Positions 1 through 57,535 of a stretch of DNA of 57,535 bases are shown in pieces. Below the pieces are notes generated by a model, which had not been told where the DNA came from, made no database searches, and worked only from the letters and a program-made list of their open reading frames with translations. Where the stretch lies: positions 1-57,535 of the IMG/VR virus record IMGVR_UViG_3300047564_002687. The stretch is one strand, 5' to 3'. Within the stretch, counting starts at the first letter, position 1; every line of letters begins with the position of its first letter. Source of the stretch: a virus. The position numbers and the translations under genes were made by a program.

Positions 1-93
1 CCCACTGAATCTATCTGCAAGCGTGTTAACGAACAGCTGCAGGGTTTGAATATTAAACGTGTGGAAGTCTCGCTGTCACCTGCTACCGTGTGA
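1..93 (+). CDS. C-terminal end of an unknown protein (cut by window edge)
   Basis: The frame is open from the first base and ends at TGA 91-93, giving the last 30 residues of a protein whose start lies outside the window. The end reads ...NIKRVEVSLSPATV. No family can be recognised from so short a piece. Its stop codon lies inside the conserved TGTGACAGT box of the promoter-like element that follows, as also happens at 1374 and 1818. That makes it likely to be a genuine gene end. Confidence 0.55.
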   Translation, partial: PTESICKRVNEQLQGLNIKRVEVSLSPATV

Positions 94-147
94 CAGTCAG
101 ACAAGTGGCACAAACCGCTTGACTTTCTCCCCGATCCGGTCCATACT
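89..147 (+). promoter_or_regulatory. Promoter element, class A copy 1 (TGTGACAGT / GTGGCAC / -35 / -10)
   Basis: TTGACT (119-124) and CATACT (142-147) are separated by 17 bases, which fits a sigma-70 promoter. Upstream are TGTGACAGT (89-97) and GTGGCACA (105-112). The same boxes recur at 1814-1872 with identical spacing, and the upstream boxes also recur at 835 and 1370. The element lies just before the 104-residue gene starting at 173. Promoter activity is inferred. Confidence 0.7.
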
Positions 148-172
148 GTATACATCAAACAAATTTCAGCAA

Positions 173-487
173 ATGCGTAAGATTGAACGTCTGATGAATG
201 CCGCTATCACTGCTGGCAAAGATTTTCGCTCTGCTAACACTAACGTTGTGATGGCAGATGATATCGCTGTCGTGCTCCTGCATGGTAACAAGATTGCCGA
301 GATTGGTGAGAATTTCATCACTTTGTTTGATGGCGGTTGGCAATCTAACACTACCAAATCTCGCCTGAATGCTATTCTTTCTGAGCATGGTCTGCCTGGT
401 GAGCGAGTCTTTCAACGTAAGTTTGAATGGTTCGTGAGTCAGGAAGGGGGTGAGATTCCTTTCTTCTCTGGTATGCGTCTCAACTGA
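173..487 (+). CDS. Conserved hypothetical phage protein (LHGNKIA / FDGGWQSNTTKSRLNA type)
   Basis: This 104-residue protein starts MRKIERLMNAAI and contains LHGNKIAEI and LFDGGWQSNTTKSRLNAIL, followed by FQRKFEWFV. I recognise this motif set from small conserved proteins of cyanophages and other phages, but no function is known to me. The frame is open further upstream to 59. I chose ATG 173 because it lies downstream of the -10 hexamer at 142-147 and begins the conserved motif region. It is the first gene served by that promoter. Confidence 0.8.
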   Translation: MRKIERLMNAAITAGKDFRSANTNVVMADDIAVVLLHGNKIAEIGENFITLFDGGWQSNTTKSRLNAILSEHGLPGERVFQRKFEWFVSQEGGEIPFFSGMRLN

Positions 488-504
488 ATCTGAGGAGTTA
501 ACTA

Positions 505-609
505 ATGACAATTCAGGAAATGTATGATGAATTGAATGAACAAACTGATGATCCAGAATATTATGATGATCCACAAGATGTGGACATAGACTACACTACT
601 CAAGACTGA
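505..609 (+). CDS. Small acidic protein, 34 residues
   Basis: ATG 505 is preceded by a good Shine-Dalgarno sequence, GAGGAG at 492-497, and the frame ends at TGA 607-609. The product is extremely acidic (MTIQEMYDELNEQ..., then DDPEYYDDPQDVDIDY). It follows the 104-residue gene by 17 bases and is probably co-transcribed. The family is not recognised. The clear ribosome site and tight packing are the main reasons to believe in it. Confidence 0.55.
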   Translation: MTIQEMYDELNEQTDDPEYYDDPQDVDIDYTTQD

Positions 610-636
610 TTCTTTACACTTTACCATTTTTTGATT

Positions 637-828
637 ATGAACACCAAACTGATGATCTCTGCTCTGCGTCAAGGTAAGACTGGCGAGCAAATCCTTTCTA
701 TTCTTGATGCTATCACCAGCGACGTTAATGATGCTCAACCTGTGGATGGATTTGTTACTCTCCCCAGTGTGAATGTCACCCTACCTGTAGTGAATGGGCA
801 ACCTACTCTAGAAGAGATCGTATTCTGA
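637..828 (+). CDS. Hypothetical protein, 63 residues
   Basis: The product starts MNTKLMISALRQGKTGEQILSIL, which looks like an amphipathic helical N-terminus, and continues with a Val/Pro/Thr-rich stretch (LPSVNVTLPVV). A TTG at 631 is in frame, but ATG 637 is preferred. The N-terminal half resembles small phage proteins with a LRxGxTGxEILxxLD motif; I cannot give a function. A class B promoter element begins 7 bases after its stop. Confidence 0.6.
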   Translation: MNTKLMISALRQGKTGEQILSILDAITSDVNDAQPVDGFVTLPSVNVTLPVVNGQPTLEEIVF

Positions 829-834
829 TCATAT

Positions 835-893
835 TGTGCCAGTTGGGAGAGTGTCCACCATTCTCCCTGCTGCCCCTGATTTGATGCCATACT
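835..893 (+). promoter_or_regulatory. Promoter element, class B copy 1 (no -35)
   Basis: TGTGCCAGT (835-843), GTGTCCACC (851-859) and CATACT (888-893) are at the same distances (53 and 37 bases from the -10) as in the three sister elements. The -35 position (865-870, ccctgc) has no TTGACA likeness. ATTCTCCC after the GTG box is shared with the copy at 1370. It precedes the 47-residue gene at 922. Confidence 0.6.
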
Positions 894-921
894 ACCTTTG
901 TTGAAACGAAACGAACACATT

Positions 922-1065
922 ATGTGGGATGAGATTCAAGACATGCCCGGCGAAATCTTTGACATGAGCGATGAGGATCGTGAAGAGTTTGCCAGGGTTT
1001 GTATGATGAATGAGGAAGAATACATGATGTACATGAACCCTGAACAATTCAACTTTGCTGCCTGA
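922..1065 (+). CDS. Small acidic Met-rich protein, 47 residues
   Basis: The frame ATG 922 to TGA 1063-1065 encodes MWDEIQDMPGEIFDMSDEDR..., an acidic protein with many Met residues. The start follows the class B promoter at 835-893 and a GAAACGAAACGAA leader (903-914) like those before several neighbours. The next gene starts 4 bases after its stop. No known family is recognised. Confidence 0.6.
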   Translation: MWDEIQDMPGEIFDMSDEDREEFARVCMMNEEEYMMYMNPEQFNFAA

Positions 1066-1069
1066 AATC

Positions 1070-1195
1070 ATGCCTGCTACGCTTAACTTTGTTGGTGATA
1101 GTGTAACCTACCTGGGTTTGGTAGGTGTCACCAGCACCCTGATTATCATGGTTTCAGTCTTTCGTTCCTATTACAACTCTCCCCTGATCAAATGA
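1070..1195 (+). CDS. Small single-span membrane protein, 41 residues
   Basis: The 41-residue product has one hydrophobic helix, roughly residues 14-31 (YLGLVGVTSTLIIMVSVF), flanked by a short N-terminus and the tail RSYYNSPLIK. The stop overlaps the next start in an ATGA arrangement, which suggests translational coupling. Its role is unknown. Small membrane proteins in phage early regions often modify the host membrane, but nothing here proves that. Confidence 0.6.
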   Translation: MPATLNFVGDSVTYLGLVGVTSTLIIMVSVFRSYYNSPLIK

Positions 1196-1374
1196 TGACT
1201 AACCGCCAAGATCTTCAAGACGCCTACATCAACAACGTGATTGATGGTATGGACATGAAAGATTGTCTTGCTATGTTGTTTGATTATATGGACAATGATA
1301 TGGATTCTTATACTGAAGAGGAGCTAATTGCTGAGGTTACAGAATACTATCCCGAACTGCTAGAGGTCGTGTGA
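1192..1374 (+). CDS. Conserved small acidic phage protein, 60 residues
   Basis: The product reads MMTNRQDLQDAYINNVIDGMDMK and ends with YTEEELIAEVTEYYPELLEVV. The pattern of an N-terminal YIxxVIDxMD and C-terminal YTEEELIxEVxxYYPELL is familiar from small phage proteins of unknown function. It overlaps the membrane gene by 4 bases. Its stop lies within the TGTGACAGT box of the next promoter element. Confidence 0.7.
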   Translation: MMTNRQDLQDAYINNVIDGMDMKDCLAMLFDYMDNDMDSYTEEELIAEVTEYYPELLEVV

Positions 1375-1428
1375 CAGTGGGCAAGGTGTCCACCATTCTC
1401 CCCATTGTCCCCTCTGGGGTGCCATACT
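1370..1428 (+). promoter_or_regulatory. Promoter element, class B copy 2 (no -35)
   Basis: TGTGACAGT (1370-1378), GTGTCCACC (1386-1394) and CATACT (1423-1428) keep the exact spacing of the other copies. ATTCTCCCC follows the GTG box as in the copy at 835. The -35 position (1400-1405) reads ccccat. A small CCCC-TCT-GGGG hairpin (1409-1419) lies in the spacer. Confidence 0.6.
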
Positions 1429-1455
1429 AGTATCAACAAACGAAACGAGGTGATT

Positions 1456-1638
1456 TTGAAAGTCTACGCTGTGATCGGTGGTTGGGATTATGAAGGCGAG
1501 CACTTCGATTCCCTGCGCCTGTATGATTGTAAGTCTGCTGCCGAAGCATACTATCAACGCCTGACGGATGTTGACGGTTACGATTATGCTACGATGGAAG
1601 TCAAAGAGATCCGAATGGAATCTCTGATCTGCGCCTGA
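1456..1638 (+). CDS. Small conserved phage protein (KVYAVIGGWDYEGE type), TTG or GTG start
   Basis: The product KVYAVIGGWDYEGEHFDSL...CKSAAEAYYQRL begins with a hydrophobic strand and a GGWDYEG motif seen in small phage proteins of unknown function. The frame is open back to ATG 1405, but that lies upstream of the -10 at 1423-1428, so it would not be in a transcript from that promoter. TTG 1456, with GAGG a few bases upstream, gives 60 residues; GTG 1450 is an alternative. A CAAACGAAACGA leader (1437-1448) precedes it. Confidence 0.65.
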   Translation: MKVYAVIGGWDYEGEHFDSLRLYDCKSAAEAYYQRLTDVDGYDYATMEVKEIRMESLICA

Positions 1639-1659
1639 TTCACACTTAACCAACAAACA

Positions 1660-1818
1660 ATGAGCAACATCTACACTCGCCAGATTGCCCAGCAGGGTAA
1701 GGAACCTAGCAAGATGCCTGCCCCTAAGGCTACCTATCCTCGGACGATTGGTGCCCGGACCTTCTACACTGAGGCAGACTATAAAGAGGCATTGGCAGAC
1801 TATCTCAACGGCATGTGA
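1660..1818 (+). CDS. Small basic protein, 52 residues
   Basis: ATG 1660 to TGA 1816-1818 encodes 52 residues: MSNIYTRQIAQQGKEPSK..., a Pro/Lys-rich middle, then FYTEADYKEALADYLNGM. It is preceded by CCAACAAACA, similar to the leader of neighbouring genes, and followed directly by the class A promoter, whose first box overlaps its stop. The family is not recognised. Confidence 0.6.
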   Translation: MSNIYTRQIAQQGKEPSKMPAPKATYPRTIGARTFYTEADYKEALADYLNGM

Positions 1819-1872
1819 CAGTCAGACAGGTGGCACACATCGCTTGACTCTGCCACCGATCTGATCCATACT
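1814..1872 (+). promoter_or_regulatory. Promoter element, class A copy 2
   Basis: TGTGACAGT (1814-1822), GTGGCACA (1830-1837), TTGACT (1844-1849) and CATACT (1867-1872) form a near copy of the element at 89-147, including the 17-base -35/-10 spacer. It lies about 100 bases upstream of the ArdA-like gene. Confidence 0.7.
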
Positions 1873-1881
1873 AGGTTTCAC

Positions 1882-1947
1882 AAGGGGAGACGCGAGGGCA
1901 GCAATGCCTCAGACCCCTTCCACACCTGTAGGGGGGATCGGTGCCCC
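1882..1947 (+). promoter_or_regulatory. Structured 5' leader of the ArdA-like gene
   Basis: AAGGGG (1882-1887) can pair with CCCCTT (1914-1919). Inside it, GAGGGCA (1894-1900) pairs with TGCCTC (1905-1910) around a GCAA tetraloop with one bulged G. A second G-run (1931-1936) can pair with CCCC (1944-1947). With the promoter at 1844-1872, the transcript would carry about 95 untranslated bases. A regulatory role is inferred only. Confidence 0.35.
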
Positions 1948-1970
1948 AACCCAATCCAATTCTTTACATC

Positions 1971-2408
1971 ATGTCCGTCACTTTGACCGCTAACTACAAA
2001 GAAGTCCTCGCTGCTGATACTGTTAGCAAGATCGAAGAATTGCTCGATGATAGCTATGCTCTGGATGACATGCTGGAGTTTATCGACCAGCACAATGAGA
2101 GCGATTTCGTAGCATATTATGAAGAATATTGCCGCTGTGGTGAGGCGATTGGTTACGAGGCAGTTGATGCCCTGATCTCTGAGATGGGCGATGTTAGCTA
2201 TATCGAAGATTGCGATGAGCGTTATCAGGGACATTACCACAATGAGGCAGAGTTTGCTGAAGAATTCGTCACTGAGATGGGTTATGACATCCCCTCTATC
2301 ATTGTGGTTGATTGGGAGCAAACGTGGGAATCTTCCCTGCGTTATGATTTCACTGCCTGCCGTGATGGTAGCACCTATCGCCCCTGCCACATCTTCCGGG
2401 ACCACTGA
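1971..2408 (+). CDS. ardA: ArdA-like antirestriction protein
   Basis: This acidic 145-residue protein has the C-terminal layout of ArdA: YQGHYHNEAEFAEEFVTEMG, then DIPSIIVVDWEQTW, then a short GST.RPCHIFRDH end. ArdA proteins are DNA mimics that block type I restriction enzymes; the net negative charge fits. It is shorter than typical ArdA (about 165-170 residues) and lacks part of the N-terminal region. GTG 1941 is in frame, but it falls in a hairpin of the leader, so ATG 1971 is preferred. It has its own promoter at 1844-1872. Confidence 0.72.
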   Translation: MSVTLTANYKEVLAADTVSKIEELLDDSYALDDMLEFIDQHNESDFVAYYEEYCRCGEAIGYEAVDALISEMGDVSYIEDCDERYQGHYHNEAEFAEEFVTEMGYDIPSIIVVDWEQTWESSLRYDFTACRDGSTYRPCHIFRDH

Positions 2409-2413
2409 GCGAA

Positions 2414-2457
2414 GTGGCACAATGGGGGCACCGCTCTGCCCCCTGACCCTGTAGGAT
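2414..2457 (+). promoter_or_regulatory. Possible degenerate fifth promoter element with hairpin
   Basis: GTGGCACAA (2414-2422) matches the GTG box of the class A elements, and TAGGAT (2452-2457) lies 38 bases on, close to the 37 seen elsewhere. There is no TGTGACAGT box. A perfect 7-bp hairpin, GGGGGCA (2424-2430) with TGCCCCC (2437-2443), fills the spacer. It has no T-run, so it is not a standard terminator. Confidence 0.35.
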
Positions 2458-2479
2458 AAGATCAATTCAAACAAACGCA

Positions 2480-2752
2480 ATGAAAGACCTCACCCTCAGC
2501 ACTTACAACGGTTGGGCAACTTACGAAACCTGGAATGCTGCGCTGTGGATTCAGAATGACGATTTTCTCTATAACACTGCTGTGGCATGTGTAGAGTTTT
2601 GTGGAGAGAATGAGACCCCTTGGGATAAGTTTGTGCGTTGTATGATGGAGGGACAGATTGGGCGTATGCTTGGGCAGACTCGTGACGGCGTGGCATGGGA
2701 CAGCGTAGCAATTGATGCCGATGAGATGAACGAACTGCTGGGCGATCTCTGA
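2480..2752 (+). CDS. Conserved phage protein with NGWATYETWNAALWI motif
   Basis: The 90-residue product starts MKDLTLSTYNGWATYETW and continues NAALWIQNDDFLYNTA. This NGW-x-TYETWN-x-ALWI-x-ND signature is typical of small phage and plasmid proteins of unknown function (DUF7249-like, as I recall). The C-terminal half is acidic and helical. The start follows an ACAAACGCA leader with no strong Shine-Dalgarno sequence. Confidence 0.75.
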   Translation: MKDLTLSTYNGWATYETWNAALWIQNDDFLYNTAVACVEFCGENETPWDKFVRCMMEGQIGRMLGQTRDGVAWDSVAIDADEMNELLGDL

Positions 2753-2777
2753 CCATCTCATGACAAACGAAACGCAA

Positions 2778-2936
2778 ATGATTCGCCACTTCAACATTCA
2801 AACGTGCCAATGGGAGATGATCCCTGCCCCTGTAGAGTGTGAGCATGATGATTACATGACGGCAGATGATTATGATGCCCGCCGTTATGAACGCGACGGA
2901 TGGGGTGAGTCTCGCTATGATCGCCAGCGTTACTGA
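2778..2936 (+). CDS. Hypothetical Tyr/Asp/Arg-rich protein, 52 residues
   Basis: The frame from ATG 2778 to TGA 2934-2936 encodes MIRHFNIQTCQWEMIPAP..., ending in a charged tail (DDYDARRYERDGWGESRYD). An earlier ATG at 2760 is in frame. I prefer 2778 because ACAAACGAAACGC (2764-2775) lies just before it, matching the leader of neighbouring genes. Its stop overlaps the start of the HicA-like gene by one base (TGATG). The family is not recognised; it does not look like HicB. Confidence 0.55.
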   Translation: MIRHFNIQTCQWEMIPAPVECEHDDYMTADDYDARRYERDGWGESRYDRQRY

Positions 2937-3109
2937 TGACGACCAAACAGTTACTCAAACTCGCCAAGATGCAGGGTTGGATAGAGAAACGCAAGGGCGG
3001 ATCTCATCTCATCTATACTAAGGGCGACCAACAGATAACTATTCCCTACAGCGTAAAGAATGACTTCACAGGTAAACTCATTGCCAAACAACTCACTGCC
3101 ACTCGCTGA
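2936..3109 (+). CDS. HicA-like (YcfA-type) small RNA-binding/toxin-fold protein
   Basis: The 57-residue product reads MTTKQLLKLAKMQGWIEKR, then KGGSHLIYTKGDQQITIPY, ending GKLIAKQLTATR. This is the HicA layout: an N-terminal helix, GW-x-xx-R-x-KG-SH with His24 as the usual catalytic position, an I-PY strand, and a C-terminal helix (IAKQL). HicA toxins cleave mRNA and pair with a HicB antitoxin. No HicB is seen within the window, so the function could differ. It is translationally linked to the gene before it. Confidence 0.7.
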   Translation: MTTKQLLKLAKMQGWIEKRKGGSHLIYTKGDQQITIPYSVKNDFTGKLIAKQLTATR

Positions 3110-3224
3110 TAGATTAGAGAGAGCATTCTTCATTCAATTTATTAGGTTGATTGATGATGTGCAAGGTAAGCAGAGATTGAAATCTGTTCGCCCACAGAAA
3201 CATCAACTGCACTACACTAAATGA
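3060..3224 (+). CDS. Possible small protein overlapping the 3' end of the HicA-like gene
   Basis: ATG 3060 opens a 54-residue frame, +1 relative to the HicA-like gene, that overlaps it by 50 bases and runs to TGA 3222-3224: MTSQVNSLPNNSLPLADRLER..., then FFIQFIRLIDDVQGKQRLKS and a basic tail. It fills the stretch between hicA and the terminator at 3230. There is no clear Shine-Dalgarno sequence. It could be an accidental open frame; it could also be a partner of the HicA-like protein, but it does not resemble HicB. Confidence 0.35.
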   Translation: MTSQVNSLPNNSLPLADRLERAFFIQFIRLIDDVQGKQRLKSVRPQKHQLHYTK

Positions 3225-3229
3225 CACTG

Positions 3230-3255
3230 GGGGCAGTTAATTTGCCCCTTTCGTT
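3230..3255 (+). terminator. Rho-independent terminator closing the small-gene block
   Basis: GGGGCA (3230-3235) pairs with TGCCCC (3243-3248) around a 7-base loop, followed by TTTCGTTT. It lies 6 bases after the last small open frame and before the late structural block, separating the two transcription regions. Confidence 0.8.
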
Positions 3256-3274
3256 TATATCGGGGGCGGCCGGG

Positions 3275-3346
3275 CGAAGGGACTCCTAACCCTACCCTAA
3301 CCTACAAAAGTATCCAAACGACCAATAAATATCACGAAGGGACTCC
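3275..3346 (+). repeat. Direct repeat CGAAGGGACTCC, two copies 60 bases apart
   Basis: CGAAGGGACTCC occurs at 3275-3286 and 3335-3346. The second copy begins 4 bases after a late-promoter hexamer region (ATAAATA 3325-3331), near the expected transcription start. No other copy was noticed in the window. The role is unknown. Confidence 0.6.
3325..3331 (+). promoter_or_regulatory. T4-type late promoter (AATAAATA)
   Basis: AATAAATA (3324-3331) fits the T4/cyanophage late -10 motif. It stands downstream of the terminator at 3230-3255 and upstream of the basic membrane protein gene at 3376, the first of the long co-directional late block. Confidence 0.55.
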
Positions 3347-3375
3347 AATATAAAAAATTGCCCCCGAAAAAAATT

Positions 3376-3630
3376 ATGAGAAAAACTCGCGCCAAGACAA
3401 CTTTTAGAGGAAAACATATTCGTGGAGATTCTCTAAGATCATCAGAGATTCGTCGCCGGAATGAGTTAAGAAGAAAATATGAATTTCAAAAAATTTCCCG
3501 GCAAAAAAATGCTTCTCAAAAGTCGCGCAGAGTTTCAAAGGTCAAAGAAGATCATACAATCATTGGTATGATCATCTTAGGCATTTGTTATGTGATTGCG
3601 AAAGTCATTGAGTATATTGCAGTAAAGTAA
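3376..3630 (+). CDS. Basic protein with C-terminal membrane helix, 84 residues
   Basis: The first 60 residues are very rich in Arg and Lys (MRKTRAKTTFRGKHIRGDS... SQKSRRVSKVK), followed by one hydrophobic span at about residues 62-80 (HTIIGMIILGICYVIAKVI). This would place a positively charged domain at the membrane or on DNA. An in-frame TTG at 3358 is possible; ATG 3376 is preferred. The next gene begins directly after its stop. The family is not recognised. Confidence 0.65.
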   Translation: MRKTRAKTTFRGKHIRGDSLRSSEIRRRNELRRKYEFQKISRQKNASQKSRRVSKVKEDHTIIGMIILGICYVIAKVIEYIAVK

Positions 3631-4806
3631 ATGGCCTCACTTCTCTTCGATAGTGTAACAGTTGGTGTATTTCCATTACCTGATACTGCTTTAAGGTTTA
3701 CGGACCCCAATAGTCTAGTCAACAAAATTCCTGCAGGATTCTACGAATTCAAACCAGTAGTGCCACCTCTACCAACTTCGATTCGTTCATTACTGGATAA
3801 AGTTGGACTCAAACCAGAGAAACCTCCAATATACATCTCACCATACGATAACTTCACATTACCTGTAACAGCAACAGCAAATATTCCAAATGAATTCATT
3901 ACTAATATGACCATCACTGGTCCTATTGCATGTTTTCTGGAAGACCCTCTGCCATCGCTCAAATTTCCAGATACTTTAAGATCTTTAGGTCAAGCTCTCA
4001 GAATTGGAATATCTCCATGGTGGGCACCAGGATTGTTCCTAGAACCCTTTGTAAGTTCCTCACCTGTCACAGCACCTGTAGCTCCTTCTCCTGTCACTGT
4101 AGGACCATCTGGAACGGGACCAGGGTATTTAAATTTCACAACGAATATCAGTGGGTATTATACAGAAAGAAATTGGACTGATCGTGAATGGATCTTAAAG
4201 GAATCGGATGTGATTGCGAAATACAATATTAATGGAAGATTCTATAAACCATGGGATCCAGAGAATCAATCATATCCAATTGATACTGCAAGTATTAATC
4301 GACTTACTGCAAGTCTAATTACACCAGCAACGTTCTATGCTACGAATATAATTACTGGTGGATGCATCGAAGAAGTCATGCTACCTTATATTCGATGTGC
4401 TGAGCATGTTATGTCATATAAGGGCAGTGAGATTCGATCTTTAAGATTCTATTTCTTAGTTACTATTGATAGTGTAATCTATCCACCATATACGCCACCA
4501 TTTCAATCTCCACCACCTTCGATCATCTTAAAGACACCGTTTATTGCTCATATGAGTGTTGATGCAGGTCATGATTGGATGACGATACTTAAAATATTCT
4601 GTGCAAATCAACTTGCTTGTGGACCATGCACTGAAAATAGAATATATGACGACCTCAATGATATTCCACCTTCTGTGGGAACCGACGAACTAGTTGGCGA
4701 TTGCTTTGCAATTCAAAGAGATACAGACGAATATATAGAAGAGTTGGAGACTTTGTTCTCTGATTTTATTGAAGAAAATACACTCTCAGAAGAATCAGAC
4801 ATATGA
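3631..4806 (+). CDS. Unknown 391-residue late protein coupled to the PAAR gene
   Basis: The product starts MASLLFDSVTVGVFPLPDTAL and shows mostly beta-type sequence. A Pro/Ser/Val-rich linker lies near residues 143-167 (SSPVTAPVAPSPVTVGPSG), a Tyr/Trp-rich core follows, there are several Cys residues in the C-terminal third (CANQLACGPCTENR), and the tail is acidic. It overlaps the PAAR-like gene by 4 bases (ATGA), so the two are translationally coupled and may act together in the central baseplate hub or spike. I cannot match it to T4 gp5, gp27 or gp53. There is no signal peptide. Confidence 0.75.
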   Translation: MASLLFDSVTVGVFPLPDTALRFTDPNSLVNKIPAGFYEFKPVVPPLPTSIRSLLDKVGLKPEKPPIYISPYDNFTLPVTATANIPNEFITNMTITGPIACFLEDPLPSLKFPDTLRSLGQALRIGISPWWAPGLFLEPFVSSSPVTAPVAPSPVTVGPSGTGPGYLNFTTNISGYYTERNWTDREWILKESDVIAKYNINGRFYKPWDPENQSYPIDTASINRLTASLITPATFYATNIITGGCIEEVMLPYIRCAEHVMSYKGSEIRSLRFYFLVTIDSVIYPPYTPPFQSPPPSIILKTPFIAHMSVDAGHDWMTILKIFCANQLACGPCTENRIYDDLNDIPPSVGTDELVGDCFAIQRDTDEYIEELETLFSDFIEENTLSEESDI

Positions 4807-5171
4807 GTTTATACCCAGCACTCTACACAGCAGCAGACGTTACTTCAGGTCACGGACCATGGCCGCCTGTTGGATATGCTCCACCTCCTGTCGGGGCATC
4901 CGCAAATGTGATGATCAATGGAGCATTTGTTCATCATGTGGGAGACTCAACTTTACCACACTATGCTTTTCTTCCAGTTCCTCCAGATCTTCATCCGGAT
5001 GTGATTTCAACTGGCGAACCAAGTGTGTTGGTAAATGGCACACCGATTGCAATTCAGGGATTGAGTTTCCTTGCTCCTGCTGGTCTTGTAGCAGGACTTG
5101 CAGCAGTTGATGTAGTAGTCCGAATAGGAAACCTAACAAATGCCACTACAGAGGCAGGAGTAAGCGTATAG
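4803..5171 (+). CDS. PAAR-like baseplate spike tip protein
   Basis: The 122-residue product has the PAAR-type repeat pattern: ANVMINGAFVHHVGDSTLPH, then ISTGEPSVLVNGTPIAIQG, ending in a hydrophobic helix and VVVRIGNLTN. PAAR proteins such as T4 gp5.4 form the sharp tip on the central spike of contractile tails and T6SS. His48/His49 near the first repeat and His57 could take part in metal binding, but that is inference. The order of strands and the VNG repeats fit the family; the Pro-rich N-terminus is divergent. Confidence 0.72.
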   Translation: MSLYPALYTAADVTSGHGPWPPVGYAPPPVGASANVMINGAFVHHVGDSTLPHYAFLPVPPDLHPDVISTGEPSVLVNGTPIAIQGLSFLAPAGLVAGLAAVDVVVRIGNLTNATTEAGVSV

Positions 5172-5211
5172 CGGTTTCCGAATATATAATTATAGATCAA
5201 TCATTCTAGTT

Positions 5212-5433
5212 ATGGAAGAACATAAAATCACTTACAAAACAAAGGACGGAACGCTGAAGGAGCAACGCTTTGACGATTTTAATCAATTTGCAAATGCGGT
5301 TGAAGATGCAGCAATGAATTTTTACGAAACTGGCGTTATGCCAACAATGGATATTGAGACACGTTATGGAAACATCACCCGTAAAGAAACAGTTACAGGA
5401 AATAATTCAACGCCTGAGTTCCTTGGAGAATAG
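5212..5433 (+). CDS. Hypothetical acidic protein, 73 residues
   Basis: The product reads MEEHKITYKTKDGTLKEQRF, then DDFNQFANAVEDAAMNFYET. An N-terminal beta hairpin and a helix suggest a small alpha/beta fold. It overlaps the following coiled-coil gene by 68 bases in another frame. It follows the PAAR-like gene after 40 A+T-rich bases. The family is not recognised. Confidence 0.65.
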   Translation: MEEHKITYKTKDGTLKEQRFDDFNQFANAVEDAAMNFYETGVMPTMDIETRYGNITRKETVTGNNSTPEFLGE

Positions 5434-5566
5434 ACTTTCTTCATTTGAACAACAAGTAAAGAATATCAAATTAGAATATAAGCGTCCAGGATCTGAGACT
5501 TATGAAACTTTGTCTGAGACACTTGACTACCTTCATAAAAGGTGGTATGATAAATCTGTAAATTGA
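5366..5566 (+). CDS. Small coiled-coil protein overlapping the upstream gene
   Basis: The 66-residue product starts METSPVKKQLQEIIQRLSSLE and shows leucine heptads to about residue 35 (LQEIIQRLSSLENRLSSF), followed by a YETLSETLDYLHKRWYD helix. ATG 5366 is chosen; TTG 5354 is also in frame. The first third lies inside the preceding gene in another reading frame, so both proteins share DNA. It may be an oligomeric structural or chaperone factor; function unknown. Confidence 0.65.
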   Translation: METSPVKKQLQEIIQRLSSLENRLSSFEQQVKNIKLEYKRPGSETYETLSETLDYLHKRWYDKSVN

Positions 5567-5574
5567 GGCACACT

Positions 5575-5718
5575 ATGGCAAAACGTCCATCTTTTACTGG
5601 AGCACCTCACGTTGAGGGAACTCCTAAGGTTACTCGTCAGGGTCGTAGCAAAAACACTAAACTTGCTGCTACTGCTAGAAATGGAGCAAAAAAGAAATAT
5701 CGAGGTCAAGGCAAATAA
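5575..5718 (+). CDS. Small basic protein, 47 residues
   Basis: The frame ATG 5575 to TAA 5716-5718 encodes MAKRPSFTGAPHVEGTPKVT, then RQGRSKNTKLAATARNGAKKKYRGQGK. It is very basic, probably disordered, and could bind nucleic acid or a negatively charged partner. It starts 8 bases after the coiled-coil gene. Its stop codon overlaps a late promoter motif (5715-5721). Similar short basic proteins occur in cyanophage late regions, but no role is known to me. Confidence 0.65.
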   Translation: MAKRPSFTGAPHVEGTPKVTRQGRSKNTKLAATARNGAKKKYRGQGK

Positions 5719-5721
5719 ATA
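5715..5721 (+). promoter_or_regulatory. Late promoter motif ATAAATA, followed by GTTGAGGAG
   Basis: ATAAATA overlaps the stop codon of the 47-residue gene. The following GTTGAGGAG closely matches GTTGAGAAG after the late motif at 45459. The expected start, near 5727, lies before the hairpin at 5735-5783. Confidence 0.55.
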
Positions 5722-5734
5722 GTTGAGGAGATAG

Positions 5735-5783
5735 AAACCTCCTAAAAAGTTCTACATTTTGTAGTTCTTTTAGGAGGTTTTTT
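5735..5783 (+). terminator. Terminator-type hairpin whose 3' arm is the next gene's Shine-Dalgarno
   Basis: A 13-bp stem (5735-5747 with 5768-5780) plus an inner CTACA/TGTAG stem (5752-5756 with 5760-5764) is followed by a T-run (5778-5783). The 3' arm contains AGGAGG (5772-5777), placed 6 bases before ATG 5784. It therefore looks like both a terminator and a ribosome-site lock. Confidence 0.75.
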
Positions 5784-5975
5784 ATGGCTCTCAGTCCAGT
5801 TGATAAAAGTCAAGAGTTTATTCAATCTGGTATGAAGTTGATCACAGATCCATCATCGGATCAATTGTTAGAAAAAGTAAAAAAGGCAAAATACGAAATA
5901 CCCAAAGATCGTTATTCCAGACCATGTGGAGGATCGGGAGGATTTGATGATTTCGTTGAAAGATGGCATGAGTGA
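5784..5975 (+). CDS. Hypothetical protein, 63 residues
   Basis: The product reads MALSPVDKSQEFIQSGMKLI, then a helical Lys-rich middle (LLEKVKKAKYEIPKDR) and GGSGGFDDFVERWHE. It has a perfect AGGAGG ribosome site, but that site lies in the 3' arm of the hairpin at 5735-5783, so translation may be controlled. The family is not recognised. It precedes gp25. Confidence 0.7.
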   Translation: MALSPVDKSQEFIQSGMKLITDPSSDQLLEKVKKAKYEIPKDRYSRPCGGSGGFDDFVERWHE

Positions 5976-5977
5976 TA

Positions 5978-5984
5978 ATAAATA
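5978..5984 (+). promoter_or_regulatory. Late promoter motif ATAAATA before gp25
   Basis: AATAAATAG lies right after the stop at 5975 and 26 bases before GTG 6010, a usual place for a late promoter serving the gp25-gp6-gp7 genes. Confidence 0.6.
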
Positions 5985-6009
5985 GAAAAAGAAGTTATAC
6001 CCTATTCTT

Positions 6010-6399
6010 GTGCCTACATTCCAGACATTTAAAGATCTGAGTATGCCATTTAAGCCACATCCTGTAACTCGGGATGTGGTTACAAAAAAAGACGATTCTG
6101 CAATTAAACAAGCAGTCTCTAACTTATTGTATACAAGAATAGGAGAAAGGCCATTCAATTCCGGAATTGGCACAAACTTAGCTAACTTACTCTTTGAACC
6201 TCTTAATTCTATAAGTGCAGGATTTATTTCTTCTGAAATAAGAGAAGTTTTAAATGCATATGAACCCAGAATTAAAGTTGTGAATGTTGAAGTCACACCA
6301 AATTTTAATTCAAACGGATTTGATGTTATTCTTGCATTTGTTATTGTAGGCAGAGAGGACAATCTTGTAAGTTTAGATCTATTCTTGGAGAGACCATAA
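6010..6399 (+). CDS. gp25: Baseplate wedge protein gp25 (T4-like)
   Basis: The 129-residue length is near T4 gp25 (132). It shows FKPHPVTRDVVTKKDDSAIKQ, GERPFNSGIGTNLANLLFEP and the YEPRIKVVNVEVTP strand, the hallmark order of gp25 and related T6SS TssE proteins. gp25 joins gp6 at the inner baseplate and contacts the first sheath ring. The start is GTG 6010; an internal ATG at 6040 would cut off the conserved beginning. gp6 begins one base after its stop. Confidence 0.92.
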   Translation: MPTFQTFKDLSMPFKPHPVTRDVVTKKDDSAIKQAVSNLLYTRIGERPFNSGIGTNLANLLFEPLNSISAGFISSEIREVLNAYEPRIKVVNVEVTPNFNSNGFDVILAFVIVGREDNLVSLDLFLERP

Positions 6400-6400
6400 A

Positions 6401-8197
6401 GTGCCTTACGCTCAAATCAATAATCTAGATTATTCTCAAATTAAAGAGAATTTAAAAAATTATCTAAAATCTCAATCAGAATTCACTGATTATGATTTTG
6501 AGGGTTCTGCTTTAAGTAATATTCTTGATGTTCTTGCATATAATACGTATTATACTGCATTCAACACCAATTTAATTGCAAACGAATTTTTCATTGATTC
6601 TGCTACTTTAAGAGACAATGTTATAAGAATTGCGAAGCAACTCGGATATAGACCTAGATCGAAAGTTGCTTCAAGATCAAAAATTAATTTTACATCAACA
6701 ATTGTAAGTCCAATACAACCTTCAACATATACATTAAAAAAGGGCACTGGATTTATTACAAATTACGATAACAGCTTATACAATTTTGTAGTTGTTGATG
6801 ATGTGACAGTGCCTGTAGAAGAGGGTGCTGCTGTTTTTACCGAAGTTGATATATTTGAAGGTAACTTAGTTACTGAGTATTTTGTTTATAATAAAACAAA
6901 AATTGATAACAGAATTATATTGTCAAATCCACAGATTGATGTTTCCAGTATTAGAATTAATGTATATGAATCACAATCTTCATCTGTAAAAAATATTTTT
7001 AATGTTGCTGAAAATATTTTAGACGTTGATTTTTCTACAAATATATTTTTTGTCGAGGAAGTTAGTGACGAGAAGTATGAAATTATATTTGGCGATGGTG
7101 TATTTGGAAGACAACTAGAGGACGGTAATTACATTGAAATTTCATACTTAGTTACAAATGGATCGGTAACAAACGGAGTAGAAAATTTTAGATTTAATGG
7201 TCTTCTTGTAGATGGCAGCAATCAGAGTTATCAAAATAATGTTGTAATTAATAATGTTCTAACTCCAGCATATGGTGGTGCTGAAATAGAGACTACCGAC
7301 AATATTAAGTTCATTGCTCCAAAGTATTTTGGAACTCAAAATAGAGCAGTTACGGCAGAAGATTTTAAACCAATAATTTCAAAAATTTACCCAAATGTTT
7401 CTGATATCATTACCTATGGTGGTGAGGATGAACAACCTCCAGAATATGGAGTTGTAAAAATTATAATTAAACCTAAACAAGGAGAAAAAATAACCAGTGT
7501 AACCAAGAATCAAATCGAAGAGGCTTTGAAACCATACATGGTTGCATCAGTAAGACCTCGTATTGTTGATCCCTCTGTTTTGTATATTGAAATTTCTAGT
7601 AACATTTATTATAGCAAATTAAAGACAAATTCAACTAGAGATCAAATTAAAACTGAAGTCATAAATTCTATTTCTGATTACATTGATAAATCAGACACAG
7701 AAAAGTTTTCTGGAAAATTAAGATATAGTAAAATTAATAGTGCTATTGATAAAGCAGATAGTTCTATAGAATCCAATGAAACATCTTTCACTATGAGAAA
7801 AGATGTCTTTCCAATATTAAATTCTAAGACATTTTATGAAGTATGTTATCAAAATTCTTTCGATAAGGACTGTGATGGTGCAACTGTATACACCACTGGA
7901 TTTGTAGTTTCAGAATATCCAAATTATACTGTATATCTCAAAGATGTGGATGGAAAAATGGTCCTATATAGGGTAGGAAATGATGGAAATGATTATATTA
8001 TTAACTCTGACGTTGGGAATGTGAATTACATTTCAGGAGAGATCAAATTATACAATTTGACTATTATAAAGGGTTCTTACCCAAATAATAAAATTGAATT
8101 TAGAGTAGTCCCTCTCAAACGAGATATTTTTGCTTTTCGTGAGCAATATTTGAAGGTTGATATTGAGAAAAGTACCTTTATCGCAAAAGCAGAATAG
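6401..8197 (+). CDS. gp6: Baseplate wedge protein gp6
   Basis: The 598-residue protein starts MPYAQINNLDYSQIKENLKN and carries DFEGSALSNILDVLAYNTYY, then NEFFIDSATLRDNVIRIAKQ and LGYRPRSK, typical of gp6/J-like baseplate proteins. Mid-protein AVTAEDFKPIISKIYPNVSD and YGGEDEQPPEYGVVKI are also family features. gp6 forms the iris-like inner ring of the baseplate together with gp25 and gp7. T4 gp6 has 660 residues. The start is GTG 6401. The C-terminal 150 residues are less conserved and may be phage-specific. Confidence 0.92.
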   Translation: MPYAQINNLDYSQIKENLKNYLKSQSEFTDYDFEGSALSNILDVLAYNTYYTAFNTNLIANEFFIDSATLRDNVIRIAKQLGYRPRSKVASRSKINFTSTIVSPIQPSTYTLKKGTGFITNYDNSLYNFVVVDDVTVPVEEGAAVFTEVDIFEGNLVTEYFVYNKTKIDNRIILSNPQIDVSSIRINVYESQSSSVKNIFNVAENILDVDFSTNIFFVEEVSDEKYEIIFGDGVFGRQLEDGNYIEISYLVTNGSVTNGVENFRFNGLLVDGSNQSYQNNVVINNVLTPAYGGAEIETTDNIKFIAPKYFGTQNRAVTAEDFKPIISKIYPNVSDIITYGGEDEQPPEYGVVKIIIKPKQGEKITSVTKNQIEEALKPYMVASVRPRIVDPSVLYIEISSNIYYSKLKTNSTRDQIKTEVINSISDYIDKSDTEKFSGKLRYSKINSAIDKADSSIESNETSFTMRKDVFPILNSKTFYEVCYQNSFDKDCDGATVYTTGFVVSEYPNYTVYLKDVDGKMVLYRVGNDGNDYIINSDVGNVNYISGEIKLYNLTIIKGSYPNNKIEFRVVPLKRDIFAFREQYLKVDIEKSTFIAKAE

Positions 8198-8202
8198 AGT
8201 AA

Positions 8203-11200
8203 ATGACGATCAAGCTATCCAGTTTAGTAAGAAGACAACTTCCGGAGTTCATTTCTACTCACTATAGTACATTTGCGTCTTTTCTAGAAAAATATTACGA
8301 AAGTCTAGAGATTACAGGGCAACCATTAGATATTTTATCTAATATTGCAAATTACTATGATATAAATTTTTACGAAAAAAATCTTCTTCAGAAAGGAACA
8401 AATTTATCTTCATTTGTTTCTGTAAATGATGATGAAATTGAATTGGATGACGCTATAGCATTTCCGGAAGAATATGGTTATGTGAAAATAGATAATGAAA
8501 TTTGCTTTTATACTAAAAAAGAAGGAAATACACTCACTGGTGTTTATAGAGGAATAAGCGCATCTACAAAATTAGGTGATCTGTATAATAAAAGCGAATT
8601 TGTATCTTCAAATTCGGAAAATCATGCTGTCGGAACTTATGTTCAAAACATAAGCAATCTTTTCTTATTTGCTATTTTAAAAAGTTTTGAGGCACAATAT
8701 CTCTCTAGCATTCCAGAGAAATATCTTAACGAAAAGATTGATAAAAGAACTTTAATCAAAAATATTACAGATTTTTACAGATCAAAAGGATCGGAAAAAT
8801 CTATACAATTTATATTCAATTCACTTGTTTCAACTGATCCATCTGATAAAGCAACGATTAGAAGACCTTCCGATCTAACTCTAAGATCTTCAGATTCAAA
8901 CTGGATTACTAGTTATAGAATTAAAATAGACGTAATTTCAGGTAATCCAAAGAATTTAATTGGAAAAGTATTAGAACAATCAGATCCATATGCTTATGCA
9001 GTTATAGAATCTGTAGATGTATCAAATAAATTCACAGATTTGATAATAGATCCAACATCAATTGTCTCAGAATTTAAGTATTATGGATATACTGAATTGC
9101 TGAGTCCAATTTCTTCTCTAGACCAACAAAATTTCAAAATTGAAGTTGTTTCAACTAGTGCATGGAAATCTGCTGATAAAAGTCTTTATATAGGAAATGA
9201 AGAATTTGATATTGTTGAGAAGAACGTAAATCAATTTACGATTAAATCTAGATCAGGAACATCTTCGTTTAGTCCAGGTTCTATTGTATATCTCCAGAAA
9301 CCATATGAAGTAAATGGGGTAAAATTTAACATTACTGGATCCATTTATAATTTAAGACCAAAAACAAAGAACCCTTATTCAGTAAAGGGTGATCCTATCT
9401 TACAGTCGAAGTTTGCAAAGAGTAGTATTGATCCAATTGTGTATGATGCAAGTTCATCTTCATATAGATGGATTGAAAATCAAAATAGAGAGAGACCAGT
9501 AATCCCAACTTTATCAAATTTACAAAATCAATTATCTTCTGTAAATGCAAACGTTTCTGCAATATTAGATGATGAAACTTATTTTTACATCTGTTCATCT
9601 GGATATCCTTCGTATCCAATCCTTGCTGATACAATGTTATCAGGCAATCAATCTTTAAGTGAAAATAATTATTTAAAACTGGTAAGAAAATCTCCAATTT
9701 TTAGTCCAGAAATCTATGAAACTAATTCATATGATGTCGGAATTTTTGTAGACGGGACACTTGCATATAGTAAAAAAAGTGATTCTTTTGTAAGAACTGG
9801 ACCAATAGTAAAAACAAATTTAATTAATAAAGGATTTGGTTATAAAAATCCTCCTATTGTTTTAGTTAACGGATCTGCATCAAAAGCAGTAGCAATTCTT
9901 TCCGGTAATGTTGTATCAGAAATAAAAATTCTCACTACTCAATCATACAAAAAAACTCCAAGTATTTTTATAACTTCTGGAAGAAATGCTGCTCTTAAAG
10001 CAGTTGTTACTAATGGAAAACTTACCAGTATTGTTATTGAAAATCCTGGCGAATATTATGTTTCTCCCCCACAAATTATTGTTCGTGATTTAAATGGCAG
10101 AGGAAAATTTGCAGAATGTGAGGCAGTTGTATCTAACAGTGGAAAAATAATTGGTGTTAATATAATTAATCAAGGTAAAAATTATAGTTCAAATTCTATT
10201 GTAATTGATGTAATTCCTCAAGGTAGAGATGCAGAAGCTGAGGTTGAAATTGAAAAGTGGTATTACAATAGATACAATGAAATACAAGAAAATAATATTG
10301 ACTATAACGGTGGCAGTCTAGTAAACAAAAAATTTGAGTCTAAAAAAACATATGCTATTGTATCCAATCCGAAAAGATTGAGATATAGTATTGGTGATAA
10401 CATCAGTAGCATCTTAGCAGAGCAACCAACTGAACATTCCAAAATACTTGGATTTGCCTACGATGGTTATCCAATTTATGGTCCTTATGCATATCAAAAT
10501 CCACTTGATAGCGAATCAAGTATCGTGAGAATGAATAGTGGATATGTTCTTAATAATTCTAGAACTAATGGACCATCAATTGTAACGCACCCATTAGGAA
10601 TTTTTGATAAAGATTATACATGGGTTCCCAATTTAAATTCTGGCAAGACTTTCTTAGATCAAAATAATGGAAGATATTGTGTAACTCCAGAATATCCAAA
10701 TGGCACATACGCATATTTTGTGACAATTGATTCTGGTGGAGAACCAGAGTATCCTTACATTATTGGCAAAAATTATTATGGAATACCCGTAGATTCAAAT
10801 TATAATCAACCAATCACGCAAAATGATATTCCATCGTCTGCCAAATTACTAGACTTCTCCTCTTATGTTAATAATGGTATTAATTTTTCAGCTTTAGTAT
10901 CTGAAGTTGAAAAAGGATCTATTGATGGATTTACCATTGATGATGTAAATTCATTACACAATCCGGGCAATTTATTGTTTGTAAATAATGACGGCACAGG
11001 TGGCGAAGGATTTGTCGGGTCAGTAGAGTCGGTATTGGGAGAAAATGTAAGTTATATTAATTCTAAAAATAGTGTATCTGTTTTATCTGCAAACTCTAAT
11101 GTATATTTGTTTGATGGTTATAATTTACAGGAACAAAATACATCGAGAGTTGGAAAAATAGTTGGTGATGTTTTATTTGATAATACTATTATTTTAGAAG

Positions 11201-14200
11201 AAATTAGCGACACATTTGATGGCGAAGAAAAATTTGATATGAGAGATCCAGATACTGGAGAAATTATCAAAATTTTAAACATATTTTTATCCAAAAATTC
11301 TACTTTTACTGCTAATGCCACTGTATCACTTACTGATGGATTTAATAGACCAGATTCAGTAGTTGCTGTTGGAACTATTCTAGAATCTGCATCCAATCAA
11401 AATGTTTTGAAAGTATTAGTGGAATCTGGAGATTTTAGTCTTGGAATTGAAAATGATGCTCTTTTCCTACAAAGTTCTGTTTCTTCAGATGATGTAGGAA
11501 CTGGTATTGTTGTTCTAAATTCTCTCAGTGAGAATATTGAAATTTTAAATTTTAAATATAATTTTGCTATTGTAAAAACAGAGAATCCTCATAATTTAGC
11601 GATAGGAGATAATGTCAATGTTTCTATAAATCCGGATGATTCTTCAACACAAAAAACTTTCTTTGTGAGAAAAAGATTATTCCAAGAATTGAAATTACGT
11701 GATAGAAAAATAAAAGCAAAATTACGTGATACTGGAATTGGAAAATTTTCAATTTTATCTAGTGGAACATTCAGAAGTTCTGGAACTTATACTACAACTT
11801 TAGGTAATGCTTCAGTTCAGGTTGTTATTACAAATAATACAGTATCTAATATAACAATTTTAGATAAGGGTTCTGATTTTGTGGAGGATCAGCAATTAAG
11901 ATTTGATGCTGTTTTAGTTCCAGATCCTTTGGATGCATCTAAGCAAGTCTTCTTGACTGATTTTGGTGTTTACATGGAGAAGAATTCTGTATTTGTGTGT
12001 AGAGTTGATCACGCAGGATTTGGAATTGGTAATACAGAAATGAAATTATCAATCGTTGAAAATATCTCCAATGATGATTTACTTTCAATAGGAAAAGAAA
12101 TTGTTAAAGTATTAAATGTTGATTATGCAAATAAATTAGTTTCGGTTCAAAGAGCTCAAAATGGAACAATTGCATTAGAGCATTTTGATGGTGCCGATGT
12201 TTCGTTTTATGATTTTTCTTATAGATTTAATCGTGATTCTTTTATTCCTGAATTGGGGACAAATCCAACTTCAAGTCCTAAAGTATATTCATATGATCGT
12301 AATAGTAATGTATTAGTCCTTTATTACCAATATGGAGCATCACTATCATCGACCATTGACATATCATTAAGTAATTTCTTCAAAGATGAAAGTTTTGAAA
12401 GAAAAGATGTTTTAATTTCTTCTGTGGGAGAGAAGAAATTTAAATTAGAATTTTCAGAGGATAACGAAGATAATTTTGTAGTGAATCCAAATATTAATAT
12501 ACAAAATTATTACAAATATATTTTCAAAACTGGACATCCGAGTATGTATCAAACATATTTGGACTTTTCGCCAAGTTTAAAGTATAATTTAATAACACAA
12601 GAAAAAATTGTTGGCGATGCCGATCCTGGAACAAACTCACCAAATTCTTTTGTTTCACTAAAATTTGGATTTGGACCAGCATTAGAAACTAATACATATA
12701 CTTCTAAAGTATTAAATAGATTTTCAAATTATTATTATTTTATAGTTGCAAGCGGTGTAACTACAGATAATGCTAAATTATCTGTAGTTGAGGATCCATT
12801 GACGGGATCAAAAAATGTTGCGTATGTCACTAGCAATAAATTTTTATACGAATTAAATGCTACGCCGCAGGAAAATGGGTCTGGGGAGATTTTCTACTCA
12901 ACATCTTCACAAAATGCTCTAGGTTTAATTAATTCATTGAAAGTAAACAACTCTGGAAAAAATTATGCTGATATTCCAGTAGTTATAGGAGTAGAACCCG
13001 CAAGGTCGAGAAAAGCATTATTAACAGCAGTCATGAATCTTAGTGGTGGTGTTGATTCATTTATCATTAACGATTCCGGAGTTGGATATATCAATCCTAA
13101 AATTATTTTGGATGGTGATGGGAGTCAAGGAATATTTCAAATTGCTTTGAATCAAAATGGTGGCGTAATATCAGTAAAAATTTTGAACGGTGGACTTGGA
13201 TACACTAAAATTCCAAAAGTTTATGTTATCGAGGATTCAAATAAAATTTATTTGACATCCAAAAATATTGGAATTCCAAAAACAATTGAAATAACTAGTT
13301 CCGGTAATAATTTTACTACCGATACTACAACTTTACCTAATTTTACATCAACTTATGCTGTTCTACTTTCTGATATAGGTGATGCATCATTTTCTCCAGG
13401 AAGAATAGTAAATCAATATGACAACTTTAATAACTTAATTTTTAGCGGAAAGGTATCCAAAAATGGTCTTAAGCGAGGATCTAACATAGTTAGATTTGAA
13501 CAAGTTTTTGGAGATATATCTAAAAATTATCCATTAAATGGTGCTAAAATTATAGCAATTTTATATACAAATTACGAATCTGAAATTAGATCTTTTTATG
13601 ATAAGTCTGGATATTTTGGATCCGAAAAAGGATTTACAAGTTCGGTAAATTCTAATATAACCGATTCATATTTTTATCAAGATTATTCTTATGTGATAAG
13701 ATCTAAGACCCCTATTGAGATTTGGAGAAGTTTAATTAAAGATGTAGTTCACCCAGCTGGATTCCAGTTATTTGGTGAAGTTGTAATTGAAGCAAATACT
13801 GGCATAGTAGGACAAACTACACAACAAACTTTAACTCCAATTGTATTGACTATCAATACAGGGGTTCAATCTGCAATCACAATTAATACTAGAACTCAGG
13901 TTACTGAAACAATACTTTCTGTATCTGATACAAATGTACAAAGAGGCGTTGGAAGATTACATTTTTCTGAATTTTATGATGATTCAAACATTGCAAAAGA
14001 AATCTATCTAAGTCCAAATTTTGATGGGTATATTGATCCTGATAATAATATTCAATTGGGAACAAAGACATTTAATATTCTTGATACGAAATCTAATCAA
14101 CCTGTATTTCCATATGATGAAAATTCTGTAATTGTTAGTCTTTCTGGTGTAATACAGGAACCAAAAGTATCTTATACAATTGAAGGATCAACTATAACAT

Positions 14201-17200
14201 TTGCATCGGCTCCTCTAGGAGAAAGAATTTCTGAAGGTCAGTCTTTACAATCCGATCCATTTATCGGAAGAGTTTTTGGATACAGAACCGAAGAAGATAA
14301 TCAAAAATATTTTAAAAAGATAAAAAATATTTTCCAAAGAAGTGGAATATGGTTGGATGCTGCCAATCAAATACATTTCAATAGAAATTTTATTGTTGAG
14401 GAAACATTTGGATATTTAAATAATAAGTATCCAAATCTTGAATTTAATACAGAAAAGTGCAAAAGAGACATTGGATATATTATAGATTCGTTTGAACACG
14501 ATTTAAGATTTGGCGGAAATTTAAAAACTGTCACATCTGGAAATTTTTACTTTAATGCTGCAGAAGAACTTCAATTTATTAATGATGAATTAGAAGAAAC
14601 AAAAGATGCTTATAAGTATGCAGCAAAATTATGTGCCGCAGCTATCAGAAATTGGGATGTGGCATTTATTGATGATCCAAATACATTAGATCCTGAATTT
14701 GAAGTTATAGTTTCCGCCAATAGTGATGTTATTACTGTTCCATCTACTTTTGGAATTGTTGAGGGAATGTATGTTAGTTCTGGATCTCAATTTCCATCTG
14801 GAACTAAAGTGATAGAAATTATGAATGATACTAATGTCAGAGTTAGTTCAAATTCCTTTGCTAACATAACAGACGAAGAAGTATTTGTATTTGACATTCC
14901 CATTGGTCAAGTGGTATTGCCACCTGTAGGAAGCACTGAGGTTGAGTTCAATTATAATGGCGTTATTATACAAACAGACGCAGAACTGATAGTTTCTGAT
15001 GGCATAACGGTTTCGATTACAGCACAAATTGCTAAATTGAGGCAAGTTAGATTTTCATTGAGTAGAATTAATACTGGAAAATATGTAGACGCATCGAATT
15101 TAATTTATGTCAACCGTGAATACATAATTGACGAAACCATTTCATATATTAATTTAACTTATCCGGGATTTTCATATCCAAGTGAGAAAAAATGCAGGAG
15201 AGATATTGGGCATTTAATTGACGCAGTAATTTATCATCTTAGATATGGTGGCAATAATAGACTAGTTGATTATGCAGAAAAATACTATTTTGCAAATAAA
15301 TTAAATTACATTAATGAAGAACTAACTCAAACTGTAGTTGCCTTTGAGTATTCTATTGCCTTAATGTTGGATGCTATAGAGAATCCAGGATCTCCTTTCC
15401 AGACAGTAAATTATGTTGTGGCATCAGACGATGTAAATCCACTAGATTTATGCATCGAAGTTAAGTCAACTATTAATGCGTATAGAGATCTTTATACCTT
15501 TATTTTAGAAAATGGACCTAATTTAATTGAAAGAAATTTTGGAGAGGTTCAGAAGTCTGGAAATTATACAGAATTGTTAACTTTTTCAAATTATAATTTA
15601 ATCGATGACGAAGAGTTACAATTATCGACTCAAATTAATGGTGTTTGGTTTGCTTCAGAATGTGCAAATGTTATTTCCAGTCTTTACAATTTACAGCAAT
15701 CTTTAGATCAAATTTTAACTTCTGGAGTTGATTCTGTAGATATCTCTGGTCCAGATTATTTTAACGGTGAAACAAAGCAGTTTGAATTATATACAGATTC
15801 AAATGCTATACTAAAAACAGATCCAGACGAAAATTTATTAATTTTCATAAATGGAGTTTTACAAAGAACGACATCTTATAAAATTTTAAGATCGGAAAAT
15901 CCACAACAAACTGATATTATTGAATTTACTGAGGCACCAAGATGGGATCAAAATGAAGCACAATTATTATTGAACCAGGGGACTGCAGTTGATTATTTTT
16001 ATGGGTTCTCAATTGGAAATTATCAAAGAAGAACCATAGATAAAACTTATTTTAAATATGAATCTAGTTATAGAATTGTTTCCGAAAATGGATATTCTAT
16101 TGATCCAATATTTGATTCTAGATTCCATTTAGTTTTCGTTGATGGAGTTTTGCAAAGAAACAAAATTGATTATAATATCGATCAAACTAGAATAATATTT
16201 AAAGAGAAATTAAATTACTATACTCCAGCAACTGGAGAAAACTTACTTTCAAATGTTGACATCATTTCTTTCTCTGGTGAAAAAAATAAAGATACTTTTA
16301 TAGGATTTGATTTTCAACCAGGATCTTATTCATTAACAGCAACATTTGATGTTTATGATGACGATAATTCACAAGATAACATTTACGAAATTATTACCCA
16401 GTGGAATGCTCCTTCTAGGTCTTATCCTATAGACATTATTGACGAATATGGTCCTGTTGGACGAGTATTGAATTATGTTCAAGTAAATTCTCCTTACTCA
16501 GGCGTAAGATTTACAATCATTACCGATGTAATTAGAGAAGTTATACAAGAATCAATAACATTACGTAAAGATTTGCCTTATGTAAACGACATTACGCTAT
16601 CAATTGCTGCTCCTTTAATAATAAGTGGAAATTTTGTAGTTCCTGGACCTGGAGAATATATTGTTGGCGCAATAAATGTAACATCAGGGTCTACCGTGAC
16701 TGTTCCTGAAGATACAACTCTTATCTCTATATCTAATATCACAGATGTAAATTATGAGACAAACAATGATGGAGAAAAAATTCTTAGAAGAGCAAACGCT
16801 GTTCATATTCATGATGATAGAAGAATCGCAAATAAAAACTGGAGAATTCTTAACAAATTAACAGCTAATATATTGGAAGGTGATAAGATAAAAGTTGATG
16901 GTGAAGAAGAATACAGAGATGTATTAAAATTACCTGACATAGTAAAAACTACTCAAAATAATTTATATACGCCAGTATCCAAAAAAACATATGGTAATAT
17001 TATAACTTCTGTATCAGATAAGAAGCCTAAAGGTAGTGGTCTTAGAATTAACCCCATATTGGATTCGCAAGGAAGAATTGTTTCTTTAGATTATGGAAAA
17101 GATGACTACATAAGATCAAAATTATTAAATCTTCCATCCAGAAAAATTGGACTATATCCAAAAGAAATTTATGTAGACTTTTTATCTGCAGATGGAAACG

Positions 17201-19191
17201 GAGGCGGAGCTTTTGCAAAGGCTTTCATTCTGAATAACGAAATTATAAGTGTTGAGATCGTTAGTAGTGGATTTGGGTATACAAGTCCACCGATACCTTA
17301 TGTTTCTAGAGGATATGATATTATCAAATCTCATAGAAATGCTTCATCTACATTTAAAAAGGAAAGGAATATTATAATTCCATTTACTTTGAGTGTAGAT
17401 AAACAAATTGAGGTTATTGATCCAAGCCTAATCTTCAACGCTCCTTCTTTCCTTTCTGTTGGTTTGCCAGAAGATATTCTGGAATATACCACTACATTAG
17501 GATTTGAAGTATCGACAAGAACTGCTGGTGAACTTACTATAATTGCAATTCCTCAAGAACTTGTTAAGACATATCCAGATTATGTTGTATCATTTGATCC
17601 TTCAGTATTAGTTAATGAGACTTTATGGACTTTACCATCTGAATATAGTGTTTCTATTGGAGCATCACAATCTACCAATTCTGAAGTAACATACACTACA
17701 GAATTTTCTGTTTCTATTGGCGAATCTCTAAGATTCCCAGAAAATATCAATCAATTGGCAACACTTGTCAATATTGATTTCCTCGACACAGATACGGTGT
17801 TGTATGTTACATCAACATCCGGTTTTGATGATTTTGGTTATCTGCAAGTAGGAACAGAAGTTGTCAAATATACTGATAAGCAAGCTGATAGATTCTTTAT
17901 TACGGAAAGGGGAGTATTTGGAACATCCACACCTGCAATTCATCCAATTGGAACTTTTGTATCCACGTTCCTACCAAATATAAACGCCAATAGTGCAACG
18001 TTTAATTATATTGAAGTAGATGATATTTTTGATACCCCTATTCATGCTGGGACAGAAATTTACAGTATTGCCCAAACAAATATAGCACAAAATGTTGATT
18101 TTGTTACTGCGGATGATACAGTAATTAATTATTATCTACAACCAGAAATTTATATTCAAACTAATAGATTTGAATCTGAATTAACAATAAATTACATCTC
18201 TCAGATTCCAATCACAGATTTAACAATCCTAGTTGAAAATGCTGAGGTTTCTCTGTTTACATCTACAGAATCTATAGAGGATGTAGTTATACTGAATGCA
18301 TCTATGTCGAATTTTGCCGACACATCTGTAAATATAACGACACAAGCATTTATTGAATACACTACTGCAAATATAGATTCCTATGATCAAATAACAAATA
18401 CTATACAATCTTACGAAATATTTGATGTCGTAGATACAACGCCAGCAGAATTTGCAATACTCTTCAACACAGAATCTGATCAAAATCTTTCCATTGCTAA
18501 TGTAAACCGTGAAACACAATCTCAAATTGTATTCAATGGAAATATTACCCTATCAAATATCAGTGACCAATTATCATTATTCTTTGAAACTCCATCTTCT
18601 ATAGAGCAACTGTCTGCTAATATAATAGAAAGTGATAGTGAGATTTTACAAATATTTGATCAACCAGTAAATAGTGAAATTAATGTAAGCGAGATAATCC
18701 TCGGTAGTGTTGATGTCATTTCACAAATTATATTTACCCCATTTGACATTGAAATAAATCCAGGAAGTTCCTTAAATATTGTTGATAGGGAAATTTCCGA
18801 ACAACTTACAAATAGGTCATATGAATATGGAGAGATACTAAATGAAGTTGAAATTATTTCTAAACTAGATATTAATATAGAATATGGTAACATTGAGAGT
18901 ATTATTGACGTAATTAATGTTGTAGATAATTCTTCAATTAATGAATTTACTGCTGTTATTAATGTAGGAAATAATTTAAATATTATTCAGCAAGAAATTC
19001 GTAAGCAACCCGAAGATTTACTTCCAGAATACGGAAATATAAATGATACAGTTGAAATTACTAGTATACTAGATATTAATAGAGAATATGGAAATATTGA
19101 GAGCAATATGAATATTACCACTAGACTTGATCGTGCTGCCATTGATGAATTTAATGAGACTATTAATGTAGGAGATATCGAGACAAACTAA
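8203..19191 (+). CDS. gp7: Giant gp7-like baseplate wedge protein, 3662 residues
   Basis: The N-terminus (RRQLPEFISTHYSTFASFLE, then a YYESLE helix) and FYRSKGSEKSIQFIFNSLV (about residues 195-215) match tail proteins of the gp7 type. VHPAGFQLFGE (about residue 1850) matches the VHPVGF of T4 gp7. A YHYH-like domain lies at about 743-855 (FAYDGYPIYGPYAY; NGTYAYFVT). Two CKRD...GGN helical modules lie at about 2046-2151 and 2289-2392, several GxGYxxPP modules occur, and two 68-residue repeats end the protein. T4 gp7 has 1032 residues, so about 1800 C-terminal residues have no T4 counterpart and may be adhesin-like. It follows gp6 by 5 bases. Confidence 0.8.
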   Translation: MTIKLSSLVRRQLPEFISTHYSTFASFLEKYYESLEITGQPLDILSNIANYYDINFYEKNLLQKGTNLSSFVSVNDDEIELDDAIAFPEEYGYVKIDNEICFYTKKEGNTLTGVYRGISASTKLGDLYNKSEFVSSNSENHAVGTYVQNISNLFLFAILKSFEAQYLSSIPEKYLNEKIDKRTLIKNITDFYRSKGSEKSIQFIFNSLVSTDPSDKATIRRPSDLTLRSSDSNWITSYRIKIDVISGNPKNLIGKVLEQSDPYAYAVIESVDVSNKFTDLIIDPTSIVSEFKYYGYTELLSPISSLDQQNFKIEVVSTSAWKSADKSLYIGNEEFDIVEKNVNQFTIKSRSGTSSFSPGSIVYLQKPYEVNGVKFNITGSIYNLRPKTKNPYSVKGDPILQSKFAKSSIDPIVYDASSSSYRWIENQNRERPVIPTLSNLQNQLSSVNANVSAILDDETYFYICSSGYPSYPILADTMLSGNQSLSENNYLKLVRKSPIFSPEIYETNSYDVGIFVDGTLAYSKKSDSFVRTGPIVKTNLINKGFGYKNPPIVLVNGSASKAVAILSGNVVSEIKILTTQSYKKTPSIFITSGRNAALKAVVTNGKLTSIVIENPGEYYVSPPQIIVRDLNGRGKFAECEAVVSNSGKIIGVNIINQGKNYSSNSIVIDVIPQGRDAEAEVEIEKWYYNRYNEIQENNIDYNGGSLVNKKFESKKTYAIVSNPKRLRYSIGDNISSILAEQPTEHSKILGFAYDGYPIYGPYAYQNPLDSESSIVRMNSGYVLNNSRTNGPSIVTHPLGIFDKDYTWVPNLNSGKTFLDQNNGRYCVTPEYPNGTYAYFVTIDSGGEPEYPYIIGKNYYGIPVDSNYNQPITQNDIPSSAKLLDFSSYVNNGINFSALVSEVEKGSIDGFTIDDVNSLHNPGNLLFVNNDGTGGEGFVGSVESVLGENVSYINSKNSVSVLSANSNVYLFDGYNLQEQNTSRVGKIVGDVLFDNTIILEEISDTFDGEEKFDMRDPDTGEIIKILNIFLSKNSTFTANATVSLTDGFNRPDSVVAVGTILESASNQNVLKVLVESGDFSLGIENDALFLQSSVSSDDVGTGIVVLNSLSENIEILNFKYNFAIVKTENPHNLAIGDNVNVSINPDDSSTQKTFFVRKRLFQELKLRDRKIKAKLRDTGIGKFSILSSGTFRSSGTYTTTLGNASVQVVITNNTVSNITILDKGSDFVEDQQLRFDAVLVPDPLDASKQVFLTDFGVYMEKNSVFVCRVDHAGFGIGNTEMKLSIVENISNDDLLSIGKEIVKVLNVDYANKLVSVQRAQNGTIALEHFDGADVSFYDFSYRFNRDSFIPELGTNPTSSPKVYSYDRNSNVLVLYYQYGASLSSTIDISLSNFFKDESFERKDVLISSVGEKKFKLEFSEDNEDNFVVNPNINIQNYYKYIFKTGHPSMYQTYLDFSPSLKYNLITQEKIVGDADPGTNSPNSFVSLKFGFGPALETNTYTSKVLNRFSNYYYFIVASGVTTDNAKLSVVEDPLTGSKNVAYVTSNKFLYELNATPQENGSGEIFYSTSSQNALGLINSLKVNNSGKNYADIPVVIGVEPARSRKALLTAVMNLSGGVDSFIINDSGVGYINPKIILDGDGSQGIFQIALNQNGGVISVKILNGGLGYTKIPKVYVIEDSNKIYLTSKNIGIPKTIEITSSGNNFTTDTTTLPNFTSTYAVLLSDIGDASFSPGRIVNQYDNFNNLIFSGKVSKNGLKRGSNIVRFEQVFGDISKNYPLNGAKIIAILYTNYESEIRSFYDKSGYFGSEKGFTSSVNSNITDSYFYQDYSYVIRSKTPIEIWRSLIKDVVHPAGFQLFGEVVIEANTGIVGQTTQQTLTPIVLTINTGVQSAITINTRTQVTETILSVSDTNVQRGVGRLHFSEFYDDSNIAKEIYLSPNFDGYIDPDNNIQLGTKTFNILDTKSNQPVFPYDENSVIVSLSGVIQEPKVSYTIEGSTITFASAPLGERISEGQSLQSDPFIGRVFGYRTEEDNQKYFKKIKNIFQRSGIWLDAANQIHFNRNFIVEETFGYLNNKYPNLEFNTEKCKRDIGYIIDSFEHDLRFGGNLKTVTSGNFYFNAAEELQFINDELEETKDAYKYAAKLCAAAIRNWDVAFIDDPNTLDPEFEVIVSANSDVITVPSTFGIVEGMYVSSGSQFPSGTKVIEIMNDTNVRVSSNSFANITDEEVFVFDIPIGQVVLPPVGSTEVEFNYNGVIIQTDAELIVSDGITVSITAQIAKLRQVRFSLSRINTGKYVDASNLIYVNREYIIDETISYINLTYPGFSYPSEKKCRRDIGHLIDAVIYHLRYGGNNRLVDYAEKYYFANKLNYINEELTQTVVAFEYSIALMLDAIENPGSPFQTVNYVVASDDVNPLDLCIEVKSTINAYRDLYTFILENGPNLIERNFGEVQKSGNYTELLTFSNYNLIDDEELQLSTQINGVWFASECANVISSLYNLQQSLDQILTSGVDSVDISGPDYFNGETKQFELYTDSNAILKTDPDENLLIFINGVLQRTTSYKILRSENPQQTDIIEFTEAPRWDQNEAQLLLNQGTAVDYFYGFSIGNYQRRTIDKTYFKYESSYRIVSENGYSIDPIFDSRFHLVFVDGVLQRNKIDYNIDQTRIIFKEKLNYYTPATGENLLSNVDIISFSGEKNKDTFIGFDFQPGSYSLTATFDVYDDDNSQDNIYEIITQWNAPSRSYPIDIIDEYGPVGRVLNYVQVNSPYSGVRFTIITDVIREVIQESITLRKDLPYVNDITLSIAAPLIISGNFVVPGPGEYIVGAINVTSGSTVTVPEDTTLISISNITDVNYETNNDGEKILRRANAVHIHDDRRIANKNWRILNKLTANILEGDKIKVDGEEEYRDVLKLPDIVKTTQNNLYTPVSKKTYGNIITSVSDKKPKGSGLRINPILDSQGRIVSLDYGKDDYIRSKLLNLPSRKIGLYPKEIYVDFLSADGNGGGAFAKAFILNNEIISVEIVSSGFGYTSPPIPYVSRGYDIIKSHRNASSTFKKERNIIIPFTLSVDKQIEVIDPSLIFNAPSFLSVGLPEDILEYTTTLGFEVSTRTAGELTIIAIPQELVKTYPDYVVSFDPSVLVNETLWTLPSEYSVSIGASQSTNSEVTYTTEFSVSIGESLRFPENINQLATLVNIDFLDTDTVLYVTSTSGFDDFGYLQVGTEVVKYTDKQADRFFITERGVFGTSTPAIHPIGTFVSTFLPNINANSATFNYIEVDDIFDTPIHAGTEIYSIAQTNIAQNVDFVTADDTVINYYLQPEIYIQTNRFESELTINYISQIPITDLTILVENAEVSLFTSTESIEDVVILNASMSNFADTSVNITTQAFIEYTTANIDSYDQITNTIQSYEIFDVVDTTPAEFAILFNTESDQNLSIANVNRETQSQIVFNGNITLSNISDQLSLFFETPSSIEQLSANIIESDSEILQIFDQPVNSEINVSEIILGSVDVISQIIFTPFDIEINPGSSLNIVDREISEQLTNRSYEYGEILNEVEIISKLDINIEYGNIESIIDVINVVDNSSINEFTAVINVGNNLNIIQQEIRKQPEDLLPEYGNINDTVEITSILDINREYGNIESNMNITTRLDRAAIDEFNETINVGDIETN
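18757..19164 (+). repeat. Two 68-residue tandem repeats at the end of the gp7-like gene
   Basis: Units 18757-18960 and 18961-19164 have exactly equal length. Shared positions include N.G..LNI, EYG.I...VEI.S.LDIN.EYGNIES and INEF/IDEF before an I. A third unit begins with NVGD and is cut by the stop. The units differ at the DNA level, so the duplication is old. Confidence 0.8.
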
Positions 19192-19775
19192 TGGCATTCT
19201 TTCCTCTTTCCAAACCAATACAGGTTTTATTATTTGATGGAACTTTAATTGGAGTAAATAATTTATACTATTATTCTCCAATACTTGATACATACACAAC
19301 TGGACCAAGTATTGGTAATTGGGAATCTTTCGATCTGGAACATAATTGTGAGTCGGGAACAATAAGATTTCAATCCTCAAAAGATATCAATTTAGATTCA
19401 AATCCTCCATTATTGTATATCTCTCCAGTATCAATATTTGATCAAGATTCAACTTTAACATTAGAAACTTTCTTTTCTAGACCAAAATCTATAATAGATA
19501 TCAAAAATACTAAATTAACTGGCATAGTATTGCCATCAATTAATTTATCTGGTGCCTTATTTGATACATTTACATCACCAACTATATTGAGAGTTCAAGG
19601 ATCAAATAATCCTTTACAAAAATTTCCATCATCTGGTAAAATTCTCATAAATAAAGAAGTTATTTCTTACACAGGAAAAACATCAAATACTTTGACAGGT
19701 GTAATCAGAGCGCAAGATGGAACGGTTTCGACAACTCACGCATCTGGTTCATATCTTAGAACGGTGACTATTTAA
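19191..19775 (+). CDS. Hypothetical structural protein, 194 residues
   Basis: The product starts MAFFPLSKPIQVLLFDGTLIG and is mainly beta. It ends with GKILINKEVISYTGKTSNTL and TGVIRAQDGT...H..GSYL, a module also seen in the gp7-like protein and the 970-residue protein at 48513. It overlaps the gp7-like stop by one base (TAATG). The position between gp7 and gp8 suggests a baseplate part; there is no T4 gene here. Confidence 0.7.
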   Translation: MAFFPLSKPIQVLLFDGTLIGVNNLYYYSPILDTYTTGPSIGNWESFDLEHNCESGTIRFQSSKDINLDSNPPLLYISPVSIFDQDSTLTLETFFSRPKSIIDIKNTKLTGIVLPSINLSGALFDTFTSPTILRVQGSNNPLQKFPSSGKILINKEVISYTGKTSNTLTGVIRAQDGTVSTTHASGSYLRTVTI

Positions 19776-19786
19776 ATAAAAACTAT

Positions 19787-19794
19787 TATAAATA
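19787..19794 (+). promoter_or_regulatory. Late promoter TATAAATA before gp8
   Basis: A perfect T4 late consensus, TATAAATA, lies 37 bases before ATG 19832, in the gap between the 194-residue gene and gp8. ATTTAAATAA at 19771-19780 nearby is a weaker match. Confidence 0.75.
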
Positions 19795-19831
19795 AAAAAA
19801 GTTAAACCCCTCCAAACCAACGAGAGACAAA

Positions 19832-21931
19832 ATGGCTGATACTGCTTTAATTACGGATAAGTTTAGAGTTTATAACGCTAAACAATTTCTAGAATCTTTC
19901 GATGAGACAGCATCGACAAACCATTTCTTCTTTGTCGGAAAATCTGCAAATTGGCAGACATTGATTGAATACTATCAATATGACAGTAATAATGGTGCTA
20001 ATGAAGTTACGGTTGGAGATCCTATCAGTATTGAAACTCTGTCTGGATACCCAACAACAACTCATGCAACAGTAACTGCAGTGTTGGACGGAGCAATTCT
20101 GGTGACTGGTTTGGATCCTGCCGCTCTCACAACTCTAAAGTTTGGTTTAAATTTCAGCTGGGATGGTGCTGGTGGTAACGGGGACGCAAAAATTCTAAAA
20201 ATTAGACCAGCAACAGAAGACGAACCACTTCGTCCACTCGATAATCTTGAAGAGAAGTATAATTATTATAGAGAGATTATCGCTGCAAAGAGAATTTATA
20301 ACGATAAACTTGGAGAAGGAGTAGGAACCTCTCCAGATGGAAGTTTTGTAAGACCTGTTGTTAACAGACTTGATTATGGAAAGAATGCTGACATTGGTTT
20401 CACAGATCGCGTAGAACCATATGACATGTGGCGTCATAATTACGCCAACACAAACAATTTCAAGAGACTATCACAAGAATCTGGTCTGTGGCAAGGAACA
20501 GCATCAACTTCAAATCTGGAAATGATTGTTAGATGCCCAGATTACTCCGTTTGGATGTGTATTGACAATAATAGACAAGCTAATGGAGATGGAGCTACTC
20601 CAGACCTCTTTAATGGTCCTTCTACTTCCAGTCCAACACAGCTTCCAGAAGCGGTTGGATATTGTTCTCTAAATGGTGTATATACAACTACTAATGGTTA
20701 TAAGTGGAAGTATCTTTACACTCTATCAATCGAAGAAGTTCTAAGATTCCAATCACAGAAGTTTATTCCTGTGGCACCTTTTGCTGGTGTTTCTGTTGTT
20801 GGACCAGAAGTAGTTACAATTCTTCGTGGTGGAACTGGATATCTTGGTGGCGGAAGTGGCGAACTTTATGCTCCAATCAATGGTGATGGTCAGATTAGCG
20901 ATACTGAAATGAAGATCGCTAAACTCACAATTACAAATGGTGTTATTACAAAAGCTCGTGTTCTTACTACTGGTGGGACAACTCCAGAAACAACTAAGAC
21001 ACCTACCGAATACTCATTTGCAAAGGTTAAATTAGTTCCAGGTGCTGCTTTAGCAGTTCCAGATGGACAAAAGTATGGTCTATACAAAAATGCCACTTTA
21101 ACAACTCTCGCAGTTTTAAACACTGACGTTCCTGCTAACGTATTAAACAGAGGAGATGTTGAGGTTGTAATTCCACCTCAAGGTGGATATGGTGCATCGG
21201 GTAATGTTGGAACAGAAGGTTTTGGCAAATTTATTGAGCAACTCAATGCAAAGAGAGTTATGTGCAATATTCGCCTAACCTTTGCTGAAGGCGCAGGAGA
21301 TTTCCCTGTAACCAACGACTTTAGAAGAATTGGTCTACTAAGAGATCCTCTTGCTTTTGATGGTGCTGGCGGTGCAGTAATTGATAACACAGACGCTCCT
21401 GCTTATGATACAGCTCGTCAAACATATGCTTTAGCATTTAATACTGGAGCTGGAAATACCTATGTTGGTAATTTTACAGTTGATGAAACAATTACTCAGA
21501 CACTTACTCTAACTGGTGGACTTAGTGTTCAAGCAAAAGCAATTGTTACAGAATGGATTCCCAATGATGATGCTGATCCAACTGCTGGTGGTATTTTAAG
21601 ATATTATCAAGATCCAGCACTTCACTCAGCAACAAATGGAAAGGTATATCCATTCTATACTGGAGCCTCAGGTGCTGTAACTGCAGTTAGTGGTCTTACT
21701 GGATCAACTAGCGGTTCACATGGATCAAATGCTCCTGACTTTGCTACAGGAAATACAGCATACAGCGCAACTGCTTTAGGTTTAACTGTAGATTCTGTTG
21801 CATTAACTGCAAAAGATCTATATCCTGAACTTCAACCATATAGTGGAGAAATCATCTATGTTGAAAATAGAAGATTAATTACTCGCGCTATTGACCAAAT
21901 TGAAGATATTAAACTAGTTATTGAATTCTGA
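19832..21931 (+). CDS. gp8: Baseplate wedge protein gp8, expanded
   Basis: The C-terminus (YSGEIIYVENRRLITRAIDQ, then IEDIKLVIEF) matches the end of T4 gp8. The N-terminal half shows FFFVGKSANW, PYDMWRHNYA and a WKYLYTLSIEEVLRF stretch in gp8 order. gp8 sits at the outer part of the baseplate wedge and binds gp7 and gp10. At 699 residues it is twice T4 gp8 (334). The extra part lies between about residues 325 and 660 and includes a GGTGYLGGGSGELY module like those in neighbouring giant proteins. It has its own late promoter. Confidence 0.85.
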   Translation: MADTALITDKFRVYNAKQFLESFDETASTNHFFFVGKSANWQTLIEYYQYDSNNGANEVTVGDPISIETLSGYPTTTHATVTAVLDGAILVTGLDPAALTTLKFGLNFSWDGAGGNGDAKILKIRPATEDEPLRPLDNLEEKYNYYREIIAAKRIYNDKLGEGVGTSPDGSFVRPVVNRLDYGKNADIGFTDRVEPYDMWRHNYANTNNFKRLSQESGLWQGTASTSNLEMIVRCPDYSVWMCIDNNRQANGDGATPDLFNGPSTSSPTQLPEAVGYCSLNGVYTTTNGYKWKYLYTLSIEEVLRFQSQKFIPVAPFAGVSVVGPEVVTILRGGTGYLGGGSGELYAPINGDGQISDTEMKIAKLTITNGVITKARVLTTGGTTPETTKTPTEYSFAKVKLVPGAALAVPDGQKYGLYKNATLTTLAVLNTDVPANVLNRGDVEVVIPPQGGYGASGNVGTEGFGKFIEQLNAKRVMCNIRLTFAEGAGDFPVTNDFRRIGLLRDPLAFDGAGGAVIDNTDAPAYDTARQTYALAFNTGAGNTYVGNFTVDETITQTLTLTGGLSVQAKAIVTEWIPNDDADPTAGGILRYYQDPALHSATNGKVYPFYTGASGAVTAVSGLTGSTSGSHGSNAPDFATGNTAYSATALGLTVDSVALTAKDLYPELQPYSGEIIYVENRRLITRAIDQIEDIKLVIEF

Positions 21932-21951
21932 TAATACCCGAATTTCTTGAC

Positions 21952-21959
21952 TATAAATA
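21952..21959 (+). promoter_or_regulatory. Late promoter TATAAATA before the DUF4815 gene
   Basis: A perfect TATAAATA consensus lies 35 bases upstream of ATG 21995 and 20 bases after the gp8 stop. Confidence 0.75.
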
Positions 21960-21994
21960 AGGTTAGGAACTTAAGTGCGTAACAACAATTTAAT

Positions 21995-24900
21995 ATGGCA
22001 CAAAATACTAACCTTAATGTATCTCCATATTATGACGATTTTGATGGAGATAAAAACTTTTATCGAGTCCTATTTCGTCCAGGAAGACCTGTTCAAACTA
22101 GAGAGTTAACAACTCTCCAAAGTATCTTACAGGATCAAATTGAAAAATATGGGAATTACCAGTTCAAACAAGGGGAGCTGGTAATTCCTGGCGAGGTTGG
22201 TTTAAATACTAGATTAAATTATGTGAAATTGTCTTCAGTTTCTGAAGTTGCTGTAAATGTAAATGGACAAATTGAATTTAAAAAATACGATATTAGTGGG
22301 TTAGAGGGAGAATTTTTAGTTGGATCAACATCCGGAGTTAGAGCTTTAGTTTTATCCAGCACTAAAGAAACCGATTCTAATTCTGATACTCTTTTTGTAT
22401 CTTATGTTTCTAATGGAGATTCAAATACAGAGTCAACTTTCAGACAAGGAGAAACACTAGAAGTTCTAGACGGAGTAAACACTCCAACATTAACTGTTGG
22501 AACAGATGGTGCAGTCCTACCAAATTTTATAACAATTGAAGATGTAGATACTGGAGAAACTAATGTAGTTCCTAGTCCAGCAATTGGATTTGCATCTGGT
22601 GTTAAAATTGAGGAAGGAGTTTACTTTATTAATGGATTCTTTGTGAGAAATTCTCAGCAGTTAATTATTTTAGATCCATACAATAATAAAGCATCTGGTA
22701 AAATTGCTTTTAATGTATTAGAAACTATAGTTACTCCTGAAGAAGATTCATCTTTATACGATAACTCTCGCGGAACTTCTAATTTTTCTGCCCCTGGTGG
22801 ACACAGATTAAAAATAGAATTAATTGCAAAGAAATATTCTTATACTGAAATTTTAGATAAAAACAGTGTAGAATTAATTTCAATCAAAAATGGATTAGTT
22901 GAGAAAAAAATTAGACAGAAAGAATATAATCTTATCGAAGAGACTCTTGCAAGAAGAACTTACGATGAATCTGGAGATTATGTTGTATCAGAATTTGGAT
23001 TTGATATTAGAGAATACTACCAAAAAAATGATAATACTGGACTCTATAAATTAAATTCTAATACAAATTTAGTAAATGGATTAAGTGAAACTGAAGCTTC
23101 TTCAAAATTAATTGGAACGATTGGATCAGGAAAGGCATATGTCAAGGGATACGAATTAGTAAACAAAGAAACTAAGTATGTAACCATTGATAAATCAAGA
23201 GATAGTATTACCAGACCTAATGTAACTATAAAAAATTCTGGTTATAGTTCATTTTACATTACAAATTTATATGGTTCCGTTCCTTTAAATGCAGAGGGTG
23301 TAGAACTTACTGCATATCCAAATGTATACATGTTTGGATCATTAAATGATGGAAATATTGGATTGAATGGATTAGAGAGTGATTATGCAAATTCTGTAGA
23401 TTTGAGAGGTAAATTATTATCACAACAACCAAATAATATTGGACCTGGAGTTAATGCACCAGATTTAGATTTAACTCCAAGTAATATTGGAGTAAAAACT
23501 ATTTTAATAAATCCAAGTGTAGATTATTTGACTTATTCATCTACTTATACTCCTCCAGTAGGAAGTTATATTTACATCATCAAATCCGTTGGATTTGATG
23601 AGACTGCACAAGCAAGTAGAACACTTTTAGTAGAAAAGGTAAGAGTCATTTCTTCTGCTTTTGTGCAATCTAAAAAAGTTAATCCATCAGGAAATTTTAA
23701 TTATATAGAATTGAAAGTAGTTGGAAAGCGCGATGTAGTTGATTCGTTACTTAAAGAATATGATACTGAAGATCCTAATGTGCAAAGAAGAATTTTTATT
23801 AAAGAAAGTGACGCATTTGATATCAATGACACTTTACCCGGAGACTCAGTAAGAGCAAATTATTATTGGGGAACAATTGTAGATTATACAGAAACTTATT
23901 CACCTTTAATTGGTGTATGCAAACCAAGCAATATATCTTTTGTCGAAATTGGTCAAGGATTCAATCCCCTTAAAGATAAAGTAGCTTCAAGAGGAATATC
24001 TGCATCTGGTGAGGAAATCTATAATTCAATTTATAAGTTTGGATATTTTAATCCGGTATTTTTCACCAAAATAATACTGACTTCAAATTTTTCAAATGGA
24101 TTCGATGTTGGTAAGTATATTACTGGTTCTACTAGCGGTGCCTATGGAGTCGTAGAAGGCACTCCAGGTGGTTCATATAGTTCAACTAACACTTTACATA
24201 TTAAAGTCCAGCAAGGTCAATTTGTAGAGGGAGAGACAATTGTAGATGAAGATGGTAATATTGCGAAAATTGCAAAGAGTAATACTTTATCACATTTTGT
24301 TGTCCATCAACAAGGATTTAACTACAATGCAAATTCTGTAATTGTAGTGAACGGAACTCAATTTGATAAATCAAAAATTTCTGTAACTAGAGTATCTGGT
24401 GGTAATTCTATTGCTTACGTTAAAATTGAAGATGATATTGTGAGGGATGTCACATATGTAAATCCTCCACAAGTAAGTGTTACTGAGGGAACAGGATCAT
24501 TAATAACTGCTGTATTGTTTAAAAATACGGTTCATACTTACAATGTTTCAGAAGTAAAATCTTTCTATTCTTCTTTTGGATCAGGTTCAGAAGGTCAAAA
24601 TATTTTTACAGCGGATGTAGAAGTTTCAAATAATCTTTATTCAAATTTTCAAAATATTACAACTTCAACATTTAGTGGAACAAAAGGTTATGATTTCCTG
24701 GAAATAAACTCACTATCCGTTGATCTTGGTCAATTACTAAGACAGGGAGATATTGTTCAATATGTTGAAAATTCTGGTAAAGTGAGAAAGGCAGTTGTCG
24801 TTTATGCAACTTCCTCTAATACAAGTGTAAAATCTAGAGTTTATCTTGATGCTACGTTAAGAGATAATGTAACAAATTCAGTGCTTACAAAAATATATTC

Positions 24901-27900
24901 CAGTGTTGAAAATCCAAACGCAAGTTCACTTATTTCATCTGGAACCACCGGAATATCCAGTATTGTAAAAGATATTACAGATTCAAAAATTACATATTAT
25001 TTTAGAAGAGATTTTGTTGCAGAGGGATCTTCTTCTGGTGGTTCTTTGACTTTTGCTGCTCAACTTCCATTTGGAACTCAAAGATTTGTTTCTTTTAACA
25101 AAGAAAATTATATCATGTCAGTTCTATATCCAGGTAGTTCATCAACAGATAATTTATTCTTTAAATCTGGTGACATAGTTGAAATAAAACCAGAATATGT
25201 CACTATATCTGGTTCAACAGATGAGATTAGTGGTTTAGTTGCCGGATCTGCAACTATCACTTTCCCAGAAGAATATTTCGGCACGGATATGACCGAGTAT
25301 CCTAAGGTAAAATTAACAACGACAATTGAAGTATCTAAGGCAAAACCAAAATTAAAGACCGCAATAAAAAATAAAAGAATAGTAATTACACCATCAAATG
25401 ATAAAGTAATTCCTCTTAGAGGTCAGGATTACGATACTGGAGAACTTGCTATTCTATCGTATTCCGATGTCTATAAATTAAGATACATTTATGAAGGAAG
25501 TTTGGTTTCTCCTCCCAAAGTAGATGCAAATGGAACTTTAATTGAAGGTAAAGATATCACAAGTAACTTTATCTTTGATGATGGGCAAAGACCATCATTC
25601 TATGACGTATCTAGAATTATTTTAAAGCCGGGAATCCAAGTTCCCACTGGCAAAATTGTTATTGGATTTGATTATTTTGAGCATTCTCAAGGAGAGTTTT
25701 GTTCTGTTGATTCCTATCTTCATGAATCTGGAGTCCCACTGGAAGAAATTCCATCTTATGAATCAGATAAAGGAAATATTTCTCTCAGAGATGTTATTGA
25801 CTTTAGACCAAAAGTTGATAGTACAGTAGTTATTAGCGGATTTCAAAATAAAACTTTATTATCATCAAGTAATTACATTTCTTTTAATGGCGCAGGCGGA
25901 GCTCCTTCAGTTAGCTTAGCAGCAGATTCAAATCTAGAATACTCAATTAAGTTTGATGAGACAAGTTATCTTGACAGAATTGACGCTCTATTCTTAAATA
26001 AGTCTGGCGAATTCTTTATCAAAAAAGGAACTTCATCAAAGAATCCAGCAAAACCAGATCTTGTTGATGATGCAATTCCCTTGAATTACATATACATTCC
26101 AGCAATAACAGAAAATTCAAAAGATATTAAAATATTCCCAGTTGACAACAAACGCTACACAATGCGTGATATTGGAAAACTTGAAAAGCGTGTAGAGAGA
26201 TTAGAATATTATACTTCATTAAGTATTCTTGAGCAGCAAACTTTGAACATGCAGATCAAAGATAGTTTTGGGTTTGATAAATTCAAAAGTGGATTTTTAG
26301 TTGATAACTTTGAATCTCATGGCGTGGGTAATGTTTCTTCTGATGAGTATAGATGTTCTATAGATCCACAACAATCTGTTCTGAGACCGGAAGTATATGA
26401 AGATAATGTAAAATTAATTGAATCTAATTCCAAAGAAGTAGAAAGGCAACTAAATGGATATGTAAAAAATAATGACGTTGTGACTCTCCCATATGAATCT
26501 ACGTATTTACTCGGAAACTCGTCTGCAACAGGGGTTGTGAATCCAAATCCATTTGTTGTGCTCCAATATGTTGGGGATTTAAATATAAATCCAGTTGTAG
26601 ATAATTGGTATGATACAAATATTGTTCCGTTGGTCACAAATAACAATACTAATTTATTCAATATTTTTATATCAAAAGAAAATAAACCGGAAGATGCGTA
26701 TGCATCTATTCATAATTCATTCTTGATTAATTGGACTGGTGTAAATTCTGCGTTCAATTCAATTAACTCATTATCGACAAAAAATACTCAAGAGGCAAGC
26801 TCAACTTCCGTTGAAGCACTAATTTCAAGTTCTTCAAATATAAGTCCAAATAACAACGAAGTTGCAAAAGGAGTTCCGACAAAATCATCTGGCGAATTCT
26901 ATGTTTGTTCTTCAGTTCAATTCTTTGTGAGATCCATTCCTGTAAAATTTGTAGTTACAAGAATGAAACCCAACACTGTATTATATCCCTTTATTGATGG
27001 AAGAGATGTTACAAGATGGACCATTCCAGATTCAAATTTTACAGGAATTCCATCTTCTTCACTAACTTCTTTTGGTGGTCCTATAGTAACCGACGATAAT
27101 GGATCGGCAAGTGGAATCATTCTAATTCCTGCTGGATATCCTCCCAAGCAAGGAACAACTTGGAATGGGGATATTCTAGATGTTAGTTACGACACAACTG
27201 CAGAGAAAATTCATTTGGTTGCTGGTCAAAAGAATATCAGATTTACCTCTAGTAGCACTAATGCTGCTAAAGAAGAACTTAATACTTATGCAGAAATTAA
27301 TTACTATTCTAGAGGACTAAAACCAGAAAATCCACAATCAATTGTATCTACTCAACCTTCATATTTTAAATCAAATGAGGGCATTCAATTTGTAGAAAGC
27401 AATACGGATAATTTAGTAAGACCGAATCCACTTTCGCAAACATTTAGAATTGAAAATTATGATGGAGGACTTTTTGTTACGGGATTAGATCTGTATTTCA
27501 ATAAAAAAAGTCAAGTAATTCCAATTAAAATTTATTTGACTGATGTAAATGTTGGCAAACCTGGCAAGAACATTATTCCAGGTTCTGAGGTTGTTCTTCT
27601 ATCTAAAACATATTTACAAGTTTATTCTTCAGGAAATATTTCTTTAAATATAAATGATAATTTAACCGGAGTAAAATCTGGTGCTGTTGGTCCAATTGAA
27701 AAAATTCTAGACAAGAATGGAATTGAAGTAACTTTATTTGGCGGTAAAACATATAATCTTACTAACGAACAAGTTTATACATTTGTATTATCCAATCACA
27801 ACGGCAAATCATTTGTTCAAGATGAATTATTGTCATCATCTTCAATTGTATCTTTTAATGCTACCAATAATACAAATGTTCAATTAAAAATTGCAAAGGA

Positions 27901-30193
27901 TTCTGGAAAGGTTGTTTCATTTGAAGTAGAGCAGAGTGGATCAAATTATGAAGGTGCAATTATAACAATTGAAAGTCCTCAACTTCCTGGAGAAAGTATT
28001 GCAATTGCTAGTCCTTCAATTTTTGGAGGAATTATATACAATGTTGATGTCGCAACTCAAGGATCTGGATATACTAGTCCTCCATCTGTAGTAGTAAGAG
28101 GTATTGGTAATGGCGCTGGTGGAGCTTCGGTTAAAAGTATCATAGAAATTGATACTCCGGCAGTTAGAATGGGTGTTGCGGTTGATGATGCCGATCAAAT
28201 TTCTAAAATTCCAACCAATTTTAAATTTGATTATCCAGTTTACTTACAAAATGATACAAATTATGCAATACAAATAGAAACAGACTCTACTGAGTATAAA
28301 TTGTGGTCTTCAAAACTTGGATCTCTTGATATTATTTCTGGGATACAAGTAAGTTCACAACCACTTATTGGATCATTATATAGATCTCAAAATACAGATA
28401 CTTGGGTGGAAGATTCATTTGAAGATTTAAAATTTACGTTGACCAGGGCAAAATTCGATATTTCCAAAACAGCAACTTTAAAACTTGTTAATGAATCCCT
28501 ACCATATCAAAAGTTAAAAGTAAATCCATTTGAAACAAGTTCGGCATCTAATAGTAATGCCACATCAGATTTATTCAAAGCAAATAATTCTGTTGTCAAG
28601 GTAACACAAAGAAATCATGGATTTGAAGATACGGGACTTTCTCGCACATTCTTCAGGGGGGTTCAAGATTTCTCAGGAATCTCCGGAACATCATTTAATA
28701 AAAAATTATATGCTATAGATTCTTGTGGCATAGATACATATACAATTATTTCTCCCACACAAGCAAGTCAAAGTGGATTTGGAGGGGGAACATCTATATA
28801 CGCTACAAAACATGTCAAGTATGAGAAATTATACGCTGACATTGCTTATTTACAATCTCCAAAAACAAAAATTGAAACTGAAGTGAGAACTATTAATGTA
28901 GTTCCTGTAGATTCAAGAACTCAAAATTATCTTTCTTATAATATTTCAGATTTTGAAAAGACATTTTTAAATCAGGAACAATATTTTGAAACTCAAAAAT
29001 TTGTTGCTTCATCAATAAATGAAGTTTTAAATGATACTGGAAAATCACTAACTTATAAATTATCGCTTTCTTCTGAAGTTGATTATTTATCTCCATTGAT
29101 TGATTTACGTAATACAAGTGTAAAAACAACATCATCAAGAATTGATAACTCAACTGGTTATGAAGATAGATTTGGAAAGAGATATGAAGTTGTTAAATTT
29201 TGGCCAGTTTATACTTTTACAATTGATGCAATTGATATTAGTGAGGATCCAATTCAGGAAAATCAAACTCTCATAGGAAGATCTTCTAGTGCAGAAGGAA
29301 CTATTGTAAATGTTTTTGGTAATGTAGTTACAGTTAGAATGAAAAATAATGGTGTGTTTGAAAGTGGCGAAGGATTAATATTTGGAACTCAAAATGGATT
29401 TAACGATGATTTAAATATTAAAATTTCAAACTCTGAATTTATTTCTGTAGAATTTCCACCATTTGATTTAGATGATAATGTAGTTGCTTATAATGAAATT
29501 TCAAATATTAAGTATACAAATATTATCAATGGTGAGGTCATTTCTTGGGATAGTGCTACTGGAGAATTGGTGATTGGCGTAGAGAAGAAACCAATTAATA
29601 ATAATTACACAAGTGCTTCTTTACCTGATGGTGACTATGCAAGAAATTCAAATATAGCAAATCAAGATGATGATATTTTTAGAGTGAACGATTACATTTA
29701 TACTATAAACCCAACAAAATCCAATATTCAACTTGGCAAAGAAAATTATTTTAAAATTAAATCTACAGAATTTAAATCTGGAGTTGACTATAGATCTGAT
29801 ATTGAAACTACTATCACTTCCTCAATTTCAAAATATTTGACAAAGGATATATTGTTAAATATTCCAGCAACATCAATAGATGTTAGATTAACCGCAAATA
29901 TAACAGATTCATCAAATGTTATAGTAATGTATAAAATTCTTGGAAGTTCTTCTCAAGAAAATTTATCTGATATTAAGTGGAATTATTTACCAGCACATTT
30001 TGATGAAATTGAATTTAAGAGATCAAATTCTATTTCTGGGGTGTTTGAAAAGAGATCTGAATATAAAGAACTTAAATACTACATCAATGATCTTGAGGAA
30101 TTTAACAGATATGCAATTAAAATTATATTAAAATCCGACAACCCTAGTTTTTCTCCAAAAGTACAAGATTTAAGAGTTGTTGCTTCGATCTGA
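21995..30193 (+). CDS. Giant virion structural protein with DUF4815-type N-terminus, 2732 residues
   Basis: The N-terminus (LNVSPYYDDFDGDKNFYRVL, then FRPGRPVQTRELTTLQSILQ) is the signature of DUF4815 phage structural proteins. Other marks are a coiled coil at about 1390-1420 (LEKRVERLEYYTSLSILEQQ), a PLSQTFRIE...GGLFVTGLDLYF segment near 1815-1835, and a GSGYTSPPSVVVRG module near 2023. Its place after gp8 equals T4 gp9/gp10, so a peripheral baseplate role is plausible, but I see no direct similarity to gp9 or gp10. Long beta-rich stretches suggest a fibre or adhesin. The next gene overlaps its stop (TGATG). Confidence 0.75.
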   Translation: MAQNTNLNVSPYYDDFDGDKNFYRVLFRPGRPVQTRELTTLQSILQDQIEKYGNYQFKQGELVIPGEVGLNTRLNYVKLSSVSEVAVNVNGQIEFKKYDISGLEGEFLVGSTSGVRALVLSSTKETDSNSDTLFVSYVSNGDSNTESTFRQGETLEVLDGVNTPTLTVGTDGAVLPNFITIEDVDTGETNVVPSPAIGFASGVKIEEGVYFINGFFVRNSQQLIILDPYNNKASGKIAFNVLETIVTPEEDSSLYDNSRGTSNFSAPGGHRLKIELIAKKYSYTEILDKNSVELISIKNGLVEKKIRQKEYNLIEETLARRTYDESGDYVVSEFGFDIREYYQKNDNTGLYKLNSNTNLVNGLSETEASSKLIGTIGSGKAYVKGYELVNKETKYVTIDKSRDSITRPNVTIKNSGYSSFYITNLYGSVPLNAEGVELTAYPNVYMFGSLNDGNIGLNGLESDYANSVDLRGKLLSQQPNNIGPGVNAPDLDLTPSNIGVKTILINPSVDYLTYSSTYTPPVGSYIYIIKSVGFDETAQASRTLLVEKVRVISSAFVQSKKVNPSGNFNYIELKVVGKRDVVDSLLKEYDTEDPNVQRRIFIKESDAFDINDTLPGDSVRANYYWGTIVDYTETYSPLIGVCKPSNISFVEIGQGFNPLKDKVASRGISASGEEIYNSIYKFGYFNPVFFTKIILTSNFSNGFDVGKYITGSTSGAYGVVEGTPGGSYSSTNTLHIKVQQGQFVEGETIVDEDGNIAKIAKSNTLSHFVVHQQGFNYNANSVIVVNGTQFDKSKISVTRVSGGNSIAYVKIEDDIVRDVTYVNPPQVSVTEGTGSLITAVLFKNTVHTYNVSEVKSFYSSFGSGSEGQNIFTADVEVSNNLYSNFQNITTSTFSGTKGYDFLEINSLSVDLGQLLRQGDIVQYVENSGKVRKAVVVYATSSNTSVKSRVYLDATLRDNVTNSVLTKIYSSVENPNASSLISSGTTGISSIVKDITDSKITYYFRRDFVAEGSSSGGSLTFAAQLPFGTQRFVSFNKENYIMSVLYPGSSSTDNLFFKSGDIVEIKPEYVTISGSTDEISGLVAGSATITFPEEYFGTDMTEYPKVKLTTTIEVSKAKPKLKTAIKNKRIVITPSNDKVIPLRGQDYDTGELAILSYSDVYKLRYIYEGSLVSPPKVDANGTLIEGKDITSNFIFDDGQRPSFYDVSRIILKPGIQVPTGKIVIGFDYFEHSQGEFCSVDSYLHESGVPLEEIPSYESDKGNISLRDVIDFRPKVDSTVVISGFQNKTLLSSSNYISFNGAGGAPSVSLAADSNLEYSIKFDETSYLDRIDALFLNKSGEFFIKKGTSSKNPAKPDLVDDAIPLNYIYIPAITENSKDIKIFPVDNKRYTMRDIGKLEKRVERLEYYTSLSILEQQTLNMQIKDSFGFDKFKSGFLVDNFESHGVGNVSSDEYRCSIDPQQSVLRPEVYEDNVKLIESNSKEVERQLNGYVKNNDVVTLPYESTYLLGNSSATGVVNPNPFVVLQYVGDLNINPVVDNWYDTNIVPLVTNNNTNLFNIFISKENKPEDAYASIHNSFLINWTGVNSAFNSINSLSTKNTQEASSTSVEALISSSSNISPNNNEVAKGVPTKSSGEFYVCSSVQFFVRSIPVKFVVTRMKPNTVLYPFIDGRDVTRWTIPDSNFTGIPSSSLTSFGGPIVTDDNGSASGIILIPAGYPPKQGTTWNGDILDVSYDTTAEKIHLVAGQKNIRFTSSSTNAAKEELNTYAEINYYSRGLKPENPQSIVSTQPSYFKSNEGIQFVESNTDNLVRPNPLSQTFRIENYDGGLFVTGLDLYFNKKSQVIPIKIYLTDVNVGKPGKNIIPGSEVVLLSKTYLQVYSSGNISLNINDNLTGVKSGAVGPIEKILDKNGIEVTLFGGKTYNLTNEQVYTFVLSNHNGKSFVQDELLSSSSIVSFNATNNTNVQLKIAKDSGKVVSFEVEQSGSNYEGAIITIESPQLPGESIAIASPSIFGGIIYNVDVATQGSGYTSPPSVVVRGIGNGAGGASVKSIIEIDTPAVRMGVAVDDADQISKIPTNFKFDYPVYLQNDTNYAIQIETDSTEYKLWSSKLGSLDIISGIQVSSQPLIGSLYRSQNTDTWVEDSFEDLKFTLTRAKFDISKTATLKLVNESLPYQKLKVNPFETSSASNSNATSDLFKANNSVVKVTQRNHGFEDTGLSRTFFRGVQDFSGISGTSFNKKLYAIDSCGIDTYTIISPTQASQSGFGGGTSIYATKHVKYEKLYADIAYLQSPKTKIETEVRTINVVPVDSRTQNYLSYNISDFEKTFLNQEQYFETQKFVASSINEVLNDTGKSLTYKLSLSSEVDYLSPLIDLRNTSVKTTSSRIDNSTGYEDRFGKRYEVVKFWPVYTFTIDAIDISEDPIQENQTLIGRSSSAEGTIVNVFGNVVTVRMKNNGVFESGEGLIFGTQNGFNDDLNIKISNSEFISVEFPPFDLDDNVVAYNEISNIKYTNIINGEVISWDSATGELVIGVEKKPINNNYTSASLPDGDYARNSNIANQDDDIFRVNDYIYTINPTKSNIQLGKENYFKIKSTEFKSGVDYRSDIETTITSSISKYLTKDILLNIPATSIDVRLTANITDSSNVIVMYKILGSSSQENLSDIKWNYLPAHFDEIEFKRSNSISGVFEKRSEYKELKYYINDLEEFNRYAIKIILKSDNPSFSPKVQDLRVVASI

Positions 30194-30393
30194 TGAATAA
30201 TTATTATAAAGTTCAGGGTCACGAAAACCTTTACCGTGACCCTAATACTGGTGCTATTGTGAGCACAGAAAAACCAAATAGGAACAAGATAAAACAGCAC
30301 TTAGATACAACTTCCACAGACATAAATAGTTTGAAGGAAGAAATAAGAGAACTCAAACTTCTGTTATTGGAGCACATTAAGAAACATGGCTAA
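30193..30393 (+). CDS. Small protein with C-terminal coiled coil, 66 residues
   Basis: The product reads MNNYYKVQGHENLYRDPNTG, then AIVSTEKPNRNKIKQHLD, and ends in a heptad helix (INSLKEEIRELKLLLLEHIKK). It overlaps the genes on both sides (1 and 8 bases), so it is translated with them. Similar GHENLxRDxxTGAI proteins occur in T4-like cyanophages. The short globular head and trimer-type helix suggest a connector or chaperone; this is inferred. Confidence 0.75.
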   Translation: MNNYYKVQGHENLYRDPNTGAIVSTEKPNRNKIKQHLDTTSTDINSLKEEIRELKLLLLEHIKKHG

Positions 30394-33300
30394 AAGAGAA
30401 GTAAAAAGATCATTTACGTTTGAACAACAACGCCAAGAAATCAATCTCCTAGCAGATGATTTGGGTGATAGAGCGCAACTTGATGCTTTATCTACGGATG
30501 GTCAAAACTCTCTCGTAGGTGCTATTAATGAAATTATCGATACTCCGGTAGATGATGTTTTTGTCGATGAAATTGGGGTAAGCACACAAGAGCAAAGAAT
30601 GATCTTTGCTGATGCTGCTTCATTTAAACCATCGGCTTCTTATGATGGAGCAGCAGGAACTAATCCAGAAAGTTTAGATTACTCAAGAATTAAATATGAT
30701 TACGGTGCTGGAACCGTATCAGATAGATTTACATATAATCCAAATAATAAACTCCTCAGAGTTAATAATCTAAAGGCTGATCTGAGAAACAGAAATCAGG
30801 ATGGGACTCTAAGTTCATTGGGTCAAGAAGTTCTTTCTGTTGGAACAAATGCCGACTCAGTGACAGAATCCGAAACAGCATTATACACTGGTCGTTTAAG
30901 AACAAAGATAACCAATGCTCCTATTGAGATTCAGCAGGACTTAATTAAGTTAGAAGAAAAAGCAAGAATGTCTCTTGCTAACAGTTCGGCAATTGATCTC
31001 ACAACAGGAATTGATATTGGTGCTTATGTTAATGTAACTAACAACAAGAAAATTCTCTATGTAAGCGTAGATGATGAGAACGCATCTGACTTACCAGAGA
31101 ATGATGGTAGTAATATCAACAGACCTTTCAAAACAATTGAAAGAGCACTGATTGAGGCAGCAAAAAGAAGTTATGTAGGACCAGGAAAAGGTATTGAGCA
31201 AGGAGAACCCGGAGCTGACTTATTTGAGAATTTCACTATTCTTCTGTTCCCAGGTGAATATATTATTGATAATACTCCTGGAGTTAAGGAAGATGGAATC
31301 ACTCCTTATACAGCAGCAGATATTTCAGAAGAGATTAAGAGCAGACCAGGAGAACCATATCACACCACTACTTCATTTGCTAATGAACTAAAGAAGTTCA
31401 ATCCAAAAGAAGGTGGTCTGATTGTTCCAAGAGGAACATCTATCGTTGGTCTTGACCTTCGTAAAACTTTGATTCGTCCTAAGTATGTTCCAGATCCCGC
31501 AAATGATGAGGTTGGTAGATCAGCACTGTTTAGACTCACTGGTGCTTGCTATATCTGGCAGTTCACAATTAAAGATAATCAAACAGTTCCAGAAAGTCAC
31601 CACAAATTAACTGGATTTGAATATGCTAACTATGAGCAACTTGAGGATTACTACAGAAAGATTGACAAGTATAGCAGAACCGATGAAGGAGCAGATGTTG
31701 GAGATAGATTCTTAGATGCTCAAAATCTGCTACTTGACAACAAGAAATTTATTGCTCAACTTGCTGTAGCAAGAACAGAGATTGCTAGTTCTGGTTTCAA
31801 TGGTATTGTCACCAACACTACTGCTGCTGGTGATACTGTTGGTCAGGCATGTGCTGATGACGTTGAGTTACTAATTGAGCAAGTTGCTTACAACCTTGCT
31901 TATGGTGGAAACGATAGAGTATATGATGCTGCTAAGTTTTATAAAGATAATATTGGAACCACAATTCAAGGCGAAGAAGAATTTTCAATTTTAGTATTTA
32001 ATCAAGCAAGAGATATTTCAAATCAAGTTGTTTGTAATGTAACTGTTGATACTAGTGCTTTCTCCAACGGAACATTAAATTATACAGAACCTGGAGGATT
32101 TAAGACTCAGGTATTTGACTATAATATTCTTCCAGATGCTACTGTAAATCCAGAAGATAATACAGATCCAAACAATTGTGCTAACGTAAGATCTTCAATC
32201 ACTACATTGTGGGAGATTCTTACAGAAACACTTCAGAGCATTATTGATGTTGGGGCAACAAATGCTACAATTGGAACCCCAGCAGTCACTAGAGCAACTC
32301 CAACCGATGCTCAGGATTACATTCAAAGAGTAGAAGAAAACAGAATCGTTGGTTTCGTTCAGAACAAATACCTCTCTGATACCGTTGCATCTGCCTCTCC
32401 ATACGTCTTCAACATCTCTCTGAGATCTGTATGGGGTATGTGTGGTCTGATGTCTGATGGTGCCCAATCCACGGGTCTACGCTCCATGGTGCTGGCACAA
32501 TACACTGGCATTTCTTTACAGAGAGACGACAGAGCATTTATCCTAAATGGAGCAACTACAGATCAAGTAGAAGATCCAGATCAAAGACACTCGGATTCTC
32601 TAGCGGAATACAGAGATGACTGGAGGCACTATCATGTTAAGTCCAGAAATAATTCCTTCCTACAGATCGTGTCTGTGTTTGCTGTGGGTCAGGCGGATCA
32701 CTTCGTTGTGGAAACTGGTGGAGACCACTCAATTACCAACTCTAACTCAAACTTCGGTAACTCCTCATTAAGTGCTGTTTCTCACAGAACGGAAATATTT
32801 AATCAGGATAATGGAGCATATATTGTTGGTATTGTTCCACCAAGAGGATTAAATCCAAATGCTGAGAGTAAGGTTAATATTTACAACATTGACTTTGGAA
32901 CTACTCTCAAAAAGTTTAATGCTGCTGAAGTTGACGCTGGAGACACTAAAGGATTTAGAAAAATTTACGTTAAAGTAAATGGACAATCTTTAATTAAAGA
33001 AGCAGATATTCCAGAATATTATTCATTTATTCCGGAAACTACAACAGAACAAGCGGAACTTCTTGTTGATGATGTTAATTATTTGCTAGGCAAGAGAAGG
33101 TATTCAGATACTTATCCAGAAGCAATTTATGCAAGACTTCCAAGAAATTATGCAGACTCCACTCTAGCAACATTTGCTTCTAGATTAAGAGCTAATGGAT
33201 ATGTTTCTGGTGGAAATTCTGCCAAGTATGATCCAAGACCAACTTATTCGGAAGGTGTCATTACTGCCGATTCAAAATCAACTTCTTCAGATCCTGTCCC

Positions 33301-36300
33301 AGCAGCAGCACAAATTGAAACATCAATTAAAAATTATTATATTTTAAATGATAATAACACGTCAGTAGAAACTCCAGATTTCTTTACATCTGCCGATCCT
33401 CTTGCATCAAACGCAAAACATATTGGAGTTCCAACAACTGGTGGTAATAGCACAGCAAGATTTAAATTACTTACTGGAAATAATCCAGCAACCCAATTTA
33501 CAATTGCTGTTTTAGAGTCCCCAATTAAAACTGTTGCAATCCAAGGTAATGCTGCTCCAACAACAGGAACTCCAGTTGTTTATAAGGGGGTTATTGGAAC
33601 TCCAACTCCAGGAACAAATGAAGTTGCATATACTTATAATAGAAAAGCATTTAATCTTGGTGGAGAAACTGTTTCTCAAGGTTTAAATGCTACTTTTGAA
33701 ATTACAAGAGTTAATGGAACTGTTGGTCAACAGACTTCAGGAAATTATGTTATTAAGGTATTGACCTCAGGCATTAATTATAATGTTGGCGATAGTTTTA
33801 GTATTCCTGGAACTTCTTTAGGAGGAATTTCTCCTGATAATGATCTAACGATTCATGTCGTCGCTGTAACAAACAGTGGAGAAGGATTTAAGAGAGGAAA
33901 TGATTTTAGAGTCACATTTACAGACTCAACAGTTCCAGCAACTTCAAAAATTGTTAGATTATACATTAAGGATGCTACTCTTCCTCAGGGAATTTTTGTT
34001 GACACAAATGACCTTTATGAATTTGATTCCCTCACAAATGCTAACTATGACATTCCTAGTGGAGGTTTTGATGCTCAATACTATGTTGGATTATCCTCAA
34101 CAAATTCAGTTGATCCTTGGGATTTCTTGGGTAAATGGGGAGTTCCTGAGCAAGGAACCTATGATACTGTTGTAAATACAGAGTTTAGTTTTATTAGAAC
34201 AAAAGGAGGCAGTGGATTTTCTGCTGCTAATGGATTCAACACTATTACTATTCCAGGATCAATATTCTATGGAACTGATAACGTAAATGATTTGGTAATT
34301 AAAATTGATGCGGTTGGTGGTAATACAGTTACCACCAAAAATTATAATGATAATGGAACCACCCCAAAGCGTAGATATTATGGTTGGGAATTTGCCAGAA
34401 CTGTGGGATCTGAATATTATGGAAGACTTGTTCTGTTAGTAGATGATGAAAGAACTGGAGGAACTCAGATTATTGAAGGTGTTCCAAGTTCTTTTGCTTA
34501 TAATAATGCAGGAACTAGATTTACTGGTTTTGGTAGTAATCAGCAAGGATATCCAGCAACAGCAACAACAATAGGTGGTCTAAATCAAGACAGAACTATT
34601 ACAACAATTGTAAATAATCTCAACAATACGTTCACCTTAACATTAGATAATCCTCCTGGAGTAACTAGAAGTCCATTTTATAAAGGAGATGAAATTATTC
34701 TGTTAAATACGGCAAATATTGGCAATACAGCTTCGCTTGACGGAACTTATAAAGTTGTTACTGTTACGCAAGATGCTGGTAATGATTTAGTTACATTTAA
34801 TGTTGCTGATATTGATTTGAATGCTATCACTTCTTGGCAAGGAACAGGAACGGCAAGAAAAATAAGTGAAGAAGTTACAATTGAAGTAAAATTATCAATT
34901 CTTAGTGTTGGAGGAAACGAAGGAGAAGTTACAGCAATTTATCCAAGAGATTGGAACTTTACTATTGATGGTGATGAAGACTTGATTCCGGGAGAATTAT
35001 CAGATCAAAACTTTGCAGTCGGTTGGGATAAGTCTGGTTCTGGATTCAGTTTTGATGATATTTTTCTATTAAATACTGGAGCAGGAACATCCCTACTTCC
35101 AGAAAATACCATTACATTTAGTGCCGCCACACTAGAAGTATTACCAGCAAAAACATACAGTCCTTCATCAATTAAAGAATCTGGATATTTACCAGGAAGT
35201 TCTCTTGGTGTAAGATATCTCCCTTATGATGAGACTCTTTCACTTGAAAATAATACGGTTACTTATGGGGCAGCTGATTCAACTGTAAATGAAAGTCTGT
35301 CGTTGCTAAAGCGTATTACTCAAAGAGTAGACTCAAATGCTTCGGCTGCTCTTGAAAGCTCAGATGGATTTGAGTTTAACGATAACATTGTTAATACTCT
35401 TTACATGAAGAGGATTCAGGATACTAGATCTAGTAACGGAAACTCTGAACTTCTTTGGAGATTAATTTGTAAGCTTCCAAAAGATGGTTTCAATAACCTC
35501 AAACTCAGAGCACCTGAAGAAAAATTTGTAATTCATCTTAAGGATCCTGGACTTGGATTTGCTGATGAGACATTAGACTTCCCATTTGTATATGATCATG
35601 CTGAAATTGGAAAGTTACGCAATGTTAAAGTTATCAGTGGAACAACTCAAGCATCAAGAAATAATGCTACCGTAACAATTTCAAATATTACTTCTAGGCA
35701 GTATATTAAACCAGCAAGAAGAGGTGGAGATGGAGTTACATATTTAACTTACCCAACTTACAGTAGCACAATTGGAGCAGAAACTCTTGCTCCTTCTGGG
35801 GGATCATTTAGCGTTAAGTATGGACCAACTGGTATCCCAATTTCTGCTACTGTTGTATCTGAAGGTAAGTGTTATAATAATGGGGATAGAATTATTCTCA
35901 ATGATGGTTTAAGCGGAACTATTACACTAGAGGTAACAAAAGCAACAACTACTTATCCAAGAAGTTTTTATGTTCAAAAGGTAGAGCCAATTGTAGAATA
36001 TGAATATAATGTGAGAGATGGATACTATCTGCTTACAGTATTAGATGGTAATATTCATACTTATTATAATCAGCAGACTAATACTAATTCTGAAGATGAT
36101 AAGAGAATTGTTTATGGTAAGCAAAGATTAATTGGTTTTGAAGATCTTGATATTCCACCAGATGGAATTCTTTCTGAAATTAATCATCGTAAGCAAGATG
36201 CCTCTGACCTGATTGAAAAGAATAGATTATTCATTCAAACAGAGGCAAACGGATATCTGAAGAATGCTTTCCCAGGATTTACGAATCCAAGTGAAAACAG

Positions 36301-38773
36301 ATGTAAGAGAGATGTTGGTTACTTACTCAATGCTTTAATTAATGATCTCCGTTTAGGCGGAAACAACAATGTAATTAATACAGCACAATATTATTTCTCA
36401 AGTGGAACTCTTAAGTTTATTGAGTCTGGACAATTAACACAAACCAGAGCAACATTTGAGTATGCCAAGCATCTTGCCATCTGTGCGATGCGTAACTGGG
36501 ATACATTTAGAACAGCATCAAGCACAACTACAAACACAATTACCCTAGCTAATACAGATGGCATTGTTGTTGGTATGAGAGTGTATGAAGTGGCAACTGC
36601 TATCCCAACTGATGCTGCTTCACAAACAACAGCAAATGCTAACCTGACATCAAAAGGATATATTGCTTCAGTAAACAGAACAACTAATGTAGTTACTGTT
36701 TATGCCGGAAGAACTGGAACTACTTCTCCAAACCTAACTGGAAATCTTAAGTATAAATTTGTTCTTGAACAAGGATTGGGAGAAAACTGGGCATCTCCCG
36801 GAACTGCAGTTCCTGTTATTGATACTACAGTTGCTCAAGATTATAACTATGCTGCTGGTGAATGTGCAAATGTTGCTTCAGCAATCAATGTTCTTTATAC
36901 AACATTTGATCAGATTATTTCGGCATCATCTGCTACAGCAAATGTTAGTAACGGATCTACGGTTCTGTTTAACTCTTCAACTCTTGCGGACAATGATGTG
37001 ATTAGAGTATTTGGAGCACAGAATGATGCTCTGAATGGAGATCTCATCACAGTGAATGCTGAAGGTGGAACATTATTCTCATATGAATTAAATGTCCAAT
37101 TCCAAACTTCTTTTAGTGATAATATTGTTTATTATAAAAACACAAATTCAATTGAATTCAATGAACCAACTAAAGCAACTTATTTCACAGAAGAAGTTAT
37201 TTTAGAAGGTCTTGGATACTCACAAAACATTAACTACCTATATCCAGAAATTGATCTTGACAATCCAAAGTGGAATCCAAAACCATCTTTAACACAATAC
37301 AGAAAAGATGTAGGAAATACGATCATCAGAAACAATACACTAAACGAGGATGACTATGAAAGAATTAGTCAGTATTCTATTACTGCTGAATCCACTAAAG
37401 GAATTCTTAATAGTATTTTAACTGGTGGTGTTGGTGCTACAGGATTTAGAAATAGAATTTTTGCTGATATTGATCTGAATGCTGAATTTGGAGCTGGAGA
37501 AACAATTACTGATGAAGTGATGGAAAATCCTTATGTTGATCCAGATCTGAATGAGTATGGTGTCAACACAGCTCCGGTCCTTCAATTTGATCAAAACAAC
37601 GTTCCTCTGTTTACAGATCGTTGTATTATTTTTAATGCCGCAACTCCAATTTCTTTCTATCGCCCATCAATCATTCGTGCTTCTTCACATACTTGGGAAT
37701 ACGTTGGTTTTGGTCCTGGTAACTACTCAACTGGTCTACCTCAGTTCCAAGACATTACATTAACTCAGCAGCAGATTGTTAACTCCCAAACAATTGAGAG
37801 AGGTGGTGGATTCTGTGCTTCTTCAGGAACAAACTCAGAAGGTGATTTCTATATTGGAAACCAAGTTATTGACGCTAAAGGAAACCAGAGTAATACTCTA
37901 AACTTCCCAAGAGTCAAGACATCTGCTGAAAATAGACTGATTGATTATTCTAATTTAGATTCTCTGGCAGCAAATACATCATCTGCTTCATTCAATCCAT
38001 CTTCTTTTAGTGCTGTTCTAACTGCTTCACTACAAGCAATTCAGGAAGCACAAAGAAATTCGTTCAAATCATCAAATATTGAAACATCTATTCTTACAAC
38101 AGGAACACTGAAGATCAATAACAAAATTAGTATTTCAAATAATGTATTTGAGAACGAAGCAAATTTCCCAGTTGCTAGACAAGATACATACGGATTTAGT
38201 AGGAGAGCATCTATTAACTGGTTTAATGTGGATCCAACTTCGGAAGAATATCAAGGTTTATCTAATTCCTATATTAGTCCTGTTGATATTAGTGATTGGG
38301 CAAATGCTAACTCACTTGTCCCATCAGTTCCTGTTCCATGGACAACTGTTTACTCAGATCCAACCGTATTCAATGAAGTATCTAATGTGGGCGAAGTAGA
38401 TATTAACGCAACTCTCACTAAGTCAGTTAACTTTACTGTTACTGGAATTGATACAACAGATGAGAGATGGTATGATGCTGTGACCGATACAATTTCAATT
38501 CCTCTAGGAACTCCTGCTGATGATATTAACAACACAAACATCAACAATTATGAGGGTAGAGCTGGACAAATTTATATTAATTTCCCAGCAGATACAGTAA
38601 AAGCATCTTCAATTATTCCTACAAACATCTGGAAACCAGTTGAAAATACTTGGACTGGCGTGAGTCAGGTTGATGGTTCTGCTACTACATACTTACAGGG
38701 AAGTAAGTTTGTTGTGAGTTATTACATAACTGGAGGACAAATTATTTACTCAGTAAGCACAGTAGAATCGTAA
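30386..38773 (+). CDS. Giant beta-helix structural/tail fibre protein, 2795 residues
   Basis: Residues about 223-255 (ILYVSVDDENASDLP... INRPFKTIERALIEAAKR) and ILLFPGEYIIDN form the start of a right-handed beta-helix of the pectate-lyase/DUF1565 type. It continues through IVPRGTSIVGLDLRKTLIRP to the region VETGGDHSITNSNSNFGNSS (about residues 780-795). Helical CKRD...GGN modules lie at about 443-620 and 1938-2040. The N-terminus (FTFEQQRQEINLLADDLGD) is helical, probably for baseplate attachment. I would expect a peripheral fibre or adhesin that binds host surface polysaccharide. No catalytic residues can be assigned. Confidence 0.75.
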   Translation: MAKREVKRSFTFEQQRQEINLLADDLGDRAQLDALSTDGQNSLVGAINEIIDTPVDDVFVDEIGVSTQEQRMIFADAASFKPSASYDGAAGTNPESLDYSRIKYDYGAGTVSDRFTYNPNNKLLRVNNLKADLRNRNQDGTLSSLGQEVLSVGTNADSVTESETALYTGRLRTKITNAPIEIQQDLIKLEEKARMSLANSSAIDLTTGIDIGAYVNVTNNKKILYVSVDDENASDLPENDGSNINRPFKTIERALIEAAKRSYVGPGKGIEQGEPGADLFENFTILLFPGEYIIDNTPGVKEDGITPYTAADISEEIKSRPGEPYHTTTSFANELKKFNPKEGGLIVPRGTSIVGLDLRKTLIRPKYVPDPANDEVGRSALFRLTGACYIWQFTIKDNQTVPESHHKLTGFEYANYEQLEDYYRKIDKYSRTDEGADVGDRFLDAQNLLLDNKKFIAQLAVARTEIASSGFNGIVTNTTAAGDTVGQACADDVELLIEQVAYNLAYGGNDRVYDAAKFYKDNIGTTIQGEEEFSILVFNQARDISNQVVCNVTVDTSAFSNGTLNYTEPGGFKTQVFDYNILPDATVNPEDNTDPNNCANVRSSITTLWEILTETLQSIIDVGATNATIGTPAVTRATPTDAQDYIQRVEENRIVGFVQNKYLSDTVASASPYVFNISLRSVWGMCGLMSDGAQSTGLRSMVLAQYTGISLQRDDRAFILNGATTDQVEDPDQRHSDSLAEYRDDWRHYHVKSRNNSFLQIVSVFAVGQADHFVVETGGDHSITNSNSNFGNSSLSAVSHRTEIFNQDNGAYIVGIVPPRGLNPNAESKVNIYNIDFGTTLKKFNAAEVDAGDTKGFRKIYVKVNGQSLIKEADIPEYYSFIPETTTEQAELLVDDVNYLLGKRRYSDTYPEAIYARLPRNYADSTLATFASRLRANGYVSGGNSAKYDPRPTYSEGVITADSKSTSSDPVPAAAQIETSIKNYYILNDNNTSVETPDFFTSADPLASNAKHIGVPTTGGNSTARFKLLTGNNPATQFTIAVLESPIKTVAIQGNAAPTTGTPVVYKGVIGTPTPGTNEVAYTYNRKAFNLGGETVSQGLNATFEITRVNGTVGQQTSGNYVIKVLTSGINYNVGDSFSIPGTSLGGISPDNDLTIHVVAVTNSGEGFKRGNDFRVTFTDSTVPATSKIVRLYIKDATLPQGIFVDTNDLYEFDSLTNANYDIPSGGFDAQYYVGLSSTNSVDPWDFLGKWGVPEQGTYDTVVNTEFSFIRTKGGSGFSAANGFNTITIPGSIFYGTDNVNDLVIKIDAVGGNTVTTKNYNDNGTTPKRRYYGWEFARTVGSEYYGRLVLLVDDERTGGTQIIEGVPSSFAYNNAGTRFTGFGSNQQGYPATATTIGGLNQDRTITTIVNNLNNTFTLTLDNPPGVTRSPFYKGDEIILLNTANIGNTASLDGTYKVVTVTQDAGNDLVTFNVADIDLNAITSWQGTGTARKISEEVTIEVKLSILSVGGNEGEVTAIYPRDWNFTIDGDEDLIPGELSDQNFAVGWDKSGSGFSFDDIFLLNTGAGTSLLPENTITFSAATLEVLPAKTYSPSSIKESGYLPGSSLGVRYLPYDETLSLENNTVTYGAADSTVNESLSLLKRITQRVDSNASAALESSDGFEFNDNIVNTLYMKRIQDTRSSNGNSELLWRLICKLPKDGFNNLKLRAPEEKFVIHLKDPGLGFADETLDFPFVYDHAEIGKLRNVKVISGTTQASRNNATVTISNITSRQYIKPARRGGDGVTYLTYPTYSSTIGAETLAPSGGSFSVKYGPTGIPISATVVSEGKCYNNGDRIILNDGLSGTITLEVTKATTTYPRSFYVQKVEPIVEYEYNVRDGYYLLTVLDGNIHTYYNQQTNTNSEDDKRIVYGKQRLIGFEDLDIPPDGILSEINHRKQDASDLIEKNRLFIQTEANGYLKNAFPGFTNPSENRCKRDVGYLLNALINDLRLGGNNNVINTAQYYFSSGTLKFIESGQLTQTRATFEYAKHLAICAMRNWDTFRTASSTTTNTITLANTDGIVVGMRVYEVATAIPTDAASQTTANANLTSKGYIASVNRTTNVVTVYAGRTGTTSPNLTGNLKYKFVLEQGLGENWASPGTAVPVIDTTVAQDYNYAAGECANVASAINVLYTTFDQIISASSATANVSNGSTVLFNSSTLADNDVIRVFGAQNDALNGDLITVNAEGGTLFSYELNVQFQTSFSDNIVYYKNTNSIEFNEPTKATYFTEEVILEGLGYSQNINYLYPEIDLDNPKWNPKPSLTQYRKDVGNTIIRNNTLNEDDYERISQYSITAESTKGILNSILTGGVGATGFRNRIFADIDLNAEFGAGETITDEVMENPYVDPDLNEYGVNTAPVLQFDQNNVPLFTDRCIIFNAATPISFYRPSIIRASSHTWEYVGFGPGNYSTGLPQFQDITLTQQQIVNSQTIERGGGFCASSGTNSEGDFYIGNQVIDAKGNQSNTLNFPRVKTSAENRLIDYSNLDSLAANTSSASFNPSSFSAVLTASLQAIQEAQRNSFKSSNIETSILTTGTLKINNKISISNNVFENEANFPVARQDTYGFSRRASINWFNVDPTSEEYQGLSNSYISPVDISDWANANSLVPSVPVPWTTVYSDPTVFNEVSNVGEVDINATLTKSVNFTVTGIDTTDERWYDAVTDTISIPLGTPADDINNTNINNYEGRAGQIYINFPADTVKASSIIPTNIWKPVENTWTGVSQVDGSATTYLQGSKFVVSYYITGGQIIYSVSTVES

Positions 38774-38779
38774 TAAAAG

Positions 38780-41700
38780 ATGGCAGTACCTATTGGTTTT
38801 ATACGAAATAAGAACCCCAATTTAAATTTAAGGGGTGCCTTAAAAATTGACGCTATTTTTGCTACAGATAATGATCTACCTGGAACAGAAGCATTCCAGG
38901 GATGGTTAGCAAACAATAATGTAGTGACTAGTTTTAATGACGCATTGATTCAGAATAAAATTGGCGTTGTTGATACAGAAGGATTCAATATTTCTGCTGC
39001 CAATAGATTTGCCTTTACTACTATGAGTGAAGGTAAGAGAGTTAACACTAAAGAATTAATTCTAGTAAGATTTCAAAATTCTATTGACCCATCAAAGACG
39101 CCATCTTTTGTAAAGGGACAATACATTGATTTTGAATCTAATGGACAACCTTTTGGATCTGTAATTGGACCATCAAATGGAAAGGGATATGAAATTTTTA
39201 GTGTTTATCGTGAAAAGGATATTCTAGTTAATAGCATAGCAACGGTTCAGGATGGAAGTAATTGGATTGTAACAATTCAATGCGATCCAAAAGAAGATTT
39301 ACAGGAGTTTAGTGCTAGCACAAGTACAGGAAATAATTATCAAGATGGCGATCATGTAGTTATAAGTGGAATTACTCCAACCGCATTTAATGGATCATAT
39401 GATATTTTTAATGTTACTTCTACTGGTTTTAGTTATATTTTACCAAGCAATCCAGGAACATATCAATTTGGCGGAAAATTTTATCTGGCAACAAAAGAAT
39501 TATTGTTAACTGAGGTTAATAGGGCAACATCATTAAATTCAAGTTGGGCATCTGGAACTTTCAATATCAATTTATCTGGCGCTATAGTGCAAGGGAGAAT
39601 TCTTGAAGGTCAATTTGTTACTAGTGCAAGTGGTGGTATATCTTCCGGAACTACGGTTGTAAATTACAGTAACATTACAAATACTTTAACTCTATCAAAT
39701 GTAACTACTGCTGCTCGCACAAATGTAACTTTAGAATTTGCGGCAGCTGCGACTAATGACATTGTAATTCCTACCGGAGCAATCGTTCCAGATTTCAATA
39801 CTCGTGGACTGGAACAACCTGAAGGATTGAAATTTGCAAATGCTGGATCGGTTGTTGAATCATTTGCCATTAAATCTCCAATCAATTATTATGTTTACGG
39901 TGACTCACGATTAAAATATTTTTGGTCAACTTTTGATTCTAGATTAACTAATACAGTATTAACCCAACCAGTATTTGATGGGTGGTCTCAAAATTTCTTA
40001 AGCGACGGATTTTCTAATCTTTACAATAATGCAAACCCCCAACAAGGAGTTACTGCTCAATTAATTGGAGATGGTAACGTATTTGCTACTGAAGATACTT
40101 TTAATAATGTTGTGAAAACTTTAGGTGTTGATCGTGGATCAGGAACTAGTTTTAATGATGACTATACGCCACAGGGGAGATCTGCTTTACTTTATATTTC
40201 TGCTACAGATTCACAAGGATTAACTGGCGCTTCAGGAGGAAGAAATAGAGGAACATCGACGCCAGCATATTCTGTATCAGAAGCTATTACTGCTGTAAGA
40301 GATAACAGAGGATATTGGGTTGGAGTTATTGGCGGATCATTTACTAGTGGTTGTCAAAATGAAATTCAAACATTCCGTAAAGATTCAACGGATGGAATTT
40401 TAGGAGACCCAAGAGGATTTGTTCCCATTAAGGGGGAAGTAACAAGTCTTCGTGTTGGTGCTGCTATTACATCAGTATCTTATAATTCCGGAACTTCAGA
40501 AGTTACATGCACAACTTATTACGATCACAAACTTGGAAATAATGGGGCAACTAGAAGAGTTAGAATTAAAAATGCTCCAAGAGCAGTTGCTATGGAAGGT
40601 TTGCGGGATGTAACTATTCTCACAGCAAAAACATTTAAATTTGTATTGCCAATTAACCCAGTTTCGTCAGCAAAGGTTGATTTTGATGATTATGGTTATG
40701 TTTTAGATGTCACTTCACTATTAACTGTTCCGTCTGGATTTTACAGAAAATCAACTTTAAAGTATGTCAACAGTATGTCAACTTTAAATGATAGTAGAAC
40801 TTTGGCAAGTCCTCCAGGAATAGGTCTAGATAGAAAAAATATATTAGTAACTCTTCGCGTAACAGAAACTACAGGAACCCTTCAATTTTTTAGTTCATAT
40901 CCGATTGGGGACTTCTTTATTGGACTACCTGAGACTCCTGGCGGAGGAACAAATTATTATGCATATCCAGGAGATGGTAGAGATATTAAATTTAAAGTTA
41001 ATGTAACTAATCAAGGATCACTTGAATATATTCAAACAACATTATTAAATTCAGGAACTGATGAAGTATCTCCAAGGGAAGAATTTTTTACAACTTTGTA
41101 TGTTGCGGAATTTACAGCAGATGTGATTGGACAAAATATTAATGGTAATCAAATAACTGTAAATAATATTAATATTTTTAACAATGGTGGAGAAGGTAGA
41201 GATTTTACTATTTTAAACACTGGTGGATCTGGATATAACAATGGAATTCTTACTGGTGATCCTCCGGAATTTGCAACTACATTTGCTGCAGATGATGTGA
41301 CAACTACGCCAACTTCAGGAACTGGATCTGGATTAAAATTTAACATTCAAGTTATATCAGGAGCAATAACTTCTGTTGTTATTTCTGATAGAGGATCTGG
41401 ATATAAACCGGGAGACACTGGACAAATTAATGCTCCCACGGGAGGAAATGTAACTACAAAGGCAACATACACAGTTAAAAATATCAGTGATGATCAAACA
41501 CTAGAGTTATCATTTAATATTAGTGGTGGTGTTGGATCTGGTGATCCAGGATTAAATTTAAATCTTATTCCCACATTGATTGGAATTAATTCAATTACGG
41601 CAAATCCGACACCGGGAGAATATGTAATTACATTGAATAAAAATCTTGGTGATACTATTATTGGTGAGCAGGTATCATTTACATATCCAAACGATAATAG

Positions 41701-44700
41701 AAGAGTTAGTATATTTGTAAAACCTTCTAATAATTTTAAAGATATTTCTGTCACTCCAGCGTCAATTGCCGCTAATCCAGCATTGGCAACCTCAGATGCT
41801 TTTATTACATTTTCTGGATACGGATATACAGAACAAGATGTATTGACTCCTTCCGAAGTTACTAATGCTCCAGCAACAATTACCAATGCTGTATATACTT
41901 CAGATACTAAAATATCTGTTGATGGATTCTTATACGAAGGTCAGTCTATAATTGGAACTCAATCATTTATTAAATCCGGATTAACTGGAGATTTTGCTGA
42001 GGGTGGTGTTGGTGCTGCCTTTAATATTAAGCAAACTGCTGGTGGAACATACAATGTTTCTATTTTGGACCAGGGATCTAATTTTAGTGTTGGTGAAAAA
42101 ATTGTAGTCCCAGGTGCTGAATTGAATGGTGGTATTGCTTCAGCAACCTTTGTTTCATTACAATCAAATGGAACTGGATATACAGATGGCACATATACTA
42201 ATATTGCTGCAACTACTAATGTTGGAAGTGGTCTCACTTTAAATTTTGACGTGATTGCTGGATCTATTGATCCAACATCAGTTGAGGTAAATAATGGAGG
42301 CACTGGAATTCCTATTGAAACTACTGGAACAATTACCGGAATTTCAAATACTAGTCCTGCCACATTTACAGTTGAATCTACTTTAAATGATCTTGTAATT
42401 ACAGTTACTAAAGTTGATGACAATTCAAGAGTAACTTTAACTACCCAAAATCCTCATAATTTTGTCCCTCCCTTAGGAAGAACAACGATTGATATTTTAG
42501 TTGAAGGAATAACATCAACATTATCTACAGGTAAAGGTTTTAATGGTAGATTTACTGCTGAAGTTGCTGATAGTGTTACACTCGTTTATAATATTTCTTA
42601 CAATCCAGGAACTCGGATAAGTGGAGGAACTGCCTATAATGTTTCTGTTGACGTTGTTAATGATACCTTTGCTAGTTTCTCTAACAAATTATTCTTTAAT
42701 ATCAATCAACCGACAAATGATCCCGTATATCCTTACATTAGGTTTATAAACAATGCCACATATAATGGAGTTAATGTAAGCGTTGAAACAACTGCTCCAC
42801 ATGGTTTATCAATTAACCAAGAAGTTAGAGTTTCTGGAATCAGAACATCAAGAGCTGGAAGTGATTGGAACTCAGGAAAAGCAATAGTTTTAGCAACTGG
42901 TTTTACCGCAACCACATTTTCATACGCAAAAGTTGTTGGTGGTGGAAATCCAGGCGTTTATGTAAGTGGAGGAGAAGTTACAAATCCATATGTAAAAGTT
43001 CTTGGTGGTATTTACACAAAAGATTTCAATCGTATTATATTTGTTAACACAAAGGACACTCCCCAAGATGGAATTCCATCTGATAAAACTCAAGACTTTT
43101 TAGTTAGGGATATTAATTTTAGACAGATATCAAATGATGGATTTAATGTTCAGGATGGACCAAAGCATAATTTTTATATTTTAAATTCAAATACTTTGGC
43201 GATTACAAGAAGATTAAACATTCCAATTACATCAATTACATATATTCCGGAATCGCTTGAGTATGAAGTGACTTGTTCGCAACCACATGGATTATGGGAA
43301 GGGAACGCGATCAGTATAGCAGTTACAGGAGGAACTCCATCTCCAATTGATCCCGATTTATACAATACTCCTACTGGAAATGTCTCACCAGATGAAGTAA
43401 CTTTAAAAGTCTCCGATACAGTTTTTAGATATACAGTTTATAGAATTGGAAGAGATCCTGCTACACCAGTTAGTATAACATCAGTTACCGGAACAGTTAA
43501 CAAACCAATTGGTGTTGGAACTGGAGATGAAGATATATTTGTTGGACCAACAAATGCTGGAAATGCTAGGGATATTGTTAAATTTACAGGACTTACTGGT
43601 GCTCCAGGAATTAGCAATGAGAAATTTTATTATATTGTGAACGCTGAGCAATCTAGTGCAAATAATACATCTTACATTACTTTTAGACTATCAAATACTA
43701 AAAATGGTGCCCCAATTTCATTCTCATTAGATATCTCTAGTGCGACTTATAATAGATCATTGGAGAAAGCAATTATCCAAGTTCCAGGAACTACACCACA
43801 TGGACTACTTCTTGGAAATGAAGTTAACATTACTGGTGTTTCTTCGCAGGCATATAATGGATTAGTAACATTAACTGATATTATTTCTCCAACTATATTT
43901 GCGTATTCATTACCAGCATCTCAAGGAATACCAGATACAACAAATCAAAGTATTACAAAAGTATTGCGAGTTGGAACACCAGGATCGGTTGTTACTAAAA
44001 GGGTAGAGGCATCCTTAACAAATTTGAGAAATTTAGTTATTAGAACAACTGGAGGTGGAGATACTACATTAAAAGATATTGCTGTTGGAATGAGAATTAC
44101 AACTGCAACAACTGGAGTTGGAAGTTCCGGTGTCGCTTTACCAAACTCAGCAACAACAGTTTATTTAGTTACTGGGTGGAATCCATCAACTAGAACTATT
44201 ACAATAGATAGAGATATTGCTGCGGCAATTACAGTGAATAATGCTAATTGTGAAATTACATTGAGCGCAAATGTAACTGGTTCAAAAGCAATCGCATTTA
44301 CAAGAAGTGTAGATGCAACTCCAGGAACTTATACTGGACTCAATCAAGTTCAAGTTGGTCAGAGAGTGAATAATGGAACAACAACAGCAATTCCTACTGG
44401 TGCTGAAATCATGTCAGTATATTCTAGCACACAGGATATTCCTGGAACTACAGAAACAAATACTTATTATATGGCAACATTGGATTTACCACTGACGGGA
44501 AATATAATAAATTTACAAACAGTTACTGTAAATGATAATTTAGCATCTTATAAATCAATAAGACTTCGCAATTTTACAGGAACTCCACTAATTGGATCGG
44601 AAATTGTTAATGTTGACGGAAGCAATAATACAATACCAACCTTTGAAACTGGAACTACTATAACATCAGTTAAAACTTATACGGTTGGGGCAACTAGTGG

Positions 44701-45244
44701 ATATATTATTGGCGTAAGTAATGACCTGCTTACAAATTTAACAACTGGAACTGTTAAGGTGTATCCAAACTCAAACGCAGGGTCTGGAGGAACTGTTACT
44801 GGTAAAGTTGCTACTATTACTAGTGATGTGATTAATAATCAAAATACAGATCTTAGGGGTCAAACACAACTTACGGCCGATGTTGCCGGTTGGGACCATG
44901 TTGCTCTTGCTAGAGATACTGGTGGTGCTTTGTTTTTCCAACTTGGATTTGTCAAGACATGCGCTGGAGCATTTGGAGATACTACAATCACAGCAACCAA
45001 TACCACAGATTTAAACCTAGTATTACCGGGATACGGAGTTTACGGTGATGGTGTTGCTCCTGGTGCTACTGTCGTAGGTATATCAGGTGGTGTAATTACA
45101 TTATCCAATCCAAATGTTGGAATAGTCAATGGATATGTAGGGTTTGCCAGACCAAGCAGTGTTTCTATCTTCCCTAAATACACACAGGAGTTCGGAAGAA
45201 TTCTTGGTAAAACTTTTGCCGAATGGTTATTTAAAATTGCTTGA
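38780..45244 (+). CDS. Giant repeat-rich structural protein, 2154 residues
   Basis: The N-terminus (MAVPIGFIRNKNPNLNLRGA, LKIDAIFATDND) is followed by beta modules of two kinds. GxGY modules lie at about 41218, 41389, 42061 and 42170 (GGSGYNNG, RGSGYKPGD). HGL modules lie at about 42440, 42800, 43270 and 43790 (APHGLSINQEVRVSGI, QPHGLWEGN, TPHGLLLGNEVNITGV). The C-terminus (YPKYTQEFGRILGKTFAEWL) is conserved-looking. It probably makes a long fibre or adhesin. There is no enzyme signature. Confidence 0.7.
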   Translation: MAVPIGFIRNKNPNLNLRGALKIDAIFATDNDLPGTEAFQGWLANNNVVTSFNDALIQNKIGVVDTEGFNISAANRFAFTTMSEGKRVNTKELILVRFQNSIDPSKTPSFVKGQYIDFESNGQPFGSVIGPSNGKGYEIFSVYREKDILVNSIATVQDGSNWIVTIQCDPKEDLQEFSASTSTGNNYQDGDHVVISGITPTAFNGSYDIFNVTSTGFSYILPSNPGTYQFGGKFYLATKELLLTEVNRATSLNSSWASGTFNINLSGAIVQGRILEGQFVTSASGGISSGTTVVNYSNITNTLTLSNVTTAARTNVTLEFAAAATNDIVIPTGAIVPDFNTRGLEQPEGLKFANAGSVVESFAIKSPINYYVYGDSRLKYFWSTFDSRLTNTVLTQPVFDGWSQNFLSDGFSNLYNNANPQQGVTAQLIGDGNVFATEDTFNNVVKTLGVDRGSGTSFNDDYTPQGRSALLYISATDSQGLTGASGGRNRGTSTPAYSVSEAITAVRDNRGYWVGVIGGSFTSGCQNEIQTFRKDSTDGILGDPRGFVPIKGEVTSLRVGAAITSVSYNSGTSEVTCTTYYDHKLGNNGATRRVRIKNAPRAVAMEGLRDVTILTAKTFKFVLPINPVSSAKVDFDDYGYVLDVTSLLTVPSGFYRKSTLKYVNSMSTLNDSRTLASPPGIGLDRKNILVTLRVTETTGTLQFFSSYPIGDFFIGLPETPGGGTNYYAYPGDGRDIKFKVNVTNQGSLEYIQTTLLNSGTDEVSPREEFFTTLYVAEFTADVIGQNINGNQITVNNINIFNNGGEGRDFTILNTGGSGYNNGILTGDPPEFATTFAADDVTTTPTSGTGSGLKFNIQVISGAITSVVISDRGSGYKPGDTGQINAPTGGNVTTKATYTVKNISDDQTLELSFNISGGVGSGDPGLNLNLIPTLIGINSITANPTPGEYVITLNKNLGDTIIGEQVSFTYPNDNRRVSIFVKPSNNFKDISVTPASIAANPALATSDAFITFSGYGYTEQDVLTPSEVTNAPATITNAVYTSDTKISVDGFLYEGQSIIGTQSFIKSGLTGDFAEGGVGAAFNIKQTAGGTYNVSILDQGSNFSVGEKIVVPGAELNGGIASATFVSLQSNGTGYTDGTYTNIAATTNVGSGLTLNFDVIAGSIDPTSVEVNNGGTGIPIETTGTITGISNTSPATFTVESTLNDLVITVTKVDDNSRVTLTTQNPHNFVPPLGRTTIDILVEGITSTLSTGKGFNGRFTAEVADSVTLVYNISYNPGTRISGGTAYNVSVDVVNDTFASFSNKLFFNINQPTNDPVYPYIRFINNATYNGVNVSVETTAPHGLSINQEVRVSGIRTSRAGSDWNSGKAIVLATGFTATTFSYAKVVGGGNPGVYVSGGEVTNPYVKVLGGIYTKDFNRIIFVNTKDTPQDGIPSDKTQDFLVRDINFRQISNDGFNVQDGPKHNFYILNSNTLAITRRLNIPITSITYIPESLEYEVTCSQPHGLWEGNAISIAVTGGTPSPIDPDLYNTPTGNVSPDEVTLKVSDTVFRYTVYRIGRDPATPVSITSVTGTVNKPIGVGTGDEDIFVGPTNAGNARDIVKFTGLTGAPGISNEKFYYIVNAEQSSANNTSYITFRLSNTKNGAPISFSLDISSATYNRSLEKAIIQVPGTTPHGLLLGNEVNITGVSSQAYNGLVTLTDIISPTIFAYSLPASQGIPDTTNQSITKVLRVGTPGSVVTKRVEASLTNLRNLVIRTTGGGDTTLKDIAVGMRITTATTGVGSSGVALPNSATTVYLVTGWNPSTRTITIDRDIAAAITVNNANCEITLSANVTGSKAIAFTRSVDATPGTYTGLNQVQVGQRVNNGTTTAIPTGAEIMSVYSSTQDIPGTTETNTYYMATLDLPLTGNIINLQTVTVNDNLASYKSIRLRNFTGTPLIGSEIVNVDGSNNTIPTFETGTTITSVKTYTVGATSGYIIGVSNDLLTNLTTGTVKVYPNSNAGSGGTVTGKVATITSDVINNQNTDLRGQTQLTADVAGWDHVALARDTGGALFFQLGFVKTCAGAFGDTTITATNTTDLNLVLPGYGVYGDGVAPGATVVGISGGVITLSNPNVGIVNGYVGFARPSSVSIFPKYTQEFGRILGKTFAEWLFKIA

Positions 45245-45251
45245 TAAAACT

Positions 45252-45440
45252 ATGGAAACATCTAAATTAAGAGAAAATTTTGAGGCGCAGCTGAAAAAAA
45301 TTAATGAAACAATTGTTGGTATTGAAAATGATCTAGAGAGAGCTAAAGAATATAAAGCAAAACTTGTCGGTGGTATGGAAACATTAGACATTTTAGAAAG
45401 GGGAGAAATTCCAGAAGAAATGCCTGGAATTACAGAGTGA
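45252..45440 (+). CDS. Small coiled-coil protein, 62 residues
   Basis: The product METSKLRENFEAQLKKINET, then IVGIENDLERAKEYKAKLVG..., is a continuous heptad helix with an acidic end. The frame is open further upstream, but ATG 45252, just after the giant gene's stop at 45244, is the natural start. The stop is followed by the hairpin with a late promoter in its loop. Function unknown; possible fibre assembly partner. Confidence 0.7.
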   Translation: METSKLRENFEAQLKKINETIVGIENDLERAKEYKAKLVGGMETLDILERGEIPEEMPGITE

Positions 45441-45448
45441 TCTAAATT

Positions 45449-45483
45449 TCCCCCTTCCATAAATAGTTGAGAAGGGGGATTTT
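45449..45483 (+). promoter_or_regulatory. Hairpin with a late promoter in its loop and the Shine-Dalgarno in its 3' arm
   Basis: TCCCCCTTC (45449-45457) pairs with GAAGGGGGA (45471-45479), followed by TTTT-type sequence. The 13-base loop is CATAAATAGTTGA, which contains ATAAATA (45459-45465). The 3' arm's G-run lies 7 bases before ATG 45486. It can act as terminator, promoter and ribosome-site control. Confidence 0.7.
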
Positions 45484-45485
45484 CT

Positions 45486-45836
45486 ATGTCAGCAGTTCCG
45501 ATTAATTTAACTATAGAGTCTGGTTCCGACTGGGCAGTTGAGTTCAATCTTCGTGACGAGAACGGAGATTATATTGACCTGACTGGATATAGTTTAAGTT
45601 GTAAAATGGCAAGAAACTATACAACGACAACAAAGTATAGTTTAAATCCTCAGATCATAACTCCTGCCACTGGTCTTATAAAACTATCAATGCCTAATAC
45701 TGGTGGAACTTTAGTCACTAAAACACAAGATCTGAAACCAGGAAGATATCTTTGGAATTTATTAATCACCAATCAAGGTGGAGATACTGATAGAGTTATA
45801 GAAGGCGTAGTTGTAGTCAAACCAGGAGTTCTATGA
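45486..45836 (+). CDS. Small beta-sandwich structural protein, 116 residues
   Basis: The product starts MSAVPINLTIESGSDWAVEF, then NLRDENGDYIDLTGYSLSCK, a layout like the N-terminal domain of phage receptor-binding or upper baseplate proteins (I..GSDW....L.D..G...DLTGY). It ends GRYLWNLLITNQGGDTDRVI EG. It overlaps the next gene by 4 bases (ATGA). I infer an attachment or capping role; no direct family match. Confidence 0.7.
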   Translation: MSAVPINLTIESGSDWAVEFNLRDENGDYIDLTGYSLSCKMARNYTTTTKYSLNPQIITPATGLIKLSMPNTGGTLVTKTQDLKPGRYLWNLLITNQGGDTDRVIEGVVVVKPGVL

Positions 45837-46114
45837 AATACCAAGTTACATTGAGCGGCAACAATAATTACAATGTAACTCTACCAAGAGTAGATAGAAA
45901 AAAATTAGTTGATGTTGATACTACTCCTCCAGGGACAGATTTTGGAGATGTTAGTTTATCTGGACTTGGAGATGTGGATTCTTCAAACAAACAAGACAAT
46001 TATGTTTTAATTTGGAATGCCACTACACAGAAGCATGAGTATATTCCAACATCTGAAGTATTGGATCGTGCTGATGGTATTGATGACGACTCCACCAGTT
46101 ACGGAACTTATTGA
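45833..46114 (+). CDS. Small structural protein with SLSGLGDV motif, 93 residues
   Basis: The product has MKYQVTLSGNNNYNVTLPRV, then SLSGLGDVDSSNKQDNYVLI and WNATTQKHEYIP. The GLGDVD...YVLIWN..T..HEYI pattern is common in cyanophage fibre-like proteins, where it links a fibre shaft to another domain. It is coupled to the gene before it. The acidic C-terminus (DGIDDDSTSYGTY) is short. Confidence 0.65.
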   Translation: MKYQVTLSGNNNYNVTLPRVDRKKLVDVDTTPPGTDFGDVSLSGLGDVDSSNKQDNYVLIWNATTQKHEYIPTSEVLDRADGIDDDSTSYGTY

Positions 46115-46118
46115 TTGA

Positions 46119-46125
46119 ATAAATA
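46119..46125 (+). promoter_or_regulatory. Late promoter motif ATAAATA
   Basis: AATAAATA lies 4 bases after the stop at 46114 and 31 bases before ATG 46157. Confidence 0.6.
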
Positions 46126-46156
46126 CAAATAGTCAAAGTATAATTGGGAACGTTAG

Positions 46157-47725
46157 ATGGCAGCACCTAGACTTCAACTTAAAAGGGGAACTACTGCCCC
46201 AGGTTCAATCTTTTATGAAGCAGAACCAATTGTAAGATACAACAGCGGTATCACAGAACTTCACATTGGAGATGCTGGTGGCACTGGAACTGGTGCTGGA
46301 ACGATTGTGGCATCGGAATCAGCTTATGCTGCTGTATCTCAGATGCTTGTTGCTGCCAGTTCTGCTGGTTCAGGTGAAGTAAGAATTTATGAAGATACTG
46401 ACGAAGTTGGATCAAATTTTGTAACTCTTAAAGTTCCAGCTCTTGCTGCTAGTTATATTCTCACTCTTCCAGAAAATGATGGAGATAATGGTCAGTTCTT
46501 AACCACAAATGGTTCTGGTCTTCTATCATGGACAACTGCTTCCATTACAAGTTTCACAACATTTGCTGTTGGTGGAACAGCAGCAACTTCAGGAACTGAT
46601 AATATTGTTGCTGATACTTCTGGTGATACTTTCACATTTGCCGAGGGAGAAGGCATTAATCTGTTTACTAATGCTACAACAGATACCCTAACAATTTCTG
46701 CTGAGTTAGCAAGCACAACCAATCCTGGTGTGGCATCTTTTGCTGCCGCTGACTTTGACGTAAGTGTTGGTGGTGAAGTTACAATCGCTGCTAATGCCGT
46801 TGCTCTTGGAACAGATACAACTGGTGACTATGTTGCCACAGTAGCTGTTACAGCAAATGGTGGTATTTCTACTACTGGAGCAGCAACTGGGGAAGGTATA
46901 GCTCACTCATTAGCATTAGATATTGATGGCATGACCGATATCGGAACTGCCCTTGCTGACGCAGATTTGATTGCTGTTGATGATGGTGGTGCTGGAACTA
47001 ATCGTAAAGCAGCAGTAACAAGAGTTGCTGATTATACCTTTAGTAAGGTAAGTGGTGATATTACTATTGCTGCTGGTGGCGCAGCAACAATTGCTGCTAA
47101 CTCAGTTGCTCTTGGAACTGATACAACTGGTAACTATGTTGCTACAATTACAACTTCAGCAACAGGTGGTCTGACTGGTGGGGCTGCTGGTAGTGAAGGA
47201 ACTGCTATTACTCTTGAACTCAAGAATAATGCTAACCTAACAAACAACACAGTTCTAAAGTGGAATGCCACTGCCGACGAACTAACAAATGGAATTATTA
47301 CTGATGATGGTTCTACCGTAACTATTGGTGGTAACTTAACGGTTAATGGAACTACAACTACCGTTAATACAACCAACACAGTTATTTCTGATGCTCTGAT
47401 TGAGTTAGCAAATGGATCAACTGGTGCCCAAGCAGCAACTAGAGATTCTGGTATCGTAATTGAGCGTGGAACTGATAGCAATATCTTCTTCGGTTATGAC
47501 GAAGGTGTTGATGTATTCGTAGCAGGAACCACAACAGCAACTGGTGCTACCAATGGTGATGTTGCTCCAACTCCAATTGCTTTCCTTGCTGGAGCATTTA
47601 ATGTAACTGACACTGCTGGAACTAACCAAGCAATCGTAAGTTACCTTGCTGCTGACGGACTCTTCACTGGTGCTGCTGCTGGTAGATATCTACAAAACGT
47701 AACAGTTGATTGTGGAGTATATTGA
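46157..47725 (+). CDS. Fibre-like structural protein with internal repeats, 522 residues
   Basis: The N-terminus (MAAPRLQLKRGTTAPGSIFY, EAEPIVRYNSG ITELHIGD) is the LKRG...P...E...IGD domain found at the head of phage tail fibres. VALGTDTTGDYVATVAVTA recurs as VALGTDTTGNYVATITTSA about 300 bases on, marking a duplicated shaft unit. Near residue 400, GGNLTVNGTTTTVNTTNTVI is a common fibre motif. Gly, Thr and Ala dominate. It has its own late promoter. The target receptor cannot be told. Confidence 0.75.
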   Translation: MAAPRLQLKRGTTAPGSIFYEAEPIVRYNSGITELHIGDAGGTGTGAGTIVASESAYAAVSQMLVAASSAGSGEVRIYEDTDEVGSNFVTLKVPALAASYILTLPENDGDNGQFLTTNGSGLLSWTTASITSFTTFAVGGTAATSGTDNIVADTSGDTFTFAEGEGINLFTNATTDTLTISAELASTTNPGVASFAAADFDVSVGGEVTIAANAVALGTDTTGDYVATVAVTANGGISTTGAATGEGIAHSLALDIDGMTDIGTALADADLIAVDDGGAGTNRKAAVTRVADYTFSKVSGDITIAAGGAATIAANSVALGTDTTGNYVATITTSATGGLTGGAAGSEGTAITLELKNNANLTNNTVLKWNATADELTNGIITDDGSTVTIGGNLTVNGTTTTVNTTNTVISDALIELANGSTGAQAATRDSGIVIERGTDSNIFFGYDEGVDVFVAGTTTATGATNGDVAPTPIAFLAGAFNVTDTAGTNQAIVSYLAADGLFTGAAAGRYLQNVTVDCGVY

Positions 47726-47746
47726 TAAATAATAGTAATTACTATT
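47725..47746 (+). promoter_or_regulatory. Late promoter ATAAATA followed by a perfect 16-base palindrome
   Basis: ATAAATA (47725-47731) overlaps the stop of the preceding gene. AATAGTAATTACTATT (47731-47746) is a perfect inverted repeat that starts on the last promoter base and spans the expected transcription start. The next ATG is at 47754. Confidence 0.6.
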
Positions 47747-47753
47747 ATTCGTT

Positions 47754-47960
47754 ATGAACCAAGTTCAAGTAGATTACGCCCTTCTGGTTGAGGTGATGAC
47801 GGAGAAACTCTCTGCTCAACTCAACCAGATTGTTGCTTTAGAGGCAAGAATTAGAGCGTATGACAAAGCACTTACAGAGGCATTAAATAATGCCCCAGAA
47901 GCGAAAACCCCTTCCCGTAAAAAATCTGTAAATACAGAACAGGATGCTGGGACATATTGA
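47754..47960 (+). CDS. Small coiled-coil protein with basic tail, 68 residues
   Basis: The product MNQVQVDYALLVEVMTEKLS, then AQLNQIVALEARIRAYDKAL, forms an amphipathic helix. A Pro/Lys/Arg segment follows (KTPSRKKSV). It lies between two fibre-like genes with its own late promoter. Its role is not known; chaperone or connector is possible. Confidence 0.65.
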   Translation: MNQVQVDYALLVEVMTEKLSAQLNQIVALEARIRAYDKALTEALNNAPEAKTPSRKKSVNTEQDAGTY

Positions 47961-47981
47961 ATTCCTACATAGGCAAATTAA

Positions 47982-48506
47982 ATGGCAACACCAAAAGTTC
48001 AGGTATTAAGATCAGCAGTTCCAGATAAAGTTCCAACTACATCACAACTAGATCCAGGAGTTGTAGCCATCAACACATACGATGGCAAGATGTATTTTAA
48101 AAAAACTCAAGGGGCTGTTGAGACAGTCGTTGAGGTTGGAGCATCAGATGTTCGTCTAACTGAGTGTAAAGTTCTGGATGACATTTCAGGATCTTTCAAT
48201 GGAGTCACAACTCAGTTTACAATCTCATCATCAACATTAAAGTTTTTAAATACAGAAGTTAACACAGAAGGAAGATTGTTAATTTCTGTGGGTGGTGTAA
48301 TTCAGGCACCAGACCCAACACAATCTGCTGGTTTTTTCATCAGTGGTGGGACAGATACAATTACTGACCCAATTAAAATTAATTTTGTGGAAGCTCCAAA
48401 AGCAGGTCAAGAATTCTTTGGAATTGCTTTTGGTCTCAACTCTCCCCCAGAACAGGTGAGTATTCCAGAAGAAAGAATTATTGCTTACTCTCTAATTTTA
48501 GGATGA
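47982..48506 (+). CDS. Fibre-associated structural protein, 174 residues
   Basis: The N-terminus (MATPKVQVLRSAVPDKVPTT, then SQLDPGVVAINTYDGKMYFK) is the L.PG.VA.NT.DGK.YFKK domain often found at the head of phage fibres. The middle (ITGSFNGVTTQFTIS-like, here GSFNGVTTQFTISSST) and LLISVGGVIQAPD are typical of fibre or decoration proteins of T4-like cyanophages. It has no separate late motif; the 970-residue gene begins 6 bases after its stop. Confidence 0.7.
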   Translation: MATPKVQVLRSAVPDKVPTTSQLDPGVVAINTYDGKMYFKKTQGAVETVVEVGASDVRLTECKVLDDISGSFNGVTTQFTISSSTLKFLNTEVNTEGRLLISVGGVIQAPDPTQSAGFFISGGTDTITDPIKINFVEAPKAGQEFFGIAFGLNSPPEQVSIPEERIIAYSLILG

Positions 48507-48512
48507 TTTAAA

Positions 48513-51425
48513 ATGGCAAAAAGAAAAGAAGAACAATGGGTATTTGATGCTAGTGCTAAGACAGTAAAGATTCCTGGTCACATTGAAACTCACGATCTCT
48601 TGATGATTGTGAATGCTACTTCTGGTATTATTATTGCCAACCAATTTGATCCTGGCAAAGGATGGACAAGATCACATGGTCACATTTATCCTGGTGATGT
48701 TGGATTTCCCGATCCAGATTTTCCATGGTCAATTGATGGCACCTGCACCTTCACTCTAGACTATGATACCACATCAATGAGTGACGATGACGAACTCTCA
48801 ATTTATATTGAGGATGAACGTCACGGAGTTAAAACCAGACCATTTGATTTTGGCACAGACGCTATTGAGCGTATGAGAGTTGCCAATCCAGAATCACTTA
48901 TTGACGCTGACTTTGAATATGGATTACAAGCAACCAAGTGGCACAACTTAGGTCTTCACAATAATTATCCATCATTTTACGAAACTCCTGGTGTTAGTCT
49001 TGAGGTAACTAATATAACATCTGGAGGCACTGGTGGTGGTATTACTTATTCAGAAATTACCGTTACTGTAACTGCCGATTCTCCTCCAGTTGGAGCATCC
49101 ATTTCTGTGTTTGGTTTAACTAATGGATTAGCAGAAGGTTTGTTTATTGTATTAACTAGCACAGCAACTACATTTACTTACCAAGCAAAAGGATTGATAG
49201 CAGCAGGATCAATTATCACACCGTATACAACCGTTAAGGAAGGTGGTGTATTTACTGGGGCACCATTACCAATAACTTCAATGTCTGGTAATGGCGTTGG
49301 GGGTTTAGTGACAGTTAATTTTACAAACAATCATGGGTTATTTCCAGGAGCACCAATCACAGTTGTTGATACTACAGCAGGAACACAATCTCATGAAGGA
49401 AGTTTCTTTGTTCAAACAGTCGTAGATGCTGATACGATCATTTATAATGCTGGACAGAACGTAACTAACGGCGCTATTACTACAACTAATATTTCGTTAT
49501 ATGCTCGTAATGATAGTTTCTTTATTCACCGTCCATTTGATGGTGGTGTGTTAATGGGTGCTACATTACCAGCATATGGTTTACAGGCAATTCGTCAAAC
49601 AAAGAGATACTTCCGTTATCAGTCTGGTAAGGGTATGTTGTTCTCCACTGGAACATTATTTTGTCCAGTGTTTGATGTCCAATCAATAACTTATTCAGCT
49701 CCAAATATTACAATCACAACTCAAATTGAACATGGTTTACAACCAGGAGCAACAATAAAATTATATGGAGTTACATCAGCAAATTATGAAGGTGATTATG
49801 TTGTAACAGCAGTTACGAGTGATGTAGCATTTACTGTTGCTGCTGGCGGCACTGCTCCCACGGTGACTCCTGCTATTCTTGAAGATCAACCTCGTATAGC
49901 AGTAGTAAATTGGATAGGTTCTTCTGTAAGGACTGGAATGTTTGATGATACAAACGGAGTATTCTGGGAGTTTGATGGTCAAACATTATATGTTGTAAGG
50001 AGATCTTCTACTTTCCAATTAGCAGGAACAGTTGCTGTAACTAACGGATCTCATATTGTAACTGGAACAACAACTAGATTTGAAGACCAACTAAAAGTTG
50101 GTGATGCCATCACAATTCGTGGTCAGAAATATGTGGTGACTACTATCACTTCCCAAACAATATTAACAATTTCTCCAGAGTATAGAGGTTCTACTCAGTC
50201 TGGTGGAGGAATAAAACCGACAATTGTTCGTGAGTTGAGAATTCCGAGCACAGAATTCAACTACGATAAGTTGGATGGGGAGGGACCATCTGGATACAAT
50301 ATTCGTCTTTACAAAATGCAGATGATGGCAATTCAGTGGTCCTGGTATGGTGCTGGATTTGTTGACTTTATGGTTCGTGGTCCTCTTGGCGAATTTATCA
50401 CAGCACATCGTATGCCAGGCAACAATGTAAACGATGAAGCATATATGAGAACTGGTAACTTACCTGCTCGTTATGAAGTTATTAACGAAGCAGCAAAAGA
50501 TAAATTGGCTGTAGCATCTGGAACAACTGGAAATCTTACATTAGTAAATGCTTCTCGTTTTCCATCTGGTTCGGCAACTTATCCTGCTTATGTATTAGTT
50601 ACTGGCAATATTGCTGGTTCGGTATTTCATGAAGTGATTTCATATACAGGTAAAACTGGTAACGATTTAACGGGGACAACAAGAGCAACGACATTCAGTC
50701 AATTTTTAACTGGTGCTTCCAGAACATTTGGTGGCACAACAACAGCAAGAAACCACCCAGCGGGATCCAGTGTAATTTTATTGAATACAAGTTGTGCTCC
50801 AACAATTTCTCACTGGGGTTCTGCTGTAATTATGGATGGAGGATACGATAAGGATGCTGGATACTTGTTCAACATTGCTGATTTCAACCTTAGTGTTGCT
50901 GGCAACTCAACAGAAACAGTTCTTCTATTCCGTCTCGCTCCATCAGTAAGTAATACTTTACCTGGATTACTTGGAGATAGAGAAGTAATTAATAGGTCAA
51001 TTATTCAGTTGGTTGAACTTGAAGTTCAGGGCGATAGATCTCTAGAAATTGCTGGAGTTATTAATCCTTCCAATAATTTAAGTGCTTTAACTTGGCGAAA
51101 TGCCTCTAGTCAACAACTTGGTGTACAAGGAGTAAGTGGTGGCCCAGCCGTATTCCAACCATCATTTGCTCAATATATTCCGAATAGTGTTTTTACAGAC
51201 CCACCAACGGATGGAGAAGTTATCTTTAGATATATTACTCCACCATCAAGAGCAAACAAAGCTACATTTGATTTGACAAGTGTTAAAGCACTAGAAAATG
51301 GAATTATTGGTGGTAATGGAACATATCCAAATGGTCCAGAAGTTCTTGCTATTGTAGTTTCTTGTAAAGATGCTCAGGCAGCAACGATTGACTTCTCACT
51401 TAAGTGGACGGAGGCACAGGCATAA
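48513..51425 (+). CDS. Large virion structural protein, 970 residues
   Basis: The product starts MAKRKEEQWVFDASAKTVKI, then PGHIETHDLLMIVNATSGII. It carries RPFDFGTDAIERMRVANPES and later KLDGEGPSGYNIRLYKMQMM, AIQWSWYGAGFVDF. Equivalents of these two segments occur in the truncated protein at 56830, so the two are paralogues. HGL-type modules lie at about 49060-49190, 49300-49450 and 49700-49850, and a YTGKTGNDLTG module at about 50626-50790. It is probably a fibre or baseplate decoration. It overlaps the next start by one base. Confidence 0.75.
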   Translation: MAKRKEEQWVFDASAKTVKIPGHIETHDLLMIVNATSGIIIANQFDPGKGWTRSHGHIYPGDVGFPDPDFPWSIDGTCTFTLDYDTTSMSDDDELSIYIEDERHGVKTRPFDFGTDAIERMRVANPESLIDADFEYGLQATKWHNLGLHNNYPSFYETPGVSLEVTNITSGGTGGGITYSEITVTVTADSPPVGASISVFGLTNGLAEGLFIVLTSTATTFTYQAKGLIAAGSIITPYTTVKEGGVFTGAPLPITSMSGNGVGGLVTVNFTNNHGLFPGAPITVVDTTAGTQSHEGSFFVQTVVDADTIIYNAGQNVTNGAITTTNISLYARNDSFFIHRPFDGGVLMGATLPAYGLQAIRQTKRYFRYQSGKGMLFSTGTLFCPVFDVQSITYSAPNITITTQIEHGLQPGATIKLYGVTSANYEGDYVVTAVTSDVAFTVAAGGTAPTVTPAILEDQPRIAVVNWIGSSVRTGMFDDTNGVFWEFDGQTLYVVRRSSTFQLAGTVAVTNGSHIVTGTTTRFEDQLKVGDAITIRGQKYVVTTITSQTILTISPEYRGSTQSGGGIKPTIVRELRIPSTEFNYDKLDGEGPSGYNIRLYKMQMMAIQWSWYGAGFVDFMVRGPLGEFITAHRMPGNNVNDEAYMRTGNLPARYEVINEAAKDKLAVASGTTGNLTLVNASRFPSGSATYPAYVLVTGNIAGSVFHEVISYTGKTGNDLTGTTRATTFSQFLTGASRTFGGTTTARNHPAGSSVILLNTSCAPTISHWGSAVIMDGGYDKDAGYLFNIADFNLSVAGNSTETVLLFRLAPSVSNTLPGLLGDREVINRSIIQLVELEVQGDRSLEIAGVINPSNNLSALTWRNASSQQLGVQGVSGGPAVFQPSFAQYIPNSVFTDPPTDGEVIFRYITPPSRANKATFDLTSVKALENGIIGGNGTYPNGPEVLAIVVSCKDAQAATIDFSLKWTEAQA

Positions 51426-52723
51426 TGGCTGAATTATCAAGGTCACAGATTTTAAAAAATCCAGAAGTATTAGGCACTGGAACTTCTGGAGCACAGATTA
51501 TTCTTCATGATGGAGATGAATCCAATCATGTAGCACTGAAAGCGCCAGATACTATCACAACTAATTTCACTCTCACATTCCCAGCAAACGATGGCACTGC
51601 TAATCAGTATCTACAAACTGATGGCAATGGCATAATGAGTTGGGTAACTGCTGGTCTTCAGACACCTGGAGGAGCAGAAGGATATATTCAATACTACAGC
51701 TCTGGGACATTTGCTGGTGCTGCTGGAGTTACTACAGATGGCGTTCATCTTACTCTAAAGGCAGCAGGGGAAGTTAGATTTGCTGATACCGATAGCAGTA
51801 ACTATGTTTCTTTCAAAGCACCAGGAACAGTTGCTGCTAATAGAGCATACACACTTCCAGCAACGATTGGATCCGTTGGTCAGGTATTAAAAATTGCTAC
51901 TGGTGCCACGGCAACGGCAGCAACACTTGAATGGGCAGATGATTTACAGGCAGCAGGTTCTTCTACTGCTAGTGGTGCTGCTGGATCTGTTCAGTTATCT
52001 GATGGTGCTGGTGGTTTCACAAGCGATGTAAATATCACTTACAATACAACAACTGATGTATTAACTTTGGGTGGTAGTTTAACATCTGGAGCAATTACAG
52101 TTGACAACCTTTCTATTGACTTAAATACCATTTCATCTTCTTCGGGAGATATTATTTTAAGTCCCAATGTAGCAACCAGTGTTTTTGGAAACAAACCATT
52201 AAGATTCTATGATTCTGATAATAGCAACTATGTTGGTATTCAATCTGTTGCTACTTTACCAGGAAATTATACCTTAACTTTGCCAAGTCAATTAGGACCA
52301 GCAGATGACATCATGACAATTGATGCTACTGGAAATTTATCATTTATTAATAATTTTAGAACTATTAATTTTATTATTGATGGTGGTGGGTCTGTAATTA
52401 CAGCTGGCGTTAAAGGATTCGTAATTGTTGATTTTGATTGTGAAATTTTACAATGGACAATTCAATCCGATCTTCAGGGAAGCATTGTTGTTGATGTTTG
52501 GAAGAAAGCATATGCTTCCAATACTGCTATAACATCAACAAATAGCATTTCTACTTCAGCAAAACCAACTTTGTCTAATTCATTCGCAAACCAAAATACA
52601 TCATTGTCTGGAAACTGGTCAACGTTGACAATTTCTGCTGGAGATGTTTTGGCATTTAACGTAGAAGCAACACCAGCAACTGTTACATTAGTTACAATAG
52701 CACTTAAAGTAAGAATGACTTAA
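51425..52723 (+). CDS. Fibre-like structural protein, 432 residues
   Basis: The product starts MAELSRSQILKNPEVLGTGT and contains several copies of a shaft-type unit: LHDGDESNHVALKAPDTITT, FADTDSSNYVSFKAPGTVAA and RFYDSDNSNYVGIQSVATLP, each followed by (Y/F)TL(T)(F/L)P. These (D)SxNYVxxKAP...TLP units are typical of cyanophage fibres. The frame is open a little upstream of ATG 51425, but TAATG at 51423-51427 couples it to the gene before it. The C-terminal 130 residues form a separate beta head. Confidence 0.75.
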   Translation: MAELSRSQILKNPEVLGTGTSGAQIILHDGDESNHVALKAPDTITTNFTLTFPANDGTANQYLQTDGNGIMSWVTAGLQTPGGAEGYIQYYSSGTFAGAAGVTTDGVHLTLKAAGEVRFADTDSSNYVSFKAPGTVAANRAYTLPATIGSVGQVLKIATGATATAATLEWADDLQAAGSSTASGAAGSVQLSDGAGGFTSDVNITYNTTTDVLTLGGSLTSGAITVDNLSIDLNTISSSSGDIILSPNVATSVFGNKPLRFYDSDNSNYVGIQSVATLPGNYTLTLPSQLGPADDIMTIDATGNLSFINNFRTINFIIDGGGSVITAGVKGFVIVDFDCEILQWTIQSDLQGSIVVDVWKKAYASNTAITSTNSISTSAKPTLSNSFANQNTSLSGNWSTLTISAGDVLAFNVEATPATVTLVTIALKVRMT

Positions 52724-52736
52724 TAGGAGGTATATT

Positions 52737-53510
52737 ATGGCTTGGGGTTTAGGTGGCACTCTCACTGGCGTGTCCACTACTTATCTAGGTGTTGCTACCG
52801 TAAGAGGTGGATCAAACCCACCAACAAACTGGACAATTCCATTGCCAGCTGGATCTGCTACTGGTGATTTAATTTTATTACAAATACAAACTTACGGGGT
52901 AAATGCTTCTCCACCAGTTCCACAAAATCCAACTGGTTGGACACAACTAGCATTAATTAATAATGGACCAACATTGACTAACCATAGACATTATTATGGA
53001 TATATAAGGAGAACAGCATCAACTACAAATCCAGTAGTATCCTTTACAGGAACTGGAACTACGAATAATAGTGGAGATAGTTACGTAGCAAGAACTATCG
53101 CTTTTCGTCCTGGTGCTGGGTTTACTTGGGATATTGATGTAACTGGAACAGCATCAACTAATGCTTCAACAAACGCTATTGGACCAGCAACAGGTATTAC
53201 TCCAACAACATTAACTGGCGGAGCAAGCACTTTAGTTGTGGGAAGTTTTGGTAAACCGAACGACATTGCTTCAACTAACTTAGTTACTTTAGCACCAACC
53301 AATTTTACAGCAAACTTGGTAGAAACTACAACTGGATTGGATGCTGGAGCAGTTCATATTCATAGATTAAATGCTCCACAAGCAGCAACAGGAAACTTGA
53401 CAGTTGCTGATACTGGCAACGCTCAGGTTGGTGCTTCTATTCTCGTCAGTTTTAAAGAGGTTGCTATTGCTCCTGTTGGTGGTAGTAGATCCTTTGCTGT
53501 TATCTGTTAG
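52737..53510 (+). CDS. Beta-rich structural protein, 257 residues, with strong ribosome site
   Basis: TAGGAGG sits 7 bases before ATG 52737, the strongest ribosome site in this block. The product is Gly/Thr/Ala-rich and shows a lectin-like beta layout: WTIPLPAGSATGDLILLQIQ, PTGWTQLALI, HYYGYIRRTA, then TIAFRPGA and STLVVGSFG. Similar folds occur in phage and bacterial surface proteins. It may be a capsid or tail decoration or a receptor-binding tip; this is inferred. A late promoter for the neck genes follows its stop. Confidence 0.7.
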   Translation: MAWGLGGTLTGVSTTYLGVATVRGGSNPPTNWTIPLPAGSATGDLILLQIQTYGVNASPPVPQNPTGWTQLALINNGPTLTNHRHYYGYIRRTASTTNPVVSFTGTGTTNNSGDSYVARTIAFRPGAGFTWDIDVTGTASTNASTNAIGPATGITPTTLTGGASTLVVGSFGKPNDIASTNLVTLAPTNFTANLVETTTGLDAGAVHIHRLNAPQAATGNLTVADTGNAQVGASILVSFKEVAIAPVGGSRSFAVIC

Positions 53511-53517
53511 ATAAATA
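53511..53517 (+). promoter_or_regulatory. Late promoter motif ATAAATA before gp13
   Basis: ATAAATA starts on the base after the stop at 53510 and lies 21 bases before ATG 53539. It would start the gp13-gp16 message. Confidence 0.65.
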
Positions 53518-53538
53518 CTTAAAAAGTAGGTTGTAAGA

Positions 53539-54366
53539 ATGGCTCAACCATCAACTCGGGCAGAGTTTACCGATTATTGCCTGAGAAAACTTGGAGCACC
53601 AGTATTAGAAATCAATGTTGACGATGATCAAGTTGATGATCTGATTGATGATGCTGTTCAATTTTATCAGGAGTATCACTTTGATGGTGTTGAGAAAATG
53701 TATCTCAAGCATAAGTTAACTGCTGAGGAGATCACAAGATTTCAGGAATCAAATCAAAACACATTAGCACCAAACGATACTCCACCTCCAACTACGGATG
53801 ATACTTGGGAAGAGAGAAATAACTTTCTTCAAGTTCCGGATCATGTAATTGGAATCTCTCAGGTGTGGGGACTATCAAGTAGCACCATTCGTGGTAGTTT
53901 GTTTAGCATTGAATATAGAATATTTCTAGATGATTTGTATTCGTTTGGATCAGTTGATCTTTTAAATTATTATATGGTCAAGCAATATCTTGAAAGTATT
54001 GATATGATTATCAATAGCGGTTCTCTTGTTGGATTCAGATTTAACAAGAGACAAGATAGACTTTACATTGATGTTGATCCATCCTTCTTAACTGAAGATA
54101 ACTATCTAATCATTGAGTGCCATCGTGCTCTCAATCCAGCATCATGGTCTCAGGTTTGGAATGATTCATTCCTTAAGAAGTATGCGACTGCTCTCATCAA
54201 AAGGCAGTGGGGTCAGAACATGATCAAGTTTAATAATGTTCAACTTCCTGGTGGAGTTACCATGAATGGTCGTCAATTATTTGAAGACGGCAATACTGAA
54301 GTTCTTGCTCTGGAAGAAAAGATGATGACACATTATCAACTCCCACCTCTAGACATGATAGGTTGA
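53539..54366 (+). CDS. gp13: Neck protein gp13
   Basis: This 275-residue product (T4 gp13: 309) starts with FTDYCLRKLGAPVLEINVDD and has DQVDDLIDDAVQFYQEYHFD, NFLQVPDHVIGISQVWGL and a KKYATALIKRQWGQNMIKF helix, in the usual gp13 order. gp13 and gp14 form the neck that seals the portal after DNA packaging and joins the tail. gp14 follows after one base. The best support is the run gp13-gp14-gp15-gp16 in T4 order. Confidence 0.92.
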   Translation: MAQPSTRAEFTDYCLRKLGAPVLEINVDDDQVDDLIDDAVQFYQEYHFDGVEKMYLKHKLTAEEITRFQESNQNTLAPNDTPPPTTDDTWEERNNFLQVPDHVIGISQVWGLSSSTIRGSLFSIEYRIFLDDLYSFGSVDLLNYYMVKQYLESIDMIINSGSLVGFRFNKRQDRLYIDVDPSFLTEDNYLIIECHRALNPASWSQVWNDSFLKKYATALIKRQWGQNMIKFNNVQLPGGVTMNGRQLFEDGNTEVLALEEKMMTHYQLPPLDMIG

Positions 54367-54367
54367 T

Positions 54368-55309
54368 ATGCCAACAAGTCACTACTTTCCTCTCTACTAT
54401 CAAAACAATAGTAGCGAAACAAATTTAATTCAAAATCTTGTAGACGAGCAGATTAAATTGTTCGGTAGTGACATCTATTATATTACAAGAAAAACATTTA
54501 CTGACAATGCTCTAAATGATATTGTTCATTCAGAGTTCAGTGAGAAGATTGTTATTGAGGCAATGCTTCAGAATGTTGAGGGTTTTGGTGAGCAGTCAGA
54601 ATTCATCAGTAAGTTTGGACTGAGAGTTACTGACGAAATTCAATTTACAATGTCAGTTAGAAGATGGGAAGAAGAGAGTCCTAGACTTAAAAATCTAAAA
54701 GTTTCATCAAGACCAAACGAAGGAGATCTAATTTACTTTCCACTAACTGGAGATCTATATGAAATCAAGTTTGTTGAAAGAGAAACACCATTTTACCAGC
54801 TCGGTCAACTATACTACTTTAGCATGACCTGTGAAATCTATGAGGTTGGTAGCGATGATATTAACACAGGCATTCCAGAAATAGACGATATAGAAACCGA
54901 TAATGATTACTCAATCACTCTTGTTCTCGCTAATGGCGGCACTGGTAATTACTACATTGGTGATGTGGTTGAATACCATAATATAACCACCATTCTGAAT
55001 AACACTTCTTATACACCAACTGGTATCACAGCAGAAGTTGCTGGATGGGATGCTCCATCGCAGACTCTTAAACTGATTAACATCACTGGTGACTATGATG
55101 AGGATTACGCTATCCTCAAGAAATTTAATTCCGATTACACCAGCGATGGTATCTGGATCATTGGACCACAGGAAGAATTTACTGAGTTGGAGAATACAAA
55201 TACTGAATATGACGACAATAAATATATTGAAGAAGCCGCGGATGATATTCTGGACTGGTCAGAAAGCAATCCATTTGGCGAATTTGGTAACATGAATGGT
55301 AACTTCTAA
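54368..55309 (+). CDS. gp14: Neck protein gp14
   Basis: The core matches T4 gp14: a YYITRKTF strand near the start, FISKFGLRVTDEIQFTMSV, GDLIYFPLTGDLYEIKFVE and PFYQLGQLYYF, then a C-terminal NPFGEFGNMNGNF. It has 313 residues against 256 in T4. The extra part (about residues 180-255) holds GGTGNYYIGDVVEY, which is like the GxGY modules of the giant tail proteins. gp14 completes the head gate with gp13. It overlaps gp15 by one base. Confidence 0.9.
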   Translation: MPTSHYFPLYYQNNSSETNLIQNLVDEQIKLFGSDIYYITRKTFTDNALNDIVHSEFSEKIVIEAMLQNVEGFGEQSEFISKFGLRVTDEIQFTMSVRRWEEESPRLKNLKVSSRPNEGDLIYFPLTGDLYEIKFVERETPFYQLGQLYYFSMTCEIYEVGSDDINTGIPEIDDIETDNDYSITLVLANGGTGNYYIGDVVEYHNITTILNNTSYTPTGITAEVAGWDAPSQTLKLINITGDYDEDYAILKKFNSDYTSDGIWIIGPQEEFTELENTNTEYDDNKYIEEAADDILDWSESNPFGEFGNMNGNF

Positions 55310-56148
55310 TGCTTGGAACTCATTTTTATAACGAAGCAGTTGCTAAGACCATCAAAGGTTTTGGAACACTCTTTAATAATATCACACTAGAAACTGCTGA
55401 TCCACAGGACGGATCTGTAATTACTAGACAGAAGGTTCCTCTGGCATACGGACCAAAGAATAAGTTCATCACAAGATTAGAAGAGAATCCAGAACTGCGT
55501 AAGGTTGCTATCACGCTTCCTCGTATCTACTTTGAGATGACAGGTATCTCATATGATTCTGCCAGGAAGACAAGTCCAACTAAGAAAGTATTCAATACTT
55601 CAGAGAGTGACGGGGAAAGAACTGACCCAGCATTGATCAAGCAGTATGTTCCTGTTCCATACAACATGGAATTTGAACTAGGAATCTTAGCAAAGTCTCA
55701 GACAGATGGACTCCAGATTCTAGAACAGATTCTACCATTCTTCCAACCATCATTTAATATTAACATCAACTTTATTCCTCAGATGGAAGAGGTGAAGGAT
55801 GTTCACATTAATTTAAACAATGTAGATTACGAAGATGACTGGGATGATGATTTTTTACAAAGAAGATTAATCACTTGGACTCTTAGATTTACTGCCAAGT
55901 CATACATCTACGGACCTTACACCAAGGCAGATGTCATTCGTAAGGCACTGGTTTACGAAACTGCTGGTGGTATTGAGACTCCAAGACGAGCAGTGAAGAT
56001 TGTCAAGGAAGTTGAGGCACTCGTTGATTACGATGGTGATGGTGATATTGATACAGCAGATCGTAATCTAGTTTCACCTGAGGATGTATTTGGTGATGAC
56101 TTTGGATTTAATGAAGGTATCTTTATTGGGGATGAGGCACAAGAATGA
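55309..56148 (+). CDS. gp15: Tail sheath stabilizer gp15 with a calcium-loop-like insert
   Basis: The product starts HFYNEAVAKTIKGFGTLFNN and has VPLAYGPKNKFITRL, LPRIYFEMTGISYDSARK, VPVPYNMEFELGILAKSQTD and LEQILPFFQPSFN, all matching T4 gp15, the terminator of the tail tube and sheath. Length 279 against 272. Residues 240-251 (DYDGDGDIDTAD) form a dockerin/EF-hand-type calcium loop that T4 gp15 does not have. It overlaps gp16 by 4 bases. Confidence 0.9.
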   Translation: MLGTHFYNEAVAKTIKGFGTLFNNITLETADPQDGSVITRQKVPLAYGPKNKFITRLEENPELRKVAITLPRIYFEMTGISYDSARKTSPTKKVFNTSESDGERTDPALIKQYVPVPYNMEFELGILAKSQTDGLQILEQILPFFQPSFNININFIPQMEEVKDVHINLNNVDYEDDWDDDFLQRRLITWTLRFTAKSYIYGPYTKADVIRKALVYETAGGIETPRRAVKIVKEVEALVDYDGDGDIDTADRNLVSPEDVFGDDFGFNEGIFIGDEAQE

Positions 56149-56564
56149 TGAATGAATTTGAAAAAACAATGGAAGAAACATTTGATATTCAAGTTGAAGA
56201 GTCCGCTCCTATTCAGGAATTTAAGCAGGCAAGAAAGAATACAAATGTTAATGACAGAGACAAAGACTATGAGTATGTTCGCGGCTCATTGTATGATCTG
56301 ATTGAGAAGGGTCAGGAGGCGGTTAACGGCGCTCTGGAGATCGCTCAAGAGTCGGGGCACCCTCGTGCCTTTGAAGTGGCGGGAAACCTCATCAAGCAGA
56401 CCACAGAGATGGCTGAGAAGCTTACTGATCTTCATAGGAAGATGAAGGATCTAAATGCTGAGGAATCTGGACCAAAAAGTGTTACAACTAATAACTCAAT
56501 GTTCATTGGCAGCACATCTGATTTACAGAAGATGTTGAAGTCAATGGGCGTCAAGAATAAATAA
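56145..56564 (+). CDS. gp16: Small terminase subunit gp16
   Basis: The 139-residue product (T4 gp16: 164) is helical: DYEYVRGSLYDLIEKGQEAV, then NGALEIAQESGHPRAFEVAG and NLIKQTTEMAEKLTDLHRKM, the conserved core of T4-like small terminases. It recognises or regulates DNA for the large subunit gp17. In T4 gp17 follows directly; here two other genes come next within the window. The start is ATG 56145. Confidence 0.9.
   Translation: MMNEFEKTMEETFDIQVEESAPIQEFKQARKNTNVNDRDKDYEYVRGSLYDLIEKGQEAVNGALEIAQESGHPRAFEVAGNLIKQTTEMAEKLTDLHRKMKDLNAEESGPKSVTTNNSMFIGSTSDLQKMLKSMGVKNK
56557..56563 (+). promoter_or_regulatory. Weak late promoter motif ATAAATA overlapping the gp16 stop
   Basis: AATAAATA overlaps TAA 56562-56564 and lies only 9 bases before ATG 56573. 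It matches the motif, but the start would give almost no leader, so it may serve the gene at 56830 or be chance. Confidence 0.35.
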
Positions 56565-56572
56565 AAGTAAAA

Positions 56573-56830
56573 ATGTCTTATATTAGACACGATAAAGATT
56601 GTAATCCAGTTTCTATCCAACCATCCTCAACTTCAGTAACTCTGTATGCTGGAACTGAGGGATGGTCAACTATTACATATGATGTCTGGAATGGTGATTA
56701 TGTTGCCAGACTATCAGATAACTCAACAAGAACACCAGGAACTTATCAAGCAAGAAATGCTGATAATACTACAAGAACTCCTGGAACATATCAGCGTCGT
56801 GATAAAGATAACAATCCGGTATTAATCTAA
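56573..56830 (+). CDS. Small protein with PGTYQ tandem repeats, 85 residues
   Basis: The product starts MSYIRHDKDCNPVSIQPSS. Its second half holds tandem 15-residue units: LSDNSTRTPGTYQ, RNADNTTRTPGTYQ, then RRDKDNNPVLI, which echoes the start (RHDKDCNPVSI). It looks like a short beta-repeat or fibre-linked protein. It overlaps the next gene by one base (TAATG). It sits where gp17 would be in T4. The family is not recognised. Confidence 0.65.
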   Translation: MSYIRHDKDCNPVSIQPSSTSVTLYAGTEGWSTITYDVWNGDYVARLSDNSTRTPGTYQARNADNTTRTPGTYQRRDKDNNPVLI

Positions 56831-57535
56831 TGGCACAATATAGTAAGCATTACGAAGATTTCCTACCACAGGAAAAAACAAATTTTGAAGTAGTCATGAT
56901 TGCCGATAACTTCGGTAAGTTGACTGCTGGAACTGGTGCCACTGCGGTTGATGCTTTTGGTCGTTTGAGAGTTGCTGAAACATTTACTCTCGGTGACTAT
57001 AAGCATCTGTATTCTATTGATCCAAATTTTATTGACTTAAAAGAAAATGGCGGCGACATTCAATTTGCCGCTAACAAAGCATGTGCTGCGATGACAACTA
57101 CATCCAACACTGCTTCCCGTGCTGTACACCAGACAAAGTTTTATCACCACTACCAACCAGGCAAATCACAAGTTATCTTTAGCTCAGTAAGATTTGGATA
57201 TGCTCAGCAGAATGTAACGAAAAGAACAGGATACTTTGATGATAGAGATGGCATTTACTTTGAGCAGGTTGGAAATGGAACTGCTGATGGCACAACAAAT
57301 GGCACACTTAATTTTGTAGTTCGCTCCTATACTGGTGGTAGTGCCAGCGAAGCAACAGTAGGAAACTACAAGAGAAGAGTGCCACAATCAGAATGGAATA
57401 TTGATCCATGTGATGGCACTGGTCCTTCCAAGTTTAATATCAATATTTCAAAAACTCAACTGATTTATATTGACTTTCAATGGCTTGGCGTTGGTAGAAT
57501 TCGTTGTGGATTCGTTCATGATGGCGTAATTGTTT
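56830..57535 (+). CDS. Virion structural protein, N-terminal part (cut by window edge)
   Basis: ATG 56830 opens a frame of at least 235 residues with no stop before the end. It has VDAFGRLRVAETFTLGDYKH, then VHQTKFYHHYQPGKSQVIFS, RTGYFDDRDGIYFEQVGNG and DGTGPSKFNINISKTQLIYI, DFQWLGVGRIRCGF. Matching segments occur in the 970-residue protein at 48513 (GTDAIERMRVANPES; GEGPSGYNIRLYK; WYGAGFVDF), showing common descent. It is a typical cyanophage structural protein, probably fibre-related. Confidence 0.75.
   Translation, partial: MAQYSKHYEDFLPQEKTNFEVVMIADNFGKLTAGTGATAVDAFGRLRVAETFTLGDYKHLYSIDPNFIDLKENGGDIQFAANKACAAMTTTSNTASRAVHQTKFYHHYQPGKSQVIFSSVRFGYAQQNVTKRTGYFDDRDGIYFEQVGNGTADGTTNGTLNFVVRSYTGGSASEATVGNYKRRVPQSEWNIDPCDGTGPSKFNINISKTQLIYIDFQWLGVGRIRCGFVHDGVIV

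Follow-up and report, generated by a model that had tools for sequence, protein, structure and literature searches.

Position 45,449 of the 57,535-nucleotide stretch of DNA analysed here (the window), an IMG/VR virus contig of 57.5 kb that represents a partial genome and carries structural genes of the T4-like cyanophage type, probably marks a transcription-unit boundary, at which a hairpin resembling an intrinsic terminator carries a gp55-type late promoter nested in its loop. The basis for this reading is the anatomy of the hairpin, compensatory pairing among relatives, an association with T-runs, a link to the upstream gene, and the predicted masking and release of a Shine-Dalgarno (SD) sequence. 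We hypothesize that RNA arriving from the upstream baseplate/tail-fibre operon would contain both arms, fold before the U-tract and be terminated, and that in any read-through RNA that leaked past this point the SD of the next gene would be locked in the 3' arm. A polymerase initiating at the loop promoter would start where the 3' arm begins, and the RNA that it made would have no hairpin, would not be terminated and would present a free SD at its start. The gene at 45,486 and the genes behind it (the tail-fibre module here, gp13-16 in other phages) would depend on the nested promoter, which would set their dose and their unit apart from the upstream operon.

Hairpin anatomy and the predicted nested late promoter

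The preliminary description placed ATAAATA in the 13-base loop of a 9-bp stem, and the sequence, RNA folding and simulations all bear this out. Positions 45,449-45,479 read TCCCCCTTC-CATAAATAGTTGA-GAAGGGGGA, forming nine perfect base pairs (six of them G-C) around a 13-nt loop that contains the box, and the 3' arm GAAGGGGGA is followed by TTTTCTATG with the ATG at 45,486 (Table 1). Folded as RNA alone at 37 C, the hairpin has a minimum free energy of -18.8 kcal/mol (z = -3.2), and 0/200 shuffles were equally stable. The same design was also sought elsewhere in this genome, as had been proposed, and the site turned out to be the only TAAATA of the window in a stem of at least 9 bp with at least 6 G-C; TAAATA in such a stem arose in 0/300 first-order Markov simulations of the whole window. 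Together, the single site and the simulations indicate that the structure did not arise by chance.

The stem has the stability and G+C-richness of a terminator (9 bp, 6 G-C). The U-tract behind it is short (ATTTTCT, where relatives usually have 5-7 T), and the loop measures 13 nt if the perfect stem is counted or 8 nt with the inner pairs, against a textbook range for terminators of 3-8 nt; several gp13 relatives have shorter loops. A simple terminator scan restricted to loops of 3-8 did not list the hairpin. For annotation, this means that short-loop terminator finders and structure-blind promoter finders can both miss the element.

The box lies on the coding strand, 20 nt before the ATG, and matches the motif of T4-like late (gp55) promoters. 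The T4 late promoter is TATAAATA, with the motif occupying -13 to -6 (PMC1524935), and NATAAATA is the cyanophage late promoter described in S-PM2 (PMC2984593). Motif, strand and start-codon distance of the window box are the same as in the NATAAATA promoters of S-PM2 and Syn9 and in CTAAATA of Aeh1 (PMC2984593, PMC1524935). The ATAAATA 7-mer is not enriched in the window (14 found, 27.6 expected). The coding strand holds 13 of the 14 copies (p = 0.002), and ten of these 13 stand 9-62 nt upstream of an ORF start, a strand bias and placement consistent with use as the cyanophage late promoter NATAAATA. We infer that the promoter is used; with the T4 spacing, its predicted +1 falls at 45,471, the first base of the 3' arm. 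This is the position near which the preliminary description expected an RNA lacking the 5' arm to begin, and RNA started there would be unable to form the stem. In the literature searched, which covered few subscription papers, we found no description of cyanophage late promoters in hairpin loops.

Table 1. Coordinates of the hairpin, its neighbouring genes and the structural genes of the window.
Feature	Position	Strand	Remarks
Baseplate wedge	6401-8197, 19832-21931		
Giant ORF, 2154 aa	38780..45244	+	unmatched in PHROG; ends a series of giant baseplate/tail-fibre-like ORFs
Upstream small ORF, 61 codons, phrog_580	45255..45440	+	family precedes the hairpin in 30/33 stem-bearing loci
Hairpin 5' arm TCCCCCTTC	45449..45457	+	perfect complement of 45471-45479; identical in L002 and L003
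Loop CATAAATAGTTGA, 13 nt	45458..45470	+	8 nt in the predicted fold via inner CA/TG pairs
Predicted late (gp55-type) promoter box CATAAATA, -13 to -6	45459..45465	+	consensus match, strand bias, position
Predicted transcription start (+1)	45471	+	inferred from T4 spacing; about 2 nt uncertainty
Hairpin 3' arm GAAGGGGGA, putative SD of 45486	45471..45479	+	anti-SD energy, spacing to ATG
T-rich tail TTTTCT	45480..45485	+	terminator-like U-tract; most relatives have a longer one
Downstream gene, 116 aa, phrog_1084 / phrog_3304 ('L-shaped tail fiber protein assembly')	45486..45836	+	
gp13-type neck	53539		
Head closure	54368		
Tail sheath stabiliser	55309		
Small terminase	56145		

Recurrence in related phages

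Searching the phage collection at the DNA level with the 1.4 kb that surround the site produced no match, and relatives were found by protein and pattern searches. The preliminary description had suggested looking for the same stem-loop-promoter design in relatives, where it does recur, with compensatory changes in the stem. Two near relatives (L002 and L003) carry the identical hairpin, five others at 50% protein identity (L004-L008) have a different stem, ACCCTTCC-TAAATAGTTT-GGAAGGGT, with the box still in the loop, and other stems again enclose an unchanged TAAATA in S-PM2, S-RSM4 and IMG/VR contigs. The S-PM2 hairpin precedes gp13, at about 66.8 kb. Many relatives, both marine and freshwater, have promoter-in-loop hairpins with differing stems, located upstream of gp13 (neck) or of tail-fibre-assembly genes. 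When one stem family was sought by its pattern, at least 120 stretches were found, and among the matches listed most precede gp13; this one-family element matches 28 annotated records of Synechococcus phages, and in 24 of the 28 a neck gene is annotated under the match.

Frequencies were determined in two samples of 79 loci each, gp13 and tail-fibre assembly, chosen by protein and not by hairpin. TAAATA occurs within 90 nt in 53/79 gp13 loci, with a strong stem in 25 of the 53, and in 75/79 tail-fibre assembly loci, with a strong stem in 9 of the 75. With a strong stem absent from 66 of the 75 tail-fibre homologues that carry the promoter, the stem is an add-on at one gene junction, one that the downstream gene does not need, and with many homologues working without it the stem is not essential. 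Phages that keep the promoter and lack the stem had been named beforehand as evidence against the design; they do exist among distant homologues (box kept and stem absent in P-HM2, DSL-LC02, S-SRM01 and S-SSM7), which refutes the design as a universal rule, though not for the lineage of the window.

Over six phage genomes plus the window, a strong stem encloses 12/297 TAAATA boxes that precede ORFs, as compared with 22/2112 permuted hexamers (4-fold, p = 4e-4), and 4/297 have both a strong stem and a T-run, as compared with 1/2112. A genome-wide rule that late promoters sit in hairpins is rejected, as only 12 of the 297 boxes do.

Possible translational gating and termination

Two functions can be read from the hairpin, control of translation and termination of transcription. 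The 3' arm contains GAAGGGGG, which pairs with the anti-SD ACCUCCUUU at -11.3 kcal/mol (T4 gene e reaches -11.5 in the same calculation), the anti-SD being the canonical bacterial tail, from which that of the host may differ. This SD is about 7 nt from the ATG and is predicted to be unpaired with a probability of 0.10 in read-through RNA and of 0.56 in late-start RNA, in agreement with the earlier proposal that it is hidden in the one and free in the other. The same predicted change from masked to freed is found in most of the relatives tested.

Such switching has precedents in T4: the SD of e, soc, 49 and the I-Tev genes is hidden in long early RNA, and transcripts begun at late promoters within the structure do not include the 5' strand (PMC3014915, PMC2988022). 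The hairpins of e, soc, 49, I-TevI, I-TevII and I-TevIII share with the 45,449 site a late promoter inside or beside the 5' strand, and in the window, as in T4, the long RNA is predicted to hide the SD and the late RNA to be without the 5' arm. The structural evidence and, by analogy, the T4 precedents (e, soc, I-TevI/II) support the logic by which read-through RNA would fold and RNA lacking the 5' arm would not. As a positive control, T4 was scanned for TAAATA in the loops of strong hairpins, and the three matches were e, soc and I-TevII, all without a T-run; the element at 45,449 therefore differs from these as a variant of a known T4 device. Whereas the T4 hairpins gate late genes within early/middle transcripts and have no U-tract, the 45,449 hairpin has neighbours that are both predicted to be late and a T-run after its stem, and in most of its relatives the SD is too far from the ATG to be the main point.

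The precedents raise the possibility, which we consider unlikely, that the element is a translational gate of the T4 gene e type and nothing more, with SD masking as its job and termination minor or absent. The window itself accommodates this well, as its SD is strong, well spaced and predicted to be masked and then freed, its U-tract is short, and T4 e, soc and I-TevI are known to be arranged in this way. The relatives do not. From the G-run to the ATG there are 7 nt in the window and 10 nt in L004, but 12-19 nt in the gp13 relatives, whose G-run pairs weakly with the anti-SD (-4 to -6 kcal/mol) and whose stem is kept all the same. With a spacing of 7 to about 19 nt, SD masking cannot be a general constraint; the predicted masking is strong in the window and not a constant feature across relatives. 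A gate would also leave two further observations aside, namely the T-run that is nearly universal in stem-bearing relatives and missing from T4 e, soc and I-TevII, and a hairpin presence that tracks the upstream gene.

These two observations point to termination. A T-run of at least four between box and ATG is found in 30/34 stem-bearing and 21/94 promoter-only loci (p = 1e-11), and phrog_580 lies upstream in 21/24 stem-bearing and 7/54 stemless gp13 loci (p = 3e-10) and in 9/9 stem-bearing and 4/66 stemless tail-fibre loci (p = 6e-9), these Fisher p-values being descriptive and overstating independence because the loci share ancestry. In three related gp13 loci (L235, L245 and L266) the stem is kept and there is no T-run of at least four. 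The stems stand 6-9 nt behind the upstream stop codon (8 nt in the window, behind the phrog_580 ORF). As phrog_580 is constant upstream while the downstream gene varies, the element follows the upstream gene, and the near-constant T-run, the stop-codon proximity with the phrog_580 link, and the variable SD spacing favour termination as the shared function. Intrinsic (Rho-independent) terminators likewise have a G+C-rich stem and then a T-run, 6-9 nt after an upstream stop; unlike them, the 45,449 element has a promoter box for a loop, a short U-tract in the window, and a 3' arm that would be the leader of the next mRNA. Termination, and any effect of the hairpin at the protein level, are predictions. 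Within the window both termination and masking look good, and given a U-tract weaker than that of relatives, SD masking may be the more important there.

The T-run, the 6-9 nt to the upstream stop and the phrog_580 link could also be explained by a terminator of the upstream operon alone, the loop TAAATA being A/T-rich sequence with no promoter activity and the downstream genes being expressed via read-through. We regard this as very unlikely, because the distance from TAAATA to ATG is the same with or without a stem (75/79 tail-fibre homologues; median 23 nt either way), the box in the loop stays constant as the stem around it varies in sequence, and NATAAATA is an accepted cyanophage late promoter.

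Selection on the RNA helix

When 12 distinct hairpins were compared in the same register, 97% of cells paired, and 7/11 pairs had changes on both sides. This level of covariation was reached by 0/500 shuffles, and sliding the arms by one column destroyed the pairing, so that only the correct register pairs. The count covers hairpins in one register and leaves out those of the window, L004, L280 and L048, whose arms lie in another. Conserved pairing with compensatory changes is strong comparative evidence for a selected RNA helix.

Covariation across the 12 distinct stems bears on a simpler view, in which the site is a plain late promoter and the stem a chance or neutral palindrome. Most of the distant homologues have the promoter and no stem, which would suit this view, but a chance palindrome is rejected by the 0/300 simulations, and the hairpin recurs before two unrelated downstream genes; altogether, we find it highly improbable. 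More improbable still is a palindrome that acts as an operator, processing or packaging signal at the DNA level or in RNA-protein recognition and not as an RNA hairpin: although the inverted repeat brackets the promoter as an operator would, and the late promoter of I-TevI overlaps its operator, stems that vary freely between phages with pairing kept, G-U pairs among them, disfavour a sequence-specific protein operator.

Genomic setting and possible role

The preliminary description spoke of read-through from a giant gene upstream of the hairpin. The giant ORF is indeed present, but the phrog_580 ORF intervenes between it and the hairpin. It had also been proposed that the hairpin insulates timing. 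The genes upstream are baseplate and tail-fibre genes with ATAAATA boxes of their own, from which both sides of the hairpin are predicted to be late; early-to-late timing as the main purpose at 45,449 is therefore disfavoured, and it is more likely that the hairpin separates late transcription units and doses.

In comparison with L002 and L003, the stretch from 45,249 to 45,488 looks like a recombination boundary at a gene junction, at the 5' edge of the hairpin. Identity is about 79% upstream, 39/39 across the hairpin and 95-97% downstream, and the jump at the 5' edge means that, relative to these two phages, the hairpin sequence travels with the downstream gene.

A second hairpin of the window (5735-5780) has 13 bp, AAACCTCCTAAAA...TTTTAGGAGGTTT; its 3' arm includes AGGAGG and is followed by TTTATGG, and the hairpin precedes an ORF of phrog_1414 at 5784-5975. 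Its ATAAATA (5715-5721) lies upstream of the 5' arm, and late RNA would hold the whole hairpin, a geometry opposite to that at 45,449.

A broader proposal, which we offer as speculation and think unlikely, is a widespread cyanophage module that links two late operons through a single hairpin, closing the first and opening the second; termination might then be coupled to re-initiation, and SD masking would silence any leak. Bacterial polymerase has been found in vitro to diffuse after intrinsic termination and to re-initiate at nearby promoters (PMC6978380), and termination at such a hairpin would leave RNA polymerase within a few bases of the nested late promoter. Independently of this speculation, if the boundary element works as hypothesized at the outset, T4-like cyanophages, which are abundant at sea, would have in one self-contained element of 30-40 bases a stop, a start and a lock on translation for use between structural operons. 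The T4 lysozyme-type gate would be extended from early-to-late timing to the separation of late units, a single principle would be realised in stems of many kinds, and a compact, transferable part for stacking insulated genes would be at hand.

Variants and other sites

In five loci (L197, L204, L216, L219 and L224), just before a gp13-type start, the box overlaps the 5' arm of a terminator-like hairpin, exemplified by ATAAATACCTCTAGGAAACTAGAGGTATTTTTTTATGG in L216, and the predicted RNA start is in the loop. Folding of two such cases gave SD masking in L216 only. The same logic in a different layout suggests that what recurs is a start inside a terminator and not a particular sequence. Four other gp13-type loci (L198, L231, L256 and L261) have TAAATA followed by (A)TAAGAAGGGT with no matching 5' arm; a 3'-arm sequence that persists without a hairpin may itself act as a leader or SD.

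Between gp19 (tail tube) and gp20 (portal) of Syn9, near 113,916 (L192), TTACCCTGATAAATAGATCAGGGTAA holds a late box in a hairpin loop with no T-run. Promoter-in-loop hairpins with a T-run occur in S-RSM4 near 44,480 (L144), behind thioredoxin/small ORF genes, and in DSL-LC02 near 120,684 (L168), behind a MazG-like gene/small hypothetical ORF. These last two sites may mark a passage from early to late genes, a setting in which insulating the timing would be reasonable.
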